Position numbers and translations under genes: made by a program
Shown: one piece after another, positions 1 through 64,000 of the stretch
How the letters are laid out: each line of letters opens with the position of its first letter
How positions within the stretch are numbered: position 1 is the stretch's first letter
Notes under the pieces: model-generated
Databases searched by the model: none
The model's input: only the letters and a program-made list of their open reading frames with translations
Told to the model about the DNA's origin: nothing
From: Algoriphagus lutimaris
GTDB lineage: Bacteria > Bacteroidota > Bacteroidia > Cytophagales > Cyclobacteriaceae
Direction of reading: 5' to 3'
DNA: 64,000 nucleotides
Assembly: GCF_017051705.1 (NCBI RefSeq)
Contig: NZ_JAFIDJ010000001.1
Span: forward strand, 1,951,786 to 2,015,785

Positions 1-1
1 A

Positions 2-562
2 AAATCCTCTGCCCATCTAATAATCAATAATTTCAAACCTGAACTTCATACCTTGAATCAAGTCGACCAATTTTTCAAATCGAAAATGCAAGAGGCAGGG
101 TTTAAGAGTAATCATCTTCATTATTATTACGATATGGATGGATACGCCATGACGACCAGCCTAGAAAAATTCAACGAAGACGGCAGCAAAGTCAGCTCAG
201 ACAAACGATTCACTGAAAGCATGGGCGAAGATGGAAAGTTCTCTTACTTCGAGATATTCAAGTCTATCTTTTTTGAAGTAGAATCCGAATTCCGGATGTT
301 CGCATTTGTTGTTGCCTCCAAAGCAGCTACTATGAGTGGCGAGATTATGACTTCCACCTTTGCTGAAGAAATCCTCCAAAATAGCTACCCAACCCTTCCT
401 GATGAATTAAAAAACAAATCACTTCCAACAAAAGAACTGACAATTCTAGTATATCATTTCCACCAAAATGATATTGGTCAAGTACCTGAGTTAGATTTAA
501 GTGGCAGTTGGGATGTACAAGATCACCTCAGAAGCGCGGGGATTCTTTCAATCAATCAATAA
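2..562 (+). CDS. Unrecognised protein, C-terminal part (5' end outside window)
   Basis: The frame is open from base 2 to the stop at 560-562, giving at least 186 residues, so the true start lies before the window. A TTG at 53 is in frame, but nothing upstream closes the frame and I do not take it as the start. The visible part is soluble, acidic and mixed alpha/beta, with no signal peptide or membrane segment. A stretch rich in Phe and Glu (around FFEVESEFRMFAF) precedes a small-residue segment and a Leu/Pro-rich tail. I do not recognise the family. The stop is 7 bases from the stop of the facing nSTAND gene, so the two genes converge. Whether it belongs to the neighbouring two-gene system cannot be told from the window. 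Confidence 0.6.
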   Translation, partial: KSSAHLIINNFKPELHTLNQVDQFFKSKMQEAGFKSNHLHYYYDMDGYAMTTSLEKFNEDGSKVSSDKRFTESMGEDGKFSYFEIFKSIFFEVESEFRMFAFVVASKAATMSGEIMTSTFAEEILQNSYPTLPDELKNKSLPTKELTILVYHFHQNDIGQVPELDLSGSWDVQDHLRSAGILSINQ

Positions 563-569
563 TTGAAGA

Positions 570-2546
570 TTAACTATCCTCTGGTGGATTGGCTTTAAAA
601 TATTCCTCATAAGAAAAGTTTCTAGTGATGGTGTCTCCCGCATTCAACAATATTTCGATTTTCATAACTGGGCAATACCCATACCCCAAATAGCCTATCG
701 AAAATTGGGATGAAGGATCTCTTGAAATTCTAAGCCGATCTATAAACCCGGGGCAAAAATGATAATGTACTTCTTTGATTTCTTCTTTGCGGAAAGAAGG
801 CACATCTAACCACATGGTGAAATTTCTGTTATTCCCCCCCTTATTCGAAGGACTAACCGAGGCTTCTATAGAAATTAAACTATCCAAAGGATAGGTCCGC
901 TCTTTATAAAGGATGTCCATCAAAGCAGAGTCGGTTACATCCTCATAATTTCTCCCTCGTCCCTTCATTACTAATCTCAACAATTCTTCTGTTCGATCAA
1001 GATCCTTTTGCCTGGCTAAATCTCTCTCTAAATCCGCTATTTGAGACCTTCTGTTTTTTATCTCCCGAATCACAAAAAATGAAATACTAACCAGAATAAT
1101 ACTTGCGATCACACCTATCCATATCCTTCTTTCCCTTTTCTTTCTATTCATTTCTAACAACTTATTCTTTGCTGCTAGATCTTTTTGTTCGCGGATGTAT
1201 TGTTCACTTTTTTTAATCCAGTCAGTTTCCTCCTTGGTTTGCTTGAACTTCTCTAAATAGGGTTCAATAAACACCAATTGCTTTTCGGAAAAATACTCTC
1301 TTGCTTCCTCTTTGATTGACACCTGACTTTTGATCAATCGTTTGATCTCCAACAAGGCTTTCTCCTCCACACTTCGCTTTTCAGCAATAGGCTTGGCTAA
1401 AGAATCATGTGCTATTTCAAAAGAATCAATGCTCTCATTGTAGCGGAGCATTCGACTATTAATAAAAGCCAAAAGGACTTCTTCCACGAGCTTTTTATCA
1501 AAATCCGGTAACCGATCAAAAAGCTCTTTTTTGCTGATTGGTTCTTTAGTACCTTCTAAAGTAGCAAAAGGAGACAAAATTTTCCAGGTGGTTTCTGCGT
1601 TTAACTTCGGGTATTTCCCCTTCAATTCACTGGAAATAGAAGCAACCTGCTCCTCCAAAAAATTACTTAGAATATCCCCAATCTCACCCATTTCATTGAC
1701 TTTGGCCAATGTAAATTCAGCAGGCTTTTCTCGTTTATGATCCCCAGATATATTCAAATACAGTTTATCTAAAAACACCTGCAAGAAGGGTAATTGAATA
1801 GTCAGGGATTTCTTACTGCCTTTAATTTTTTGGAAAATAGCCTCTGCAACTGCATACTCTTCACCTGTCTTTATGCCAATATTCGAACCTTCAAAAGTAG
1901 CCGCACCAATAATTACCTGCTTCACTTTTTCTAAGTTCATAGGTTCTACTCGAAGTTTTTTCTGTAGAAGTTGAGGGATTTCGCGCTCGAATTCCACCAA
2001 GTATCCCAAATACTCTTCCCGAATCGAAAAAATCATTTTAACAGGTTGGTAGGAATGCAAAATTCCCTTAATAGTTTCTAAAAATTCTTGTTGCTCGGAT
2101 TTAGACCCTAAAATAAATAGTTCCTCAAACTGGTCAAATATTAGGTATATAGGCCTAAAGGATTTTTGATAGATTGCTTTTAACGCTTTGCTGGTGGGAG
2201 TCAACTCTTCCCCGTTCTTACCAGTTTCATTATCCCAATCGTCTACCCATTGTGAACTTTCCTCTTCTGCATCTCCACCCGCGTTTTTCAAAATGGTTTT
2301 CAAGGAGGTATTAATATTATTTCCACGTCTGACCATCAGATCTAACCAGTCGTGCGGTTGAAACTTTCCAGCCAGTCCACAATTTATCAAACTGGTTTTA
2401 CCAGTTCCTGAAGCTCCATAAACCAAAACCACAGGAGACTGAAATACCATTTCATACAGGGTGTTAATCTCCTCATCCCTTCCAAAAAATACGACCCTAT
2501 CTTCTCTATCATAGGAATCCAGAAATTTGAAAGGATATTTTTTCAT
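570..2546 (-). CDS. nSTAND-type P-loop NTPase with one membrane segment
   Basis: The 658-residue protein begins with a STAND-like ATPase: a short FFGRDEEI lead-in (20-27), Walker A GASGTGKT (44-51), Walker B IYLIFDQFEELF (133-144) and a sensor-like FSIREEYL (173-180). A winged-helix-like part ends in an AHDSLA motif (about 379-384), typical of the nSTAND1 group. A charged coiled-coil-prone stretch (about 390-473) leads to one membrane helix (about 474-493) flanked by Arg/Lys on both sides. After it come a second short coiled coil and a beta-rich C-terminal domain of about 130 residues that I do not recognise. STAND NTPases act as signal-triggered switches that oligomerise. This one is probably anchored in the inner membrane. 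It lies 27 bases downstream of the TIR-like gene and is probably co-transcribed with it. NTPase identity is firm; a role in defence or signalling is inferred. Confidence 0.85.
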   Translation of the reverse strand: MKKYPFKFLDSYDREDRVVFFGRDEEINTLYEMVFQSPVVLVYGASGTGKTSLINCGLAGKFQPHDWLDLMVRRGNNINTSLKTILKNAGGDAEEESSQWVDDWDNETGKNGEELTPTSKALKAIYQKSFRPIYLIFDQFEELFILGSKSEQQEFLETIKGILHSYQPVKMIFSIREEYLGYLVEFEREIPQLLQKKLRVEPMNLEKVKQVIIGAATFEGSNIGIKTGEEYAVAEAIFQKIKGSKKSLTIQLPFLQVFLDKLYLNISGDHKREKPAEFTLAKVNEMGEIGDILSNFLEEQVASISSELKGKYPKLNAETTWKILSPFATLEGTKEPISKKELFDRLPDFDKKLVEEVLLAFINSRMLRYNESIDSFEIAHDSLAKPIAEKRSVEEKALLEIKRLIKSQVSIKEEAREYFSEKQLVFIEPYLEKFKQTKEETDWIKKSEQYIREQKDLAAKNKLLEMNRKKRERRIWIGVIASIILVSISFFVIREIKNRRSQIADLERDLARQKDLDRTEELLRLVMKGRGRNYEDVTDSALMDILYKERTYPLDSLISIEASVSPSNKGGNNRNFTMWLDVPSFRKEEIKEVHYHFCPGFIDRLRISRDPSSQFSIGYLGYGYCPVMKIEILLNAGDTITRNFSYEEYFKANPPEDS

Positions 2547-2573
2547 GAAATTATCTTTTAAGTAATTGGGAAA

Positions 2574-4277
2574 TCAAAATAAATCTTCCGTGGTTTCTTC
2601 TTCAATGCCAGTTAAGGTCTTCTTCGCATGATAAAACAAACTATAGACCTTATCGAAATTCATGTCTTTCCTATTCTCCTTTTTGGAAAGCCACTTATTC
2701 AAAGCATTTAAATCCTCCTCATCCGGTTTAGGGTTATTGGATTTTTTGATCACCACATTGCTATTATCCTCGATAAACTTAAAGTTCAGATTGCCATCAT
2801 CGTACGTATTGCAATAGGAATAAAAACAAATTTTGGAACCTCCTGTCAGAGCCAGACCATTGTAGTCTATGATAAAAGGGTCTAAGTTAATATTCTTCCT
2901 GTAATTGTCTTTGAACAAAATCACAGCATGGGAAATCACAGGAGAAGACTCTCTTCTAACATTACTTTGGCCAGTATTATTAGCATGACTTTCTCCTACT
3001 AAAAACGTGTAATTATGCAAGTACAATCCCTCCTCGTCGTTCCGCTGTTGATTAAAATCAATCTCATTAATAGAAATCATTCTATACTCGGCAAGAAAGC
3101 TCAAATCCCCTAGAATTACGGCCAAATTCTCCTCCGCATCCAAACAGTCTTTTCCTGAAAGTTCTTTTCCTTTTGCTGATTTCTGAAGTTCCATCAATTG
3201 CTCGCAAGCTTGGTAAAAGGCAGTCCCTTCTTGAAGTTGTGGAAGAATTTCTAATGATTCGGAAATCAAAAACCCCAATTTATTGTCTTTGAATGCTGTG
3301 ATCAGGTTTTCCATTAGTTCCAGAAGTCCCATCAGATCCTCCTCCGCAGCATTCTTAAAAAACTTCACAATGGCTTCCTTTTGCATAGGAGAAAATTCAG
3401 GTTTCTTCTCTAAATGATGATCCCACAAGGTAGATATCAAAGAATAACTGATCAATTGAAGGCTTCGCTTCGCAGCCAGTTGACAGTTTTCAATATACCT
3501 CGTCAACTTACTGGCAGAAAAGGGTTCCTCTCCGATGGACATCAGTTTCCGGATTTGTACTCCAATCACTCCCACATATCCATTGATGATGATCCTTTTA
3601 GCCGTTCTTACGAGCTGTGGGTTTTCTGCCCAATCCGAATTTGCACCTAGAAAATCTGCAGCTTTTTTATTATGCTTGCTAATAGCTTCTAATAATCGTT
3701 TTGTTAATTCTTCATTGAAAAAAACTTGTTCAACTTGGCTTTCTTGCCCCCCTTTTTTATTGGCAATTGGATCTTTCCAAGAACTTATCTCCTCTTCATA
3801 AATTGCCAAAAACTTATCCAGCTGGAACCTATACTGATTTATCAGATTATCAATATTGGTATACTCTGTATAGAAATGGCCCAAGTCTCCTATTTTCTTT
3901 TTGAATGCAAGAAGGGTATTGATTTCATCGGTAATAGACCCAGTGTTGATTTGAGCATTCTTAAAATAAGTCCAAATCCTAGGCTTCCCTTTTTCTTTAA
4001 AAACTTGGTATGCAGTATCAAATTCTTCTGCAGTATACTTCCCTACTTTCGTGAAAAACAAACACAATACGATATCGCAGTTACGGATAGCCTCATTGTA
4101 TTCATTTTGAAGTCTAGAGTCAGAAATTGCATCTAAAAAATTTTCCCATTGCACCAACTCCAGATACAAGCCTTTCTTATGAAGAAAATCATTTTGTTGA
4201 CTAATAAAATTTCTGAATTGATCCCTATCTTCTTTCAATTCTGAAGATGAAGCAATAAATATCCGGATCGTTTTCAT
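2574..4277 (-). CDS. TIR-like (DUF4062-type) N-terminal domain with large unknown C-terminal region
   Basis: 567 residues. Residues 3-160 have the shape of a DUF4062/TIR-like Rossmann-type domain: strand 1 with IRIFIASSSELKEDR (4-18), a second strand LELVQW (39-44), then a hydrophobic strand IVLCLFFTKVGKY (69-81) followed by TAEEFDTAY (82-90), where a Glu sits where TIR-type enzymes carry their catalytic acid. Residues 160-567 match no family I know: an alpha-helical part rich in Leu and Lys (190-390), then a mixed alpha/beta part with several Tyr and Asn. No signal peptide or membrane helix is visible. It is the first gene of a pair with the nSTAND NTPase, 27 bases upstream. TIR-like domains in such settings are often NAD-consuming effectors or signal producers. 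That activity here is inference, since the match is by pattern only. Confidence 0.7.
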   Translation of the reverse strand: MKTIRIFIASSSELKEDRDQFRNFISQQNDFLHKKGLYLELVQWENFLDAISDSRLQNEYNEAIRNCDIVLCLFFTKVGKYTAEEFDTAYQVFKEKGKPRIWTYFKNAQINTGSITDEINTLLAFKKKIGDLGHFYTEYTNIDNLINQYRFQLDKFLAIYEEEISSWKDPIANKKGGQESQVEQVFFNEELTKRLLEAISKHNKKAADFLGANSDWAENPQLVRTAKRIIINGYVGVIGVQIRKLMSIGEEPFSASKLTRYIENCQLAAKRSLQLISYSLISTLWDHHLEKKPEFSPMQKEAIVKFFKNAAEEDLMGLLELMENLITAFKDNKLGFLISESLEILPQLQEGTAFYQACEQLMELQKSAKGKELSGKDCLDAEENLAVILGDLSFLAEYRMISINEIDFNQQRNDEEGLYLHNYTFLVGESHANNTGQSNVRRESSPVISHAVILFKDNYRKNINLDPFIIDYNGLALTGGSKICFYSYCNTYDDGNLNFKFIEDNSNVVIKKSNNPKPDEEDLNALNKWLSKKENRKDMNFDKVYSLFYHAKKTLTGIEEETTEDLF

Positions 4278-4442
4278 AGAAAAATCAAATTATCGCAGGA
4301 ATGGCAAATCACCTTTTCTTTTTGTAAATGTTCAATTATTCTAAAATACAGATTTTTATCAGAATAAAATTTTCATGTACATACCTTATCGAACCTTTAC
4401 CAATCAAGAGAAACTTTAAAAGTGATAAGCATTATCTCCGTA

Positions 4443-4460
4443 ACCTGAGGTGGCTCAGGA
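4443..4460. terminator. Hairpin over the stop codon of the GH113-like gene
   Basis: CCTGAG (4444-4449) pairs with CTCAGG (4454-4459) across a 4-base loop. The TGA stop of the minus-strand gene (4457-4455) lies in the stem. On the minus strand no U-run follows; on the plus strand a T-rich stretch follows after four bases. It may mark the end of the long minus-strand operon, but a true terminator is uncertain. Confidence 0.35.
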
Positions 4461-5501
4461 ATCTTGATTTTTTGAAAAGTACTTGGCCATCACCAATTCT
4501 GCCTTTTTCCCCTGAGGAGTAAAATCAGGTTCCCGATCATGTCTGTTGGGATACCACTTCCAGAAATACACACCTGCCAGCCAACTTTTGGGCCATGCTG
4601 ATTCAAAAAATGCTTCATAGCATAAAGCTTGTGCCGTTTCCGAAAACTCAATTTCTTTCCGTTCATTTGGCCAAACCCAAGGCTCAATGGCTGCATCCAC
4701 AGTATTGCAATAGCCGATTTCAGTAAAAAGAACTGGCTTTTGATACTTTTTAACCACCTTTTCAACTTTCGGAAGTTGCCTTTTCCAACCTTCTTTTAAA
4801 TCTTCGAGACTAGGGTTATGAGCATCTGCTAAAGGAAAGTAGGCTTGAATCCCAATGTAGTCCAGCTTATCCCAAAAAGTAATGTGTTCAAATTCGGTGA
4901 AATTCGCCGCATAGACCAGTTTACCAGAATAAACCTTTCTAATAGCTGTAATGATTTGCTCCCAATCTTCTGACCTTTCGCTTGTCATTTCCAGCTCAGT
5001 CCCAATACAAAGCATTGGTATCCCTAACTTCTCTGCGAGGTTGGCATAATCTAAAATGAATTTGGAGTAATTATTAAACCAAGCCTCCCAATCGGCCTTA
5101 TTTTTCATTTTAATTTCGCCTGGCCAACTACCCCTTACCCAAAGGTGAGGTTTCAGCATGTTGGTAATTCCCAAAACTTTGGAGGAATCATGAGTTACTT
5201 GAATACCCTTACCTGATTCTCCCCACCATTGTCGCTCTGCATCCACCTCCCAACGAATCTCAGGACTATTGACATCACTTTGCCATCCGAAAGGAGTTTG
5301 AGAAATAGCATTGGCTCCTATGGCTTTCAAGGCTCTTAACTCACTTCCATCCAAAGGAGACCGGCTACCTACCCAACATACTCCTTTCCACTTTTCTGAA
5401 GCCACGAGTATTTCCTCTTCCGGCATGACCCACCACAGCATTCCAAAGGCTAGAATAACCGTAAAAGAGCTTAACAAATACCTGCTATACCAAAGCTTCA
5501 T
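4455..5501 (-). CDS. GH113-like glycoside hydrolase (beta-mannanase type), membrane-anchored
   Basis: 348 residues. An uncleaved or cleaved N-terminal hydrophobic segment (about 9-26, SSFTVILAFGMLWWVM region) sends the rest out of the cytoplasm. The body is a TIM-barrel glycosidase of the GH113/GTA type. CIGTEL carries the likely acid/base Glu169 and LFTEIGY the likely nucleophile Glu261. Trp-rich loops (WVGS, GWQS, WVWPNE, FWKWYP) are typical of sugar subsites. GH113 members cut beta-1,4-mannan. The start overlaps the stop of the upstream hydrolase-OsmC gene by four bases (5498-5501), so it is translationally coupled and last in the operon. Its position behind glycosyltransferase genes suggests glycan trimming rather than plain scavenging, which is inference. 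The exact substrate cannot be read from sequence. Confidence 0.8.
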   Translation of the reverse strand: MKLWYSRYLLSSFTVILAFGMLWWVMPEEEILVASEKWKGVCWVGSRSPLDGSELRALKAIGANAISQTPFGWQSDVNSPEIRWEVDAERQWWGESGKGIQVTHDSSKVLGITNMLKPHLWVRGSWPGEIKMKNKADWEAWFNNYSKFILDYANLAEKLGIPMLCIGTELEMTSERSEDWEQIITAIRKVYSGKLVYAANFTEFEHITFWDKLDYIGIQAYFPLADAHNPSLEDLKEGWKRQLPKVEKVVKKYQKPVLFTEIGYCNTVDAAIEPWVWPNERKEIEFSETAQALCYEAFFESAWPKSWLAGVYFWKWYPNRHDREPDFTPQGKKAELVMAKYFSKNQDS

Positions 5502-6721
5502 GGTTTTTTAATAAGTGTCTGAATTACAATATCTTCATCTAAGGTACGATGTACCGGGCAACGATGGGAAATTTCCAAGAGTCTTTGTCGCTGATCTTCC
5601 TTCAAATCTCCCTCCAATTCAATGATTCTGGTAAATCGACTGACTTTTGATTCCTTTTCATTTGGGTTTTTACTATCATTCAAATGAACTTTGTCATGAT
5701 TCAAGTATACCGTCACTTCCTTCAAATCCCATTTCTTCCTATTTGCATACATTTTGAGTGTCATAGCAGTACAACTCCCCAAAGAGGCCATTAAAAAATC
5801 ATAGGGATTTGGTCCAAGATTATTTCCTCCAACTTCCAATGGCTCATCCGCAATCATATGATGATAAGGAGTCTTAATTTCTGTTGTATATCCTGGACCT
5901 GATAACCTTACTTTAACCTGGTTTCCATCTGTCAGGTATTTTTCACCTTCTTTCCTCTCTACTAAGACATATCGTTTGCTCCAACTTGAAATAAGTTCAC
6001 CTACATATTGGCTATCATCTTTTTTGCTAACCATATGATCAGAACCATCCAGCGACACAAAACTCTTCGGATGTCTAGCAGCATGATATATTTCAGAAGC
6101 ATTCTTAATTTCTACAATTTCATCCTGTGGGGAATGGACGATCAATAGTGATTTCTTGAGATTTTTCAACAGATCTTCCAATGGTTTCTGATCCAAATCA
6201 TCTAGAAATTCTTTTGATATTCGAAAAGGTCTTCCCCCAATCTTTACCTCCGCACTACCTAATTTTTCAATTTGCTCTAAGGTTTCTGTAAAAAGATGGG
6301 TCACATGTTCAGGAAAAGCTGGAGCCCCTATGGTCACTACTGCAGTAACTTTTGGTAGATCCAAACTGGCGTACAGAACAGCTGCACCACCAAGAGAATG
6401 GCCTACTAACATTTTTGGGGCTTGATAGGTGTTTTCTAAGAAATCGGCAGCATCTTTTAAATCAGTAATATTCGAAGAGAAATTACTCCGTTCGAATTTT
6501 CCTTCACTATTTCCCAATCCAGTAAAATCAAAGCTTAAAACCGCTATTCCTTGCTGAGAAAGCGCAATACTGATCCGCTTTACAGCAGAAAAGTTTTGAG
6601 AGCAGGTAAAACAATGTGCAAAAACCGCATAGTAAATAGGAACTTGATCCAAAGGCTCATACAAATGCGCTGCTAGATCTAGGCCTTTCCTATTTTTAAA
6701 TGTCAGTTTTTTTGGATTCAT
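5498..6721 (-). CDS. Alpha/beta hydrolase fused to OsmC-like peroxiredoxin domain
   Basis: 407 residues with two domains. Residues 1-250 are an alpha/beta hydrolase with nucleophile elbow GHSLGG (107-112, Ser109), acid Asp200 and His229. Residues 255-407 are an OsmC/Ohr-like domain with Cys317 in GSCTAM and Cys388 in RCPVHR, the pair that reduces organic hydroperoxides. The fusion is a known arrangement in many bacteria; the hydrolase may free the oxidised acyl group that OsmC reduces, but that is inference. No signal peptide, so cytoplasmic. It sits 7 bases after the DUF6503-like lipoprotein gene and overlaps the GH113-like gene by four bases. The start follows a CTAATT context directly. Confidence 0.9.
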   Translation of the reverse strand: MNPKKLTFKNRKGLDLAAHLYEPLDQVPIYYAVFAHCFTCSQNFSAVKRISIALSQQGIAVLSFDFTGLGNSEGKFERSNFSSNITDLKDAADFLENTYQAPKMLVGHSLGGAAVLYASLDLPKVTAVVTIGAPAFPEHVTHLFTETLEQIEKLGSAEVKIGGRPFRISKEFLDDLDQKPLEDLLKNLKKSLLIVHSPQDEIVEIKNASEIYHAARHPKSFVSLDGSDHMVSKKDDSQYVGELISSWSKRYVLVERKEGEKYLTDGNQVKVRLSGPGYTTEIKTPYHHMIADEPLEVGGNNLGPNPYDFLMASLGSCTAMTLKMYANRKKWDLKEVTVYLNHDKVHLNDSKNPNEKESKVSRFTRIIELEGDLKEDQRQRLLEISHRCPVHRTLDEDIVIQTLIKKP

Positions 6722-6728
6722 AATTAGG

Positions 6729-7475
6729 TCATTCCAACTTCCTCACTTCTATATTTTCAAGAATAATTTCAGAGAGTACTTCCAATTTATCATTAAGATA
6801 CAACTCTTGCATGTCCTCCACTGGAGTTTGTTCACTTTCTGGCTTTAAGTTTAAATAATCTTGAAACCGAATCCCTCCAACTTCATTTACTTTCAACACG
6901 GACCTCATTCTCACTCCACCTCCATCAGTAAGGTAATAATAGGCCATATAATCCATCAAATAATCATCCTTTCCTATCCAGTAAAGAAACTCATCTTCAA
7001 AATCCTCTCCACCTCCATCTTCAGAAAACGTGACCTTGATCAAATGATATTCTTCACCATTAATTTCAGTAATTCCAAGATCCGTTTTGATAGCTGCCTG
7101 ATCATTCAAACCATAAGGTAAGAAAGCAAAATAAGCCACCGAATTCACCGAACGAGTATATTTCCCTATCCACTCGGCATTTAAGGTATCTAACTCTACC
7201 CCATTAACCGTCCTTTTAAATCCATCATTATTCAAAACGTCTTTGACTTCGCCTGACGGATGGGTAAACTCTCTAATGTATTCAAAGGATTCAGGGGTCT
7301 TATAAATCGTATAGTGTATATCCCTAAAATCAAACTCAATGATAGAAGACTGGTATGCCTCACCACCATGGGCTTCAATGGATTTATCGACTATTTTTTC
7401 GGCCTCGGTTCTAGAATCACAGGAAGATATCAGTACTATGGAAACTAAAAGCAGGGTGTAAAAGAAGGATTTCAT
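6729..7475 (-). CDS. DUF6503-like lipoprotein
   Basis: 248 residues with a lipoprotein signal ending in LISSC (Cys19). The mature start, about residues 24-42, has the EKIVDKSIEAHGG helix shared with its downstream-strand neighbour at 7505-8239 and typical of the DUF6503 family in Bacteroidota. The rest is beta-rich with many aromatic residues, in keeping with a LolA/LolB-like half-barrel for hydrophobic ligands, though that fold is inferred. It is probably anchored in the outer membrane or exposed in the periplasm. Spacing to neighbours is 29 and 7 bases, so it is in the operon. Function unknown. Confidence 0.8.
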   Translation of the reverse strand: MKSFFYTLLLVSIVLISSCDSRTEAEKIVDKSIEAHGGEAYQSSIIEFDFRDIHYTIYKTPESFEYIREFTHPSGEVKDVLNNDGFKRTVNGVELDTLNAEWIGKYTRSVNSVAYFAFLPYGLNDQAAIKTDLGITEINGEEYHLIKVTFSEDGGGEDFEDEFLYWIGKDDYLMDYMAYYYLTDGGGVRMRSVLKVNEVGGIRFQDYLNLKPESEQTPVEDMQELYLNDKLEVLSEIILENIEVRKLE

Positions 7476-7504
7476 AATTAGGGAGAAAGGATTATTACTT
7501 TTTA

Positions 7505-8239
7505 TTATTTCTCAAGAGTGATTTCAAAATCAGAATATTGGTACTCAGCACGAACGTAGAGTTTTTCTCCTTGTTCATTGACTCTATAGCTGGTTCTTTT
7601 TCCATATAAAAGGAAAGGACCGGCTTGTTCCATGGTATCATTTTCTACCAAACTTCTATGGTCCTTTAATTGAACCTCATTTCCAAGCATTTGATAACTA
7701 ACTGGATCAAAATAATACCACCAAACATCATTCTCAGGCCCATAATTTACTCTAATAATTTCTGCTAATTGGCCAGAAGCCAATTCTTTTTGACCTTCAT
7801 AAAACAAGGAGGCTCCCTCATCTTCCAGTAGTTTCCAAGGTTGGGCAATGACATAATAAGCCGCATCAAAATCCTTCTTTTTGGATTGAAGAAACCCTTG
7901 ATTCTTAACGGAATTGCCTCCCATGGTATAACTCATAGTAGACCCATTAAAAGAAGAAATATGCTCAATGCTATCAGAAACCCAAGAAATGGATCCCTCC
8001 AAATAAGGCTTCATCCGAAGTTCAATCAATTGATCAGTTTCGCTTTCTACTGATCCATCCTCAAGCAATAATCTGGTCCATTTTCTAAATTTCAATGTTT
8101 CCAGTTGATCCCAAGCCTCTTGTCCACCATGTGCCTGTATCGCCTTTTCTAAAATTGACTTCGCTTTTTGCTCTGGGCTTTTAGTACATGATCCAAGCAA
8201 AAAAAGAGAACAGACAATGATGTAATATGTTTTTTTCAT
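7505..8239 (-). CDS. DUF6503-related lipoprotein (paralogue of 6729-7475)
   Basis: 244 residues with lipobox LLGSC (Cys18). The N-terminal helix KAKSILEKAIQAHGG closely mirrors that of the adjacent 6729-7475 product, and both proteins have similar length and a beta-rich body, so the two look like an old tandem duplication. The overall fold again suggests a lipid- or pigment-binding half-barrel in the LolA manner, which I infer from pattern only. It starts 6 bases after the GT-C glycosyltransferase stop and ends 29 bases before the next gene. No enzyme motif is visible. Confidence 0.75.
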   Translation of the reverse strand: MKKTYYIIVCSLFLLGSCTKSPEQKAKSILEKAIQAHGGQEAWDQLETLKFRKWTRLLLEDGSVESETDQLIELRMKPYLEGSISWVSDSIEHISSFNGSTMSYTMGGNSVKNQGFLQSKKKDFDAAYYVIAQPWKLLEDEGASLFYEGQKELASGQLAEIIRVNYGPENDVWWYYFDPVSYQMLGNEVQLKDHRSLVENDTMEQAGPFLLYGKRTSYRVNEQGEKLYVRAEYQYSDFEITLEK

Positions 8240-8245
8240 TCTGAA

Positions 8246-9568
8246 TCAATGGATAGGTTTCAAATTAAAGTTATCCTTCTTGAAATCCCAAGCCAATCCA
8301 ATACCAACAATCAAATACTCTAAGAATAAAATCCAAGGATTTTCTATGAAATCAACCTGACTATAGGCATGATAGGAAAGTATGGCTGAAAAAGTCCAGA
8401 ACACCATGGATTTCATTTGTGTCAAAAGGCTCAATCCAAAAGCCGGAATGATATACCATGGGTGAATGATTGGTTGAAGGAGTAAATAAACTAAATAGAT
8501 CAATACCCACATTTCAGCCAGTTGAGTCATTGATTCAGTTTTTTTCTTCCAAGAAATATAAATGATCCCAAGGAAGGTAATCCCACTGAGAATTTTGGTT
8601 AATGTTGCGATGGTATTGTATCCTTTTATCCAAAAACCTACCTCTCTAAGAAGGTAATAGACGGATGCATTGAATTCAAATTTCCCTTGATACAAGAGTA
8701 AACTGGTTTGAAGGCTTTTCCAGGAATTATCAATTACCAATGGGAGAAAACAGATCCCAAAAACAATTATTCCTCCAACCCAAAAACCCGCAGACTTCCT
8801 GACCGTCTTTATCCCCAAAAAGGAAGGAAGCAACATCAAAGGCAGTATTTTCAGACCGACGGCTAAAGACCAAAATGATCCTGAGGCAAAAAATTGCTGC
8901 TTTTTAAAGGCCCAAAGCGAAAGCAACAAAGCTAGCAAAACCAATCCCTCAAAGTGAAGATTTCCACTAAGCTCAAGTATCACAAAAGGGTTTAACCAAT
9001 AAAGAATCAATTTAGAATCCCCTCGCAATAGTTTCCATAATAAAATAAATACGCCTACTTCTGAAAGAATCAAAAGCATCCTGAGCCATATAATTCCATT
9101 CGAAACGTTTTGCTTAGAAAGATAGGATGCCCCAAAAAACAGAAGTTGGTTACTAGGTGGGTAAACGGAATAATAATTTGGAGAATTCATCAATCCGAAT
9201 AGACTGTCCAAAAAACTGGTTGAATCCTGAGCATGCGTTGCGATCCAATCCGAAGGCGTTTCAAGGTAAGGATTCTGATGAATTCTGATTAGCTCCCCAT
9301 CCCATAAAAATCGGGCATAATCTTCGGACCATTGAGGAGTGGAATTGAATAACAAGAGCCTTAAAAACAGGCCTGCAGTAAAAACTCCCAACCAATGGAT
9401 TTTAAAGTTCGAACTCCTATAAATCAATAGTAAAGCTGCAAAGCAGCAAGAATAAACCAGTAAGACTAACCCAAAGGAATCCCGTGGAATTTCACTTAAA
9501 AAATAGATTCCTACAGCTAAAATCAGCCATAATAAGAGTTGCCAAACTCGTTTAAGATTTTCCTTCAA
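8246..9568 (-). CDS. GT-C fold glycosyltransferase, polytopic (GT87-like mannosyltransferase)
   Basis: 440 residues, largely hydrophobic with about ten to twelve membrane helices. The first periplasmic loop, after helix 2-3, holds WSEDYARFLWDG (80-91) with acidic residues at 82, 83 and 90, the place where GT-C enzymes carry their catalytic acidic pair. The loop HQNPYLETP (97-105) that follows is typical of polyprenyl-phosphate-mannose-dependent enzymes (GT87/DUF2029-like). It would move a sugar from a lipid-linked donor onto a glycan or lipid outside the membrane. The donor could be made by the GT2 enzyme at 10452-11189. The start overlaps the upstream lipoprotein gene by four bases (9565-9568). 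Confidence 0.75.
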   Translation of the reverse strand: MKENLKRVWQLLLWLILAVGIYFLSEIPRDSFGLVLLVYSCCFAALLLIYRSSNFKIHWLGVFTAGLFLRLLLFNSTPQWSEDYARFLWDGELIRIHQNPYLETPSDWIATHAQDSTSFLDSLFGLMNSPNYYSVYPPSNQLLFFGASYLSKQNVSNGIIWLRMLLILSEVGVFILLWKLLRGDSKLILYWLNPFVILELSGNLHFEGLVLLALLLSLWAFKKQQFFASGSFWSLAVGLKILPLMLLPSFLGIKTVRKSAGFWVGGIIVFGICFLPLVIDNSWKSLQTSLLLYQGKFEFNASVYYLLREVGFWIKGYNTIATLTKILSGITFLGIIYISWKKKTESMTQLAEMWVLIYLVYLLLQPIIHPWYIIPAFGLSLLTQMKSMVFWTFSAILSYHAYSQVDFIENPWILFLEYLIVGIGLAWDFKKDNFNLKPIH

Positions 9569-10440
9569 AGCCCAAGAGCCCTTCTCAGCTCTTCATCATC
9601 TGTTCCGTTTCTATTCCAATAATCAAGCATTTCCATGCTTTTTCTAGTTCCTACTGTTCGCTCCACTTCTCCATTATCTTTGGTTTGAATTTCTTCCCAA
9701 GACAAAATCTCAAAAGGGAAGAATTTCTGATAACGGATGTTTAGCTTCCTATTGATGGATTTATATTCTATCGTAATTTCGGCTTGATTTCCGGAAACTT
9801 CTTTTTTGGAAATGGAGGCTCTCTCTACTTTTAAAGGAATATGGGAAAATCGCTGGAATATTAATGAAGGGATCAATCGAACATCTCCCTCGGGAACAAT
9901 AGACGGGTTAAGTCGGATGGTATTAAATATTTCATCTTCTGCTGCACCATCCAAGCTCAATTCTTGGTCCCCTTCCGATTCGAAGTAAGAAAACAACCGT
10001 GCTTTATATGAGCCATTTTTCCAGTTTAATTGGGTAAATGACTGCCCACACCATTCCGTGACAGAGGCGGTAATTTTAAAGGCATTTTCCTCATCATATA
10101 CTGGCGTAAAAACTGATAGCATGGTATGATAAGGATAGATTCCAGTCACAAACTCCCTAGTCATATTCATTTTCAGTACTTTACGGGCATCTGCCCCTGC
10201 ATCTTCAGGGTTATCCAGTTTCACTTGTTTTCTCCTCGAAAAGTCTTCTGTCACGAAAATCATCACTGCTTCTCCTTCACGCTTTTCCCCGTAACGGTAT
10301 TGCTCCAAATCAAAAACATTTATTTCAGCCTTCCCTTGGTACCAGTATTTGGAAAATTGATCCTCGTCAATACCTGATCGAGGCTTGACACCACAGCCGA
10401 AAAGCATGATGAAAGAAAAAAAGATTGCTAATTGTCTCAT
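9565..10440 (-). CDS. Lipoprotein of unknown function
   Basis: 291 residues with lipobox LFGC (Cys16). The mature protein is beta-rich, with an acidic start (SGIDEDQFSKYWYQGKAE) and repeated stretches of alternating polar and aromatic residues. A conserved-looking EWCGQSF lies near the middle. Relatives in Bacteroidota genomes are often labelled loosely, and I do not trust any enzymatic name. It is encoded between the GT2 gene (11 bases upstream) and the GT-C gene (four-base overlap), so it may help glycan export or assembly, which is inference. Confidence 0.65.
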   Translation of the reverse strand: MRQLAIFFSFIMLFGCGVKPRSGIDEDQFSKYWYQGKAEINVFDLEQYRYGEKREGEAVMIFVTEDFSRRKQVKLDNPEDAGADARKVLKMNMTREFVTGIYPYHTMLSVFTPVYDEENAFKITASVTEWCGQSFTQLNWKNGSYKARLFSYFESEGDQELSLDGAAEDEIFNTIRLNPSIVPEGDVRLIPSLIFQRFSHIPLKVERASISKKEVSGNQAEITIEYKSINRKLNIRYQKFFPFEILSWEEIQTKDNGEVERTVGTRKSMEMLDYWNRNGTDDEELRRALGL

Positions 10441-10451
10441 TTTAAATCAAT

Positions 10452-11189
10452 TTACCAATATTTAAAAATCGTCCAAATTATTTTGTAACCTGCACCGATC
10501 ACTCCTTTTACAGTTCCGCTCACTTTGGAGACACCTATCCTTTTTCTATAATTCACAGGCCTTTCTATATATCTAAAGCCTTTTTTATGCGCCTTGATTT
10601 GCATTTCAATGGTCCAACCAAAGTTTTGATCTTCCATATTCAAGCCCAATAACTTCTTCCAAGCAATCGCTCTAAAGGGACCAAGGTCGGAATAATTCGC
10701 TTTTTGAATATAGCGCATCATCGTGGTGGCAAGCCAATTTCCAAATACCTGAGGCAAGGTCATGGAACCTGCCTCCTTTTGACCTTTTGCTCTCGAACCA
10801 ATTACCAGATCTGCTTCATTCGCTATAATAGGCTCAACCAAACCCTTCATTTCCTCGGGGTAGTCACTGTAGTCTCCATCCAGAAACACGACTATGTCTG
10901 GCTGGACCTTTTGTTTTTCAATCCAAGACATGGCCGTTAAACAGGCTTTTCCATATCCTTTTTGAGGTTCAAAAACGACCACTGCACCCTCTTTTTCAGC
11001 AGCATCTTTGGTCCCATCAGTGGAATTATTATTGGCTACTACCACATGTCGGACGAAATCAGGAATTTCTCTGATCACAAGCGGGATGGATTTTTCCTCA
11101 TTGTATGCAGGAATAATCACATCAATAATAACTGGATTATTGAAATCGTTAGGATTTACCAAGACTATAAGCTTTGAATGAGGTAACAA
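10452..11189 (-). CDS. GT2 glycosyltransferase, polyprenyl-phosphate sugar synthase-like
   Basis: About 245 residues. A GT-A fold starts at VIIPAYNEE (24-32), with the metal-binding FLDGDYSDYP (102-111, Asp104-Gly-Asp106) and a nucleotide-binding NNNSTDGT (53-60). It lacks membrane helices, and its length and motifs match dolichol/undecaprenyl-phosphate mannose or glucose synthases (DPM1-like). Such enzymes load a sugar onto the lipid carrier used by GT-C transferases such as the 8246-9568 product. The ATG used here lies 41 bases inside the upstream cellulose-synthase-like gene; a TTG ten codons later would still leave an overlap. The start is therefore not certain. Confidence 0.8.
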   Translation of the reverse strand: MLPHSKLIVLVNPNDFNNPVIIDVIIPAYNEEKSIPLVIREIPDFVRHVVVANNNSTDGTKDAAEKEGAVVVFEPQKGYGKACLTAMSWIEKQKVQPDIVVFLDGDYSDYPEEMKGLVEPIIANEADLVIGSRAKGQKEAGSMTLPQVFGNWLATTMMRYIQKANYSDLGPFRAIAWKKLLGLNMEDQNFGWTIEMQIKAHKKGFRYIERPVNYRKRIGVSKVSGTVKGVIGAGYKIIWTIFKYW

Positions 11190-12621
11190 AAACCAAACTA
11201 TATCCCAGGGCTAACATGAGATGAAAAGGGAGCATTTCGTAGGTTCCCCATTGGATATGGAGGAAAACCATCCCCCAAAAGATCAGTGCAAATAAGCCTT
11301 CGAAATAGGTGGTAATCGGTATTCTGAAATTAATATAATTATTCGATTGCAGACCTTGTTTTCCACCCTCCAAATTAAACTTTGGGGTTCGGATAAATGG
11401 AGATTTCTTTCCCGAAAGCCCCTCCCAAACCGCCTGCGCATTGTGAAGGGCCAATCCCATAGAAACAGAGAGGAATAAAGGAAGCTGCCAAAACACTTGG
11501 CCAAGGCTTTTGATAAATGACCTTCTGGCATAGAAATAAGAAACCAGGTATACCCCTGCAATGATTACGAATCCAATCATAAATACTCCTGCTAACTTGA
11601 AAAGTTTTTCAGGAATCAATCCGGTGACACCTGCCCACCATACTCCGATGCTACTAAAACTCACCAGTAAAATCGCGATGAAAATACTACTGTTAAATAA
11701 ATGGGCGAAAGCATGAAATTTCACTCGAAAAGGAAGAGTCTGAGCCATCACTCCATGTATATGTTTGACAGCGCATTCTGCTCCCCCTTTGGTCCATCTA
11801 AACTGCTGAGATTTCACAGCCGACATAATAGGAGGAAGCTCAGCAGGAGATTCGATCTCCGGCCTATATACAAATTCCCATCCTTTTCGTTGAGCACGAT
11901 AACTTAAATCAAGATCTTCTGTGAGAGTATCATCATGCCAATTTCCTGCATCAAGGATACAGCTCTTCCTCCAAATTCCACCTGTTCCATTAAAGTTGAT
12001 GAAAGCTTGCTGATTATTTCTACCCATTTGTTCGATGAGAAAATGTGCATCTAAAGCAAATGCCTGTAAGCGGGTTAGCAAAGAATAATTTCTATTCAGA
12101 TGAGTCCATCTAGTCTGGACCATACCAATCTTATCTGTGCTGAAAAATGGCAAGGTCTTGAGGAGAAAATCGGGATCCGGAACAAAATCCGCATCAAAAA
12201 TTGCAATAAATTCACCACTTGCTTTTTCCAGCCCATCCTTCAAGGCCCCAGCTTTAAAACCTGCTCTATTGGTTCGATGTATATATTGGAAATTTATATC
12301 GGGAAATTGGGCAATCTTACTTTTCAGTAAGTCCGCAGTTTCATCGGTGCTGTCGTCTAACACTTGGATTTCCAATAATTCTTTAGGGTAATTCAATTTG
12401 GAGGCAGCCTCAATCAGGCGTTCTACCACATATAATTCATTGAATACGGGAAGCTGAACTGTCACTTTCGGCCAATTTTCCATTTCCTTTACCGGAATAC
12501 TAGCCAACTTTTTTCTAGCCTTCCAAAAATTCCAAAGGAGGTTACCTTGGGCAAGGCTATAAACAAATATAAATAGCATCCCCAGGATATATGTTCCTAT
12601 CAATAGGTAAAGAAAGATCAT
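11149..12621 (-). CDS. Processive GT2 glycosyltransferase, cellulose-synthase-like
   Basis: 490 residues. One N-terminal membrane helix (about 2-24), then a GT-A domain with LDDSTDE (88-94), DAD (143-145), TED (234-236) and QQFRW (272-276), the full D-D-D-QxxRW set of processive family-2 enzymes. Four or so C-terminal membrane helices (about 300-490) would form the export channel. These proteins polymerise and extrude a beta-linked glycan, and the CslA-like subgroup makes mannan or glucomannan. A GH113-like beta-mannanase in the same operon would fit a mannan-like product, but this is inference. The start abuts the stop of the Fe-S protein gene. Confidence 0.85.
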   Translation of the reverse strand: MIFLYLLIGTYILGMLFIFVYSLAQGNLLWNFWKARKKLASIPVKEMENWPKVTVQLPVFNELYVVERLIEAASKLNYPKELLEIQVLDDSTDETADLLKSKIAQFPDINFQYIHRTNRAGFKAGALKDGLEKASGEFIAIFDADFVPDPDFLLKTLPFFSTDKIGMVQTRWTHLNRNYSLLTRLQAFALDAHFLIEQMGRNNQQAFINFNGTGGIWRKSCILDAGNWHDDTLTEDLDLSYRAQRKGWEFVYRPEIESPAELPPIMSAVKSQQFRWTKGGAECAVKHIHGVMAQTLPFRVKFHAFAHLFNSSIFIAILLVSFSSIGVWWAGVTGLIPEKLFKLAGVFMIGFVIIAGVYLVSYFYARRSFIKSLGQVFWQLPLFLSVSMGLALHNAQAVWEGLSGKKSPFIRTPKFNLEGGKQGLQSNNYINFRIPITTYFEGLFALIFWGMVFLHIQWGTYEMLPFHLMLALGYSLVFVTSFKAYSLGKS

Positions 12622-14166
12622 TTAGGCGTTCAACTTTATGGAATCATTTCCAATAATAATGGGCAATTCATTGATTCTACCTTCTTCCGAATCATTCTCC
12701 AGTTTTAACACCCCTCTTGGGCAAACTGAAGAACAAACTCCGCAACCCACGCAGCTGGATCGGACAATGTTTTGGCCTCTTTGAGCATACCATCGTACAT
12801 CAATCCCCATTTCGCAATAGGTAGAACAGTTTCCACAAGAAATACACTGCCCCCCGTTGGTAGTAATTCTAAACCTAGACTTAAATCGCTGAACGATTCC
12901 TAAATACGCGGCGAGAGGGCAACCAAATCTGCACCATACTCTATTGCCCATAAAAGGATAAAATCCTGTCCCAACTACTCCTGCAAAAGCTGATCCTATA
13001 GCAAAACCATAAAACGAATGTAACTGGTTCGTTACATTTCCCAAAAGGGAAAATCCTGAAAAATAATTGGCAATAGTCAAAAGCGTCATTACCACAGCTA
13101 AAACCAATACACTATGAATAATTACCCGTTCATATTTCCAGGCTTTTAAACGCTTGTCAGATAACTGTCTATACGGGTCACCTAAAGTTTCAGCCAAACC
13201 ACCACAACCGCAAACCCAGGAACAATACCATCTTTTTCCAAAGAAATAGGTGAATACCGGTACCCCAATAATTATCAGTAATATCCCCCAAATCAACATA
13301 AACATACCTACTCCTCCTCCACTAAGAAAGGTGTCTATCTGGTAGTCATAGAAGAAATCATAATCCAGAGGCCATATGTTTTTAAAATCAAAATAAGGCT
13401 GATTAAATAACACCAGAATTTCAGGTATCAAAAAAGCAAAGGCCGTTTGAAAAAACATGACCGAGGCAGTTCTAAGCTGTTGGTATTTATTCCCTCTATA
13501 CTTTCGAAACATCCTGATTCCCATCACTAGGATTGCAAGGGTGTAGATAAATCCATAGAGAAACCATTGACTGGCCGGATTACCACTTAAAATCTGACTC
13601 AAGGGATCCACCATGGCCACCAAATTGACCAGATAAGCTGGATACCAATACAAGATGATGTAAAAGAGAATTAGATAGGCACCGGTTATCATCCCCATCC
13701 AGCCCCTATTTTTCATCGCAGAATGAAATATCCCATTATTCTTAACCCCTTCGGATTCGCCTTGATAGCTAGGAAGGTTGTACATCAGTCCCCCTATGAC
13801 TGCTAATCCTACCGAAAGCAGTAAGAAGAATATTGGGTTATCCTTTACGGGGCTACTTAGTGAAGCTTTCGCCAAAGGAAAACTATAATCGTCCCAGATG
13901 ACTTCATCCCATAAGGACTGTGCTTTTAATTGGTCATTATATTGATTGAAATATTCGTTGAAACTTCCAATAAAAGAAAAGTTAGAATCGAATTCCTCCC
14001 CATAAATTGGAGCAAGAATTTCCACCATCTTTTCTTGGTGTATATCCTTTGTGTTTTCTAATACTAGCGTTTCTGTCAGTTTATAACTCCCTATAAATGG
14101 AATTACAGTAAAGAGTCCTAGTCCAAACAAAAACAGTAGTATGCCTATTTTTTGAATCAATTTCAT
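12622..14166 (-). CDS. Polytopic membrane protein with two [4Fe-4S] clusters (NapH/NosR-like)
   Basis: 514 residues. The N-terminal 150 residues include a first membrane helix, a soluble loop and a second helix. At least six further helices follow, with Cys-rich loops WYCSWVCGCGG and WCRFGCP near helix ends, as in the NapH/NosR/CcoG family. The C-terminal ferredoxin-like part has two complete CxxCxxCxxxC sets: Cys441, 444, 447, 451 and Cys472, 475, 478, 482. It should pass electrons between a quinol or flavoprotein and a periplasmic acceptor. Its start overlaps the FAD oxidoreductase gene by four bases (14163-14166), which makes that flavoprotein the likely partner. The acceptor is unknown. 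Confidence 0.85.
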   Translation of the reverse strand: MKLIQKIGILLFLFGLGLFTVIPFIGSYKLTETLVLENTKDIHQEKMVEILAPIYGEEFDSNFSFIGSFNEYFNQYNDQLKAQSLWDEVIWDDYSFPLAKASLSSPVKDNPIFFLLLSVGLAVIGGLMYNLPSYQGESEGVKNNGIFHSAMKNRGWMGMITGAYLILFYIILYWYPAYLVNLVAMVDPLSQILSGNPASQWFLYGFIYTLAILVMGIRMFRKYRGNKYQQLRTASVMFFQTAFAFLIPEILVLFNQPYFDFKNIWPLDYDFFYDYQIDTFLSGGGVGMFMLIWGILLIIIGVPVFTYFFGKRWYCSWVCGCGGLAETLGDPYRQLSDKRLKAWKYERVIIHSVLVLAVVMTLLTIANYFSGFSLLGNVTNQLHSFYGFAIGSAFAGVVGTGFYPFMGNRVWCRFGCPLAAYLGIVQRFKSRFRITTNGGQCISCGNCSTYCEMGIDVRWYAQRGQNIVRSSCVGCGVCSSVCPRGVLKLENDSEEGRINELPIIIGNDSIKLNA

Positions 14167-15518
14167 ATGCTTGCTCCCAGAAGTTTTTGGATGAAAGTTC
14201 TCTTCCCAATTTTAATAGCTGTTCCAAATTGGGCATTAAAAGCTTTTTGAATTTCTTGGATGTAAGGGGCAAAAAACTCAGGATCAAAATTGGCCTTCTC
14301 CAGCTGTGCAATAACTTGTTCTCCCTTCCACTTCTCATGGATGACTTTGTCAAAGAATTCATGTTTCAGACGAAATCCAAAATTATTCACGCCTTGAATG
14401 GTGCCATCTTTTAGCATTAACATCCGAAATGCTACCTTTCCTGATGAATGTTCCCAAAAGAAAGAGTCAAATTTCTCAGATGACCATTGGGGAGGAACAG
14501 CCCCATAAGTCTGGTACTCAATATCCAAAAACTTTGCAGAATTAAACCAAACACCCGGTTGATAGGGAGTGGGTTTTCCATGTAGTGTATAAGCCAATGT
14601 CTCCCCATGCATTCTTCCAGTATACCATACCTGCTCCACTACATTTCTATCTGGTGCCGGAATTTGATGAAACTCTGCACAATCTCCAATTGCATATACA
14701 TTCGGGATATTGGTTTGGAAGAGGGAGTCTACTTTTACTCCTCTGTTTACTTCCAGTTTACTTTCTCTAAGAAAATCAATATTTGGAGTCACCCCTGCTG
14801 TCAAACCTACAAACTGGCAGTAAATTTCCTCTCCAGAGGAAGTAATCACAGATTTTACCCGTCCATGTTGATCTGAAACAATTTCCTTTAATTCAGTTTT
14901 CAACCTTAAATCAATATGATGCGTCAACACATGCCTTCCTACCAACTCCGACTCTTCTTTTGGTAGCACATTATTCCAAAAACCTTCCTCTCTCACCAAA
15001 AATGTCACGGGGATCTTTCGATAAGCCAACATTTCAGCCATTTCAATCCCAATCAAACCTCCTCCTACAATCACTGCTTTCTCCACACCACCCTTTGTCA
15101 AATCTTCCATCGACTCTAAATCCTGCTTCGAATACAGCCCTTGTACCCCCAATAGATCCTGCCCTGGCCAACCAAATTTATTTGGTTTTGATCCGGTGGC
15201 AATCACCAACTCATTATAGTTTAATTCGGTCGTCGATTGAAACTTGAGTATTTTGTTATCAAAATCAACCTCCTTCACCCAATCTTGGAGCAGTTCAATT
15301 CGATTCTTTTCCCAAAACCAAGGCTCATAGGGTTGCGTATGTTCAAACTTCATATGCCCCATGTAGACATACATCAAGGCTGTTCTTGAAAAAAAGTACT
15401 TCGATTCCCCTGAAATTAAAGTAATCCGAATCTGATCATCCAATTTCCTTAATTGACGGGCACATGTGACTCCGGAAATTCCATTGCCAATAATCACAAC
15501 GTGTCGGGTTTCACTCAT
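14163..15518 (-). CDS. FAD-dependent pyridine nucleotide-disulfide family oxidoreductase
   Basis: 451 residues. An FAD-binding GNGISG (11-16), ATGS (107-110), a NAD(P)-binding GGGLIG (152-157) and the second FAD motif AIGDC (276-280) define a NirB/rubredoxin-reductase/AIF-type flavoprotein. No redox-active CxxC is present next to the FAD motif, so it is not a disulfide reductase of the lipoamide type. The C-terminal 130 residues are longer than in minimal ferredoxin reductases and carry many aromatic residues. It is cytoplasmic. It is encoded first in the tight operon and is translationally coupled with the membrane Fe-S protein, so it probably feeds NAD(P)H electrons into it. Confidence 0.85.
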   Translation of the reverse strand: MSETRHVVIIGNGISGVTCARQLRKLDDQIRITLISGESKYFFSRTALMYVYMGHMKFEHTQPYEPWFWEKNRIELLQDWVKEVDFDNKILKFQSTTELNYNELVIATGSKPNKFGWPGQDLLGVQGLYSKQDLESMEDLTKGGVEKAVIVGGGLIGIEMAEMLAYRKIPVTFLVREEGFWNNVLPKEESELVGRHVLTHHIDLRLKTELKEIVSDQHGRVKSVITSSGEEIYCQFVGLTAGVTPNIDFLRESKLEVNRGVKVDSLFQTNIPNVYAIGDCAEFHQIPAPDRNVVEQVWYTGRMHGETLAYTLHGKPTPYQPGVWFNSAKFLDIEYQTYGAVPPQWSSEKFDSFFWEHSSGKVAFRMLMLKDGTIQGVNNFGFRLKHEFFDKVIHEKWKGEQVIAQLEKANFDPEFFAPYIQEIQKAFNAQFGTAIKIGKRTFIQKLLGASI

Positions 15519-15574
15519 TAAAAGGGCTGGTTTTCTGAATTTTGTAAACTATTACCTGAATCTAAAATCATCAA

Positions 15575-16402
15575 TTACTTCTTATTGAGATTCCAATCGT
15601 AATCCAAGTAACTGATTTTTGCATTCTTATCAATTTTCACGCGGCTGTATTGATTCAAATAATCAATTAAACTGCCCTCATTCGTGAAATCTCCCTTAAA
15701 CCAAGAAAAGATCGAGGAAATCTGAATAGAATTTTTGGTGATTTTATTCCTTACCCCATCATTTATAAATGCAATAGCTTGTTTGTTGAGTTGCTCCTCA
15801 AGTTTTGAAACCATAAATGCCTCATTCAAAAGAGGTGGGCACGATATAGAAGCACAGTTCACCGCAAAATGAATTCTTGGTTCATCAAATTCTTTCCTCA
15901 AGATCCCATGTTCAATTTCATCCAAGTTAAATTCTTCTCCTCCTATCTCAAAGAATTTATAATGCCATACATCACTGATCATTGGGATTTTTAAAACAGG
16001 TCCTAGGTCCTTGATACTTTTGGTAGGATAATTATCTACGATTAATTTAACTGTAAACCCATTGTAAGCATTGATCCAATAGACTAATTGCTCTTCCTTG
16101 GACCAGGTTTCTTTATTAGGCGGATGATCACTCAAAGTCTGGAGGTAAAAGTTGAGTTTGGATTGATCAGATACAAAACCCTCATAATCTACCATACCCT
16201 TTGCGTCCACATGTTTTTTCAGGAGTTCATCCCAAGCCTGATGGTCAGGGACTTTTACCTCTTTCGATTTTACCGATGGCCCTTCAGGTACTATTTTTGT
16301 TCCCCTCGAAGCCTCAGAGTTTGAACTTTGACATGCTAAAAAGAAAAATGCTATTCCCGCAAATAAATAGTTTTCAATACTGTTCATGATGTTGTTTTTC
16401 AT
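15575..16402 (-). CDS. DUF547 lipoprotein
   Basis: 275 residues with a lipoprotein signal (Cys24 in FFLACQSS). The DUF547 hallmarks are present: WINAYN (109-114), a conserved WHYKFF segment (146-151) and NCASISCPP (182-190) with Cys183 and Cys188. The family is alpha/beta, found in periplasm-exposed proteins of Bacteroidota, Proteobacteria and plants, and has no settled function. The paired Cys and nearby His suggest a papain-like or redox site, but this is inference. An internal ATG at codon 6 would also keep the signal. It lies 56 bases before the FAD oxidoreductase gene on the same strand. Confidence 0.85.
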   Translation of the reverse strand: MKNNIMNSIENYLFAGIAFFFLACQSSNSEASRGTKIVPEGPSVKSKEVKVPDHQAWDELLKKHVDAKGMVDYEGFVSDQSKLNFYLQTLSDHPPNKETWSKEEQLVYWINAYNGFTVKLIVDNYPTKSIKDLGPVLKIPMISDVWHYKFFEIGGEEFNLDEIEHGILRKEFDEPRIHFAVNCASISCPPLLNEAFMVSKLEEQLNKQAIAFINDGVRNKITKNSIQISSIFSWFKGDFTNEGSLIDYLNQYSRVKIDKNAKISYLDYDWNLNKK

Positions 16403-16469
16403 CTCATACGGTCTATACCAGTCGAAGATCAGGCAAAAGCAGCTATGTCATCCACTTGACAGATTTCCT

Positions 16470-17012
16470 TCAATACACTTTTTCACCTTTATTGAGCCAG
16501 ATTCCCCAGCTTTTGGAATAAGTATGTACTTTTTGGGTTCGTTTATCTTCATGATAAAGTGGAAGTCCCTCATTCGACCATTGGATAATTCCCCCATAAA
16601 GGTTGTACACATATTTGAACCCATTGGCTTTTAATTGTTCACCAATATTCTGAGATCTAGCCCCTACGGTACAATATACCAACACTGGTTTTTCCTTATC
16701 CAAGTCTGCTACATTAGCTAAGTCAAAAGTATCATATCCGACCCAATGAGCTCCCTTTAAGTGGGAAACTTCAAATTCTTCTTTTTCTCTAGAATCTACC
16801 ACTTGAAATTCTGACAAATCGTTGATTTCAGATGGTTTAAGGACAGGAAAATCACTGTCATACAGAGTGCTTAACAAGGTTCTGTAAGCGATTGATTGGG
16901 CATTTCCATTCAATGCTACGAACATCACCAAAATGAATAAGAATAATTTAGGGAGATAAACTGGAATGCGATTCAAGGCTGTCATAATAATGAAACCTAC
17001 GAGCCTCCCCAA
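16470..17012 (-). CDS. Exported single-domain rhodanese
   Basis: 180 residues. A hydrophobic signal region (about 19-36) ends at NGNA before residue 40, so the domain is likely periplasmic. The rhodanese domain (about 58-160) has the start DSREKEEFE (73-81) and the active loop CTVGARS (114-120) with Cys114, the persulfide carrier. Six-residue loops of this kind after the Cys fit sulfur transfer rather than phosphatase activity. A second ATG at codon 10 gives a more normal signal length. It follows the Crp/Fnr gene after 9 bases on the same strand and may be controlled with it. Confidence 0.85.
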   Translation of the reverse strand: MGRLVGFIIMTALNRIPVYLPKLFLFILVMFVALNGNAQSIAYRTLLSTLYDSDFPVLKPSEINDLSEFQVVDSREKEEFEVSHLKGAHWVGYDTFDLANVADLDKEKPVLVYCTVGARSQNIGEQLKANGFKYVYNLYGGIIQWSNEGLPLYHEDKRTQKVHTYSKSWGIWLNKGEKVY

Positions 17013-17021
17013 GGGTTCATA

Positions 17022-17735
17022 TTATGCGTAAAAATCTGACAATCTTGCCAAACCTCTTCTGTCTTTAATGACAATACGCTTGCCTTCCAAAGCTATTAAA
17101 TTGTCTTTCTTGAACTCAGAAAGTAAACGAATCACTGATTCAGTTGCTGTTCCTACCATACTTGCAATCTCTTCCCGGCTCAATACCAAATCAATTTTCT
17201 GACTTTCTCCACCTTCTACGCCATAAGAGTTTCCCAATTGAAGAAGTACAAATGCCAATCGCTCTCTGATACTTTTTTGTGTAGCATCAGTCAATTTTTC
17301 TTCCATCACTCCAAGTTCATGGCTCAATGCTTTTGTAATTCTTTTAAAAAATGGGGTATTACTGGATAAGGTAGTCAAAAAGGCTTCTTTAGGAATGAAA
17401 CAGATTTTGGCATCTTCAACGATCATTGCAGAGTTCGTATAATTCTCTTCCCCTAGCAATGCAGAATAACCTAAGAAGTCCCCTTTTTGAGATAAGTGAA
17501 TGATTTGCTCTTTTCCATTGGATGCAGTTTTATAGATTTTTACTACTCCGGAATTGATACAAAATATCCCTAAAGGCTTGGTCCCTTCATAATAAAGAAT
17601 CTGGCCTTTTTTATGAGAAATAAGGTTTTTATTATCCGAGATTGTGCATACATGCTGCTCTGGTAAATCCGAAAAAAGAGAGAATTTTCTGCTTGCACAA
17701 AGCTCACAAGGCGTATTTCCAGAATGACCACTCAT
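17022..17735 (-). CDS. Crp/Fnr-family transcription regulator
   Basis: 237 residues: cyclic-nucleotide-binding-like beta-barrel (about 20-130), dimer helix (about 135-165) and winged helix with recognition region LSREEIASMVGTATESVIR (185-203). The N-terminus has Cys10, Cys13 and Cys30, with a further Cys59, a pattern reminiscent of FNR-type [4Fe-4S] ligands, so oxygen or NO sensing is possible but not shown. The barrel lacks an obvious full cAMP-binding motif. A perfect 16-base palindrome overlaps its start codon, which suggests self-control. The downstream rhodanese gene starts 9 bases after its stop. Confidence 0.85.
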   Translation of the reverse strand: MSGHSGNTPCELCASRKFSLFSDLPEQHVCTISDNKNLISHKKGQILYYEGTKPLGIFCINSGVVKIYKTASNGKEQIIHLSQKGDFLGYSALLGEENYTNSAMIVEDAKICFIPKEAFLTTLSSNTPFFKRITKALSHELGVMEEKLTDATQKSIRERLAFVLLQLGNSYGVEGGESQKIDLVLSREEIASMVGTATESVIRLLSEFKKDNLIALEGKRIVIKDRRGLARLSDFYA

Positions 17736-17749
17736 AATTAGCTAATTAT
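17734..17749. promoter_or_regulatory. 16-base perfect palindrome over the Crp/Fnr start codon
   Basis: ATAATTAGCTAATTAT reads the same on both strands and shares its first two bases with the start codon of the Crp/Fnr gene. It is a plausible operator for self-repression, or only an AT-rich start context; the close sequence match upstream of the serine dehydratase gene (57945-57955) makes chance less likely. Confidence 0.4.
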
Positions 17750-17796
17750 TTGGGTGAAATTTATAAAAAGACTGACATATATCATAAGAATCCCGT

Positions 17797-18270
17797 CTAT
17801 TTTGGAGGCTCTGGTAGAGATTTCAATTGATGAAACCGCTTACCTAATTCATCCCACTCTAGACAAAGATGATTTAATCCATTAGATATAATCATAAATT
17901 TAGCCTTGATTTTTTGGTGATAAAGGCATGCCTGCTCCATGGTCTTCTGAGTCAGTTTGACCTTTGGAGCCTTACATTCAATAAGAAGAAAAGGTCCACC
18001 TTCTTTATCCCAAACCACCAAATCAGTTCTTTTTTGAAGTTTATTATAAACCAACCCCTTTTCAAGGGCGATTAGGCCTTTGGAATATCCCAAATGATTT
18101 ATTAAAAAATTAATCCAATGCTGCCGAACCCATTCTTCAGGAGTTAATATCAAATACTTCTTTCGGAGACTATCAAAAATACCTAATTTCCCATCCAATT
18201 CTTGAAGCTTCGGTTCAATAGGCGGAAGATTGAGATTTGGTAATTGAACACGATCCATTCTCTGATTCAT
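17797..18270 (-). CDS. Stand-alone HsdR N-terminal-like nuclease domain
   Basis: 157 residues from the ATG at 18270; an earlier ATG at 18300 would run into the divergent gene, so I prefer 18270. The domain is of the type I restriction HsdR-N type (PD-(D/E)xK fold): TDLVVW carries Asp83 and LLIECKAPK carries Glu98 and Lys100. A C-terminal helix-strand (KFMIISNGLNHLCLEW) completes the fold. There is no helicase, methylase or specificity gene nearby, so this is not a complete restriction system. Similar lone genes occur widely in Bacteroidota next to core genes. DNA-cleaving activity is likely from the motif, the role is unknown. Confidence 0.8.
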   Translation of the reverse strand: MNQRMDRVQLPNLNLPPIEPKLQELDGKLGIFDSLRKKYLILTPEEWVRQHWINFLINHLGYSKGLIALEKGLVYNKLQKRTDLVVWDKEGGPFLLIECKAPKVKLTQKTMEQACLYHQKIKAKFMIISNGLNHLCLEWDELGKRFHQLKSLPEPPK

Positions 18271-18278
18271 AAACAAAT

Positions 18279-19961
18279 ATGTACATAAATCCTCAGTCAA
18301 AATTAAAGTTCTTTACAAAGTTCTTCACTTCATCAATCCTAAGTGGATTGTTTATTTTGGTTTCATGCCAATCCCCAAAAATTCAGGCAGACGTAATTTA
18401 CTTTGATGGAACGATTTATACGGTTAATTCTGAATTTGAAATAAGCGAAGCACTTGCTATTAAAGACGGTAAATTTCTTGCCGTAGGATCGAGTGACGAA
18501 ATCCTAGGAGGATATGATGCGGCCGAAAAAGTGGATCTTAACGGCAAGTCGGTTTACCCAGGCTTCATAGATGCCCATACCCATTTCAATCGATACGCAG
18601 AAGGATTACGAGTAGTAGACTTAGTTGGGGCCAAAAGTTATGATGAACTTATCCAACGGGTAAAAAACTATGCAGATGCTAACACAGATGAAGCTTGGAT
18701 TTTAGGTAGAGGTTGGGATCAAAACCTTTGGGAGGGGCAAGAATTTCCTACCCGAGAAAAACTGGACGAGCTTTTCCCAAATACACCTGTTCTCCTAACT
18801 AGAATTGATGGACATGCTGCTCTGGTTAACCAAAAAGCATTGTCAATTGGTGGGATTACTTCCCAAACTAAGATGCTTGGAGGTAGTGTGATCTTAGAAA
18901 ATGGAAAAACCACAGGAGTACTTGTGGATAATGCCATTGATTTAGTCAGTAATAAAATCCCGAAAACTACATCGGAACAAGCTAGAAAAGCCCTATTAGC
19001 TGCTCAGGAAAATTGCTTTGCGGTAGGACTTACCTCTGTAGTAGATGCTGGGCTAGATCAGGAAATCATTGAATTATACCAACAACTTCATCAGGATTCC
19101 TTATTGAAAATGAGAATTTATGCCATGGTCAATCCAACTCAGGAAAACATGGACTATTATTTTGATAAAGGAATTTATCAAGATGACCAATTAACCGTGA
19201 GAAGCTTCAAAATCTATGGAGATGGGGCTTTAGGATCTAGAGGTGCGGCGTTATTAAAACCATATTCTGACAAACCTGATCAGACAGGCTTTTTGCTGAG
19301 CACGGAGGATGATTTCAAAGATTTGGCAGCAAAAATGTATGAGCATGGATTTCAAATGAATACACATTGCATTGGAGATTCAGCGAATAGAACCTTACTG
19401 AATATTTATGCTGATGTTTTAAAAGGAAAAAACGACTTACGCTGGAGAATTGAACATGCACAAGTGGTAAATCCAGAAGATGTATCCAAATTTGCCGAAT
19501 ATAGCATTATTCCATCGGTACAACCCACCCATGCGACCTCAGACATGTACTGGGCAGAGCAACGTTTAGGTCCGGATCGGATCAAGCACGCCTATATTTT
19601 TAATGAACTGTTGGAACAAAATGGAATGATTGCTTTAGGAAGTGATTTCCCGGTAGAGTTCATCAATCCTCTATATGGTTTCCATGCCGCGGTTGCCAGA
19701 AAAGACAAGAACAATTGGCCGGACGAAGGTTTTCAAATTGAAAACAAACTAACTAGAGAAGCTGCCTTGAAAGGCATGACCATTTGGGCTGCTTATGCAA
19801 ACTTTGAAGAAAGTTTAAAGGGAAGTATTGAAGTGGGAAAATTAGCCGACTTAGTAATAATGGAAAAAGACATCATGGTTGAAGATGCGACAAACCTGAG
19901 AGAACTCCCCATAGATCGGACCATCATCGGAGGAGAGGTTGTCTATCAAAATGCCAAATAA
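18279..19961 (+). CDS. YtcJ-type amidohydrolase, lipoprotein
   Basis: 560 residues. A lipoprotein signal with LVSC (Cys30) puts it in the cell envelope. The amidohydrolase barrel has the metal pair in DAHTH (99-103: His100, His102), further His in MNTHCIGD and WRIEHAQV, and the late Asp in ALGSDFPVE. The PGFIDAH strand and N-terminal beta sandwich match the YtcJ/AepA subgroup (amidohydrolase_3), with reported N-substituted formamide or related amide substrates in some members. The exact substrate is unknown. Its ATG is only 8 bases from the start of the divergent nuclease gene. Its end overlaps the end of the ComEA-like gene by 16 bases. Confidence 0.85.
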   Translation: MYINPQSKLKFFTKFFTSSILSGLFILVSCQSPKIQADVIYFDGTIYTVNSEFEISEALAIKDGKFLAVGSSDEILGGYDAAEKVDLNGKSVYPGFIDAHTHFNRYAEGLRVVDLVGAKSYDELIQRVKNYADANTDEAWILGRGWDQNLWEGQEFPTREKLDELFPNTPVLLTRIDGHAALVNQKALSIGGITSQTKMLGGSVILENGKTTGVLVDNAIDLVSNKIPKTTSEQARKALLAAQENCFAVGLTSVVDAGLDQEIIELYQQLHQDSLLKMRIYAMVNPTQENMDYYFDKGIYQDDQLTVRSFKIYGDGALGSRGAALLKPYSDKPDQTGFLLSTEDDFKDLAAKMYEHGFQMNTHCIGDSANRTLLNIYADVLKGKNDLRWRIEHAQVVNPEDVSKFAEYSIIPSVQPTHATSDMYWAEQRLGPDRIKHAYIFNELLEQNGMIALGSDFPVEFINPLYGFHAAVARKDKNNWPDEGFQIENKLTREAALKGMTIWAAYANFEESLKGSIEVGKLADLVIMEKDIMVEDATNLRELPIDRTIIGGEVVYQNAK

Positions 19962-20632
19962 GGAGCAATTTTATCAATCCATTGAGGTTTGAAAATTTTA
20001 ATTTCTTTTAAGTCCTCAATGGATTGATATGCACCATGTTGTTTTTTGTAAGCCAAAATAACTTTTGCTTCCGAATAAGAAATATAGGGATGCTTAGCAA
20101 GTTCTGATTCCGTAATTTGATTGATTTCCATTTTCCTGAAGACCAATTCATCGAACTCAAAGTAATTGCAAAGTTTCTCGATTGTTTCCGGCGTTAACCC
20201 ATAAACTTCTGATAATTGGCTTACGTCATGAAAGCCACCTAGTTGCTCTCTATACTTTATTATTCTGCTGGCAAATGCCGGACCGATCCCAGGTACGATT
20301 TGCAGCGTAGCAGAATCAGCTTCTGACAAAGGAATCTTTTTTAAATTCTCGAATTCCTGATCCTGGGCTACGGGTTTATTTTTTACAGTATCCTCTGGAT
20401 TAAAGACAAGATCCGGGGAGGAAACCAATTCTACTCCAGCCTTTCTTAAAGAATCAATTTTCAACTGAAATTGAAACTGATAGTCTTCCGCAGCCCTATC
20501 TCTTATGTAGCCAAAAAGTGTTGGAATCAATAACAAAATGGTCAAAAAAGGGAGCAAGAATAAGAACCCTCTGGACTCTTTGTTTGAAAAACCCAAATAG
20601 GATTTTAGCCAATAAAAAATAGTGCCTTTCAT
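19946..20632 (-). CDS. ComEA-like helix-hairpin-helix protein, membrane-anchored
   Basis: 228 residues. One N-terminal membrane helix (about 24-44) is followed by a spacer and two helix-hairpin-helix units. The first has LQIVPGIGPAFASRIIKYRE with the DNA-binding GIG hairpin (about 112-131). The second is around ELAKHPYISYSEAKVILAYK, followed by a third partial unit. ComEA-type proteins bind DNA in the periplasm during uptake, but in Bacteroidota such proteins are widespread without proven competence. The stop overlaps the end of the amidohydrolase gene tail to tail. No other competence gene is in the window. Confidence 0.8.
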   Translation of the reverse strand: MKGTIFYWLKSYLGFSNKESRGFLFLLPFLTILLLIPTLFGYIRDRAAEDYQFQFQLKIDSLRKAGVELVSSPDLVFNPEDTVKNKPVAQDQEFENLKKIPLSEADSATLQIVPGIGPAFASRIIKYREQLGGFHDVSQLSEVYGLTPETIEKLCNYFEFDELVFRKMEINQITESELAKHPYISYSEAKVILAYKKQHGAYQSIEDLKEIKIFKPQWIDKIAPYLAF

Positions 20633-20752
20633 ATAAAAATTCGGATCACTTGAAAGAATTGATTCTGTCTATGATGTATAATTTAAGAATATTGGCATCT
20701 TAATTCAAAATTCATGAAATTTGCGATATCTAGATGTTTTTTATTTAGATAG

Positions 20753-20767
20753 ATTCCAAATTGGAAT
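20753..20767. promoter_or_regulatory. Palindrome upstream of hemA
   Basis: ATTCCAA and TTGGAAT flank one central base, giving a perfect 7+7 inverted repeat. It lies about 40 bases before the -7 element of hemA and 66 bases before its start codon, a normal place for an operator. No regulator is recognised. Confidence 0.35.
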
Positions 20768-20806
20768 TTCGATAGGCAAAAAAGCTAATTACATGCCTAT
20801 TGTATT

Positions 20807-20814
20807 TAAATTTG
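20807..20814 (+). promoter_or_regulatory. Putative hemA promoter (-7 element)
   Basis: TAAATTTG matches the Bacteroidota -7 consensus TAnnTTTG. Transcription would begin near 20820, about 15 bases before the hemA ATG. No clear -33 TTG lies at the usual 19-21 base distance. Confidence 0.4.
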
Positions 20815-20833
20815 CGTTGTAAGACTTGTCCCT

Positions 20834-22102
20834 ATGCAAATCAAGTTCAGAGCATTAAGTTTATCACATAAGACCGCACCCGTCCAGATTCGAGAGATTA
20901 TCGCTCTCAGTGATCAGGAAATACAGCGAACATTATTGAAATTGAAGGATTTCTTCAGTTTGAATGATGTATTGATACTTTCTACCTGCAATAGAACTGA
21001 GGTGTATTACAGTCATGATCTTGACTTGAGTACAGAAATCATCAAATTAATTGGACTTGAAAAAGGTCTTCCTGATGTTGTCAATTACCTAGAATACTTC
21101 CAGATCTACAATACCGATAGAGCAGCGATTGCTCATTTGTTCCGTGTTTCAATGGGATTGGAAGCACAAGTAGTAGGAGATATTCAGATATCCAATCAGG
21201 TAAAAAGAGCGTATCAAGCATCTGCGGATTTAGAAATGGCAGGACCATTCCTTCACCGATTGATGCACACAGTCTTCTTTACCAACAAGAGAATTGTACA
21301 AGAAACTGGTTTTAGAGAAGGTGCAGCATCACTTTCTTACGCAGCCATTGAATTAATAGAAAGTCTTACTTCCAATACTTACCAACCAAGAATCTTATTG
21401 ATCGGAGTTGGGGAGATTGGAGAAGATGTTGCTAAAAACATGGTCTATCTTCCTAATGCAAAAGTGAAGGTAACCAATAGAACACTTTCCAAAGCAGAGG
21501 AGATTGCAGCTCCTTTGGGATTTGAAGTTATTCCTTTTGAGAATTGTTTCGAAGCCATGGAAGAGGCCGATGTAATCGTATGTTCGATTATGAAAAACGA
21601 GCCTTTTATCACCAAAGAGCTGATTAAATCTTTCGACATTCCTAGTTATAAATTATTAGTAGATCTTTCTGTTCCAAGAAGTATCGAAACCAGTGTAGAA
21701 GATGTGCCTGGAGTAATCTTGTATAACGTTGATAATATCCGCAGTAAGACTTCTAAAGCTTTAGAAAAAAGACTTGCTGCTGTTCCTCTTGTTGAAAGCA
21801 TCATTGAAGAAAGCATCGAAGAGTTTTATAATTGGAAAAAAGAAATGATGGTTTCACCTACCATCAACAAACTGAAGCAGACACTTGAGCAAATCCGATT
21901 GGAGGAATTAAGCAGGTATTTGAAAAATGCAGATGAAAAGGAATATGCGGTGATTGACAAAATCACCAAAAGTATGATGCAGAAAATCCTGAAAGTTCCA
22001 GTAGTTCAACTGAGAGCTGCATGCCAGCGAGACCAGGCAGAGGAAATGATCGAATTCATTTCTGATCTTTTTGATCTTGATCGGGAAAACACGAAAAAGT
22101 AA
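20834..22102 (+). CDS. hemA: Glutamyl-tRNA reductase
   Basis: 422 residues, the usual length. It reduces glutamyl-tRNA(Glu) to glutamate-1-semialdehyde with NADPH, the first step of the C5 haem pathway, in the cytoplasm. The start MQIKFRALSLSHKTAP is typical. STCNRTE (50-56) carries the nucleophile Cys52, GLEAQVVGD (109-117) the substrate-binding region and GVGEIG (192-197) the NADPH fold. A C-terminal dimerisation helix region closes the protein. The next enzyme, HemL, is encoded at 45673-46965 in this window. A strong hairpin terminator follows directly. Confidence 0.97.
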   Translation: MQIKFRALSLSHKTAPVQIREIIALSDQEIQRTLLKLKDFFSLNDVLILSTCNRTEVYYSHDLDLSTEIIKLIGLEKGLPDVVNYLEYFQIYNTDRAAIAHLFRVSMGLEAQVVGDIQISNQVKRAYQASADLEMAGPFLHRLMHTVFFTNKRIVQETGFREGAASLSYAAIELIESLTSNTYQPRILLIGVGEIGEDVAKNMVYLPNAKVKVTNRTLSKAEEIAAPLGFEVIPFENCFEAMEEADVIVCSIMKNEPFITKELIKSFDIPSYKLLVDLSVPRSIETSVEDVPGVILYNVDNIRSKTSKALEKRLAAVPLVESIIEESIEEFYNWKKEMMVSPTINKLKQTLEQIRLEELSRYLKNADEKEYAVIDKITKSMMQKILKVPVVQLRAACQRDQAEEMIEFISDLFDLDRENTKK

Positions 22103-22122
22103 TCTATTAAATACTTAAAGAG

Positions 22123-22160
22123 AAATGACCAAAGGATTGTAAAAACCTTTGGTCATTTTA
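22123..22160 (+). terminator. hemA terminator
   Basis: A 13-base perfect stem (AAATGACCAAAGG, 22123-22135, with CCTTTGGTCATTT, 22146-22158) with a 10-base loop follows the hemA stop by 20 bases. The T-rich right arm serves as the U-run. Confidence 0.85.
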
Positions 22161-22166
22161 TATTTG
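22137..22166 (+). promoter_or_regulatory. Putative promoter of the WG-repeat gene
   Basis: TTG (22137-22139), then 19 bases, then TATATTTG (22159-22166) fits the full Bacteroidota promoter pattern. The TTG lies in the loop of the hemA terminator and the -7 element begins in its last bases, so terminator and promoter overlap. Start of transcription would be near 22171. Confidence 0.55.
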
Positions 22167-22197
22167 ATCCCTATTCAAAAATTCTGCTCCATAACAA

Positions 22198-23760
22198 ATG
22201 AAAGCAATCAAGTTTGTACTCCTTTTATTAATTAGCACAATTTGCTCCCTGCAACCTATCTTTTCCCAAACTTGGGAGGTGTATGATGATGAGTACAGAT
22301 TGCAAAAAAGACTTCTTTACGATCAAGTTGAACTGTTAAGCGAGACTGTCAGGATTGGTAAAAAAGATTCTGTTTTAAGTTTATTATCCTCAGACCTCAC
22401 TCCCGCTGTTTCTCTACAGGGAAGTGAAGTATATCAATACCTTGAACCATGGATTTTGGTAAAAGGGCCTAATGGATTAGGTGCTTTTCATGAATACGGT
22501 CAGCAAGTACTTCCTTTAGAATACGACGAGATTCAAACCTACTTCAACTTACTGTTAGCAAGAAAAGGAAATAAGTACTGGATTTTTGAAAGAGGAAGTG
22601 GCAAAACTACTCCATTAGGGACTTTGGACCGAGCTTCATTGACAAAAACAGGGATGCTCATTACCCAAATAGGAGCCGAGTATTTTATTCCTTTGTCTAA
22701 TGCAGGCCAAAAATCATTTCAGTTATTGGAAGAATCTGAAGGAGACTTCCTTCTAGCAAAAGAAGAGACTGGGTATGGATTAATCAATCGGGAAGGTGAT
22801 TATGTACTTGCCCCAGTAATCGATGAACTAAAGCATAATAAAGGGAATTTCTATTTTGGTTTTGAAGACAATCAATTTTTATTGATTGAAGGAAATGATA
22901 TGAAAGCCAATGTTCGATACAACTCCTATCATAGAATCACATTAGAAGATGGGTTGATGTTGGAATACATCCATGGAAAGCTTCGTAGGGTCATGAAAGA
23001 GGGCGGAATTCTGTTGGATGCAGTGGGGATGGAAGAAGTAACAAGAATTGGCGAGGACCTTTACAATATAAGATTCAGAGATGGTAATCTAGGATTGCTT
23101 GGTAAAGGAGGCTGGTTAGTTCGACCCAATGCTCCCTTAGAAAGAATACTTATGGGATCGAACGGACTATTTCCAGCTTTGAAAGAAGGTTCTCTTGGCT
23201 TTGTAAACTCTATGGGGGAATGGATCATTCAACCGCAATATGAAGATCTGACTCTTTTTTCAGAATCCTTGGCAGGGTTTAAAAAGGGAGGAAAATGGGG
23301 AATCATAAAAGCGAACGGAGAAGTCTTAGGAAACACCTCTTGGGATGAAATAAAACCATTCAAAAAAGGTTTTTCCATTGCTAGATCAAACAATCAATTC
23401 TATCTCTTGAATGCTAATGGAGAAGTAGTCAATCAGGAATCCTTCGATCAGGTACTTAGAACCAATGATGGGTATTTCATTGTAGAAAAAGCTAATAAAA
23501 CAGGTATTTTGGACCCAGCTGGTAAAGAATTAATCCCAATTGAATTTGATCGTGTACATCGTGCTCAAAGGGACTTAATTGTGGTTCAAAAAGATGGAAA
23601 AACAGGACTGCTTTCTGACTCAGGAGAGGTGCTACTTCCATTGGCATTTGAAGATGTTTTAATTGATTCCGGCACTGGGAAAATCTTAACTAAAAACCTC
23701 TATGAACCTGTAGTAGTCATTGAACCGGAAACCACAGGGAGGAAAAAAAGCAAAAAGTAA
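22198..23760 (+). CDS. Secreted WG-repeat protein
   Basis: 520 residues with an N-terminal signal peptide (cut near residue 24, after FSQ-like end). The rest is a run of WG (KWG-type) repeats: units such as GLGAFHEYG, GYGLINREGDYVLAPV, SLGFVNSMGEWIIQPQYEDL, KWGIIKANGEVL and KTGLLSDSGEVLLPLAFEDV recur about every 45-50 residues. WG repeats form beta-rich, probably propeller-like or solenoid surfaces used for protein contacts. The tail is basic (RKKSKK). Function unknown. It has its own promoter and a strong terminator. Confidence 0.85.
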   Translation: MKAIKFVLLLLISTICSLQPIFSQTWEVYDDEYRLQKRLLYDQVELLSETVRIGKKDSVLSLLSSDLTPAVSLQGSEVYQYLEPWILVKGPNGLGAFHEYGQQVLPLEYDEIQTYFNLLLARKGNKYWIFERGSGKTTPLGTLDRASLTKTGMLITQIGAEYFIPLSNAGQKSFQLLEESEGDFLLAKEETGYGLINREGDYVLAPVIDELKHNKGNFYFGFEDNQFLLIEGNDMKANVRYNSYHRITLEDGLMLEYIHGKLRRVMKEGGILLDAVGMEEVTRIGEDLYNIRFRDGNLGLLGKGGWLVRPNAPLERILMGSNGLFPALKEGSLGFVNSMGEWIIQPQYEDLTLFSESLAGFKKGGKWGIIKANGEVLGNTSWDEIKPFKKGFSIARSNNQFYLLNANGEVVNQESFDQVLRTNDGYFIVEKANKTGILDPAGKELIPIEFDRVHRAQRDLIVVQKDGKTGLLSDSGEVLLPLAFEDVLIDSGTGKILTKNLYEPVVVIEPETTGRKKSKK

Positions 23761-23773
23761 TCCTTAGAAATAA

Positions 23774-23807
23774 AAAACCCCAATGAATTCTTTCATTGGG
23801 GTTTTAA
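23774..23807. terminator. Bidirectional terminator between WG-repeat gene and floA
   Basis: A 14-base perfect stem (AAAACCCCAATGAA, 23774-23787, with its complement at 23792-23805) has a 4-base loop and A/T runs on both sides, so it can serve the two converging genes. Confidence 0.85.
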
Positions 23808-23823
23808 TCTTTTATTAAGGATT

Positions 23824-24831
23824 CTATTTGTCCGATTTACCTTTTCCTGAATCTTTTGAGTCAGTATCAGATTTGGCAATGGAATCTCTCATGGAAGTAT
23901 CTGATTTGATATTTTCCATTCGGTAATAGTCCATCACCCCCAGTTGACCACTTCTGAAAGCCTCTGCTAAAGCCTTTGGTACTTCTGCTTCCGCTTCTAC
24001 GACTTTCGCACGCATCTCTACATTTCTTGCTTTCATCTCCTGTTCCAATGCTACCGCCATAGCTCTTCTTTCTTCAGCTTTTGCTTCTGCTACCTTTAAA
24101 TCTGCAGAGGCTTGATCGATTTGAAGTTTCGCTCCTATGTTGGTTCCTACGTCAATATCTGCAATATCAATGGAAAGAATTTCAAAGGCAGTTCCCGCAT
24201 CCAATCCCCTCTCTAAAACCAGTTTGGAAATCTTATCGGGGTTTTCCAAAACACTTTTATGGTTGGACGCAGATCCTATGGAAGTTACAATTCCTTCCCC
24301 TACCCTTGCTAAAATGGTTTCCTCTCCTGCACCACCTACCAGTTGCGCGATATTGGCACGAACAGTCACCCTTGCTTTTGCGATCAGTTGAATCCCATCT
24401 GCTGCCACAGCAGCTACATTTGGAGTATTGATCACTTTAGGATTCACTGAAATCTGTACAGCCTCGAAAACATCCCTTCCCGCCAGGTCAATCGCTGTTG
24501 CCTGTTTGAAAGAAAGATTAATATTGGCTTTATCCGCAGAAATTAAGGCTCTTATCACATTTGGCACATTCCCACCGGCTAAGTAATGCGTTTCCAGGTC
24601 ATTAGTGGTAAGCTCCAGACCAGCTTTAGTAGCTGTAATCAAAGAATTCACTATCACACTCGGTGGCACCTTTCTTATTCTCATTCCTACTAGCTCTAGT
24701 AAACCAACCCGAACATTTGAAAACTGAGCGGTAATCCAAAGATTAACAGGTACAAAATAAAGAAAGATGAAAAGTAAAATGATCCCTGCTACCGCAGCAA
24801 CCAGAATAAACAATGAGCTATTTGGATCCAT
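23824..24831 (-). CDS. floA: Flotillin-like protein FloA (UPF0365)
   Basis: 335 residues. A membrane-inserted hydrophobic hairpin (about 6-28) is followed by an SPFH-like domain with [16 protein letters not shown], and a long Ala/Glu-rich coiled coil (about 230-300, [20 protein letters not shown]) typical of FloA/YqfA. The C-terminal 30 residues are Ser/Asp/Lys-rich. FloA organises membrane microdomains and is usually paired with an NfeD protein, as here: the nfeD-like gene ends 1 base upstream. In Bacillus the pair responds to cell-envelope stress; no such control is visible here. Confidence 0.92.
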
Positions 24832-24832
24832 G

Positions 24833-25300
24833 TTATTTAACTAAAATTTGATTGTTTTCAATTTTCATAATGATGATCTCTTTGCCTACTTCTATAAAAC
24901 CAGACTCAGATTTCACTTCATAAACTTTCTCTTCTACTCCAAAAGATGCCTTTCCAAAAGGTTTTAAATCTGAGATCGCTTTTCCTGGCATTCCTACTTG
25001 TAATCCTTCAGTCCTTCCATCAAAAGTACGACCTTGGTTGGTTGTTTTAAGAGAAAATTTGTTCCATACTCCTGATCTAAAGCTGTATACAATAGCCAGC
25101 AGATTTGATATCACCGCAATTCCTGTGATCCACCATGCTGTCCCCGCATCAAAAGATACGAATGCGTAAATAATACCTGCAGCACTTACTATAAGCCCAA
25201 ATACACCCACCACCGTGGTACCGGGAACAAATAGGACTTCCGCAACCATCAAGATTAAGCCTATTAGTAGTAAAGTGGATAAAATAATTATAGTCATCAC
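24833..25300 (-). CDS. NfeD family membrane protein (short form)
   Basis: 155 residues with about four membrane helices in the first 75 residues ([19 protein letters not shown] starts the second half of helix 1) and a C-terminal OB-fold-like domain (about 95-155, [20 protein letters not shown]). The serine-protease part of long NfeD proteins is missing, so this is the NfeD1b type. It is the first gene of the nfeD-floA pair with a 1-base gap. NfeD is thought to assist its flotillin partner in the membrane. Confidence 0.88.
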
Positions 25301-25361
25301 GGGCTGAACTAGAATCCTAAAATACGAGAATCCTGATTAGAGTATTCAATAAACATAAAAA

Positions 25362-25386
25362 AACCCGGAAAATTCCGGGTTTCTCA
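25362..25386 (-). terminator. proS terminator
   Basis: AACCCGGAA and TTCCGGGTT form a compact stem; on the minus strand it is followed by seven T, directly behind the proS stop codon at 25387. Confidence 0.85.
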
Positions 25387-26868
25387 TTAATAAGCTTTGG
25401 CAAAATAAACTCTTCCTTCAGAAGGCTTCCCTGTCAATATACAGGTTCCTGCTTCCTCTTTCCTATTCAGAGGAATACACCTGATGGTCGCCTTCGTCAT
25501 CTCTTTAATTTTATCTTCCGTCTCTGGAGTTCCATCCCAATGGGCAGAAATAAATCCTCCTTTATTTTCCAATACATCTTTAAATTCTTCCCAAGAATTT
25601 ACTTCGGTCGTTTTCTCTTCTCTAAAAGAGTAAGCCTTAGAATAAATAGACTCTTGGATTTCAACCAGCATCCCCCCGATTTTTTCAGCAATTGGTTGGG
25701 AAGCCAATTCAAATTGGGATTTAGTCAAATTATCTCTTCGAGCAATTTCTATTGTTCCATTTTCTAAATCTCTAGGCCCGATAGCAATTCTTAGAGGAAC
25801 ACCTTTCAATTCGTATTCGGCAAATTTAAAGCCTGGCTTATGCGTATCTCTATTGTCATACTTCACAGATATCCCCGCTTTTCTCAACTCAACCATTATT
25901 TCATTGGCCTTTTCAGAAATCGCTTCGAATTCCTCATCTTTTCTATAGATAGGGACAATAACGACCTGGATTGGGGCCAATTTTGGAGGCAATACTAGAC
26001 CGTTGTCATCAGAATGCGCCATGATCAATGCCCCCATTAATCGAGTACTTACTCCCCATGACGTTCCCCACACATATTCCAATCCACCTTCTTTAGTGGC
26101 AAATTTTACATCAAAGGCTTTCGCAAAGTTTTGTCCCAAGAAATGAGATGTTCCTGCCTGCAATGCCTTTCCGTCCTGCATCATCGCTTCAATACAAAGT
26201 GTATCATCCGCCCCGGCAAATCGTTCATTGGCAGATTTTCTTCCTCTCACCACTGGCAAAGCCATAAATTCCTCTGCGAATTGTGCATACACATTCATCA
26301 TTTGCATGGTTTCGGCTTTTGCTTCTTCAGCTGTGGCATGTGCTGTATGTCCTTCTTGCCATAAAAACTCTGCTGTCCTTAAGAATAGTCGAGTCCTCAT
26401 TTCCCATCTTACCACATTGGCCCACTGATTCACTAATAAAGGCAGATCACGGTAAGATTGTATCCAGTTTTTATAGGTGCTCCAAATCACAGTTTCAGAA
26501 GTTGGCCTAACGATCAGTTCTTCTTCCAACTTCGCTTCTGGGTCCACAATCACACCACTTCCATCCTCCGCATTCTTTAATCTATAGTGGGTTACGACAG
26601 CACATTCCTTGGCAAAACCTTCGACGTGATTGGCTTCCTTACTTAAATAAGATTTCGGAATAAATAAGGGAAAATACGCATTGGTATGTCCAGTTTCTTT
26701 GAACATTCGGTCCAATTCTGCCTGCATTTTTTCCCAAATAGAATAGCCGTAAGGTTTGATCACCATACAGCCTCTTACTGCAGAATTCTCTGCCAAGTCA
26801 GCTTTTTTAACTAATTCGTTGTACCAAAGTGAATAATCTTCACTTCTCTTAGGTAGTCCTTTACTCAT
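25387..26868 (-). CDS. proS: Prolyl-tRNA synthetase, archaeal/eukaryotic type
   Basis: 493 residues. It charges tRNA(Pro) with proline in the cytoplasm. Class II motifs are present: RPTSETVIW region (motif 2 neighbourhood), [20 protein letters not shown] (motif 2) and a C-terminal motif 3 region. The length, lack of the bacterial editing insertion and the C-terminal FAKAY ending in Tyr define the short ProRS type shared with archaea and eukaryotes, which is normal in Bacteroidota. A zinc-type C-terminal domain appears reduced, with CIPLN and CILTG Cys. A -7 element lies upstream on the minus strand. Confidence 0.97.
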
Positions 26869-26919
26869 TATAATTGATTCAGATACTTTTTGTCCTTAAT
26901 TTTGCTAAATTGAGCATGG

Positions 26920-26927
26920 CAAATATA
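26920..26927 (-). promoter_or_regulatory. Putative proS promoter (-7 element)
   Basis: On the minus strand TATATTTG matches TAnnTTTG, 51 bases before the proS start codon. No TTG sits at the usual upstream distance. Confidence 0.4.
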
Positions 26928-26990
26928 AAGTAAAAAGTATAACCCTTCACTTTTAAGACCGTATAAGAAAGTAACAATCTAACTTCGACT

Positions 26991-28349
26991 ATGAAGAAAA
27001 TTTCATTATTAACATCATCTGTAATTCTGGGAGCCATTGCGATCAGTGCTTGTAGTACAAATAGACTAGCTAGTACTGGAGGGGAACAGGATAATTTGTA
27101 TTTCATGGCTTCAGATGCAAGAATTGCAACTGAATTCGCTGTGCAGAACAATAATCCTGAATCTTTCGAAAGTTTAGGTTCTCTAAATACCGAAACCTAT
27201 CAAGGCGAAAATTTCAGTACTCGAAATGTAAACCCTGAGTATATCGCGAGATATTCTGCAACAGAGGACACCTCCTCAAATGACATGGTTTATTTTGACG
27301 AGGGAATTGCTTCTGCCGGAGAAGGTGATATTAATGCCTACGATGATTTTAGAGTAAATAATTCAAATACCTCATCCTTTGGATCAGGCTTCAATCCATC
27401 TATTTCTTTTAGCCTTGGCTACATGGGAGGTTTTAGTCCCTGGGGAATGGGATTCTATGATCCATTCTACATGCCAGGAATGTTTCCATCCTATGGATTC
27501 AGACCAGGATTTAGTTTAGGATTCGGAATCGGATTTGGATTTGGTTCCATGTTCGGCTGGGGTCCAAGTTTAGGTTTTGGTTGGGGTTATCCAGGATTTG
27601 GTTATCCGATGTTTGGAATTGGATATCCAGTTTATGGATTCCCAGGATATGGTTACCCAGGATATGGTTATAACAGACCTATCTACATCTTGCCAGGTGG
27701 TGAATACGGTGATAGAAGAGTAGTGAGAGGTTCAAGAGGAACTAGAGGAGCTGGCTTAGCTACCGCTTCTTCAAGATCCAGAAGTTCTGCAATTCTACCT
27801 AGCACTTCTAGAGCGCAAGCAAGAAGAGATGCCATCAATTCTCCTACCAATAGAAGTTTAGTATCTGGTAATAACACCAGATCTGCTTCCAGACAATTTA
27901 GTAATTCAAAAAATGATTACTATACCAATGGTAGAACGCGGGTAGGAACTACTAGAAATGTGAGCTCTCCAGCAGTTACCAGAAGTGCCACAAGATCTAG
28001 AAGTGCAATGCCTTCTGCTAGACCAAGCTATTCTGGAACCAACTCTAGATCTTCTAATCCTTATTATAACAGCCCAAGCAGAAATTCAAGAACTTATAGA
28101 AGCACAAGTCCTTCTTACAATAGATCGGCAAGTCCTTCATACAATAGAAGCAATATTCCTGCAGGAAGAACACCATCTTATGGAACCTCTCCTTCAAGAA
28201 TGTCTTCACCTTCTAGAAGCAATACAAATACAAGAACTTTTAGCACTCCAAGTAGAAGTTCAGGAAGCGGAATTAGTACTGGAGGTTCGAGAAGCAGCGG
28301 AGGCGGTGTCTCCAGTGGATCATCATCCAGAGGAGGAAGGGGAAATTAA
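26991..28349 (+). CDS. Low-complexity lipoprotein with Gly/aromatic core and Ser/Arg-rich tail
   Basis: 452 residues. Lipobox ISAC with Cys21. Residues about 22-130 are ordinary and acidic. Residues about 130-240 are very rich in Gly, Phe, Tyr, Pro and Met (GFGIGFGFGSMFGWGPSLGF, then repeated PGYGYPGYGYN). Residues 245-452 are rich in Ser, Arg, Asn, Thr and Tyr with many SR/RS pairs and repeats of the SPSYNRS kind, ending in a Gly/Ser/Arg tail. Such composition suggests a disordered, sticky, surface or matrix protein. No catalytic motif is seen. A terminator overlaps the stop codon, so it is a single-gene unit before the OMP gene. Confidence 0.75.
   Translation: MKKISLLTSSVILGAIAISACSTNRLASTGGEQDNLYFMASDARIATEFAVQNNNPESFESLGSLNTETYQGENFSTRNVNPEYIARYSATEDTSSNDMVYFDEGIASAGEGDINAYDDFRVNNSNTSSFGSGFNPSISFSLGYMGGFSPWGMGFYDPFYMPGMFPSYGFRPGFSLGFGIGFGFGSMFGWGPSLGFGWGYPGFGYPMFGIGYPVYGFPGYGYPGYGYNRPIYILPGGEYGDRRVVRGSRGTRGAGLATASSRSRSSAILPSTSRAQARRDAINSPTNRSLVSGNNTRSASRQFSNSKNDYYTNGRTRVGTTRNVSSPAVTRSATRSRSAMPSARPSYSGTNSRSSNPYYNSPSRNSRTYRSTSPSYNRSASPSYNRSNIPAGRTPSYGTSPSRMSSPSRSNTNTRTFSTPSRSSGSGISTGGSRSSGGGVSSGSSSRGGRGN
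27642..27671 (+). repeat. Tandem 15-base repeat in the Gly/Tyr-rich region
   Basis: Two adjacent copies of CCAGGATATGGTTAC (the second ends in T) encode PGYGY units of the lipoprotein. Degenerate copies lie just upstream. Confidence 0.8.
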
Positions 28350-28364
28350 TTCCCCTTTTTTTTT
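28338..28364 (+). terminator. Terminator with the stop codon in its loop
   Basis: AGGGGAA (28338-28344) pairs with TTCCCCT (28350-28356), then eight T follow. The left arm is the end of the lipoprotein coding region and the TAA stop (28347-28349) lies in the 5-base loop. Confidence 0.85.
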
Positions 28365-28423
28365 GACCAAAATGTCACAATTTATCACCCTATCCGTTAT
28401 CTATAAAACAAATTATTGATTCG

Positions 28424-29935
28424 ATGAGGCTAACTCCCTTTATTTTCTTTGTCGTATTATTCACATCCAATTTAGCATTTGGGCAGAGTGGATATTATGA
28501 AGATGCATATAGATTCAGCCATGTTAAACCAGCAGGTTCATCCAGAGTAATGGCTATTGGTGGAACTCAATGGTCTCTTGGTGGAGATGTATCCAACATT
28601 GCTGGAAACCCCGCAGGTTTAGGTTTTTTCAGAACCTCAGAAGCTAGTATCTCATTAGGATACTCAGACTGGAAAGTCAATACTAATTATTTAGATCAGC
28701 AAAAATCCTATAATACTACCAATTTTAATCTACCAAACCTTAGTTATGTAATGGCTAATCCAAAAGAAGGATTGGGTCGAGGTGCATTTAAAGGTGGGGC
28801 TTTTGGTATCAGTATTCAAAGGATTGCCAATTTTAATACAGAATATGGTTTCTTTTCTGATCAACTAGGAAATACTTCTATTATAGATTTTTATTTACAG
28901 GATGCAAATGGAATTCGTGAAAGTCAAATTGAATCCTATGGCTTGACAGGTTTGGCTTACTCTACCTATCAAATCAATCCTATATTTTTCGATGAGGATG
29001 GAAATGTAATTAATGATCCTAGTACCTATGATTCCTTTGTGACAGGCTTTCCTTTTCAAGACGAAAATATCAGGCAAGAAGGAAGTTCCAATCAAATAAC
29101 CTTCAGTTATGGAGCTAATTTTAATCATAAGGTATTTGTAGGCGGATCTTTAGGAATAAGAAACTTGAATTTCAGTTCCACCAAGACCTATAACGAAGAG
29201 TTTCCAGACGGACCATTAATTAACTCGTCACTCACCGAAAGACTTTACATCAACGGATCCGGAATTAACCTAAATCTTGGATTAATCTATAAACCAATTG
29301 ACTACCTGAATTTAGGTTTCACATTCCAAACACCTACCTGGTATGCCTTGAATGAGGAATATGAAGCGAGCATGTATGCCAACTATGACAATTATGAATA
29401 TGAGCCAGAAGATATTGTCTTGGGAGAAGTAGATGCATTATCAGATTATATACTAGGTTCATATAATCTAAACACCCCTTTAAAAATCGGAGCTGGAGCT
29501 ACTTTCTTTTTAGGGAAAAATGGGTTTATCTCTGGAGATGTAGACTTTGTTGATTACAGCAACTCTACGATCAAAAGCAGAGATTTTGATGAAGGACCTG
29601 ATAACCAAGTAATCCGTACTCGTTATACCAGTACTTTAAATTATAGACTGGGAGCTGAAGTTCGATTAGATGTCTTACGTTTAAGAGGTGGATACGCTTA
29701 TTATGGTGATCCAATCTCTAATTCGGACTATGACCGAAGTACCAATCAAATCAGCGGCGGTATTGGAGCCAAATTCAACAAGTTTACAATTGACATGGCT
29801 TTGATTAGCCAAAAGGCTAACGGTTTATATTCCAGCTATCAGGTATTAGATGGACAAAACAATAACATTGGGCCGGTAACTGAACTTGAAAATAGAATCT
29901 TTACAGGAATGCTAACCCTAGGATTTAGTTTTTAA
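28424..29935 (+). CDS. Outer membrane beta-barrel protein, FadL/OmpP1-like
   Basis: 503 residues with a cleavable signal peptide (to about residue 20, AFGQ). The N-terminal GGDVSNIAGNPAGLGFF (52-68) is the hallmark of the FadL/TodX family, where the N-terminus plugs the barrel. Repeated amphipathic strands follow, and the last residue is Phe (LTLGFSF), the usual outer-membrane insertion signal. FadL-type barrels take up hydrophobic compounds; the substrate is unknown. It starts 60 bases after the terminator of the lipoprotein gene and overlaps the end of aroK by 18 bases. Confidence 0.85.
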   Translation: MRLTPFIFFVVLFTSNLAFGQSGYYEDAYRFSHVKPAGSSRVMAIGGTQWSLGGDVSNIAGNPAGLGFFRTSEASISLGYSDWKVNTNYLDQQKSYNTTNFNLPNLSYVMANPKEGLGRGAFKGGAFGISIQRIANFNTEYGFFSDQLGNTSIIDFYLQDANGIRESQIESYGLTGLAYSTYQINPIFFDEDGNVINDPSTYDSFVTGFPFQDENIRQEGSSNQITFSYGANFNHKVFVGGSLGIRNLNFSSTKTYNEEFPDGPLINSSLTERLYINGSGINLNLGLIYKPIDYLNLGFTFQTPTWYALNEEYEASMYANYDNYEYEPEDIVLGEVDALSDYILGSYNLNTPLKIGAGATFFLGKNGFISGDVDFVDYSNSTIKSRDFDEGPDNQVIRTRYTSTLNYRLGAEVRLDVLRLRGGYAYYGDPISNSDYDRSTNQISGGIGAKFNKFTIDMALISQKANGLYSSYQVLDGQNNNIGPVTELENRIFTGMLTLGFSF

Positions 29936-30454
29936 TAAACTGATCAATTCTGACATTAAAAGCTCAGCGGAAAACTCTTCTCCGCTGAGCTTAATTTTTG
30001 CCTGATTATAAAAATATTCCCGGTCGGTAAGTAAGCTTTTTAGTTTCATTACAGTCTCTTCCCGGTCTAAATCCTGAAACATAGGTCTGTTTTGGATTTT
30101 GGATACTCCTAACCTATTTGAAATCTCCCCTATCGGCACATCTAGGTAAACCGAAACTGCATGCTCATTGATTAGCTCCATGTTGTCATTGAAGCAGGGA
30201 CATCCTCCTCCAGACGCCAACACGTAGGACTCATGAGCTTCCAATATTTTTTTTAAAGATTCAGTTTCCCACTCTCTAAACTGACCCTCTCCGTATGATT
30301 TGAAAATTTCGGGGATTTTCATTTTATAATTTGACTCAATCAATGAATCCAAATCATAGTATGGAAAATCCAACACCGAAGCAAGTTGCCTTCCAAAGGT
30401 GCTTTTCCCTGAACCAGGCAATCCTACCAAAACAACTTTAAGCTCTTTTGTCAT
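29918..30454 (-). CDS. aroK: Shikimate kinase
   Basis: 178 residues, the usual length. It phosphorylates shikimate with ATP in the aromatic amino acid pathway, cytoplasmic. Walker A GLPGSGKST (11-19), the shikimate-binding Asp in YYDLDSLIE, REWE with its Arg, and the GGG of ASGGGCPCF identify it. The lid Arg occurs in IQNRPMFQ. The start overlaps the DoxX-like gene stop by four bases, and its stop overlaps the facing OMP gene. Confidence 0.95.
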   Translation of the reverse strand: MTKELKVVLVGLPGSGKSTFGRQLASVLDFPYYDLDSLIESNYKMKIPEIFKSYGEGQFREWETESLKKILEAHESYVLASGGGCPCFNDNMELINEHAVSVYLDVPIGEISNRLGVSKIQNRPMFQDLDREETVMKLKSLLTDREYFYNQAKIKLSGEEFSAELLMSELISLLKTKS

Positions 30455-31551
30455 TGTACATAAAGATCAATAACCTCTTCGGCAGAAGGAGTATTGTTAT
30501 GATGGTATTTAGCTAATACTTCCCCATCTTTTAATACCATGATACCCGGATTAGATCGAATAATAGTTTTCACAACAGTGGCATCTGCTTGAAGACCAGT
30601 AATCCCCCATCCCCTTTTATTTATTAATGCATTTATTTCTTCCTCTGTAGCTGCTGCGACAAAGACCACTTCTAAAGGAGAGCCATTTAAACTTTGTACC
30701 AACTCATCGATCACTTCCAAATTTGAGTCATCCATCTTTGGCATACTGCTTACTAAAATCACAACTTTATTACCTGTAAACATCTCAGACGAATAGTCCC
30801 CATTTTCATTCCAAACAGCAAAATCAGAAATTTTTGGCAGGCTCTCAGGGTTCTTTAAGTTCATTTCCACAAACTCGTAGCTTTCATCTGAAGGATATTG
30901 ATCCATCACTACAGTTTGACCATCTTTTTGCATGACATAGGAATACAATAAAGGAGCTGAAGGCTCCATAGCCCTCGGGATATTCACACCTACCTTATAG
31001 GCTCTAAAATCTATAAATGGAAGGTTTCTAATAGCTAAAATGGAAACAATCAAGGAAGAGACAACGACTACAACTACTGTTATATTCGCCCATTTGGCAG
31101 AACTTTTGGGTAAGTCTGCTTGAAAAATGAACAATATAGTAATCAGGACCAACAGTATAATATCCTTGTAGAATGATTCCCAAGGAGTCAATTTGATGGC
31201 ATCCCCAAAACACCCACAATCAGTCACCTTATTGAAGTAAGCAGAATAAAAAGTCAGGAATGTAAAGAACAAGATCATAAGACCCAATGCCCAAACCGTA
31301 AATTTACTTTTTACTCCCAAAATCAGCATAACTCCCAATGCTACCTCCAAAATCACTAAAAACACCGCTATTTCAAGGGCAAAAGGTTCGAAAACTGAAA
31401 AAAAGCCAGCAATGTCATTTGAAAAAACATCAAAATATTCTTCCAACTTAATAGAGGTGCCAACTGGGTCATTCACCTTTATTAATCCAGAAAAAATAAA
31501 AAGTCCTCCTACTAACAAACGAAGGACCCAAAGAAAGCCGTCTTTAATCAT
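30451..31551 (-). CDS. BT_3928-type membrane protein: DoxX/MauE-like domain plus thioredoxin-like domain
   Basis: 366 residues. Four membrane helices in the first 145 residues make a DoxX/MauE-like unit, with the paired Cys of TDCGCFGD in the loop before helix 4. A fifth helix (about 157-172) leads to a periplasmic or cytoplasmic thioredoxin-like domain (about 225-366) that lacks a CxxC. MauE/DoxX proteins act in thiol redox chemistry. The gene is coupled to aroK (four-base overlap) and to the DUF1599 gene (eight-base overlap), an order found in many Bacteroidota. Redox role inferred. Confidence 0.82.
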   Translation of the reverse strand: MIKDGFLWVLRLLVGGLFIFSGLIKVNDPVGTSIKLEEYFDVFSNDIAGFFSVFEPFALEIAVFLVILEVALGVMLILGVKSKFTVWALGLMILFFTFLTFYSAYFNKVTDCGCFGDAIKLTPWESFYKDIILLVLITILFIFQADLPKSSAKWANITVVVVVVSSLIVSILAIRNLPFIDFRAYKVGVNIPRAMEPSAPLLYSYVMQKDGQTVVMDQYPSDESYEFVEMNLKNPESLPKISDFAVWNENGDYSSEMFTGNKVVILVSSMPKMDDSNLEVIDELVQSLNGSPLEVVFVAAATEEEINALINKRGWGITGLQADATVVKTIIRSNPGIMVLKDGEVLAKYHHNNTPSAEEVIDLYVQ

Positions 31552-32092
31552 GGTGATATCCTAGTTTAATCAAACAAAATACTGAGTAATTTATCATATC
31601 CTGGTAATTAGCTTCTATTCCTTCAGAAACTAAAGTTTGGCCCGCGTTGTCTTCAATTTGTTTGACACGCAAAAGCTTCATTAGAACAATATCTGTCATT
31701 GAGCTGACTCTCATCTCTCTCCAAGCTTCTCCATAATCATGGTTTTTGTTTTCCAACAATCCCTTGGTCTCGCTTACCCATTTATCATAAACCGGTTCCA
31801 GATCCTCAAAAGGAATTTCCATACGGTTATCCTCAGAAAAACTAATTTGAAGTAAAGCAATGAGGCAATAGTTTATAATCCCCACAAACTCATCCACGAT
31901 GGGATCATTTACTTTTTGACTTCCTTTCTCTTGAATGGAGCGAATTCGCTGGGCTTTGATGAAAATTTGATCGGTGATGGAAGAAAGTCTTAAAATCCTC
32001 CAAGCCGTCCCATAATCGATGGTTTTCTTACGAAATAATTCTTTACAACGGCTGATAACTTGTGTATATTCGTTGCTAGTTAGCGTCTCCAA
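31544..32092 (-). CDS. DUF1599 protein with duplicated domain
   Basis: 182 residues made of two copies of one unit. Copy 1 has DYGTAWRILRLSSITDQIFIK (about 22-42) and copy 2 DYGEAWREMRVSSMTDIVLMK (about 117-137), so about 95 residues apart. The family (also called nucleotide modification associated domain 1) is all-alpha and has been linked to nucleotide metabolism by context only. Its start codon is 16 bases from the folP start on the other strand. Function unknown. Confidence 0.85.
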   Translation of the reverse strand: METLTSNEYTQVISRCKELFRKKTIDYGTAWRILRLSSITDQIFIKAQRIRSIQEKGSQKVNDPIVDEFVGIINYCLIALLQISFSEDNRMEIPFEDLEPVYDKWVSETKGLLENKNHDYGEAWREMRVSSMTDIVLMKLLRVKQIEDNAGQTLVSEGIEANYQDMINYSVFCLIKLGYHHD

Positions 32093-32108
32093 ATTTTATT
32101 TTAGTTTA

Positions 32109-32990
32109 ATGTTTCCTGTTAAGGGAGTTTCTTCATTCGAAGATAGAGTATTTCCCCAAAAATATACATTTCAATTTAACGGACAGCTCCAAGTTTGGAA
32201 TAGTCCGAAAATTATGGGTATATTAAATGTAACCCCTGATTCATTTTTTGGAAAAAGCAGAACCAATTTTACTTCAAATGACTTTGCAAGACAAGTTGAA
32301 AAACTGATTTCCGAAGGAGCTGACATTTTAGATATTGGGGGATATAGTACAAGGCCCGGTGCAGTAGAAGTTTCTGAGGCGGAAGAAATAAATAGGGTGG
32401 TACCTGCAGTAGAATGGATCTCTAAGAATTTTCCAGACACCTTACTTTCCGTAGACACTTTTCGTGCAAATGTTGCCCATCAGGCAATCGGTTCTGGAGC
32501 CCATATCGTAAATGATATTTCTTCAGGTGATTTGGACCCCGAAATGATTCCAACCGTAGGAAGGTTAAAAGTTCCTTATATAGCGATGCATATGCGCGGA
32601 AATCCTGCGAATATGCATGAACTAACAAATTATTCTGATATTTTAGGGGAAATATTGAATTATTTCGCTGAAAAACAGGAACAATTTAAAAAGTTTGGCA
32701 TTAAAGATGTAATAATTGATCCTGGCTTTGGATTTGCAAAAACGATTGAACAGAATTACTTTTTGCTTAAAAATTTAAAGCAATTTCAACGTTTATCATC
32801 TCCTATTTTGGTAGGAATTTCTCGTAAATCTATGATTTACAAAACCCTTCAAACAAATGCTGATGGTGCATTAAATGGGACTACTGCTTTAAATATGTTT
32901 GCACTTTGCCAAGGAGCAAACTTACTTAGAGTACATGACGTTAAAGAAGCAAAAGAAACATTAAAATTATACCACACAATTTACTCTTGA
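32109..32990 (+). CDS. folP: Dihydropteroate synthase
   Basis: 293 residues from the ATG at 32109; an upstream in-frame ATG at 32019 would lie inside the divergent gene and add residues foreign to the family, so I reject it. The enzyme joins p-aminobenzoate to the pterin pyrophosphate in folate synthesis, in the cytoplasm. MGILNVTPDSFF, DIGGYSTRPGA, VDTFRANVA, NDISSG, IDPGFGFAKT, GISRKSM and RVHDV are the full set of family motifs, in order. The stop overlaps the cdaA start by four bases. Confidence 0.95.
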   Translation: MFPVKGVSSFEDRVFPQKYTFQFNGQLQVWNSPKIMGILNVTPDSFFGKSRTNFTSNDFARQVEKLISEGADILDIGGYSTRPGAVEVSEAEEINRVVPAVEWISKNFPDTLLSVDTFRANVAHQAIGSGAHIVNDISSGDLDPEMIPTVGRLKVPYIAMHMRGNPANMHELTNYSDILGEILNYFAEKQEQFKKFGIKDVIIDPGFGFAKTIEQNYFLLKNLKQFQRLSSPILVGISRKSMIYKTLQTNADGALNGTTALNMFALCQGANLLRVHDVKEAKETLKLYHTIYS

Positions 32991-33865
32991 CATTTTTATT
33001 TAAAATAGGATTTTTAGACATCTCCATCGTCAATATGATAGATATTGCGCTGGTAGCTGCGCTATTATATCAGGTTTATAAATTATTGAAGGGTAGTGTG
33101 GCCATCAAAATATTTTTAGGGTTCCTATCCATTTACCTGATTTACCTCTTGGTAAGAGCTTTGAGAATGGAGCTTCTTTCTGCCATATTAGGTCAATTTA
33201 TGGGTGTTGGTGTGATTGCGGCCATTATTATTTTCGCACCAGAAATCAGAAAATTCCTCCTGATCATAGGTAGATCCTCCTTCCTCTCTGATGATAATAT
33301 GTGGAAAGACCTGCTTTTTTTCTGGAGAAAAAGAGAAAACTCAGTTTTCAATATCAGCCCAATAATAGATGCTTCCAAAACCTTGGCCGGAAGTAATACC
33401 GGTGCATTGATGGTTATTTCAAAAAGTACAGAATTGAAATTCTATGCAGAAAGTGGTGATATTTTGGATGCTGACCTTTCTAAACGCTTATTGATTTCCA
33501 TTTTTAACAAATATAGCCCATTACACGATGGGGCAGTGATCATTTACAATGGTAAAATCAAAGCTGCCCGTTGTATTCTTCCAGTAACAGAAAGAGAAGT
33601 GCCAGCCCAATTTGGATTAAGACATAGAGCTGGCATTGGCATGTCGGAAGCGACAGACACATTAATTCTGATCGTCTCCGAGGAAACCGGACAGTTATCA
33701 ATGGCAAAAAACGGAAAAATTCTTCATAATATGTCTTTTCAGGAAGTCCGAGAAACCATCAATGACTACCTAAACAATGAGGATGTGGATTCCAGATTTG
33801 AAGATATTGAAGAGTATGAATTGAAAAAAAGACGGAAAATGGCCATGACCAGTAAGTCAACTTAA
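32987..33865 (+). CDS. cdaA: Diadenylate cyclase, membrane-bound
   Basis: 292 residues. Three membrane helices (about 19-34, 40-58, 66-84) precede the DAC domain (about 125-270) with DGA (181-183) and RHR (212-214), the catalytic motifs. It makes c-di-AMP from two ATP. The TTG start at 32987 overlaps the folP stop (TTGA) and gives the usual family N-terminus FKIGFLDI; no ATG gives the first helix. The folP-cdaA pair is common in Bacteroidota. A clear terminator follows. Confidence 0.93.
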   Translation: MTFLFKIGFLDISIVNMIDIALVAALLYQVYKLLKGSVAIKIFLGFLSIYLIYLLVRALRMELLSAILGQFMGVGVIAAIIIFAPEIRKFLLIIGRSSFLSDDNMWKDLLFFWRKRENSVFNISPIIDASKTLAGSNTGALMVISKSTELKFYAESGDILDADLSKRLLISIFNKYSPLHDGAVIIYNGKIKAARCILPVTEREVPAQFGLRHRAGIGMSEATDTLILIVSEETGQLSMAKNGKILHNMSFQEVRETINDYLNNEDVDSRFEDIEEYELKKRRKMAMTSKST

Positions 33866-33870
33866 ACCAG

Positions 33871-33897
33871 GGCAAACTGAATAGTTTGCCTTTCTTA
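33871..33897 (+). terminator. folP-cdaA terminator
   Basis: GGCAAACT and AGTTTGCC pair across a 4-base loop, followed by TTTCTT, six bases after the cdaA stop. Confidence 0.8.
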
Positions 33898-34192
33898 TTA
33901 CTAAATATTTCAAAAGACCTTTCAAAGCTATTTTTAAACTCTCAACTTAACTACTAAGCCTATTATCCCATCGCCGACTTTTCGTTTAATTTACCTTCTA
34001 TAAACTCTTAGTGCCCGAAAAAAAATTTATTCTGGGATTTTACGTTAGAAAATTGGACCTTAATTTGTTCAAGGGGCAGACTACACCCACATTCTAGGAC
34101 AACGTATGCGTTCAAACTTTAGAATGGTTTAATCTTTGCTCCATTTATTGTCACTAAGAAAAAATTAAAAAGGAATCAAGTATACCTCACCT
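33898..34192. other. Gene-free stretch before the DUF5715 gene
   Basis: With the terminator this makes a 327-base gap. I see no coding pattern or RNA gene. It holds a nested hairpin (34090-34126): CATTCTA pairs with TAGAATG, enclosing AACG-tatg-CGTT. The hairpin lies in what could be the promoter or the leader of the next gene. Confidence 0.5.
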
Positions 34193-34915
34193 ATGAAAAA
34201 ACCGTCTTTCATTCACCTAGCCTTTTTTTTCATACTTTTTTCGGCAGGTGCGCTGGCAACACAAGGTTACATGCCAGAGTTGAAACAGCAATTAAAAGAT
34301 ACCTATACTACTCTTACTAATATAGCAGACTCAAAGGTAGAAAAGCCTGAAATGCCTGATGCAATCGAGGTTGATTTGCCCGAACTTAGAGTAGTCCCTC
34401 CTATTCCGAAGGAGGTCACCAAAGAATATGACAAACATCTGTTTGCTGCTGAGCATAATGGATTTGGGTTAATTGAAGACGAAAATCATTTCAAAAAACT
34501 CATTGAAGAAGAAAAACTAGTACTTATTGACGAGGGTACTGGCTATGAGGTAATGAAATTAACACATAGTCATCCTTATATTACTCCTTATTCTAAAGCA
34601 GTCTTGGAGGAAATTGGAGTCGCATTTCAAACCATTATGGAATCTGACAGCTATTTCACCCTTACATCTGTTACACGTACACCCGAACAGCAAAAAAGCT
34701 TGAGAAGAAGAAACAGTAATGCAACCAATGGAAACAGCTCGCATTCATATGGCGCATCATTTGATATCTCCTACATCCGATTCAATGGTAAGAAAAACTG
34801 GAGTAGAAAATCACAGAAAAAACTAGAAAAGGTCTTGGAGGAATTTCAAAAAGCCGGCAAAATCTTTTACCTCAAAGAGAGAAAGCAACGATGCTACCAT
34901 GTAACCGTTAGATAA
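34193..34915 (+). CDS. DUF5715 protein, M15 peptidase-like, exported
   Basis: 240 residues with a signal peptide or anchor (about 7-24). The C-terminal half has SSHSYGASFDIS (about residues 182-193), which matches the SxHxxGxAxD zinc-ligand motif of M15/VanY-type D-Ala-D-Ala peptidases, and a late CYHVTVR whose His would be the third ligand. The usual catalytic Glu before this His is not obvious, so a peptidoglycan peptidase is likely by fold but not assured by residues. Single gene between two terminators. Confidence 0.75.
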   Translation: MKKPSFIHLAFFFILFSAGALATQGYMPELKQQLKDTYTTLTNIADSKVEKPEMPDAIEVDLPELRVVPPIPKEVTKEYDKHLFAAEHNGFGLIEDENHFKKLIEEEKLVLIDEGTGYEVMKLTHSHPYITPYSKAVLEEIGVAFQTIMESDSYFTLTSVTRTPEQQKSLRRRNSNATNGNSSHSYGASFDISYIRFNGKKNWSRKSQKKLEKVLEEFQKAGKIFYLKERKQRCYHVTVR

Positions 34916-34945
34916 TACCTTGGCAAGTATCATATTTCAAAAAGT

Positions 34946-34980
34946 AAGCCGGGAATCTTAATAAGAAACCCGGCTTTTTT
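34946..34980. terminator. Terminator between DUF5715 gene and kbl
   Basis: AAGCCGGG (34946-34953) pairs with CCCGGCTT (34969-34976), followed by T on the plus strand. On the minus strand it is also followed by a C/T-rich stretch, so it may serve kbl too. Confidence 0.8.
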
Positions 34981-35019
34981 ATGTCATTAAGGACTTTTCA
35001 AGCAAAAGGTCGATTGACC

Positions 35020-36216
35020 TTACTTGATCACTCCCAATTCTTTTCCTACTTCAGTAAAAGCTGCAATTGCTTTATCCAAGTGTTGTTTTTCATGTCCTGC
35101 GGAAATCTGAACACGAATTCTTGCCTGCCCTTTAGGCACAACAGGGTAATAGAATCCTATTACATAGATCCCCTTTTCAAGAAGTTTTTCTGCCATTTTT
35201 TGGGAAAGTACTGCATCATATAACATGACTGGTACGATTGGGTGAGTTCCAGGCTTAATATCGAATCCCACAGCAGTCATTTTATCTCGGAAATAGGTAG
35301 TATTTTCTTCCAACTTATCTCTAAGAGCGGTCGTTTCCGTCAACAAATCAAAGACTGCAATGGAAGCACCTGTAATCGATGGAGCTAAGGTATTGGAAAA
35401 CAAATAAGGTCTGGATCTCTGTCTTAGCAACTCAACAATCTCCTTACGTCCTGAAGTAAATCCTCCGGATGCACCACCTAAGGCTTTTCCTAAAGTTCCT
35501 GTGATGATATCAATTTTACCCATGACGTTGCAATGCTCATGAACACCTCTTCCTGTTTTTCCCATAAAACCTGTAGAATGACACTCATCTGACATTACCA
35601 AGGCACCGTACTTTTCTGCCAATGCAACTATCTTATCCAATTGTGCAATGGTGCCATCCATAGAGAACACACCATCCGTTACAATTATTTTTTGCTTTGC
35701 TCCTTTGGCATCAGCATCTTTCAATTGGGCTTCAAGATCATTCATATCATTATGCTGATACCTAAATCTCATTGCCTTACATAATCTGACCCCATCAATG
35801 ATAGAGGCGTGATTCAATGCATCCGAAATAATTGCATCCTCTGGACCTAATATCGGTTCGAATACCCCCCCATTTGCATCAAATGCAGCTGCGTACAAAA
35901 TCGTATCTTCTGTTCCCAAAAATTCCGAAATCTTCTTTTCCAATTCCTTATGAATATCCTGGGTTCCACAAATAAATCGTACGGAAGACATCCCGAAACC
36001 ATGGGTATCAATCGCATCCTTTGCTGCTTCAATAACTTTTGGATGAGAAGAAAGTCCTAAATAATTATTAGCACAGAAATTCAATACTTTTTGTCCACCT
36101 GCTATTGTGATTTCTGCAGATTGTGGAGAGGTGATTATTCTTTCCTTTTTAAATAGTCCAGCTTCTTCGATACCTTTTAGTTCTTCAACCAATTTGGGTT
36201 TTAATCTGTCGTACAT
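35020..36216 (-). CDS. kbl: 2-amino-3-ketobutyrate CoA ligase (glycine C-acetyltransferase)
   Basis: 398 residues, the family length. A PLP enzyme of the alpha-oxoamine synthase group that splits 2-amino-3-ketobutyrate with CoA to glycine and acetyl-CoA. [14 protein letters not shown] near the N-terminus, [11 protein letters not shown] with the PLP-binding Asp and [13 protein letters not shown] with the Schiff-base Lys identify it. The threonine dehydrogenase that makes its substrate is encoded divergently (36370-37317), 153 bases away, so the two share an upstream region. Confidence 0.95.
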
Positions 36217-36293
36217 TTGTAGTTATGAATTAATAGTTCAAATACTTTCTTAAGCCATCAATCAAAAAGTCCTGCAAGACTTTAGATTTTTCT

Positions 36294-36301
36294 TACTTTT
36301 G
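36294..36301 (+). promoter_or_regulatory. Putative promoter (-7 element) of threonine dehydrogenase gene
   Basis: TACTTTTG fits TAnnTTTG and lies 68 bases before the preferred start. No clear -33 element. Confidence 0.35.
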
Positions 36302-36369
36302 CCATCGCATTCCCAAATATAAACAAAAACCTAAAGCAGGGCTTTGGGTGTTTTTTGAAAGAATTTAAA

Positions 36370-37317
36370 ATGGAAAAAATCCTTGTAATCGGAGCTGCGG
36401 GACAACTTGGTTCCGAACTGACAAAATCTCTAAGCGATCTATATGGTGGTGAGCAAGTTATCGCCACAGACTTGAACGAAGCAGCCAAATCCAAGTTTGA
36501 TTACTGCCGGTTTGAAGTGCTTGATATTATGGATCAGGAAGCCGCAAAAGATTTGATAAAGAAGGAGAATGTAAAGCAGATTTATCACTTAGCAGCAGTA
36601 CTTTCCGCTACAGGCGAGAAAAAACCTCTGTTTGCGTGGGATTTAAATATGGAAAGCCTACTTTTTGTATTGGAAATGGCTCGGGAATTTAAACTAGATA
36701 AGGTTTATTGGCCTTCTTCCATAGCTGTATTCGGTCCAAACACTCCTAAAGTCAATACCCCTCAGTATTGTGTAAAAGAACCCAATACCGTATATGGGAT
36801 CTCTAAGCAGGCGGGTGAAAGATGGTGTGAGTATTATTTCCAAAAATACAATGTGGACGTAAGAAGCCTTAGGTATCCTGGATTGATTGGCTACAAATCC
36901 TTACCGGGAGGCGGAACTACCGATTATGCAGTGGATATTTATCATAAAGCTATTGCAGGCGAAAAATTCAATTGCTTCTTGCGAGAAGACAGTTACCTTC
37001 CTATGATGTATATGCCTGATGCCATAAAAGCAACCTTGGACCTCATGCATGCACCTTCTGAATCAGTTAAAATTAGATCCAGCTATAATCTATCTGCCAT
37101 CAGCTTTGCTCCAAAAGACATCTACCAAAGTATTTTGAAGCATTACCCTAACTTTGAAATTGAATACCATCCAGATTTCAGACAAGCAATTGCCGATTCC
37201 TGGCCAGACAGCATCGATGACAGCCCAGCACAAAATGACTGGGGCTGGAAACCTGACTATGATCTAGACAAGATGACAAAAGATATCTTGGATAATCTTC
37301 CAAATTTTTCTTTTTAA
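36370..37317 (+). CDS. tdh: L-threonine 3-dehydrogenase, SDR (epimerase-like) type
   Basis: 315 residues from the ATG at 36370; an in-frame TTG five codons earlier is less likely. An extended SDR: GAAGQLG (8-14) binds NAD, and Ser117 with YGISK (Tyr142, Lys146) forms the active site. It oxidises threonine to 2-amino-3-ketobutyrate. This SDR type, unlike the zinc enzyme of E. coli, is known from psychrophilic and other Bacteroidota. Its divergent neighbour Kbl completes the route to glycine. A strong terminator follows. Confidence 0.88.
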   Translation: MEKILVIGAAGQLGSELTKSLSDLYGGEQVIATDLNEAAKSKFDYCRFEVLDIMDQEAAKDLIKKENVKQIYHLAAVLSATGEKKPLFAWDLNMESLLFVLEMAREFKLDKVYWPSSIAVFGPNTPKVNTPQYCVKEPNTVYGISKQAGERWCEYYFQKYNVDVRSLRYPGLIGYKSLPGGGTTDYAVDIYHKAIAGEKFNCFLREDSYLPMMYMPDAIKATLDLMHAPSESVKIRSSYNLSAISFAPKDIYQSILKHYPNFEIEYHPDFRQAIADSWPDSIDDSPAQNDWGWKPDYDLDKMTKDILDNLPNFSF

Positions 37318-37325
37318 GAAACTCT

Positions 37326-37361
37326 AAAAGACTTGAAACATTCCTTTCAAGTCTTTTTTTT
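37326..37361 (+). terminator. tdh terminator
   Basis: GACTTGAAA (37330-37338) pairs with TTTCAAGTC (37345-37353) and eight T follow; A bases before the left arm lengthen the stem. Confidence 0.88.
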
Positions 37362-37439
37362 GGTCTATTTTGATATGAGAAGGGACTTGATTTTTGAAGT
37401 AGTTTTAAAATAACTATTTTTCGAATCAGCATTAAATCC

Positions 37440-40178
37440 ATGTCAAATAATCGCATCATATTACTTCTTTCTATAGCGGTCTTCCTGACTGTAATGGGAT
37501 TTCTTCTATTTGGAAAAACACAGGAAGTAGACTTTAGTACCCAAATCAAACCCATCTTAAACAAACATTGTATATCCTGCCATGGCGGTGTAAAAAAAAG
37601 TGGTGGATTTAGTGTATTGTTTGAAAATGAGGCATTAGCAGTAACAGAATCTGGACATCCTGCGATCATTCCCGGAGACCCCAACAACAGTGAATTAATT
37701 AAAAGACTGACGGAGTCTGATCCTGAGCTAAGGATGCCTTATGAAAAACCTCCTCTTTCTCAAGAAGAAATTGATTTACTTAAATCTTGGATTAATCAAG
37801 GCGCAAAATGGGGGAAACATTGGGCTTACGAACCGGTGCAAGAGCCTGCTTCTCAAGAAATCAAACTGGAAGCTGGAATAGGATCAGAAAAAACCAATTC
37901 TAATTCCAATCCAATCGACTTTTATGTAGAGAAAAAACTAGAAGAACTGGATTTGAAATTTTCCCAAGAAGAAAACCCTAACAAACTTTTACGAAGAGTT
38001 TCCTTAGACATAACTGGCCTACCTCCTTCCGATTCATTGGTATCACTTTATGAGAATGAGAAGATATCCTACGAAGAAGTGGTCGATTATTTATTGGAGC
38101 AACCTACTTATGGTGAAAATTGGGCGAGTTGGTGGCTAGACTTGGCAAGGTATGCTGATACAAAAGGATATGAGCGAGATGTTACAAGAACTCTTTGGCC
38201 TTTCCGGGACTATGTAATCAATTCTTTCAATAAGGATAAACCTTTCGATGAGTTCACCATTGAACAATTGGCAGGTGATTTATTGCCTAACCCAACGACT
38301 GAGCAATTAACGGCTACTGCCTTCCACCGAAACACCATGAATAATGATGAAGGTGGAACCCAAGATGAAGAATTTAGAGTTTCGGCCGTTCTAGATCGCC
38401 TAAATACTACCTACGAGGTATGGCAAAGTACCACCATGGCCTGTGTACAATGTCATAGCCATCCTTACGATCCTATCAGGCAGGAGGAGTTTTATGAATC
38501 TGCCGCTTTTTTTAATAATACTCGTGATGAAGACACCCATGACGAAGAGCCGAAGCTCCGATTTTATTCGGATGAGGATAAAATTGATGTAGCGAACATT
38601 GTGAATTGGGTAAAGGATCTCCAAGGAGCTGAAGAGGCAAGAAAGAGAAATGATTTCTTAACCTTTTTTGAACCAAAATATGAGGCACATATAGCGACAG
38701 ATTTTGACAAAGCTGAATTGATCGATACCAAATGGCTAGGCATGTGGCCTGGAGGGTCTGCATATTTAAGAAATATTGACACCCAAGGCTCAGATCAACT
38801 ATTAATAGATTATTGGACTAGCATTGACGGAAGCAAGATCACCATTCAAAAAGATGGTCCAGAAGGAGAAGTCCTGAGCACCTTTACCATTAATAAAACA
38901 AATGGCGAAACCATATCTGCATTTCCTTTCAAGCCAATTCATGGTATCAATGATTTATTTATTTCGGTGGTCAGCCCAAATGCTAAACCCCAGCAAAATA
39001 CTTCCGCCATCGTTTGGTTTGCATTTGTACCTACCCTTCCCGGAAAAGAAAAAGAAGGATATAAACCTATTCAAGAAACCTGGGAAAAACTACTGAAATT
39101 TAAAGGAACGAAGCTTCCGATCTTGATCGAAAATCCGGATTACATGAAGCGAGAAACCCGAATTTTCGAACGGGGGAATTGGTTGATGCTTGGAGACAAG
39201 GTTAATCCAAACACCCCCGATGAGTTAAACCCTTGGAAAGAGGAATGGCCAAAAAACAGACTGGGATTCGCATATTGGTTGACGGATAAGAAAAACCCAT
39301 TAACCTCTAGAACATTTGTAAATCGAATTTGGGATCAACTATTTGGAAGAGGCTTGGTCAGCACATTAGAAGACATGGGCACACAGTCTGACCCTCCTTC
39401 GCATCCTGAACTTTTGGATTACCTAGCTTGGGTCACTATGAACGAGTATGACTGGAGTATGAAAAAACTCATCAGGGAAATCGTCACTTCCAGAACCTAC
39501 AAGCAAAGTTCGGTAGTCTCTCCTACACTTTATTTTATAGATCCTCAAAACAAATGGTATGCACGAGGACCAAGGATACGTTTGAGTGCGGAGCAAATTC
39601 GCGATCAATCTTTGGCAGTCTCTGGATTGCTTTCCAAAAAAATGTTTGGGCCAAGTGTAAAACCTCCTCAACCTGAGGGAATTTGGCAGACAGTTTATAA
39701 TGGAGAATCCTGGACCGAAGCGGAAGGAGAAGATAGATATAGAAGAGGAATTTACACATTCATCAAAAGGACAAGCCCCTACCCTTCGTTCATCACTTTT
39801 GATGCAGGAAGTAGAGAGGTATGTCTAAGTAGAAGAATCGTTACCAATACCCCTCTCCAAGCCTTGGTAACTTTAAACGATCCAGTCTATTTAGAAGCTG
39901 CTGCGAATTTGGGTAATATCATGAAGACAAAAGATTCGAATCCTTCTAAAGCAATCTCTTTTGGGTACGAAAAATTGATGCTAACTCCTATCAGTGATCA
40001 GAAACTAGCTGCCTTGACCTCTTTGTATGAAAGTTCTTACCAAGAGTTTAAAAAAGATACAGCCGCAATGAATGCTTTTATAAAATTAGAGGATGTGAAG
40101 ACCACCCCTGAGTTAGCAGCCATGGCCGTAGTGGCAAACGCATTATTGAATTTAGATGAATTTCTAACCAAACCATAA
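37440..40178 (+). CDS. Planctomycete-type cytochrome protein, DUF1549/DUF1553
   Basis: 912 residues. A membrane anchor or signal (about 5-24) is followed by a PSCyt1 haem-site domain, NKHCISCHGG with Cys44, Cys47, His48. DUF1549 (about 155-360) follows, with a second CxxCH site in MACVQCHSHPYDP, then a carbohydrate-binding-like middle part and DUF1553 (about 590-870). Such proteins are abundant in Planctomycetes and present in Bacteroidota. They are periplasmic and linked by context to polysaccharide or sugar oxidation. First gene of a four-gene operon; one base separates it from the DUF1501 gene. Haem binding is inferred from CxxCH. Confidence 0.9.
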   Translation: MSNNRIILLLSIAVFLTVMGFLLFGKTQEVDFSTQIKPILNKHCISCHGGVKKSGGFSVLFENEALAVTESGHPAIIPGDPNNSELIKRLTESDPELRMPYEKPPLSQEEIDLLKSWINQGAKWGKHWAYEPVQEPASQEIKLEAGIGSEKTNSNSNPIDFYVEKKLEELDLKFSQEENPNKLLRRVSLDITGLPPSDSLVSLYENEKISYEEVVDYLLEQPTYGENWASWWLDLARYADTKGYERDVTRTLWPFRDYVINSFNKDKPFDEFTIEQLAGDLLPNPTTEQLTATAFHRNTMNNDEGGTQDEEFRVSAVLDRLNTTYEVWQSTTMACVQCHSHPYDPIRQEEFYESAAFFNNTRDEDTHDEEPKLRFYSDEDKIDVANIVNWVKDLQGAEEARKRNDFLTFFEPKYEAHIATDFDKAELIDTKWLGMWPGGSAYLRNIDTQGSDQLLIDYWTSIDGSKITIQKDGPEGEVLSTFTINKTNGETISAFPFKPIHGINDLFISVVSPNAKPQQNTSAIVWFAFVPTLPGKEKEGYKPIQETWEKLLKFKGTKLPILIENPDYMKRETRIFERGNWLMLGDKVNPNTPDELNPWKEEWPKNRLGFAYWLTDKKNPLTSRTFVNRIWDQLFGRGLVSTLEDMGTQSDPPSHPELLDYLAWVTMNEYDWSMKKLIREIVTSRTYKQSSVVSPTLYFIDPQNKWYARGPRIRLSAEQIRDQSLAVSGLLSKKMFGPSVKPPQPEGIWQTVYNGESWTEAEGEDRYRRGIYTFIKRTSPYPSFITFDAGSREVCLSRRIVTNTPLQALVTLNDPVYLEAAANLGNIMKTKDSNPSKAISFGYEKLMLTPISDQKLAALTSLYESSYQEFKKDTAAMNAFIKLEDVKTTPELAAMAVVANALLNLDEFLTKP

Positions 40179-40179
40179 A

Positions 40180-41685
40180 ATGAAACAAGTCGAAAAGTTA
40201 TTAAATGAGCTGACCCAGCAAAAGCTGGAAAGGCAAACACGACGACATTTTCTAATGGATTGTGTTAGTAAAATGGGAGGTCTGGCTTTGGCTCCTTTGA
40301 TGTTTGGATGTGACACAGGCACGGCAAAAAAATCCGGCGGTCTTGATCTAAGTCAGAGGGATTTAAATCCTTTAGCTCCATTACCTCCTCCATACGGAGG
40401 CAAAGCCAAATCAATTATTTACTTGCATATGGCAGGTGCCCCTTCCCAATTGGAGTTATTTGACTACAAGCCCGAATTGGCAAAATATCATAATCAACCT
40501 TGCCCGGAATCCTTATTGGAAGGAAGAAAATTTGCTTTTATCCGTGGGGTCCCGAACTTATTGGGACCTCAAGCTAACTTTGCCCAACATGGAGAGTCTG
40601 GTGCATGGGTATCTGATTTCTTACCTCACTTCTCCAAAGTGGTAGATGAGGTAGCCTTCTTAAAGGCTGTACATACCGATCAATTCAATCATGGTCCTGC
40701 CCAACTTTTTATGCAGACAGGAAGCCCAAGATTAGGCCGCCCTAGTTTGGGTAGCTGGGTAACCTATGGATTGGGAACAGAAAATCAAAACTTACCCGGT
40801 TTTGTAGTATTGACTTCAGGAGGAAAAACTCCTGATGCTGGGAAAAGTGTATGGGGAAGTGGATTTCTCCCCTCCGTATACCAAGGTGTTCAATGTAGAT
40901 CCAAAGGCGATCCTGTACTTTATCTCCAAGACCCAGATGGAATGTCCAGAGACATGAAGAAAAACTTGATTTCGGCAATCAATACGGTCAATAAAGAAGA
41001 ATTCAACAATTATGGAGACCCTGAGATTTTGGCTAGAATAAATCAGTATGAGATGGCTTACCGGATGCAGATTGAGGTACCTGAGGTAATGAACATCAAT
41101 GATGAACCTGAGTACATTCATGACCTCTATGGAACCAAACCTGGTACAGAATCTTTTGCTAATAATTGCTTGTTAGCCAGAAAACTGGTAGAAAAGGGAG
41201 TTCGCTTTGTACAGCTTTATGATTGGGGATGGGATACGCATGGTACTGATCATGATGGTTCCATCGATATGGGACTTAGAAATAAATGTAGAGAGATTGA
41301 TCGTCCCATGTCAGCACTTCTTCTAGATCTAAAACAACGAGGTTTACTGGAAGATACCTTGGTAGTCTGGGGCGGTGAATTCGGAAGAACTCCCATGCAG
41401 GAAAACCGTGAAGGAAAAACCCAAAGCTTTTTGGGTAGAGACCATCATGGAGATGCCTTTACCATGTGGATGGCAGGAGGTGGAATCAAGAAAGGAGCCA
41501 GTTATGGATTGACGGATGACTTTGGATTCTCAGGGATAGGCGAACAGGTGTCTGTTCATGATATTCATGCGACTATCTTACATTTAATGGGTTTTGACCA
41601 CGAACAATTTACATACGAATTCCAGGGAAGGCCATTCAGACTCACTGATGTAGAAGGTGAATTAATCAGAAAAATTTTAGCATAA
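40180..41685 (+). CDS. DUF1501 protein, Tat-exported, sulfatase-like fold
   Basis: 501 residues. The N-terminus has a twin-arginine signal, RQTRRHFLMDC (Arg21-Arg22), then a weak hydrophobic stretch and MFGC (Cys44), a possible lipobox, so it is exported folded. DUF1501 proteins are alkaline-phosphatase/sulfatase-superfamily relatives: SIIYLHMAGAPSQLELFD near the start, then GWDTHG, WGGEFGRTP and RDHHG supply the likely metal ligands. It nearly always accompanies a DUF1549/DUF1553 partner, as here. Substrate unknown. It ends two bases before the next gene. Confidence 0.88.
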   Translation: MKQVEKLLNELTQQKLERQTRRHFLMDCVSKMGGLALAPLMFGCDTGTAKKSGGLDLSQRDLNPLAPLPPPYGGKAKSIIYLHMAGAPSQLELFDYKPELAKYHNQPCPESLLEGRKFAFIRGVPNLLGPQANFAQHGESGAWVSDFLPHFSKVVDEVAFLKAVHTDQFNHGPAQLFMQTGSPRLGRPSLGSWVTYGLGTENQNLPGFVVLTSGGKTPDAGKSVWGSGFLPSVYQGVQCRSKGDPVLYLQDPDGMSRDMKKNLISAINTVNKEEFNNYGDPEILARINQYEMAYRMQIEVPEVMNINDEPEYIHDLYGTKPGTESFANNCLLARKLVEKGVRFVQLYDWGWDTHGTDHDGSIDMGLRNKCREIDRPMSALLLDLKQRGLLEDTLVVWGGEFGRTPMQENREGKTQSFLGRDHHGDAFTMWMAGGGIKKGASYGLTDDFGFSGIGEQVSVHDIHATILHLMGFDHEQFTYEFQGRPFRLTDVEGELIRKILA

Positions 41686-41687
41686 AC

Positions 41688-42563
41688 ATGCGATTGATCA
41701 ATAAGACAATCCTACTCCTAGTTTTAGGATTACTCCCACTTACCCTGTTGGCCCAAAATAAACTAATGTTCTTCCAAACTGATTGGGGAAATGAGTTGCC
41801 TATGGATGAGTTTTTGGCCAAGGTAAAATCCGATGGCTATGATGGGATTGAGGTTTGGATGCCTGGATCTGGTGAAGCCAGAACTAACTTAAAAGTAGGA
41901 CTGGAGAAGTATCAATTGAAAGTCATTTTCCTCCATGGAACCAATAGAGGACTTCCATTTAAGGAAGCTTTAAAATCCTATGAAGCTGGATTGAAAGAGA
42001 TTTTATCCTGGAACCCTGTCAAGGTCAATAATCATACGGGTAATGATTTCTGGACTTCTGAACAAAATCTGGAATTTATAAAATTAGCAGACGCATATTC
42101 TAAAGAATCTGGAATTCCAATCATCCACGAAACCCATAGAGGTAGATTTTCATACACCTTGCCTGCTGCGGTTTCGATGTTAGACCAATTTCCTGATTTA
42201 GAATATACCTTGGATATCAGCCATTGGATGGTAGTCCACGAACGATTAATCTCCAAAAATGATCCCAATCTTCAAAAAATCATGCCCGCTGTCAATCATA
42301 TTCATGCCCGAGTAGGTTTTGCTGAAGGACCGCAAATCAACAACCCTGCTGCTCCAGAATGGGAAAATGCAGTTAAGGTTCACTTGGATATTTGGGAAGA
42401 AATTATCCGAAATTCCAAAGATGAAATTTTCACCATTACCACGGAATTCGGTCCTCCCCCTTATTTACCTACCATTCCATTTACCAATAAACCCATTGCA
42501 GACCAGTGGGAAGCCAATGTGTATATCATGAAAGCTATCCAAGCCCGTTTCGCACATGATTGA
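41688..42563 (+). CDS. Exported sugar isomerase/epimerase-like TIM barrel protein
   Basis: 291 residues with a signal peptide (about 1-23, cut near LAQ). The body is an AP-endonuclease-2/xylose-isomerase-like TIM barrel with likely metal ligands in HETHRGRF, DISHWM, HIHARVG and TTEFGP. Most family members are cytoplasmic, but exported ones occur beside DUF1080 and cytochrome-type genes in Bacteroidota and act on 3-keto sugars or related compounds in studied cases. Third gene of the operon; its end overlaps the next gene by eight bases. Confidence 0.85.
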   Translation: MRLINKTILLLVLGLLPLTLLAQNKLMFFQTDWGNELPMDEFLAKVKSDGYDGIEVWMPGSGEARTNLKVGLEKYQLKVIFLHGTNRGLPFKEALKSYEAGLKEILSWNPVKVNNHTGNDFWTSEQNLEFIKLADAYSKESGIPIIHETHRGRFSYTLPAAVSMLDQFPDLEYTLDISHWMVVHERLISKNDPNLQKIMPAVNHIHARVGFAEGPQINNPAAPEWENAVKVHLDIWEEIIRNSKDEIFTITTEFGPPPYLPTIPFTNKPIADQWEANVYIMKAIQARFAHD

Positions 42564-43938
42564 TTTCATTTTACCTTTATTTGGAAGGTTCCACCCTATC
42601 CTTGTTCACCTACCTATAGGCATACTCGCATTTGGAATCATACTTGTTTTTCTTTCTAAAAAAGGCTCCAATCAACACTTGGATGCGATTCGACTTGCTT
42701 TTTTGCTGGGAGGAATAGCTGCAGTCCTTTCCTCTGTTTCAGGCTTTCTCCAATACCAGTACGAAGGGTTTGCCTGGGATACAGTACAGTTTCACTTTAT
42801 TCTAGGCTGGTCTACAGTGCTTGCTTCCTTTTGGCTTTTTTATGAAGTCAATAAAGAATCAGTATTTCCAAAACATTTAAAATGGAAATCCACAGGGCTT
42901 TTTGGTCTGATGCTTCTTACTGGACATTTGGGGGGAAACATTACCCATGGAGAAGAATACCTTATTGAAGTGTTACCACCAGAAGTCCTAGAGCTGATGG
43001 GCGTAGCTTTGCAGGCTGAACAAGGTTTGGTCATCCCCGAACAAGGATGGGAACAATTGGCTTATTATGATCAGGTTGTGCAACCTATCATCAATCAGAA
43101 TTGCAAGAGTTGCCATAACCCCCAAAATTTAAAAGGAGAATTAGATCTGACCTCCTACGAAGCACTATTGAAAGGAGGAGAAGGTGGAAGTGTTTTGGTG
43201 GCAGGGAATGCTGGGGAAAGCTCCTTGTACGCTCGGTTGATTCTACCAAAAGATGATGAAGATCATATGCCTCCTGAGGAAAAAAGACAACCTCAAAAAG
43301 AGGCCATAGAACTAATCAAAGCATGGATAGAATTAGGAGGAACCACCAATTCCAAACTTGGAGAATCCAATATTTCAGCAGAAACCCTCGAACCTTTCTT
43401 TCATCGGGTTGAAAAGCCATTTTACCCAGAAGAAATAGTAGAAGCCGCTTCAGCCGAAACCCTTGATCAATTAAAATTTGAGGGATTTTTTGCCGAACAT
43501 GTATCCGAAGAGTCGAATTGGCTACTAATTTCTTGTATCAATTTTCAAGACTTTAACAATCAGGACTGGACTAAATTAACCCCTATAAAAAACCAAATTG
43601 TTTACCTTGATTTGACAGGCACAGAAATTTCAGACCCCATACTGGACAGCATTTCGAGCCTTCCAAATTTGACTGTTTTGAAGTTAAACCAAACGGGGAT
43701 TTCAGGTTCCACCTTAGCAGCTTTAAATTCAAATCAGCATTTAAAAAATCTTTATCTGAATAAAACAGCCATCAGTATTGACCAACTGAATCTTCTGAAT
43801 AATCATCCCTCTTTGGAAAAAGTTTTTGCATTTGAAACGCCCCTATCAGAAGCTGAAATCCCAAAGGACCTCAGCTTCTACTTAGAAAATGATTTATATC
43901 AACTTCCGCCTCTTCCCACTGATACGATTGAATATTAA
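42556..43938 (+). CDS. DUF2231-like membrane protein with CxxCH site and leucine-rich repeats
   Basis: 460 residues with three parts. Residues 1-130 are four membrane helices of the DUF2231-like kind, with His13, His18, His80 and His124 in or near the helices as possible haem-b ligands. Residues about 165-260 are a PSCyt1 domain with CKSCH (183-187). Residues about 340-440 contain leucine-rich repeats (LDLTGTEISDPILDSIS, LKLNQTGISG, LYLNKTAIS). The design suggests a membrane electron carrier that docks to a partner through the repeats. Last gene of the operon, starting inside the sugar-isomerase gene. Its stop overlaps the facing Spx-like gene by four bases. Confidence 0.85.
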   Translation: MIDFILPLFGRFHPILVHLPIGILAFGIILVFLSKKGSNQHLDAIRLAFLLGGIAAVLSSVSGFLQYQYEGFAWDTVQFHFILGWSTVLASFWLFYEVNKESVFPKHLKWKSTGLFGLMLLTGHLGGNITHGEEYLIEVLPPEVLELMGVALQAEQGLVIPEQGWEQLAYYDQVVQPIINQNCKSCHNPQNLKGELDLTSYEALLKGGEGGSVLVAGNAGESSLYARLILPKDDEDHMPPEEKRQPQKEAIELIKAWIELGGTTNSKLGESNISAETLEPFFHRVEKPFYPEEIVEAASAETLDQLKFEGFFAEHVSEESNWLLISCINFQDFNNQDWTKLTPIKNQIVYLDLTGTEISDPILDSISSLPNLTVLKLNQTGISGSTLAALNSNQHLKNLYLNKTAISIDQLNLLNNHPSLEKVFAFETPLSEAEIPKDLSFYLENDLYQLPPLPTDTIEY

Positions 43939-44288
43939 GCCAACTGTTCACTGATCGCTTCTGGATCAAAGCCTAATGTCAAAGCTCCATTAGGATAGAC
44001 GATGACAGGGCGTTTAATCATGCTGGAGTGATCAATCAATAAGTCTATTGCTTTGGAAGAATCATTTAAAGACTCTTTGGTTTGATCATCTAGTTTTCGG
44101 AAGGTCATTCCTTTCCTGTTGATCAATGAATCCAAATCCGTCTTAGTCAAGAAACTTTCTAATAATTCTTTGGTAGGTTTTTGTTTTTTGTAATCGAAAA
44201 ACTCGTAATCAACTCCCTTTTCCTGAAGGAATTCAAATGCCTTTTTCATCGTATTACAATTCTTGATTCCGTACACTTTTACTGCCAT
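43935..44288 (-). CDS. ArsC/Spx-family protein (YffB-like)
   Basis: 117 residues, thioredoxin-like fold. CNTMKKA (11-17) has the single Cys11 of this group, and RPVIV with its cis-Pro lies near residue 93. The lack of a CxxC and the length fit YffB/MgsR/Spx-like proteins better than true arsenate reductase, which carries three Arg ligands not all seen here. It may be a glutathione- or thiol-dependent reductase. It is a single gene; no ars genes are near. Confidence 0.85.
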   Translation of the reverse strand: MAVKVYGIKNCNTMKKAFEFLQEKGVDYEFFDYKKQKPTKELLESFLTKTDLDSLINRKGMTFRKLDDQTKESLNDSSKAIDLLIDHSSMIKRPVIVYPNGALTLGFDPEAISEQLA

Positions 44289-44378
44289 GTTGCTATAATT
44301 TTAAAACAAATTTAAGGGTTATATCGAAAGCTGTATTAATTTGAAGTTGATTGATTTTATTTCCTGAAAAACGAAAAA

Positions 44379-45461
44379 TTGAAAGACTCGAGAAAACTGG
44401 ATCATTGCCTCAATTGTGGCAAAATGCTTACGAATGAAGATAATTTTTGCCCATTTTGTGGGCAAGAAAATGTTGACCAGCGGGTTACCATTATCCGGTT
44501 TTTAAAAGACTTTGTTTCGAATTATTTAAACTTTGAAACGGTCTTTTTCCAAACACTTCCGGTGTTCTTATTTCATCCCGGGAAACTTACCAGCACATTT
44601 AATGAAGGAAAAAGAAGAAAATACATTCATCCCATCCGTTTGTATTTAATCACCTCCCTTTTTTACTTTTTTATCGTCTCCTTAGTCATTCCTGCAGATC
44701 TAGTAGATCGGATCATGAGTGGCGAAATTACTTCAGAGGGGATTGAAAAAGATAGTCAGGGATTAATGAAGATAAATTCGAGAGCAAGTGAAACATTCGA
44801 TTCCCTAAAGAAAACCGGTCAACTGGATGAAATAAAAAATCTTGGAATCAATTTGGACTCCATGCAGTTGAACGCCGAAAACCTGGAAAACATAGATCAG
44901 TTGGCTCAAGATTCAATAAAAAGCTCCCAAAACCTGTGGAAAAGACTAAGGGCAATGTCAATTGACCCGGAAGTTTCGGATTCAGCCTTTTCTGAAGCAT
45001 TATCCCAAACATCCTTCAATGTTTCAATAGGTCTGGATGTGCCTCAAAAAAGGAAATTCGTAGCCAATTCCAGTCTGTTCATTTCAAGCGCTGCCCAGAA
45101 CCTTCCCTTGATGATGTTTTTATTATTACCATTCTTCGCTTTTCTTTTATGGCTTTTAAATATCCGAAGTAAGAAATATTATGTAGAACATTTAATCCAT
45201 GGACTTCATATTCATTCGTTTGCCTACGTTCTTTATGGATTGGCAATTCTCTGGATGTCAAAATTGCAAATAGCTATTCCATTGACTTTCTTATTGGCCT
45301 TTATTGGAGTCTCAACTTACACCTACTTATCCATGTTGAATGTTTCCAAACAAGGTTGGTTTGTAACACTAATTAAATTCTGGGTTTTAGGTCTATTTTA
45401 TTTTACAGGCTTGGCTTTCGCAATGATTTTTGAGTTATACATTTCCCTGAAAACCTTTTAA
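44379..45461 (+). CDS. DUF3667 membrane protein with zinc ribbon
   Basis: 360 residues from a TTG start at 44379; no in-frame ATG precedes the zinc ribbon and a stop lies at 44352. The N-terminal zinc ribbon is CLNCGKML then CPFCGQ (about 10-33). A first membrane helix near 85-105 is followed by a soluble, acidic, helical insertion of about 125 residues, and three to four helices fill 240-355. DUF3667 proteins are widespread in Bacteroidota and have no known function. Confidence 0.82.
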   Translation: MKDSRKLDHCLNCGKMLTNEDNFCPFCGQENVDQRVTIIRFLKDFVSNYLNFETVFFQTLPVFLFHPGKLTSTFNEGKRRKYIHPIRLYLITSLFYFFIVSLVIPADLVDRIMSGEITSEGIEKDSQGLMKINSRASETFDSLKKTGQLDEIKNLGINLDSMQLNAENLENIDQLAQDSIKSSQNLWKRLRAMSIDPEVSDSAFSEALSQTSFNVSIGLDVPQKRKFVANSSLFISSAAQNLPLMMFLLLPFFAFLLWLLNIRSKKYYVEHLIHGLHIHSFAYVLYGLAILWMSKLQIAIPLTFLLAFIGVSTYTYLSMLNVSKQGWFVTLIKFWVLGLFYFTGLAFAMIFELYISLKTF

Positions 45462-45493
45462 AAAAAAAGAAAACCTGCATGAAACAGGTTCCC
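45462..45493 (-). terminator. Orphan minus-strand terminator-like hairpin
   Basis: On the minus strand AACCTG and CAGGTT (45472-45490) form a 6-base stem followed by a long T-rich run. On the plus strand no U-run follows. hemL already has its own terminator about 160 bases earlier, so what this hairpin ends is unclear. Confidence 0.5.
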
Positions 45494-45643
45494 AAAAAAT
45501 AGAAGAAAAAATGGTTTTAATATCAATTTAAACTAAGCAACCTCCTCTTCCTTTTGCTTATCAATTAAATCAAATATACGTGTTCAGGCCTTCCTAGGAA
45601 ATACTCATAATTGGGTATTTTTGGCGAGTTTTCTATTTTTTAG

Positions 45644-45669
45644 AAAAAAAACCGGCACTAGGCCGGCTT
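45644..45669 (-). terminator. hemL terminator
   Basis: CCGGC (45652-45656) pairs with GCCGG (45662-45666); on the minus strand eight T follow. It lies a few bases after the hemL stop. Confidence 0.8.
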
Positions 45670-45672
45670 CTA

Positions 45673-46965
45673 TTAGTTCATCAGTTCAATCATGCTTTCC
45701 CGATGGGCCTGAAGAATTTTTTCAATCAGTTCATCCGATAACGCAGTGGATAAAAACAAACTCTCAAATTGGGATGGAGCTAAATAGACTCCTCTTTTCA
45801 ACATTGCCTGGAAGTATTTTCCAAACAAGGCTGTGTCCGATTCTTTGGCCGTAGCAAAATCATATACTTCTTGGTCAGTGAAGAATAAAGAGTACATACT
45901 TCCTAGTCTGTTGACCGTATAATTCAATCCAAGCTCCCTATTGATCCCCATAATCCCTTCGGAAATCAACTCTCCAATATGATTCAATCTTGCATATTCT
46001 TCTGGATGCGCATTAAGATGATTCAACATGGCCAATCCAGCTGCCATGGCAATAGGGTTTCCAGATAAGGTTCCTGCTTGATAAACAGGCCCTGAAGGAG
46101 AAACAAATTCCATAATTTCTTTCTTCCCACCATAGGCTCCGACTGGCATTCCTCCACCTATAATTTTACCCAAAGTAGTCATATCAGGAACAACTCCAAA
46201 GAGCTCTTGGGCTCCCCCTTTTGCCAATCTGAATCCGGTCATCACCTCATCAAAAATCAATACAATCCCTTCTCGTGTACATATATCCCGAAGGCCTTGC
46301 AGGTATCCAACTTTAGGAAGGCAAAGCCCCATATTTCCAGGCACTGGTTCTAAAATCAAGGCAGCAATTTCTCCCTTGTTGGCAGCCACCAATGTTTCTA
46401 TGGCTTCCAAATCATTATAGGGCGCCAACAAAGTGTCCTTGGCTGTTCCTTTTGTGACCCCAGGAGAATCTGGATTTCCCATGGTCATGGCTCCAGATCC
46501 TGCTGAAATCAAGAATGAATCACCATGTCCATGATAATTACCTTCCATTTTGATAAACTTATCACGGCCAGTATAACCTCTGGCTACTCGGATTGCAGAC
46601 ATAGTTGCCTCTGTTCCGGAGTTTACCATTCTTACTTTCTCTACCGAAGGTACCATACTGACAATTAATTCAGCAATTTCAATTTCCTTGGCGGTTGGAG
46701 CTCCGAAGGAAGTACCATCTTCCATGGCTTTTAATACTGCTTCTTTAATCATGGGATGATTATGTCCCAAAATCATAGGCCCCCAACTATTGATTAGTTC
46801 TATGAATTGGTTTCCATCTTCATCAATCAAATAGGCTCCTTCTGCCTTTTTAATAAATAGAGGCTCTCCTCCCACTGCACGAAATGCTCTTACAGGAGAA
46901 TTTACTCCTCCAGGAATGAATTGTTGAGCATGGGCAAATAGCCTTTTACTTTCTGAAATTTGCAT
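45673..46965 (-). CDS. hemL: Glutamate-1-semialdehyde 2,1-aminomutase
   Basis: 430 residues, the family length. A PLP enzyme of the class III aminotransferase fold that turns glutamate-1-semialdehyde into 5-aminolevulinate, the second step after HemA. FIPGGVNSPVRAF at the N-terminus, NSGTEATMSAIRVAR, FDEVMTGFR and TLGKIIGGGMPVGAYGG (Schiff-base Lys in LGK) identify it clearly. It lies 3 bases after the periplasmic-binding-like gene and is probably transcribed with it. Confidence 0.97.
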   Translation of the reverse strand: MQISESKRLFAHAQQFIPGGVNSPVRAFRAVGGEPLFIKKAEGAYLIDEDGNQFIELINSWGPMILGHNHPMIKEAVLKAMEDGTSFGAPTAKEIEIAELIVSMVPSVEKVRMVNSGTEATMSAIRVARGYTGRDKFIKMEGNYHGHGDSFLISAGSGAMTMGNPDSPGVTKGTAKDTLLAPYNDLEAIETLVAANKGEIAALILEPVPGNMGLCLPKVGYLQGLRDICTREGIVLIFDEVMTGFRLAKGGAQELFGVVPDMTTLGKIIGGGMPVGAYGGKKEIMEFVSPSGPVYQAGTLSGNPIAMAAGLAMLNHLNAHPEEYARLNHIGELISEGIMGINRELGLNYTVNRLGSMYSLFFTDQEVYDFATAKESDTALFGKYFQAMLKRGVYLAPSQFESLFLSTALSDELIEKILQAHRESMIELMN

Positions 46966-46968
46966 GTA

Positions 46969-48618
46969 TTACTGTAATGGTTTCAATTCCCCTTCTTCCA
47001 TTTTGAAGATAGGGACATATCGATTGTTATTGCTATTCTGGAAATTAAATCCCCAAGTCACTTTACCAGTTTGGAAGGCGGACTGATCCAAATTTCTTCT
47101 CAAATCAAAGCCCTTGGTTGGTCCCATATTAGAAGATAACCAAAACACCAACTCTCTCCCTATAGTTGCATTTAAGCTCGGATATATTAGATTTTGGGAA
47201 TAGAAATTATCTTTAAACTGCTGCATAGCTTCCGCATGGAACCTTGGTGTATTATTGGAAATAAAGTGAAAATTGGGGAACTCCAACATTTCATAATTCG
47301 CAAAATTGAATCCCAACCAAGAGTCCATTACCAAAAATGGAACAGAAGCATTCACCGATTCCATCAGTCCAAAGGTAGGCTGGGCAATAGAAGGATCATC
47401 TGTTAATAAGATGATTTGATCTACTTCCAATTCCACACTATCCATACCTGTTCTTATGCCTTGTCTTTGTAGGAAATCAATCACATTCCTTGGGGTAACT
47501 TGCTGCTCATCAATGACTGAAAATCCTGCTGCAGTAAGTTGATCCTTCAATAGAAGGCCTGTGCTTTCGTCACGTGAACTTCCACTGTATCCAATCGCTA
47601 CTTTTCTTCCCCAATCCTGCTTCTTCATTGCATCCACTATTCCTCTCGAAAGAGAGGCTACAGAAGGTCTAAAAAGATAGCTGTATTCTGTATTTTCAAA
47701 TCGCTCACCCAAATTAGAAAGAGGATGAATCAATGGAATTTTGGAAGTTTCAGCAAATGAACTCACCAAATCCACTTCATCCTGATAGATAGGTCCAATG
47801 ATTGCATCAGCTTTTGCAATCACCGGGTCTTTCAAAAGCTCACTCAAGTGGTTCATATCCCGCTTGGAATCAAAGGTGTGAAGCGTTACCTGCTTCCCTT
47901 CTTCTTTCAAGCGATTGACCGCGAATTTGATTCCCTGATATAACTCAAACACAAAACTGGATGCTTCCACAGAAGAAGCTGGTGCATTTGGAGAACTTGT
48001 AAATGGTAAAATCACTACAAAATCCAAGACAAAGTCTTTGACTGCATTTACCCCCTGTGCATTTCCCTGAAGCTCGTAATAGGCAGCTCTTTCGGTTGCC
48101 GACAAAATTGTCTGGCTTTCCAAAACCATTTTTAGCGCAGCGGTATATCCTTTATTTTCTTTAAATTCCTGTAGATTGGCCACCATAAAGCTGGCACTAG
48201 TTTGCTTGAGGTATTCGAAAGTTGCATTCTCTGCCAATTCCCTCACAGATTCTTTCTTGATTCCTTTAATGGTTTTTAATGCCTCTTGATTTTGTTGGTT
48301 TTGAAAATAAGCCAATGCCAATAAATACTTGGATTCATCTGACTTTGTCCAAACTTTTTCAGAAACCAAACGAAGTGCAGTGATAGCTTGCTCAGGCTGA
48401 TTAGCTCCTAAAGCGGCTTCACCAATATGGAATGCCGCATAATTTGAAAGATTCCCATATTTATCAGCATCCAAAAACTCTCGAAACAAAGGCATAGCCT
48501 CCCAATAATTTTTAGAATTCAGAAAATTTTGGGCCTTCTGATAGTCCGCCGGAATATTCTGAGCAAAAGTGTGGGTGATTATGAAAAACGCGGAAAGTAA
48601 TAAGAAATATTTTCTCAT
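46969..48618 (-). CDS. Periplasmic-binding-protein-like protein with N-terminal helical repeats
   Basis: 549 residues with a signal peptide (about 1-19, HTFAQ). Residues 20-150 are TPR-like helical repeats (FLNSKNYWEAMPLFREFL and following). Residues about 200-545 are a type I periplasmic binding fold of the LivK/branched-chain type: VILPFTS start, AIIGPIYQDEV, IPLIHPLSN, RKVAIGYSGSSRDES. The join of repeats and this fold is seen in LpoA-like activators of penicillin-binding proteins, so a cell-wall role is possible; no transporter genes are near. It is cotranscribed with hemL. Confidence 0.8.
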   Translation of the reverse strand: MRKYFLLLSAFFIITHTFAQNIPADYQKAQNFLNSKNYWEAMPLFREFLDADKYGNLSNYAAFHIGEAALGANQPEQAITALRLVSEKVWTKSDESKYLLALAYFQNQQNQEALKTIKGIKKESVRELAENATFEYLKQTSASFMVANLQEFKENKGYTAALKMVLESQTILSATERAAYYELQGNAQGVNAVKDFVLDFVVILPFTSSPNAPASSVEASSFVFELYQGIKFAVNRLKEEGKQVTLHTFDSKRDMNHLSELLKDPVIAKADAIIGPIYQDEVDLVSSFAETSKIPLIHPLSNLGERFENTEYSYLFRPSVASLSRGIVDAMKKQDWGRKVAIGYSGSSRDESTGLLLKDQLTAAGFSVIDEQQVTPRNVIDFLQRQGIRTGMDSVELEVDQIILLTDDPSIAQPTFGLMESVNASVPFLVMDSWLGFNFANYEMLEFPNFHFISNNTPRFHAEAMQQFKDNFYSQNLIYPSLNATIGRELVFWLSSNMGPTKGFDLRRNLDQSAFQTGKVTWGFNFQNSNNNRYVPIFKMEEGELKPLQ

Positions 48619-48712
48619 GTATTTGAAAGTGTATCGAACATCAAAACAGGGTTTGCAAATTTAACCCAATATTTTCAAACCCAAAGTTTAGGCCGAAAGC
48701 TAATCAAAATGA

Positions 48713-48740
48713 AAAACCCGAAGCTTTTACTTCGGGTTTT
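48713..48740. terminator. guaA terminator
   Basis: AAAACCCGAAG and CTTCGGGTTTT pair over 11 bases with a 6-base loop. It lies between guaA and the next gene on the minus strand and ends the guaA unit. Confidence 0.85.
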
Positions 48741-48804
48741 ACCAATATATAATACAACAGCTTGTTGTACAAGACCTTTGATGCTTAAAAACTGTCTTTA
48801 TGGA

Positions 48805-50334
48805 TTATTCCCATTCGATCGTTGCTGGCGGCTTGGAAGAGATATCATAGACTACTCTATTTACCCCTTTGACACGATTGATTATTTCATTGGATATTTT
48901 GCCCAAAAACTCATAAGGCAAGTGAATCCAATCTGCAGTCATTCCATCTACAGAGCCTACTGCTCTCAATGCAACTACCTTTTCATAGGTTCTTTCGTCT
49001 CCCATGACCCCTACTGACTGAATTGGCAGCAACATAGCTCCTGCTTGCCAAACCTGATCATATAAACCATGATCTTTTAGGCCTTGAATGAAAATATGAT
49101 CTACCTCCTGCAGTGTTTTAACTTTTTCAGCAGTGACATCTCCCAAAATTCGGATTCCTAAACCTGGCCCTGGGAATGGGTGCCTACCAATTATTGTTTC
49201 CACAATTTCCAATGCTCTACCTACTTCACGAACCTCATCTTTGAACAAAGTATTCAATGGCTCCACCACAGAAAGCTTCATGAAATCGGGTAATCCTCCC
49301 ACATTATGGTGAGATTTGATTGTTGCAGATGGACCTTTCACTGAAACAGATTCAATCACATCCGGATAAATCGTTCCTTGACCCAACCATTTTACTCCTT
49401 CTATTTTATGTGCTTCATCATCGAATACTTCGATAAACACACGACCTATCGCTTTTCTTTTATCTTCAGGATCAGTTAATCCTTTCAAAGCATCGTAAAA
49501 TCTCTGCTTGGAATCCACACCAATCACATTCAAGCCCATATGCTTGTAGGAATCCAATACCTCTTCGAATTCATTTTTACGAAGCAGTCCATTATCTACA
49601 AAAACACAGGTCAATTGATCACCGATTGCTCTATGTATCAAAGTAGCTGCCACGGATGAATCCACGCCTCCAGAAAGTCCCATCACCACTTTATCGGATC
49701 CGATTTTCTCTTTCAATTCAGCTACCGTAGCATCTATAAACACATCAGAAGTCCAATCTTGCGCACATCCACAGATGCCAACTACGAAATTCCTAAGTAG
49801 GTTTTTACCTTCTGTAGAGTGCGTTACTTCCGGATGAAATTGAATACCGTAGGTTTCTTCCTCCTTTACTTTGAAAGCCGCTACTCGTACCGAATCAGTG
49901 CTTGCGATCACTTCAAAACCTTCGGGAAGCTCCTTAATTGTATCTCCATGAGACATCCACACCTGTGAACCATGACTCATTTCTTTCAACAGGTCATAAT
50001 GGGTGTCAATATGACTTAAATTCGCTCTACCGTATTCGCGTATTTCGGAAGGAAGAACCTCTCCTCCATATTTCTGAGCTAATAATTGGGAACCATAGCA
50101 AACGCCCAACAATGGTAATTTACCCCTTAATACATCCAAATCCAGATCAGGAGCACCTTCTTCTCTTACCGAACAAGGAGATCCTGAAAGGATCACTCCT
50201 TTAACATCGGAAGTGATTTCTGGAACTTTATTATAAGGATGGATTTCACAATAAACGTTCAGCTCTCTAACTCTTCGGGCGATGAGTTGTGTGTACTGAG
50301 AACCGAAATCAAGGATTAGGATTTGTTCTGCCAT
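48805..50334 (-). CDS. guaA: GMP synthase (glutamine-hydrolysing)
   Basis: 509 residues from the ATG at 50334; a TTG two codons earlier is in frame but unlikely. It converts XMP to GMP. The class I glutaminase has GVCYGSQ (Cys79) with His167 and Glu169 in FHPEV, and the synthase part has the PP-loop SGGVDSS (221-227), followed by the C-terminal dimerisation domain ending in [10 protein letters not shown] -7 element sits directly before the start codon. Confidence 0.97.
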
Positions 50335-50337
50335 GCG

Positions 50338-50345
50338 CAAAGGTA
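50338..50345 (-). promoter_or_regulatory. Putative guaA promoter (-7 element)
   Basis: On the minus strand TACCTTTG matches TAnnTTTG, three bases before the ATG. If used, the transcript would start at or next to the start codon. No -33 TTG at the usual distance. Confidence 0.35.
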
Positions 50346-50509
50346 AGCAGGTCAGGCAAATTGAGGAAATGATATGAAATATTTTACCGAATAATGTTTG
50401 GTTTATTTTTCTATGCTACCCAAAACTATAGATAGAATTACTTCAGTGGATAGGTTCTCAAACTAAAATCAATAAAATTTACAGTTCATCCCGAATTGAG
50501 ATTTTCCTT

Positions 50510-52219
50510 ATGCAAAAGTTAAGCATCCTTTGTCTATTCCTTTTTATCCAATCTGTTTCAGTCTTTTCCCAGAATAAAGACCTCTTTCAAACCACCAATT
50601 CTTATTTTGAATTAGTCAGACCCAAATTTGAAGGAAAAGAGGCCTATGAAACCGTTGCCTTCGTGGAAAAATATTGGAGAGTAGCAGGGAATACAGGGTT
50701 CAACAACACGGTGTACCGTATTTCCTCCAAATTGGAAGAAGCAGGTTATGTTTTAGAGAAAAATGCCACTAGTGAAGATCGCTTGACTTTCCGAATCGAA
50801 ACTAGAAAAATGGAAAGACCCACCTGGGAACCCGTGGATGGATCTATTCAAATTATTGGGCAAACTGAGAAATTGTTAGACTTTTCCACCAATCGGCACT
50901 TGATGTATCAATATTCTTCCTCTACTCCAAAAGAAGGGATTACGGCAGAAGTTATTTACGTAGAAAACAAAAAAGCCTTGAAAGACCTAGATGTAGAAGG
51001 AAAAATCATCTTCGCAGGCGAAGGGGGCTACCGCGCCTTTCAATCCGCAGTAAAAGAGGGTGGAGCATTGGGAATCTTTACGTATGATATGCCGGATTAC
51101 CTTCAGCCCAAAAAGAATACTACCTCCATTCAGTTCAGAAGCCTTCGATATGATGCAAAAAAACCTACTTGGGCAGTGGCGCTCTCCTACGAAGCCAAAG
51201 AAAAACTGAAAGCTGCATTAGAAAAAGGCCCTGTTTCTGTGCATGTAAACATCCAAACCAAGATTTATGATTCGGAGGAACTAACTGTGGTAGCGAATGT
51301 AAAGGGCTCTGAGCTTCCAATGGAAAGCTTAGTATTTTCGGCACATATACAAGAACCTGGTGCCAATGACAATGCTACCGGCGTTGGAACTCAACTAGAA
51401 ATGGCTCAGATCACTGCAGATCTCATTCAAAAGGGTGAATTGAACCTAAAAAGAACTCTTACCTTTTTATGGGGAGATGAAATTATTTCTACCCGTAGAT
51501 ACATTGAGGAAGAAGAAAAAAGAGAGCCTAAAATCAATTGGGGTATTTCACTGGATATGGTAGGTGAAAATACAGAGGTCACTGGGGGAACCTTCCTGAT
51601 CGAAAAAATGCCTGATCCCAGTGCCATTTGGACCCGTGGAGAAGACCAACATTCAGAATGGGGCGGTAGGCCTTTGGAAAAAGAAGATATGAAACCCCAT
51701 TACCTGAATGATTTCATGATTTATGTTTTTGAGGAGCAAGGCGCCTATGCAAATTGGGTAGTTAAAACCAACCCTTTTGAAGGAGGTTCAGACCATACCC
51801 CATTTTTAAGAGCCGACATCCCGGGTTTATTGCTTTGGCACTTTACCGACCAATTCTACCATACCGATCAGGATCGATTAGACAAAGTTTCCCAAAATAC
51901 GATGGTCAATGTCGGGACTGCAGCTTTGGTTTCAGCCTATACCCTTTTGAATGGGGGAAATCAAACTGCCGAAGGAATGATCGCGTTAATATCAGCAAGT
52001 GCGCAGAAAAGATTAACCACTGAATTTAAGCTGAGCAAAAAAGCTATTACTGAAGGAGCATCCAAAGAAGATGAACAATTGATCTTAGATACATGGGCGG
52101 ACTATTATGCGAAGGCTATGGATTCGATCAAGGACTTGGTTCCTGCTGATGATGAAGGAACATTGAGGAGAATAACTTTAGCAAAAGAAGCAATTAAGGC
52201 AAAGGTGCCTCAACTCTAA
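50510..52219 (+). CDS. Secreted M28-family metallopeptidase
   Basis: 569 residues with a signal peptide (about 1-20, VFSQ). Residues about 140-250 form a PA-like inserted domain. The peptidase part has zinc ligands in FSAHIQEPGANDNATG (His279, Asp287), WGDEI (Glu324 region), SLDMVGEN (Asp349) and EGGSDHTPF (late His). This is the aminopeptidase pattern of M28 with two metals. Periplasmic or secreted; substrate unknown. The C-terminal 90 residues are helical. It stands alone with a shared terminator downstream. Confidence 0.88.
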   Translation: MQKLSILCLFLFIQSVSVFSQNKDLFQTTNSYFELVRPKFEGKEAYETVAFVEKYWRVAGNTGFNNTVYRISSKLEEAGYVLEKNATSEDRLTFRIETRKMERPTWEPVDGSIQIIGQTEKLLDFSTNRHLMYQYSSSTPKEGITAEVIYVENKKALKDLDVEGKIIFAGEGGYRAFQSAVKEGGALGIFTYDMPDYLQPKKNTTSIQFRSLRYDAKKPTWAVALSYEAKEKLKAALEKGPVSVHVNIQTKIYDSEELTVVANVKGSELPMESLVFSAHIQEPGANDNATGVGTQLEMAQITADLIQKGELNLKRTLTFLWGDEIISTRRYIEEEEKREPKINWGISLDMVGENTEVTGGTFLIEKMPDPSAIWTRGEDQHSEWGGRPLEKEDMKPHYLNDFMIYVFEEQGAYANWVVKTNPFEGGSDHTPFLRADIPGLLLWHFTDQFYHTDQDRLDKVSQNTMVNVGTAALVSAYTLLNGGNQTAEGMIALISASAQKRLTTEFKLSKKAITEGASKEDEQLILDTWADYYAKAMDSIKDLVPADDEGTLRRITLAKEAIKAKVPQL

Positions 52220-52304
52220 AAATAATGGAAATACATCTCGAAAATGCGCAATGGCACAGAGCAAGTTTTCTTGAACATTGAATGGAATAAAAATTTTACA
52301 TAAA

Positions 52305-52340
52305 AAAAGAGCGCCATTGAATAACGCTCTTTAAAAAAAA
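52305..52340. terminator. Bidirectional terminator
   Basis: AAAGAGCG (52307-52314) pairs with CGCTCTTT (52326-52333), flanked by A/T runs on both sides, between the converging M28 and secreted-protein genes. Confidence 0.85.
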
Positions 52341-52348
52341 TCATATTA

Positions 52349-53116
52349 TTAATTTTCCTCAGGAGAAATATTCATCACCAATTCATAAACAATACTATAT
52401 TCAAATCCTTGTGGTAGAATTTCAGCCATTTTTGTCTTGGAAATAATATCATTCCAATCACTACTCGTATTTTCTTCAGAAGTATATCTCATATAGTTCA
52501 TCACATCGGACATCTTATTAAAGCCATCCCAAGTGAGTACTGAAAAACGAGATAGATTACCTTTTGGTGCTATTACGGATAACATTCCCCAAGACGAAAC
52601 TCCCATAGTTCCAGCCGCAACATTTTTTTCAAAAAAAGGCTTCCAAAGCGTCCTGTTTTCTTCAATAAAAGCACCTAAATTATCTGGCATTGCATAATTG
52701 ATTATAGCATATTTGTAGTCACCCGGAATCATATCCTCTACCTGTGTCCAATAATCAAACGCTGTTGGTGCAAATGACTGCGTTTCAACCATCTCAGGAG
52801 GAACACCCATAGTTTTCATGTTGCTTTCCGACCAGATTGCAGCAGGGTCAATATCATCAACACTTTCAAAAATATTTACCAAAACATAATTAGGATCGTC
52901 TGCACTGGTAACATTAGCTTTTCTCCAGAGCGACCATCCAACCATTTGTCCATTATCCATTGCAGTTTTAGCAACTTTTGACCAATATTTGGTTTCCTTC
53001 TCAACAAATTCGGCTTGGCGGTCCAAAGGCACATTCCTAAATTGCATATAAACCACTTGAGCAAATGAACTACCTGTAAAAATAAAACTCGCAATTAAAA
53101 TCAATAGCTTTTTCAT
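52349..53116 (-). CDS. Secreted protein with repeated ferredoxin-like (dimeric barrel) pattern
   Basis: 255 residues with a signal peptide (about 1-19, SSFAQ). Two similar halves are visible: VYMQFRNVPLDRQAEFVEKE and WSKVAKTAMDNGQMVGWSLW in the first; YAIINYAMPDNLGAFIEENR, WKPFFEKNVAAGTMGVSSWG in the second. Each resembles a beta-alpha-beta unit of the dimeric alpha/beta barrel fold, as in antibiotic-biosynthesis-monooxygenase-like proteins, here as an internal duplication. No catalytic residues can be named. A direct repeat upstream (53191-53220) may control it. Confidence 0.65.
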   Translation of the reverse strand: MKKLLILIASFIFTGSSFAQVVYMQFRNVPLDRQAEFVEKETKYWSKVAKTAMDNGQMVGWSLWRKANVTSADDPNYVLVNIFESVDDIDPAAIWSESNMKTMGVPPEMVETQSFAPTAFDYWTQVEDMIPGDYKYAIINYAMPDNLGAFIEENRTLWKPFFEKNVAAGTMGVSSWGMLSVIAPKGNLSRFSVLTWDGFNKMSDVMNYMRYTSEENTSSDWNDIISKTKMAEILPQGFEYSIVYELVMNISPEEN

Positions 53117-53190
53117 AGTAGGATTTTTTAATTGTTATTAATTGATTTATGTATCTAAATAAAAATAATGAGCACAAAAATTCACCTTCT

Positions 53191-53220
53191 ATAAACTAGA
53201 AAGCAACTAAATAAACTAGA
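53191..53220. repeat. Two direct repeats, 20-base period
   Basis: ATAAACTAGA occurs at 53191-53200 and 53211-53220, with A/T-rich spacer. About two helical turns apart, so both would face the same side of DNA. Confidence 0.6.
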
Positions 53221-53500
53221 TATTTATATATAAAACTATAATACTTAAAACAGAGAGGAAAAACTTTTTAAACTAAATCAATATTTAAACTATATAATTT
53301 TTTAATTGACCTCACGCAATATGAAATAAAAGGAAAAATAACTTATGTTAGTTAATAAATTAATTACATATTACAAAGTTCAAACTGCACTTTATTGGCT
53401 TTTTTGCTTATAAAAAGGTAATTAAAATACTCCAAGATAATTTTTTAAAGAGATTTTCTTTTTGAATAGATCATACATTTACTTAAGGAAAGTATCTGGA

Positions 53501-53541
53501 CATTTTCAGACCGTCTGAGAAATGTGTATTTTTCATACATT
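53501..53541. promoter_or_regulatory. Two adjacent imperfect hairpins upstream of the haem-site lipoprotein gene
   Basis: CATTTTCAGA pairs with TCTGA-g-AAATG across CCG (53501-53524), one bulged base. A second, AATGTgTAT with ATACATT, shares its left side (53521-53537). They are about 90 bases before the start at 53623. Operator or leader structure; function not known. Confidence 0.4.
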
Positions 53542-53622
53542 CAATTCGGATTTTCCCTTGGTTTAAAATCCATTCTCTATTGGGATAGACAATAAAAAAG
53601 AACTGATAAAAAAGCCCTAACA

Positions 53623-56343
53623 ATGAAAAGATTCCTGCTTGGTTTAAATTCTCTTTTACTTTTTCTGCTTTTGATAGGATGTAACTCCAATACTAAAGAA
53701 TCAGAAACTATTACTGGTTTTAACCTTCAGGAATCAGACCTTCCCGATTATGAAAAGAAGATTGATCATCAACGGTTGATATCTGCCTGGGGAGATCGGC
53801 AAGGCGAGTCCATTCGAACCGGAGAACATATTTACAACAACATTTGCTTTAATTGCCATGGAAATCCAGATCAGGAAGGTTCCATGCCGAATGCTTTCAA
53901 ATTTTGGAAAGATGAATTTAAGGTAGGCAAAGATCCTTATTCCATCTACCAAACTCTGACCCGAGGCTATGGATCCATGCCTCCACAAGTCAATTTAACC
54001 CCAGTAGAAAAATATGATCTCATCAATTACTTGAGAGAGACTTTTTTGAAAGAGGAAAACCCAGGACAATTCGTTGAAGTAGATTCCACCTATTTGGCAA
54101 GCCTACCAGTCGGAACCAACATAGGTCCGGAGCCCAAGGAATTCAAGCCATGGGCCGAAATGGATTATGGCAATTTCTTGATCAATACCTATGAATTGGC
54201 CGATTTGGATGCTGCTCCAAGGGAGCGGTCCTCAGGCAAAGCTCCTCTTCCCGATGAAAACCTAGTGAATTCTAATTTTGCCTACAAAGGTATTGCTATT
54301 CGATTGGATCAAGGCGCTGGAGGTGTAGCAGCAGGAAAAGCCTGGATGATGTTTGACCATGACTTGATGCGTGTAGCAGGGGCTTGGACTGGAGAAGGTT
54401 TTATTGATTGGGAGGCAATTTTATTCAACGGTAGACACAATATCTCACCAAGAACTATTGGTGAACTTCATTTTGAAAATCCAGTAGCTCCCGGCTGGGC
54501 AAGCCCTAAAACCGGAAGTTTTGAAGACCCTAGGTTTACAGCTCGAGATCAGCGAAAGTTTGGTCCTTTACCTAGGGAATGGACGCATTATGAAGGACTT
54601 TATCAATTTGAAGACAGGGTAGTGTTGTCCTACACCGTAGGAAACACTAAACTATTGGAAGCTTTTGGCTTGGAAACACTGAATGAGCAGCCTGTATTCA
54701 CCAGAACATTCCACCTCACCCCTTCAGGAGAAACCCTAAAAATGAGAGTAGCCCCGAGCAGTACTGCAGTGGCCTTGACGGGAGAAGGCGCCAGTTTAAC
54801 CAAGGAAGATGGTTTCCATGTCTTGAAAATTGAAAGTGGGAAAACCATCCAATTGAAATTATGGATGGCCAAAGCAGGAACTTCTGGGCTACAGGAATTG
54901 GCCAACTCTTCTCCAAAACCAGAAGACTTAAGTAGCTTTACCAAAGGTGGGCCTGCCAGGTACCCTGAAAAGCTAAGCACTGAAATTTTAAGAGGTGAGC
55001 AAGATGGACCTTTTCAGGTAGACATCATGAACCCACCCTTTGACAGTCCCTGGAAGAATCAATTCAGGTTGAGCGGGCTGGACTTCTTCAAAGATCCTAA
55101 TAAAGGGGTGATTTGTTCCACAGATGGCGATGTCTGGCTGGTAGAAGGCTTTTTGGAAAATCCCGGAAAACTTAGCTGGAAGAGAATCGCTTCTGGACTA
55201 TTCCAACCCCTAGGAATCAAGGTGGTCAACGAGGAAATATTTGTTACTTGTAGAGACCAGCTAGTTCGGCTTCAGGATTTGAATGGAGATCTGGAAACAG
55301 ATTTCTATGAAAGTTTCAACAATGACCATATGGTCACCGATCACTTCCATGAATTTGCCATGGGACTTCAAGTGGATGAGGAAGGTAATTTTTATTATGC
55401 CAAAAGTGGCCGACACGCCCGGGAGGCCCTGACTCCACAACATGGAACTTTGATTAAAGTAAGCAAAGACGGACAAAATACGGATATCATTGCCAGCGGA
55501 TTTCGAGCCGCCAATGGAGTATGTCTCAATCCAGATGGCACTTTTATCGTGACGGATCAGGAAGGTCATTGGAACCCGATGAACCGAATCAATTGGGTCA
55601 AAGAAGGTGGTTTTTATGGAAATATGTTTGGCTACAACCCACCTAAAGACAGTACCGAAAGTGGTATGGAGCTTCCATTAGTTTGGGTGGAAAGGGATGT
55701 TGATCAATCCCCCTCTGAACTTCTCTGGGTAGAAAGTGAAAAATGGGGACCACTCAATGGAAAGCTTTTAAACCTCTCCTATGGGTATGGAAAAGTATTT
55801 GTAATTCCTTATGAAACCATTGGGGAACAAGTACAAGGAGGAATCGTGGAATTACCCATCCCAAGATTCTCTACAGGAGTCATGCGAGGGAGATTCAACC
55901 CTGGTGATGGACAACTATACCTGTGTGGACTTTCTGCCTGGGGATCCACTCAACCCCAATTAGGTGGACTGTACAGAATTCGAAAAGTAGATCAACCTCT
56001 AATTGTTCCTGTTGGAATCAAAGCCACTCAAAATGGCATTGAATTAACGTTTTCAGCCTCCTTAGAGGAGGGAAGTGTTCAGCAGGTCGCAAATTATACT
56101 GTCAAAACCTGGGACTTGTTACGATCCAGAAACTATGGATCCAAGCATTACAATGAGAAGAGCGTAAACGTGGAGAAAGCAGAATTGGCCAAGGACGGAA
56201 AAACGGTTTTATTAAGCATCCCTGAAATCCAACCTACTTGGGTCATGGAAATCCAATACCAACTTCAAGATGAGGATGGAAAAGAAATAGTAGGTTCCAT
56301 ACAGAACACCATTCACCAATTGGGGAATTCTTCAGCTCTGTAA
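53623..56343 (+). CDS. Lipoprotein with cytochrome c domain, DUF6797-like region and beta-propeller
   Basis: 906 residues. Lipobox LIGC (Cys20). A cytochrome-c domain (about 62-150) has CFNCHG (Cys75, Cys78, His79) and a likely axial Met in GSMPP. A middle part (about 185-430) resembles DUF6797, and residues about 470-790 form a beta-propeller like the glucose/sorbosone dehydrogenase or PVC-type propellers (GVICSTDGDVWLV, FRAANGVCLNPDG, FIVTDQEGHWNP). A C-terminal Ig-like domain follows. It probably oxidises a sugar or alcohol outside the cytoplasm and passes electrons to the haem. Substrate and cofactor unproven. Single gene. Confidence 0.85.
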   Translation: MKRFLLGLNSLLLFLLLIGCNSNTKESETITGFNLQESDLPDYEKKIDHQRLISAWGDRQGESIRTGEHIYNNICFNCHGNPDQEGSMPNAFKFWKDEFKVGKDPYSIYQTLTRGYGSMPPQVNLTPVEKYDLINYLRETFLKEENPGQFVEVDSTYLASLPVGTNIGPEPKEFKPWAEMDYGNFLINTYELADLDAAPRERSSGKAPLPDENLVNSNFAYKGIAIRLDQGAGGVAAGKAWMMFDHDLMRVAGAWTGEGFIDWEAILFNGRHNISPRTIGELHFENPVAPGWASPKTGSFEDPRFTARDQRKFGPLPREWTHYEGLYQFEDRVVLSYTVGNTKLLEAFGLETLNEQPVFTRTFHLTPSGETLKMRVAPSSTAVALTGEGASLTKEDGFHVLKIESGKTIQLKLWMAKAGTSGLQELANSSPKPEDLSSFTKGGPARYPEKLSTEILRGEQDGPFQVDIMNPPFDSPWKNQFRLSGLDFFKDPNKGVICSTDGDVWLVEGFLENPGKLSWKRIASGLFQPLGIKVVNEEIFVTCRDQLVRLQDLNGDLETDFYESFNNDHMVTDHFHEFAMGLQVDEEGNFYYAKSGRHAREALTPQHGTLIKVSKDGQNTDIIASGFRAANGVCLNPDGTFIVTDQEGHWNPMNRINWVKEGGFYGNMFGYNPPKDSTESGMELPLVWVERDVDQSPSELLWVESEKWGPLNGKLLNLSYGYGKVFVIPYETIGEQVQGGIVELPIPRFSTGVMRGRFNPGDGQLYLCGLSAWGSTQPQLGGLYRIRKVDQPLIVPVGIKATQNGIELTFSASLEEGSVQQVANYTVKTWDLLRSRNYGSKHYNEKSVNVEKAELAKDGKTVLLSIPEIQPTWVMEIQYQLQDEDGKEIVGSIQNTIHQLGNSSAL

Positions 56344-56368
56344 AATTCTCAAAAAGATGAATTGAAGG

Positions 56369-57937
56369 CTAGCAGCTTTTAAAGAATTGCTTTTGCTCTA
56401 ATCTGCTTTCGATTTCTTTGGCCGTTTTGGTAATAGAAAGGCCTCCCAAATTGGTACATCTCAAGGTATTTGGGATGCTTTTGCCTACCGCATACATGGT
56501 TTCGATCACTTCGTCCAAAGGAATTAGATGATCGTAGCTGGCCAAAGCCATATTGGCGCAGGACAAGGCATTAGAAGCCGCCATCACATTTTTATTGAGA
56601 CAAGGGGCTTCTACTCGGTTTCCAATCGGATCACAGATCATTCCCAAAGAACTTTGCAAGGCCATGGAGGCAGCAGCAATACTTTGTTTCAAACTGGCCC
56701 CAGCCAAACTCACGATGGCAGCAGCAGCCATGGTAGAACCTGAACCGCATTCTGCCTGACATCCTCCTACTTCAGCAGCAAAGGTGGAATGCGCAGCGAT
56801 AAATACTCCAATTAATCCGGCGACTAACAAGGCTTTATTGGTTTCTTCTTCTGAAAGACCCAAGGAATCCGAAACTCCTAATACTGCACCTGGCATGGCT
56901 CCACAGGATCCTGCTGTAGGTGCTGCAACGATGACGCCCATGGAACTCTTTACTTCCATAATGGCAGAAACGTACATGATAATCCGATTGAGCACATCTG
57001 CGTCGATCAGTTTTTTCCCTTCCATCATGGATTTGAAATTAACCGATTGAGGTCCTAAAATCCGATCTTCAAACTCCGTCCCTTTCAGTCCGGTTTCAAC
57101 TGCATTTTTTAGAATAATCCGAATAGAATTTGCTTTGGATAGCACCTCCTCCTCAGAGATATTGCCCCGCATGCTTTCGTATTTAAGTGCCAATTCCCAC
57201 AAACTTAAATTCTTGTCTTCATTGTAGGCCAACATTTCATCACAGGTGATGAAGGGTACTTTAGGGTTTTTGCTTGCCAGAATAGGCAGTACCGGTTTGA
57301 GCTGTTTGATTTGGGAGACACCATCCAGCTCTTTTAACTCTTCCAGAAGGGGAGTTTCTAAAAATGACAATCCGGTCAACATTACAAACTTCCCTTGTCC
57401 AGCAATGACATCAAAATCCTCCAACACCCCAGTTTGCTCCAAATAATGATTCACGATTGCTAAATCATTTGCGTAAATCAAGGTAACGTATTTATCTCCT
57501 GCCAAAGAGATCGAAACTCCATCAATTTCTATTACCTCAATCATTCCTCCTCCTGTAGAATTGGCAATGACCTGGTGTTTTTCCCAAGGGTTACTTAAGG
57601 TGATTTGATAGGTATTTGGATGTTTGGACTCCAGTTCTTTGATCGTAATTTTAAATTGAATCCCTGCAGCTCCTAAATGAATTTCTGAATGGACTAACCG
57701 TTCATCGTCTGCTTCCCAACCTAAAAAGCCACCAAACAAGCCCATATCCGAACCTTGGTCCTTATGGGTAGTAGCCAATGAGCCATTGGGGTCAAAATCA
57801 ATTTCAATGGTTGAAATACGGCCATCCATTAAGTCATGGCAAATCCTGCCAATTCGTAAAGCAGCTGCACAATGGGAACTAGATGGTCCTCTCATCACGG
57901 GACCAAGGACGTCGTTGAAAATGCTTGGGTAACTCAT
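56369..57937 (-). CDS. sdaA: L-serine dehydratase, fused alpha/beta form
   Basis: 522 residues joining the beta (about 1-200) and alpha (about 225-520) parts. It converts L-serine to pyruvate and ammonia using a [4Fe-4S] cluster. MRGPSSSHCAAALRIG (15-30) is the beta-part signature; PTAGSCGAMPGA, GGCQAECGSGS and CDPIGNRVEAPCLNKN give the cluster Cys. The last residue is Cys522, matching the C-terminal Cys that acts as a removable fourth ligand in the type 2 enzyme of Legionella. It lies apart from other serine genes; it shares a start-region motif with the Crp/Fnr gene. Confidence 0.93.
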   Translation of the reverse strand: MSYPSIFNDVLGPVMRGPSSSHCAAALRIGRICHDLMDGRISTIEIDFDPNGSLATTHKDQGSDMGLFGGFLGWEADDERLVHSEIHLGAAGIQFKITIKELESKHPNTYQITLSNPWEKHQVIANSTGGGMIEVIEIDGVSISLAGDKYVTLIYANDLAIVNHYLEQTGVLEDFDVIAGQGKFVMLTGLSFLETPLLEELKELDGVSQIKQLKPVLPILASKNPKVPFITCDEMLAYNEDKNLSLWELALKYESMRGNISEEEVLSKANSIRIILKNAVETGLKGTEFEDRILGPQSVNFKSMMEGKKLIDADVLNRIIMYVSAIMEVKSSMGVIVAAPTAGSCGAMPGAVLGVSDSLGLSEEETNKALLVAGLIGVFIAAHSTFAAEVGGCQAECGSGSTMAAAAIVSLAGASLKQSIAAASMALQSSLGMICDPIGNRVEAPCLNKNVMAASNALSCANMALASYDHLIPLDEVIETMYAVGKSIPNTLRCTNLGGLSITKTAKEIESRLEQKQFFKSC

Positions 57938-58006
57938 AAGGTCAATAATTAGCTAGTTCAATATATTGATTTTTAACTGATTAAGACAATAATCCAGAGA
58001 CAGAAA

Positions 58007-58037
58007 TGATCCCCTGAAAAAAAATAGATCCCCTCAG
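58007..58037. repeat. Two GATCCCCT repeats, 19-base period
   Basis: GATCCCCT occurs at 58008-58015 and 58027-58034 with an A-run between, in the region between sdaA and the DUF4174 gene. Possible operator; could also be chance. Confidence 0.45.
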
Positions 58038-58076
58038 TTTTTTATAACCAATTGGGTTGAATTGAGTTAGGTGAGT

Positions 58077-58526
58077 ATGATCAACTTGAGATTATTCTTC
58101 ATCATATTTTTATTTATGGTCATTTCCCCAAGCAATGCACAGCGTCTTTCCTCTCATCAATGGAAAGATCGGCTGGTAATTATTCAGTCCGAAAATGCTA
58201 CCAATCCCTTATTCAAGAAACAAATAGAGGAGCTTGAAAAAGATCCTGAGGGATTGGAGGAACGGAAAATTGTAGTATACCTATCCGTTGCCGGGAATTA
58301 CAAAATGGGACTAGAGGAAAGAGAGGATTGGAAAAAGGCTGGAAAAGACTTGGAAAAATTCAAAAACCCAACTTCCGAATTCGAGGTGATTCTGATGGGA
58401 TTGGATGGAGGGGTTAAACTCCGAAAAAATGAGCTACTTACTCGCGAAAGTCTATTTAGAACGATCGATCAAATGCCTATGCGGATGTCTGAAATCCGAA
58501 GAAAGAAGAAAGACAATCAGCTTTGA
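58077..58526 (+). CDS. DUF4174 protein, exported
   Basis: 149 residues from the ATG at 58077; a GTG two codons earlier is in frame and cannot be excluded. A signal peptide ends near SNAQ. The body has the DUF4174 pattern: HQWKDRLVIIQSENATNP at the start, an alternating strand-helix core and FEVILMGLDGGVKLR near the end. The fold is thioredoxin-like, without the CxxC. Function unknown; related genes are common in marine bacteria. Basic C-terminal tail RRKKKDN. Confidence 0.82.
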   Translation: MINLRLFFIIFLFMVISPSNAQRLSSHQWKDRLVIIQSENATNPLFKKQIEELEKDPEGLEERKIVVYLSVAGNYKMGLEEREDWKKAGKDLEKFKNPTSEFEVILMGLDGGVKLRKNELLTRESLFRTIDQMPMRMSEIRRKKKDNQL

Positions 58527-58536
58527 GAAAAGTGAA

Positions 58537-59562
58537 TTAAGAATCTCCCTCCTGTCCTTTTCCAAATGCAATTTTAGGATTTTCAATCAACAGCAAATCC
58601 CAATCTGACTGCTTAAATCCTTTTTCATTTAGTGCAGGCATGAGCTTTTCAAAAATATTGGTAAAGGGCTGAAAGTCTCCTCCATCTGGTTTGGCTGGAT
58701 CATACCATCCTGCATCATGGGAGATCAAGATATGTTCTAAAATACCATTTGATTTCGCAAAGGTCAGGCGATCCACGTACTCGTCCACCCCCCAGCCTAT
58801 TCCATCCAAACTGATCCATACCCCCAAATTGGCTGCTTCCAGGTAATTCTGAAAATCCTGTTCCGCCTGAGCATGCACCCAAATAAATCCAGAAGGATCA
58901 ATGCCCATATTTTGTAAAATTTCAACTTCTTGCTTCGCTGTATTCCAGGTTCCCGTGTGGGAAGCTATCTGTAGGCCAGTTTGCACATGCGTTATGCCTG
59001 CCGCTCTTACCAACTTGGCATCTACCTCTCTTAACGGTTCCTCTTCATTGACAGAAATCTTGATAAATCCCGGTTTGATTCCAGTAGAATCAATACCAGA
59101 ATTAAATTCTGAGATCCAGCGATCAGCAAGCTGAGAGGCATTTTCCTGAAAGATAAAATCTGATAAGTATTTCCCGCCTACAGCCCCGTAAAAGCCTGTA
59201 TTGGTCACAATCCGGATTCCGGATTTTTCGCTAAGTTCTTTCAACAACAAGGGGTCTTTTGCCAGGTAAGAAGGCGTACAGTCAAAAATCGTTTTGACTC
59301 CAAATTGCTTTACTTCCAATAAATAGGGAAGCACTTTATTGATCACCTCTTCCCGATCATAGCGATTTGGAGAAACCGAATCTGCCCCAATAAAATCCAC
59401 CAGCATATGTTCATGGATCAACGTCAAACCCAATGAGTCGATTAGAATTTGCCCAGTTACCGTATTGATTTTAGGGGAACTAGTCGGGGTACTTTTCTCT
59501 TTTTCCTTACATGAGGAAATTGTTAAAAGAAAGACACAAAAAGCAAAGAATAAATTTCTCAT
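58537..59562 (-). CDS. Phosphotriesterase-family lipoprotein
   Basis: 341 residues. Lipobox SSC (Cys18) with a Lys/Ser-rich linker. The amidohydrolase barrel begins LIHEHMLVDF (His50, His52 as metal ligands); the bridging Lys is expected in GFIKISVNEEEP; later ligands are in WVHAQAE, ILISHDAGW. These are the residues of the phosphotriesterase/lactonase group (PLL). Most such proteins prove to be lactonases or phosphotriesterase-like esterases; substrate here unknown. Its end is 10 bases from the DUF4174 stop, converging. Confidence 0.88.
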   Translation of the reverse strand: MRNLFFAFCVFLLTISSCKEKEKSTPTSSPKINTVTGQILIDSLGLTLIHEHMLVDFIGADSVSPNRYDREEVINKVLPYLLEVKQFGVKTIFDCTPSYLAKDPLLLKELSEKSGIRIVTNTGFYGAVGGKYLSDFIFQENASQLADRWISEFNSGIDSTGIKPGFIKISVNEEEPLREVDAKLVRAAGITHVQTGLQIASHTGTWNTAKQEVEILQNMGIDPSGFIWVHAQAEQDFQNYLEAANLGVWISLDGIGWGVDEYVDRLTFAKSNGILEHILISHDAGWYDPAKPDGGDFQPFTNIFEKLMPALNEKGFKQSDWDLLLIENPKIAFGKGQEGDS

Positions 59563-59901
59563 AGCTCAATCAAGTTACTGTTCCGGAATGGTACTACTGA
59601 ACCTCATTCATTGGATTTCAACTCCGAATAAAAACCTTAGATTTTAAAACTTCCTAAAATACTTTGAAATTACTAATCTCGAAAAGCAAAAAAAACAGTT
59701 GAGATTTATGAAAACTTGAAGTTTTCCTAAATACTTTTTTCTCTGAGGTCAATACCTGCCATTGCTTCATAGTCAATTAAAAAGGGTCAACAGAAAATCC
59801 TTTAATTCAAATTACAAATTATTGGGTAGTTTAGGGTATAAAAGCCAGACACTTAATGAATAGGCTCTATCATTGTCCTTGATAATGACAAAAAATAACC
59901 C
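59563..59901. other. Gene-free stretch before the DUF6090 gene
   Basis: A 339-base gap with no coding pattern or RNA gene seen. It contains CGAAAAGCAAAAAA (59680-59693), which recurs on the other side of the DUF6090 gene at 60796-60809. Confidence 0.5.
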
Positions 59902-60669
59902 ATGATTAATTTCTTTAGAAAAATTCGCCAAAATCTACTTTTAGAAGGCAAAACTAGAAAGTATATAAAATATGCTTTTGGAGAGATTGTGCTTGTGATG
60001 GTTGGGATTCTTTTAGCCCTTCAGGTGACTAATTGGAACAATCAGAGGTTAGATAGATTAAGGGAACAAGCGATCTTAAAAAATCTACAGATTGATTTCC
60101 AAAACAATATCGCAAACCTTGAAACGGCCTCCGCTAGTTTTGAAGTGGCGTATCAAGCATCGGTTGATTTACTCGAAATCATCAAAGGGGATCAGCAAAT
60201 CAATCCCGAAGAAGTGGACCATTTGGTTGATATTATAGTGAATAAAACCATGTCTTATGATCTGATTACCGGGTCGATCAATGAAATTTTTAATACAGGT
60301 TCTCTGAATTTAATTCAGGATTCAGCACTAAAAAAACAGATCTCCAATTGGTCTTTTTATTATTCCGACACAGAGGATGATATCGTGATTTATCGGGACT
60401 ATTTATTCAGCTTTCTAGTTCCTTCACTCACCGACAAAGTTCGAATGAGAAATATGTCCGTACCGGATTTTTTTGAAAAAGATCTTGACTTACCCCCAAT
60501 TTCCAAGTCTGAGTTCCAGGTGAATTATGAACAAACAATCCGGACCTTTGAATTTGAAAACGAGGTTTACAATAATGCTTTGAATTACATGTATGTCTTG
60601 AACTCTTACAAGGTTTTTCAAAACTACCTGACTGAAACGCTAGCGCTAATTGACAAAAATATTCATTGA
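59902..60669 (+). CDS. DUF6090 membrane protein
   Basis: 255 residues. The N-terminus has a short basic stretch, the helix KYAFGEIVLVMVGILLALQV (24-43) and NWNN directly behind it, the hallmark of DUF6090 proteins of Bacteroidota. The rest is a helical soluble domain, probably outside the inner membrane (LREQAILKNLQIDFQNNI and later helices). Genes of this family usually occur singly or in tandem copies and have no known role. Flanked on both sides by gaps with a shared 14-base sequence. Confidence 0.82.
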   Translation: MINFFRKIRQNLLLEGKTRKYIKYAFGEIVLVMVGILLALQVTNWNNQRLDRLREQAILKNLQIDFQNNIANLETASASFEVAYQASVDLLEIIKGDQQINPEEVDHLVDIIVNKTMSYDLITGSINEIFNTGSLNLIQDSALKKQISNWSFYYSDTEDDIVIYRDYLFSFLVPSLTDKVRMRNMSVPDFFEKDLDLPPISKSEFQVNYEQTIRTFEFENEVYNNALNYMYVLNSYKVFQNYLTETLALIDKNIH

Positions 60670-60903
60670 GCCAATAGCCCTGCTTTCAGCCATTCAGGAC
60701 CTAAAATCCTGAACCTGCCCCGACGGATTTTCAACCTGGTTCAAGCGCGAGAATAAGACTATTACCCATACGATTACCTTTCGAGATTGAAATCACGAAA
60801 AGCAAAAAAGCCAAAGACAGAACTGCCTTAGTCCATTGGTGGAATTCAGATAAATCCTAAGGTAATATTCCTTATTTTAAAGTTCCCAAACAACACACAG
60901 ACC

Positions 60904-63900
60904 ATGAGCAAAGCATTACTCAGTTTTTTATCACTCCTTTTAATCTCTACCATTACCCTGGCCCAATCCTCGCTTGATGAGCAATTAAACAATCATCAGT
61001 TTCGGTTTATTGGGCCTGAAGGCAATCGTGCGATTGCGGTTATAGGCGAACCAGGTAATCCACAAGTTGCCTATATTGGCGCTGCTTCTGGGGGACTTTG
61101 GAAAACGGAAGACATGGGCATCAACTGGCGCCCCATTTTCGATGATCAGGACATATCCTCCGTAGCTGCGGTGGAACTGGCCCCTTCAGCCCCCAATCAG
61201 GTGTGGGTAGGAACCGGAGAAACATTTATCATTAGACCAGCCCATGCCATGGGAAATGGGATTTACTTCTCTCCTGATGCAGGCAAAACCTGGGAACACA
61301 AAGGTTTAGAAAAAACAGGTCGTATCGGCAGGGTTTTAGTTCATCCGACTAATCCTGAAATAGTTTATGCAGCCTCCTTGGGACACACCTATGGGCCCCA
61401 AAAAGAAAGGGGAATCTATAGAACCAAAGATGGTGGGGATACCTGGGAACATGTCCTATTCATTGATGAAGGAACCGGGGCTTCAGATTTAGCAATAGAC
61501 CCCGAAAACCCTGATATTCTTTATGCTGCCATGTGGTCCATCCACATCAATACTTGGGGGCTCAACTCAGGTGGAGCAGGTAGTGGCATTTATAAATCCA
61601 CTGACGGTGGGGATACCTGGGAACCCATGAGCAAGAATGGCTTGACCTTCGGAGCAGAGAGACCCGTAGGCAAGACTTCCGTAGCCGTTTCACACAGCGA
61701 CCCCAATGTGGTCTATGCACTTTTTGAGGCGGAAAGCCCTGAAGTATGGCGCTCTGAAGATAAGGGCATGAGCTGGGAATTGATGAGCCAGGAGCATGAC
61801 TGGAACGAGCGTGCACCCTACTATACGCGACTCCGTGTTAACACAGGAGATCCCAATGAAATTTATTCCATGTCGGTACGTTTTGTCCATTCCTTAGATG
61901 GAGGCAAAACCAGAAATCCTAGACCGCCCCGTGGCGGAGGTGACAACCATGACATTTGGATTGACCCCACCGATCCAGACCGGATTATGGTAGCCCATGA
62001 TGGAGGGGTAAGTATCAGTTTCAACCATGGAGCTTCTTTTCAACGGGTGGTGTTGCCGATTGCACAGATGTACCATGTGGCAGTAGATGACCAGATTCCC
62101 TATAATGTTTTTGGAAATAGACAAGATGGTTGGTCTTATATGGGTCCCAGCAATTCATTGGCAGGATACATTCCTCTGGGACTTTGGAAAGGCGTGGGGG
62201 GTTGTGAAAGTGGCTTCGCTAAACCAGACCCGGTGGACAACCATATCATTTGGTCTGGCTGCTACGATGGCGGATTGGAAAGACATGACTTGAGAACTGG
62301 CTATTCCAGAGAGGTGCGCGTATGGCCAGAAGCAGGCTATGGTTGGGCTCCGGCAGATATGAAATACCGCTGGCATTGGAATTTTCCACTGGCTCATTCT
62401 CCTCATACCAAGGGAAGAGTCTATGTGGGAAGCCAGTTTGTGCATAAGACAGATGATGAAGGTCAAAGTTGGCAAATCATATCCCCTGATCTGACTTTGA
62501 ACCTGAAAGACCATCAGCAAAACTCGGGAGGAGTAGCGACTGATAACCTCATGACTTTTGATGGAGCCACTCTTTTTGCCATTGAAGAATCGAAGTTGGA
62601 GGCGGATGTGATTTGGGTCGGGACCAACGATGGGCAAGTTCAATTGACCAAGGATGGCGGAAAAAATTGGACCAATCTGACCGCAAATATTCCTGATCTT
62701 CCAGAATGGGGAACCATCGCTAACATTGAGCCTTCTCGCTATGACAAAGCCACGGCCTATATCACGGTGGACCTACATCAAATGGGCGATTTTGATCCTT
62801 ATATTTTCAAAACCACTGATTATGGACAAAGTTGGACCAAGATTTCCGAGGGTATTCCAAGCTCGGAATCAAGCTTTGTACATGTGGTCAAAGAAGATCC
62901 AAAAAGACCAGGCTTACTCTATGCAGGTATAGACAAAGGTATTTATGTCAGCTACGATGATGGACAAAGCTGGAGTCGCCTAAAACTCAACCTTCCCCCT
63001 GCTCCTGTTTATTGGTTGGAGATACAGGAACGTTTTGATGACCTGGTAGTCGGAACCTATGGTCGTGGGTATTACATTTTAGATGATCTTGCCGCAGTCA
63101 GAAATCTGGATAAAACACAAGATATCGCATTCTATGAAGTTCGGGATGCGTATCGCTTTAACGAGCGAGAAAACATCAAAACGGATGGGGTCAGCTTCAA
63201 TTCAGGGCGTAATCCAAGTTATGGGGCTAGTCTGAATTATCATTTACCTGAAACTTTTACAGGGGATGCTAAAATTGAGATTAAAAATGCCAATGGGGAA
63301 TTGGTACGTAGCTTGCCTGCTCGAACCAATGCTGGTGCCAATCGTGTACAATGGGATTTACGATATGAGCCCACCTATACTCCAAAACTTCGAGTGGCTC
63401 CTCCAGGAAGGCCTTGGGTTCAACTCAATGGGGAAGGTTGGAGACCATTGGTGCAATGGGATTTAGACCTCATGGCAGGACAGTATGGCCCAAGGGTCGT
63501 GCCTGGTGAATATACCGCCAATTTGATTTTGACAGACTCAACGGGTACAGAAGTGGCGAACACATCCACCACATTTATGGTCTTGAAAGATCCTTATGCT
63601 GAAGGCAGTATAGAAGATTTGCAAGCCCAAGTTGCTTTCTCTTTACAATTACGTGATGCCATGAATTTGGCCGTTAGTAATATCAATGCAGTTGAACAAT
63701 TAAGAAAAGAATTGGACATCATTCTCGCTGAAGAGTCAGATCGGAAAACGCAGCAGGAGGCCTTACGATTAAAAGCAGCAGCAGAAGAAGTGGCCTCCAA
63801 ACTCTACGACATCCACCTGACCGGAGCACGTGAAGATGCCTTTCGCTCCCCTATCAAGCTTTATGGTCGATTGAGTGCGTTGGCTAGTGATATCAATGCG

Positions 63901-64000
63901 AGTGGAATTGACTACCCTCCTACCGACCAGCAAGGTGAAGTGTACCAAGTCTTAGACGCCCGATTACAAGTTGCCATTGAGCAATTTTCAGAACTGATCA
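60904..64000 (+). CDS. Secreted BNR/sortilin-type beta-propeller protein (3' end outside window)
   Basis: The frame runs from the ATG at 60904 through the window end, at least 1032 residues, with a signal peptide of about 20 residues (ITLAQ). BNR/Asp-box repeats recur: YFSPDAGKTWE, YRTKDGGDTWE, YKSTDGGDTWE, LTKDGGKNWT, KTTDYGQSWTK, VSYDDGQSWSR. These form beta-propellers like those of sortilin/VPS10 and glycosidases (the WD40/YVTN/BNR-like exo-alpha family in Bacteroidota). The part after about residue 750 is a FlgD-like/Ig-like region (TNAGANRVQWDLRY), then a long helical segment. Binding of proteins or glycans at the surface is inferred. Confidence 0.88.
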   Translation, partial: MSKALLSFLSLLLISTITLAQSSLDEQLNNHQFRFIGPEGNRAIAVIGEPGNPQVAYIGAASGGLWKTEDMGINWRPIFDDQDISSVAAVELAPSAPNQVWVGTGETFIIRPAHAMGNGIYFSPDAGKTWEHKGLEKTGRIGRVLVHPTNPEIVYAASLGHTYGPQKERGIYRTKDGGDTWEHVLFIDEGTGASDLAIDPENPDILYAAMWSIHINTWGLNSGGAGSGIYKSTDGGDTWEPMSKNGLTFGAERPVGKTSVAVSHSDPNVVYALFEAESPEVWRSEDKGMSWELMSQEHDWNERAPYYTRLRVNTGDPNEIYSMSVRFVHSLDGGKTRNPRPPRGGGDNHDIWIDPTDPDRIMVAHDGGVSISFNHGASFQRVVLPIAQMYHVAVDDQIPYNVFGNRQDGWSYMGPSNSLAGYIPLGLWKGVGGCESGFAKPDPVDNHIIWSGCYDGGLERHDLRTGYSREVRVWPEAGYGWAPADMKYRWHWNFPLAHSPHTKGRVYVGSQFVHKTDDEGQSWQIISPDLTLNLKDHQQNSGGVATDNLMTFDGATLFAIEESKLEADVIWVGTNDGQVQLTKDGGKNWTNLTANIPDLPEWGTIANIEPSRYDKATAYITVDLHQMGDFDPYIFKTTDYGQSWTKISEGIPSSESSFVHVVKEDPKRPGLLYAGIDKGIYVSYDDGQSWSRLKLNLPPAPVYWLEIQERFDDLVVGTYGRGYYILDDLAAVRNLDKTQDIAFYEVRDAYRFNERENIKTDGVSFNSGRNPSYGASLNYHLPETFTGDAKIEIKNANGELVRSLPARTNAGANRVQWDLRYEPTYTPKLRVAPPGRPWVQLNGEGWRPLVQWDLDLMAGQYGPRVVPGEYTANLILTDSTGTEVANTSTTFMVLKDPYAEGSIEDLQAQVAFSLQLRDAMNLAVSNINAVEQLRKELDIILAEESDRKTQQEALRLKAAAEEVASKLYDIHLTGAREDAFRSPIKLYGRLSALASDINASGIDYPPTDQQGEVYQVLDARLQVAIEQFSELI

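Follow-up and report, generated by a model that had tools for sequence, protein, structure and literature searches.

A mobile cassette of three genes, lying at one end of the 64-kb window (the whole stretch of DNA analysed here), may encode a membrane-spanning STAND signalling system, an outside-in switch that would release NADase activity, most likely upon phage attack or envelope damage; on the sequence evidence we give this reading an even chance of being right. The role of the cassette would probably be abortive immunity. The protein P1 would be the switch, with its nSTAND1 NTPase in the cytoplasm, one helix through the inner membrane and, judging from a charge bias, its pYEATS domain in the periplasm. 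The third protein, P3, would be secreted and would serve there to present or recognise the trigger; phage attack or envelope damage is our guess at what that trigger might be. By analogy with STAND biology, engagement in the periplasm would lead to nucleotide exchange and oligomerisation of P1. The adaptor of P2 would then dock on the P1 NTPase and so gather the TIR-like domains which, if they behave as DUF4062 biochemistry suggests (PMC13174449), would cleave NAD+, so that the cell is stopped or killed. The features on which this scheme is built are as follows.

2574..4277, minus strand: P2, a DUF4062/TIR-like effector fused to a C-terminal adaptor, 567 aa
3798..4277, minus strand: DUF4062/TIR-like domain of P2, aa 1-160
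4023-4025, minus strand: codon of the putative catalytic Glu85 of P2, conserved in aligned domains
2577..3719, minus strand: adaptor, P2 aa 187-567, with no match in Pfam, NCBIfam or PADLOC
570..2546, minus strand: P1, an nSTAND1 NTPase with a single TM helix and a C-terminal pYEATS domain, 658 aa
2394..2417, minus strand: Walker A motif of P1, aa 44-51, GASGTGKT, invariant in 14/14 orthologues
1068..1124, minus strand: TM helix of P1, aa 475-493, predicted N-in, C-out
618..824, minus strand: pYEATS domain of P1, aa 575-643, a PF20305 match
1..562, plus strand: 3' end of P3, the convergent third gene, whose product has a signal-peptide-like start
G000:C1:1950728-1952347 (= L054:4729-6348), plus strand: whole P3 gene, 539 aa, which crosses the window edge

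The genes for P2 and P1 are co-directional on the minus strand with 27 nt between them, as the initial annotation had described. That annotation also proposed that a TIR-like effector and a STAND switch work jointly here, a proposal that would suffer if homologues were rarely adjacent. Adjacency and gene order were retained in 13 of 13 named loci as well as in the genome that holds the window, and the distribution of the pair spans Cytophagia and Flavobacteriia; joint function is thus supported. The description of a two-gene pair was correct for the two genes it named but incomplete, since the cassette also includes the convergent P3 gene.

P1 matches the Pfam nSTAND1 profile at 146.5 bits (cut-off 27.1), and its Walker A and Walker B motifs are intact and retained in all 14 orthologues, which bears out its identification as a STAND-type NTPase. 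Eight Lys or Arg residues lie among the 15 residues before the membrane helix and five after it. The same excess on the N-terminal side was found in 13 of 14 orthologues, with one tie (L032), and in all 11 distant nSTAND1 partners that have a TM helix; nine of 20 distant partners have none by the threshold applied. Because this charge bias flanks the single helix, the pYEATS end of P1 is probably outside the cytoplasm. The pYEATS assignment (PF20305, 58.6 bits against a cut-off of 26.9; 9.2e-17 in a genome search) accounts for one of two domains first listed as unknown, while the other, on P2, is an adaptor that elsewhere occurs together with proteases or DNA-binding domains. Two cysteines inside the pYEATS domain, Cys598 and Cys625, are kept in 13 of 13 orthologues that bear it. 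The P1 of locus L031 lacks pYEATS, and the same locus also lacks P3. A pYEATS protein elsewhere (L139:5949-6884) begins with a signal-peptide-like stretch; in the other pYEATS genome the protein is 125 aa long and has no signal-like start.

At the N-terminus of P2 the Pfam DUF4062 profile scored 22.4 bits, below its curated cut-off of 24.7. The PADLOC profile PDC-S60 matched P2 at 5.1e-13, and aa 1-158 share 52.5% identity with a plasmid protein annotated DUF4062. Because the Pfam score falls short despite these two matches, the region is named DUF4062/TIR-like and is not called a member of PF13271. Whether the domain has a TIR/DUF4062 fold at all had been raised at the start; it does look TIR-like, but in a fold comparison the TIR-like match was tied with other Rossmann-like folds. 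Among the 29 aligned domains in which position 85 is occupied, 28 have Glu and one has Asp; 14 of these domains come from close orthologues, and outside the close orthologues the residue is Glu in 14 of 15. P2 thus carries a conserved, putatively catalytic Glu, as expected of DUF4062/TIR-like NADases. It is a probable NAD-destroying enzyme. No TM helix was predicted in P2 in any of 14 orthologues. A 2026 preprint describes DUF4062 as a TIR-like NADase family that includes Swarozyc and TEP1, with NADase activity reported for one antiphage protein and for TEP1 (PMC13174449).

The adaptor makes up about the C-terminal two thirds of P2. Structure prediction gave a helical half (about aa 189-397) followed by a poorly predicted alpha/beta half, and no Pfam HTH was found in P2. 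In relatives the DUF4062 domain at the adaptor N-terminus is replaced by CHAT, caspase C14, AraC-HTH (L036 and L104) or nothing, while some are DUF4062-like, and nSTAND1 is the next gene after the adaptor gene in 20 of 23 testable distant loci. Judging from the AraC-HTH versions, the adaptor chassis need not be lethal. Distances in the adaptor (aa 187-398) correlate with those in the NTPase with an r of 0.90, whereas those in the TIR domain correlate with the rest at 0.25-0.49. From these correlations the adaptor and NTPase diverge together as what appears to be a core, with the effector and sensor ends exchanged.

Within P2, and leaving the linker aside, sequence varies most in the helical half of the adaptor, where identity is 49-63% compared with 58-89% in the TIR domain, as might suit a sensor. 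This would fit an antiphage STAND system that senses in the cytoplasm, in which the P1 helix is a mere anchor, the adaptor or NTPase detects an intracellular phage protein and P3 is accessory. Such a system would resemble Swarozyc, a single-protein DUF4062 defence whose auxiliary domain binds the phage portal (PMC13174449), and the lack of a TM helix in nine of 20 distant nSTAND1 partners is consistent with it. However, P3 is strictly linked and has a signal-peptide-like start, the pYEATS domain lies past a helix whose charge bias is C-out, and an adaptor common to protease and AraC outputs suggests docking more than sensing. In our judgement, cytoplasmic sensing is doubtful.

The cassette is a discrete insertion. 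Full-length P2 is present in 13 of 73 genus genomes; of 20 congeners that lack it and were examined, 17 have the flanking genes of the cassette side by side, as an empty site. In nine of ten named Algoriphagus loci, and in the genome of the window, it is flanked by a GH113 gene on one side and a Gfo/Idh/MocA oxidoreductase gene on the other. The expectation that homologues would often sit in defence islands was not supported by the flanks tested: most Algoriphagus loci share this one site, and none of ten flanking genes in the window's own genome matched PADLOC. In its favour, L032, one of three flavobacterial loci, adjoins a TIR/TPR-S/patatin cluster. The PADLOC flank tests also covered L031, L033 and L024 (10 genes tested), where the only matches, by generic domains, were a DEAD-box-type helicase and the L031 WD40 protein. 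For the most part, then, the cassette does not neighbour known defence genes. No phage record gave a match, and three plasmid records match only in the DUF4062 part. Overall the cassette has the look of a modular and mobile device for self-destruction or immune alarm.

The usual Algoriphagus site, with own-genome flanks devoid of PADLOC matches, might suit envelope-stress or cell-cell signalling, whereby P2 makes a NAD-derived messenger or scaffolds and the cell adapts and does not die. The AraC-HTH outputs on the same adaptor and the C-out charge bias in TM-bearing relatives point the same way. Yet the presence of the cassette is patchy within the genus and extends to Flavobacteriia, and outputs of the CHAT, caspase and TIR kinds are characteristic of cell death systems (see also PMC8195603). 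We consider signalling of this kind unlikely.

P3 has a signal-peptide-like start, a predicted helical domain and a poorly predicted alpha/beta domain, and is probably secreted. Of 295 family genomes exactly four have P3, and these are the four that have full-length P2; the other 291 have neither. P3 also accompanies the pair at 12 of 13 named loci, including two in flavobacteria where the flanking genes differ; L031 is the sole exception. The divergence of P3 follows that of the NTPase (r 0.82-0.84) more closely than that of pYEATS (0.37-0.43), and co-divergence thus lends no support to a specific contact between P3 and pYEATS. That P3 is an unrelated passenger travelling by chance with the P1–P2 pair would fit its convergent orientation, its failure to track pYEATS and the pair without P3 at L031, but seems distinctly improbable given its presence at nearly all named loci even where the flanks differ, its absence from sampled family genomes without full-length P2, and the absence of pYEATS at the one locus that lacks it.

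If the outside-in reading is correct, the cassette may belong to a class of modular STAND switches in Bacteroidota, which we propose tentatively and with less than even confidence. In this class an unnamed adaptor would plug an NADase, a CHAT or caspase protease or a transcription factor into nSTAND1; the sensor (pYEATS, WD40 or LRR) would be periplasmic in the TM-bearing branch, an intracellular death or defence programme would be fired from outside the cytoplasm, and a dedicated secreted co-sensor would be added here. The STAND immune switches known so far from bacteria detect phage proteins intracellularly. The class would be the bacterial equivalent of cell-surface receptors that act through a TIR or caspase effector, and a trans-membrane STAND sensor with one adaptor and interchangeable outputs would show how an external event leads to NAD+ loss, proteolysis or gene expression. 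The adaptor profile is a handle for finding many related systems, and the cassette would give a testable home to DUF4062, a newly reported NADase family that includes human TEP1.

Thoeris employs a TIR effector, and Avs/AVAST a STAND NTPase, in antiphage defence; in the cassette, by comparison, effector and NTPase are separate proteins, and no ThsA- or Avs-named match was among the PADLOC matches of P1 and P2. EACC1 systems (PMC7159879) are likewise two-gene, membrane-associated conflict systems with exchangeable parts, but there it is the 5' gene that carries the TM, and the 3' gene often encodes a caspase; in the cassette the 5' gene lacks a TM and the membrane NTPase is encoded by the 3' gene. 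An EACC1 assignment was rejected, P2 being free of TM helices in 14/14 and of any EACC1-named Pfam match. The nSTAND1 and bacterial TRADD-N conflict systems (PMC8195603) share with the cassette a variable N-terminal effector (TIR, caspase or HTH) on a constant adaptor, and some are coupled to a STAND NTPase gene. The cassette NTPase differs from those so described in being an nSTAND1 with a TM helix and a sensor beyond it, not an AP-ATPase-TPR, and the cassette adaptor gave no match in a Pfam search. Swarozyc (KpSwz) and human TEP1 (PMC13174449) resemble P2 in their N-terminal DUF4062/TIR-like domain, conserved Glu and following auxiliary region, and in TEP1 and NWD1 the DUF4062 domain is found next to a NACHT STAND ATPase (PMC13174449). 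Swarozyc is one protein, triggered by the phage portal through an HTH/winged auxiliary domain (PMC13174449), and P2 does not look like such a single-gene system, having an nSTAND1 partner adjacent in every named locus and in the window's own genome. The cassette effector has instead an nSTAND1-linked adaptor and a separate membrane NTPase and, unlike Swarozyc, is accompanied by a probably periplasmic pYEATS domain and a probably secreted third protein.

The two open reading frames described in the initial annotation are present as it gave them, 27 nt apart, and a third gene lies convergent to them. We refer to the three as the cassette (L numbers are fetched loci, G numbers sampled genomes):

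2574-4277, minus strand: P2, 567 aa, first of the pair, DUF4062/TIR-like with a C-terminal adaptor (aa 187-567)
570-2546, minus strand: P1, 658 aa, second of the pair, membrane nSTAND1 NTPase with a C-terminal pYEATS domain
1-562 (end only; whole gene at L054:4729-6348), convergent to P1: P3

In P1, Pfam matched nSTAND1 (aa 5-384, 2.2e-42) and pYEATS (aa 575-643, 5.6e-16), a domain absent from the initial annotation. The Pfam DUF4062 match in P2 (22.4 bits) is below the curated 24.7, and the NPHP3 and TIR_2 matches are weaker; PDC-S60, a candidate family in the PADLOC collection of defence-gene models, matched aa 2-163 (5.1e-13). P1 matched only PDC-S53 (9e-6) and mad8 (0.0022) in PADLOC, both around the P-loop. 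NCBIfam gave no match close to its cut-offs for either protein, and the adaptor matched nothing in Pfam, NCBIfam or PADLOC. Within its own genome P2 matches itself alone.

A scan of species genomes returned 13 full-length relatives of P2 (62-76% identity over the best segment), ten from Algoriphagus (Cytophagia) and one each from Mariniflexile (Flavobacteriia), Aequorivita and Pareuzebyella; we take the last two to be Flavobacteriia as well. A P1 homologue is the next gene, 11-34 nt on, in all 13, so the adjacency predicted for the pair recurs as in the own genome; partial loci from family genomes (L002-L004) agree. Full-length P2 occurs in 13 of 73 genus genomes (partial matches only in 4 more) and in 4 of 295 family genomes (16 more). 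The pair is real, recurring and only partly known.

P3 was found downstream of P1, convergent, in 12 of the 13 named loci. It is 529-563 aa long, except for an 858-aa copy with an internal repeat in L024. Judged by eye, its start resembles a signal peptide; hydropathy is borderline in several copies, and 7 of 12 exceed the TM threshold. The N-terminal part is doubled in L024:9721-12297 (858 aa) and L133:3041-5590. The one named locus lacking P3 is L031; its P1 has no pYEATS part, and the gene that follows encodes a WD40 protein carrying a signal-like stretch close to the N-terminus. The own-genome P3 had no Pfam match, and the L023 and L024 copies had chance-level Pfam matches only. In a model of the L023 copy (pLDDT 67.7), a helical domain at about aa 45-320 is mostly confident, and an alpha/beta domain is predicted poorly. 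Of 295 family genomes, the P3 profile matched exactly the four that carry full-length P2; this is partly explained by descent because the four are congeners. The flavobacterial copies in L032 and L033, whose flanks differ, argue for functional linkage.

The cassette is a discrete insertion. In the own genome and 9 of 10 named Algoriphagus loci it is flanked by a GH113 gene on one side and a Gfo/Idh/MocA-type oxidoreductase gene on the other; L023 and L035, which belong to these nine, have one extra gene on the GH113 side. GH113 is present in 50 of 73 genus genomes. The GH113 flank was fetched from 20 congeners that lack full-length P2 (three have a partial DUF4062 match elsewhere). GH113 and the oxidoreductase gene are adjacent, 150 to ~1,100 nt apart, in 17 of them, and the oxidoreductase is absent from the fetched stretch in 3. 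The cassette occupies other sites in A. oliviformis (L024) and the three flavobacteria. Also in the window, one gene (5498-6721) is an alpha/beta hydrolase-OsmC fusion.

The expectation that the pair would often lie in defence islands was not supported: PADLOC on the flanks of the own genome (0 of 10 genes), L031, L033 and L024 (10 genes, of which a helicase and the L031 WD40 protein match, both through generic domains) revealed no defence cluster outside L032, flanks of the remaining named loci being judged by eye only. Beside the Mariniflexile cassette in L032 are genes that match TIR (2.2e-10; ThsB models in PADLOC), TPR-S (1e-17), SLOG and NDT-like domains (both below cut-offs) and a patatin matching PADLOC phospholipase effectors (8.3e-58). 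This adjoining cluster (L032:584-5096) resembles an additional defence system. In two different classes, the immediate neighbour of the cassette is a GH19 (chitinase/endolysin-like) gene of ~210 aa (L023:1129-1764 and L032:5140-5766).

A single hydrophobic helix is present in 14 of 14 P1 proteins, with more K/R before it than after in 13 and a tie in L032. By the positive-inside rule, this bias would place pYEATS outside. Cys 598 and 625 are kept in all 13 orthologues with pYEATS. A class search with PF20305 added 2 genomes among 169: one encodes two pYEATS matches (one below cut-off) after a signal-peptide-like start (L139:5949-6884), the other a 125-aa protein without such a start.

An adaptor profile (A3) was built with L036-L038 included. 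With the own genome counted, it found relatives in 2 of the 395 genomes sampled from the phylum, 11 of the 295 from the family and 13 of the 395 from the class; these samples overlap. Outside the window-type clade we examined 25 ORFs carrying the adaptor: 19 of the 22 places found in the class and 6 from the family sample. Left out were G131, a weak place in the family, and three in the class (G940, G1007 and G857). Two lie at contig ends, and nSTAND1 is the same-strand next gene in 20 of the 23 assessable; the exceptions are L089 (7TM-HD protein next), a fragment (L091) and a short copy (L100). The N-terminal part is CHAT in 9, none in 10, DUF4062-like in 2, AraC-type HTH in 2, caspase C14 in 1 and a fragment in 1. 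The DUF4062-like label (L039 and L090) rests on our own profile and PDC-S60; Pfam gave TIR_2 at 0.0042 for L039 and nothing for L090. In the part of the nSTAND1 partners that was scanned, WD40 occurs in L036, L037 and L097, LRR in L090 and no named domain in L095 and L091. A WD40 or TPR gene follows the partner in L094, L101 and L038. A helix was detected in 11 of 20 distant partners, and in every one of these K/R are more numerous on its N-terminal side; the other 9 had none at the threshold used. Genes matching outer-membrane beta-barrel families follow nSTAND1-TM-WD40 genes of the adaptor family (L036:1869-2906 and L037:6412-7428), another hint of envelope sensing. TPR-SpoIIE phosphatase genes are convergent to adaptor/nSTAND1-TM operons at L086:11182-12843 and L087:11205-13127.

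Over 13 cassettes, adaptor (aa 187-398) distances correlate with NTPase distances at 0.90, as expected if the two touch, while values against other parts are only 0.25-0.49 for the DUF4062 domain and 0.27-0.70 for pYEATS; these correlations include the shared tree and do not amount to a significance test. L029 and L034 share 67% identity in the TIR domain and 90-92% in the adaptor. L029 and L030 share 98-99% in P2, 89% in the NTPase, 20% in the TM-bearing linker and 61% in pYEATS. So the effector and sensor ends have either been exchanged or drifted apart, the adaptor and NTPase being kept together. P3 divergence tracks the NTPase (0.82-0.84), not pYEATS (0.37-0.43), an argument against a specific P3-pYEATS fit.

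In the P2 model, Glu85 opens the helix that follows the third strand, which is where TIR NADases carry their catalytic Glu. Glu85 is kept in 28 of 29 DUF4062-like domains with a residue there (30 aligned, 14 of them close orthologues) and Glu84 in 25. According to a preprint (PMC13174449), DUF4062 proteins hydrolyse NAD+, among them human TEP1 and the single-protein antiphage system Swarozyc (KpSwz; E97-dependent, with phage portal as trigger), and some DUF4062 genes sit in operons with diverse enzymes. The same text reports no NAD+ hydrolysis for human NWD1, NWD2 and NPHP3, so a DUF4062 domain by itself is no proof of NADase activity. One protein (L044:6294-9194) combines a DUF4062-like domain with an LRR-Roc-COR GTPase, and on a cyanobacterial plasmid that was typed as conjugative the domain has LRR and COR as separately encoded neighbours (L134:2701-5492); here the same effector goes with a different kind of switch. 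NB-ARC-TPR proteins are adjacent to the domain in L043:4167-7515 and fused with it in L045:3366-6446 and L046:4523-7336.

Linkage, insertion, motifs, adaptor-nSTAND1 association and uneven divergence of the parts were observed. In the mechanism we propose, P1 would have its C-terminus outside and would form oligomers, the adaptor would dock and NADase activity would be the output. P3 may have a role, and any trigger named now would be a guess. Death or arrest is the favoured outcome because NAD+ loss is costly and the same adaptor carries CHAT and caspase proteases. As the AraC versions show, the chassis is also able to drive transcription.

The cassette is best read as a STAND-effector conflict system, its surprising parts being the three-gene layout and a sensor that probably lies outside the cytoplasm. 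EACC1 (PMC7159879) is a membrane two-gene system with a 5' TM feature that the cassette does not share. PMC10907252 describes diversified lectin-type domains on nSTAND1 proteins. According to PMC8195603, which also names nSTAND1, TRADD-N adaptors carry variable TIR, caspase or HTH domains, some with a STAND partner. The logic is the same as in the cassette, which by itself does not establish membership.
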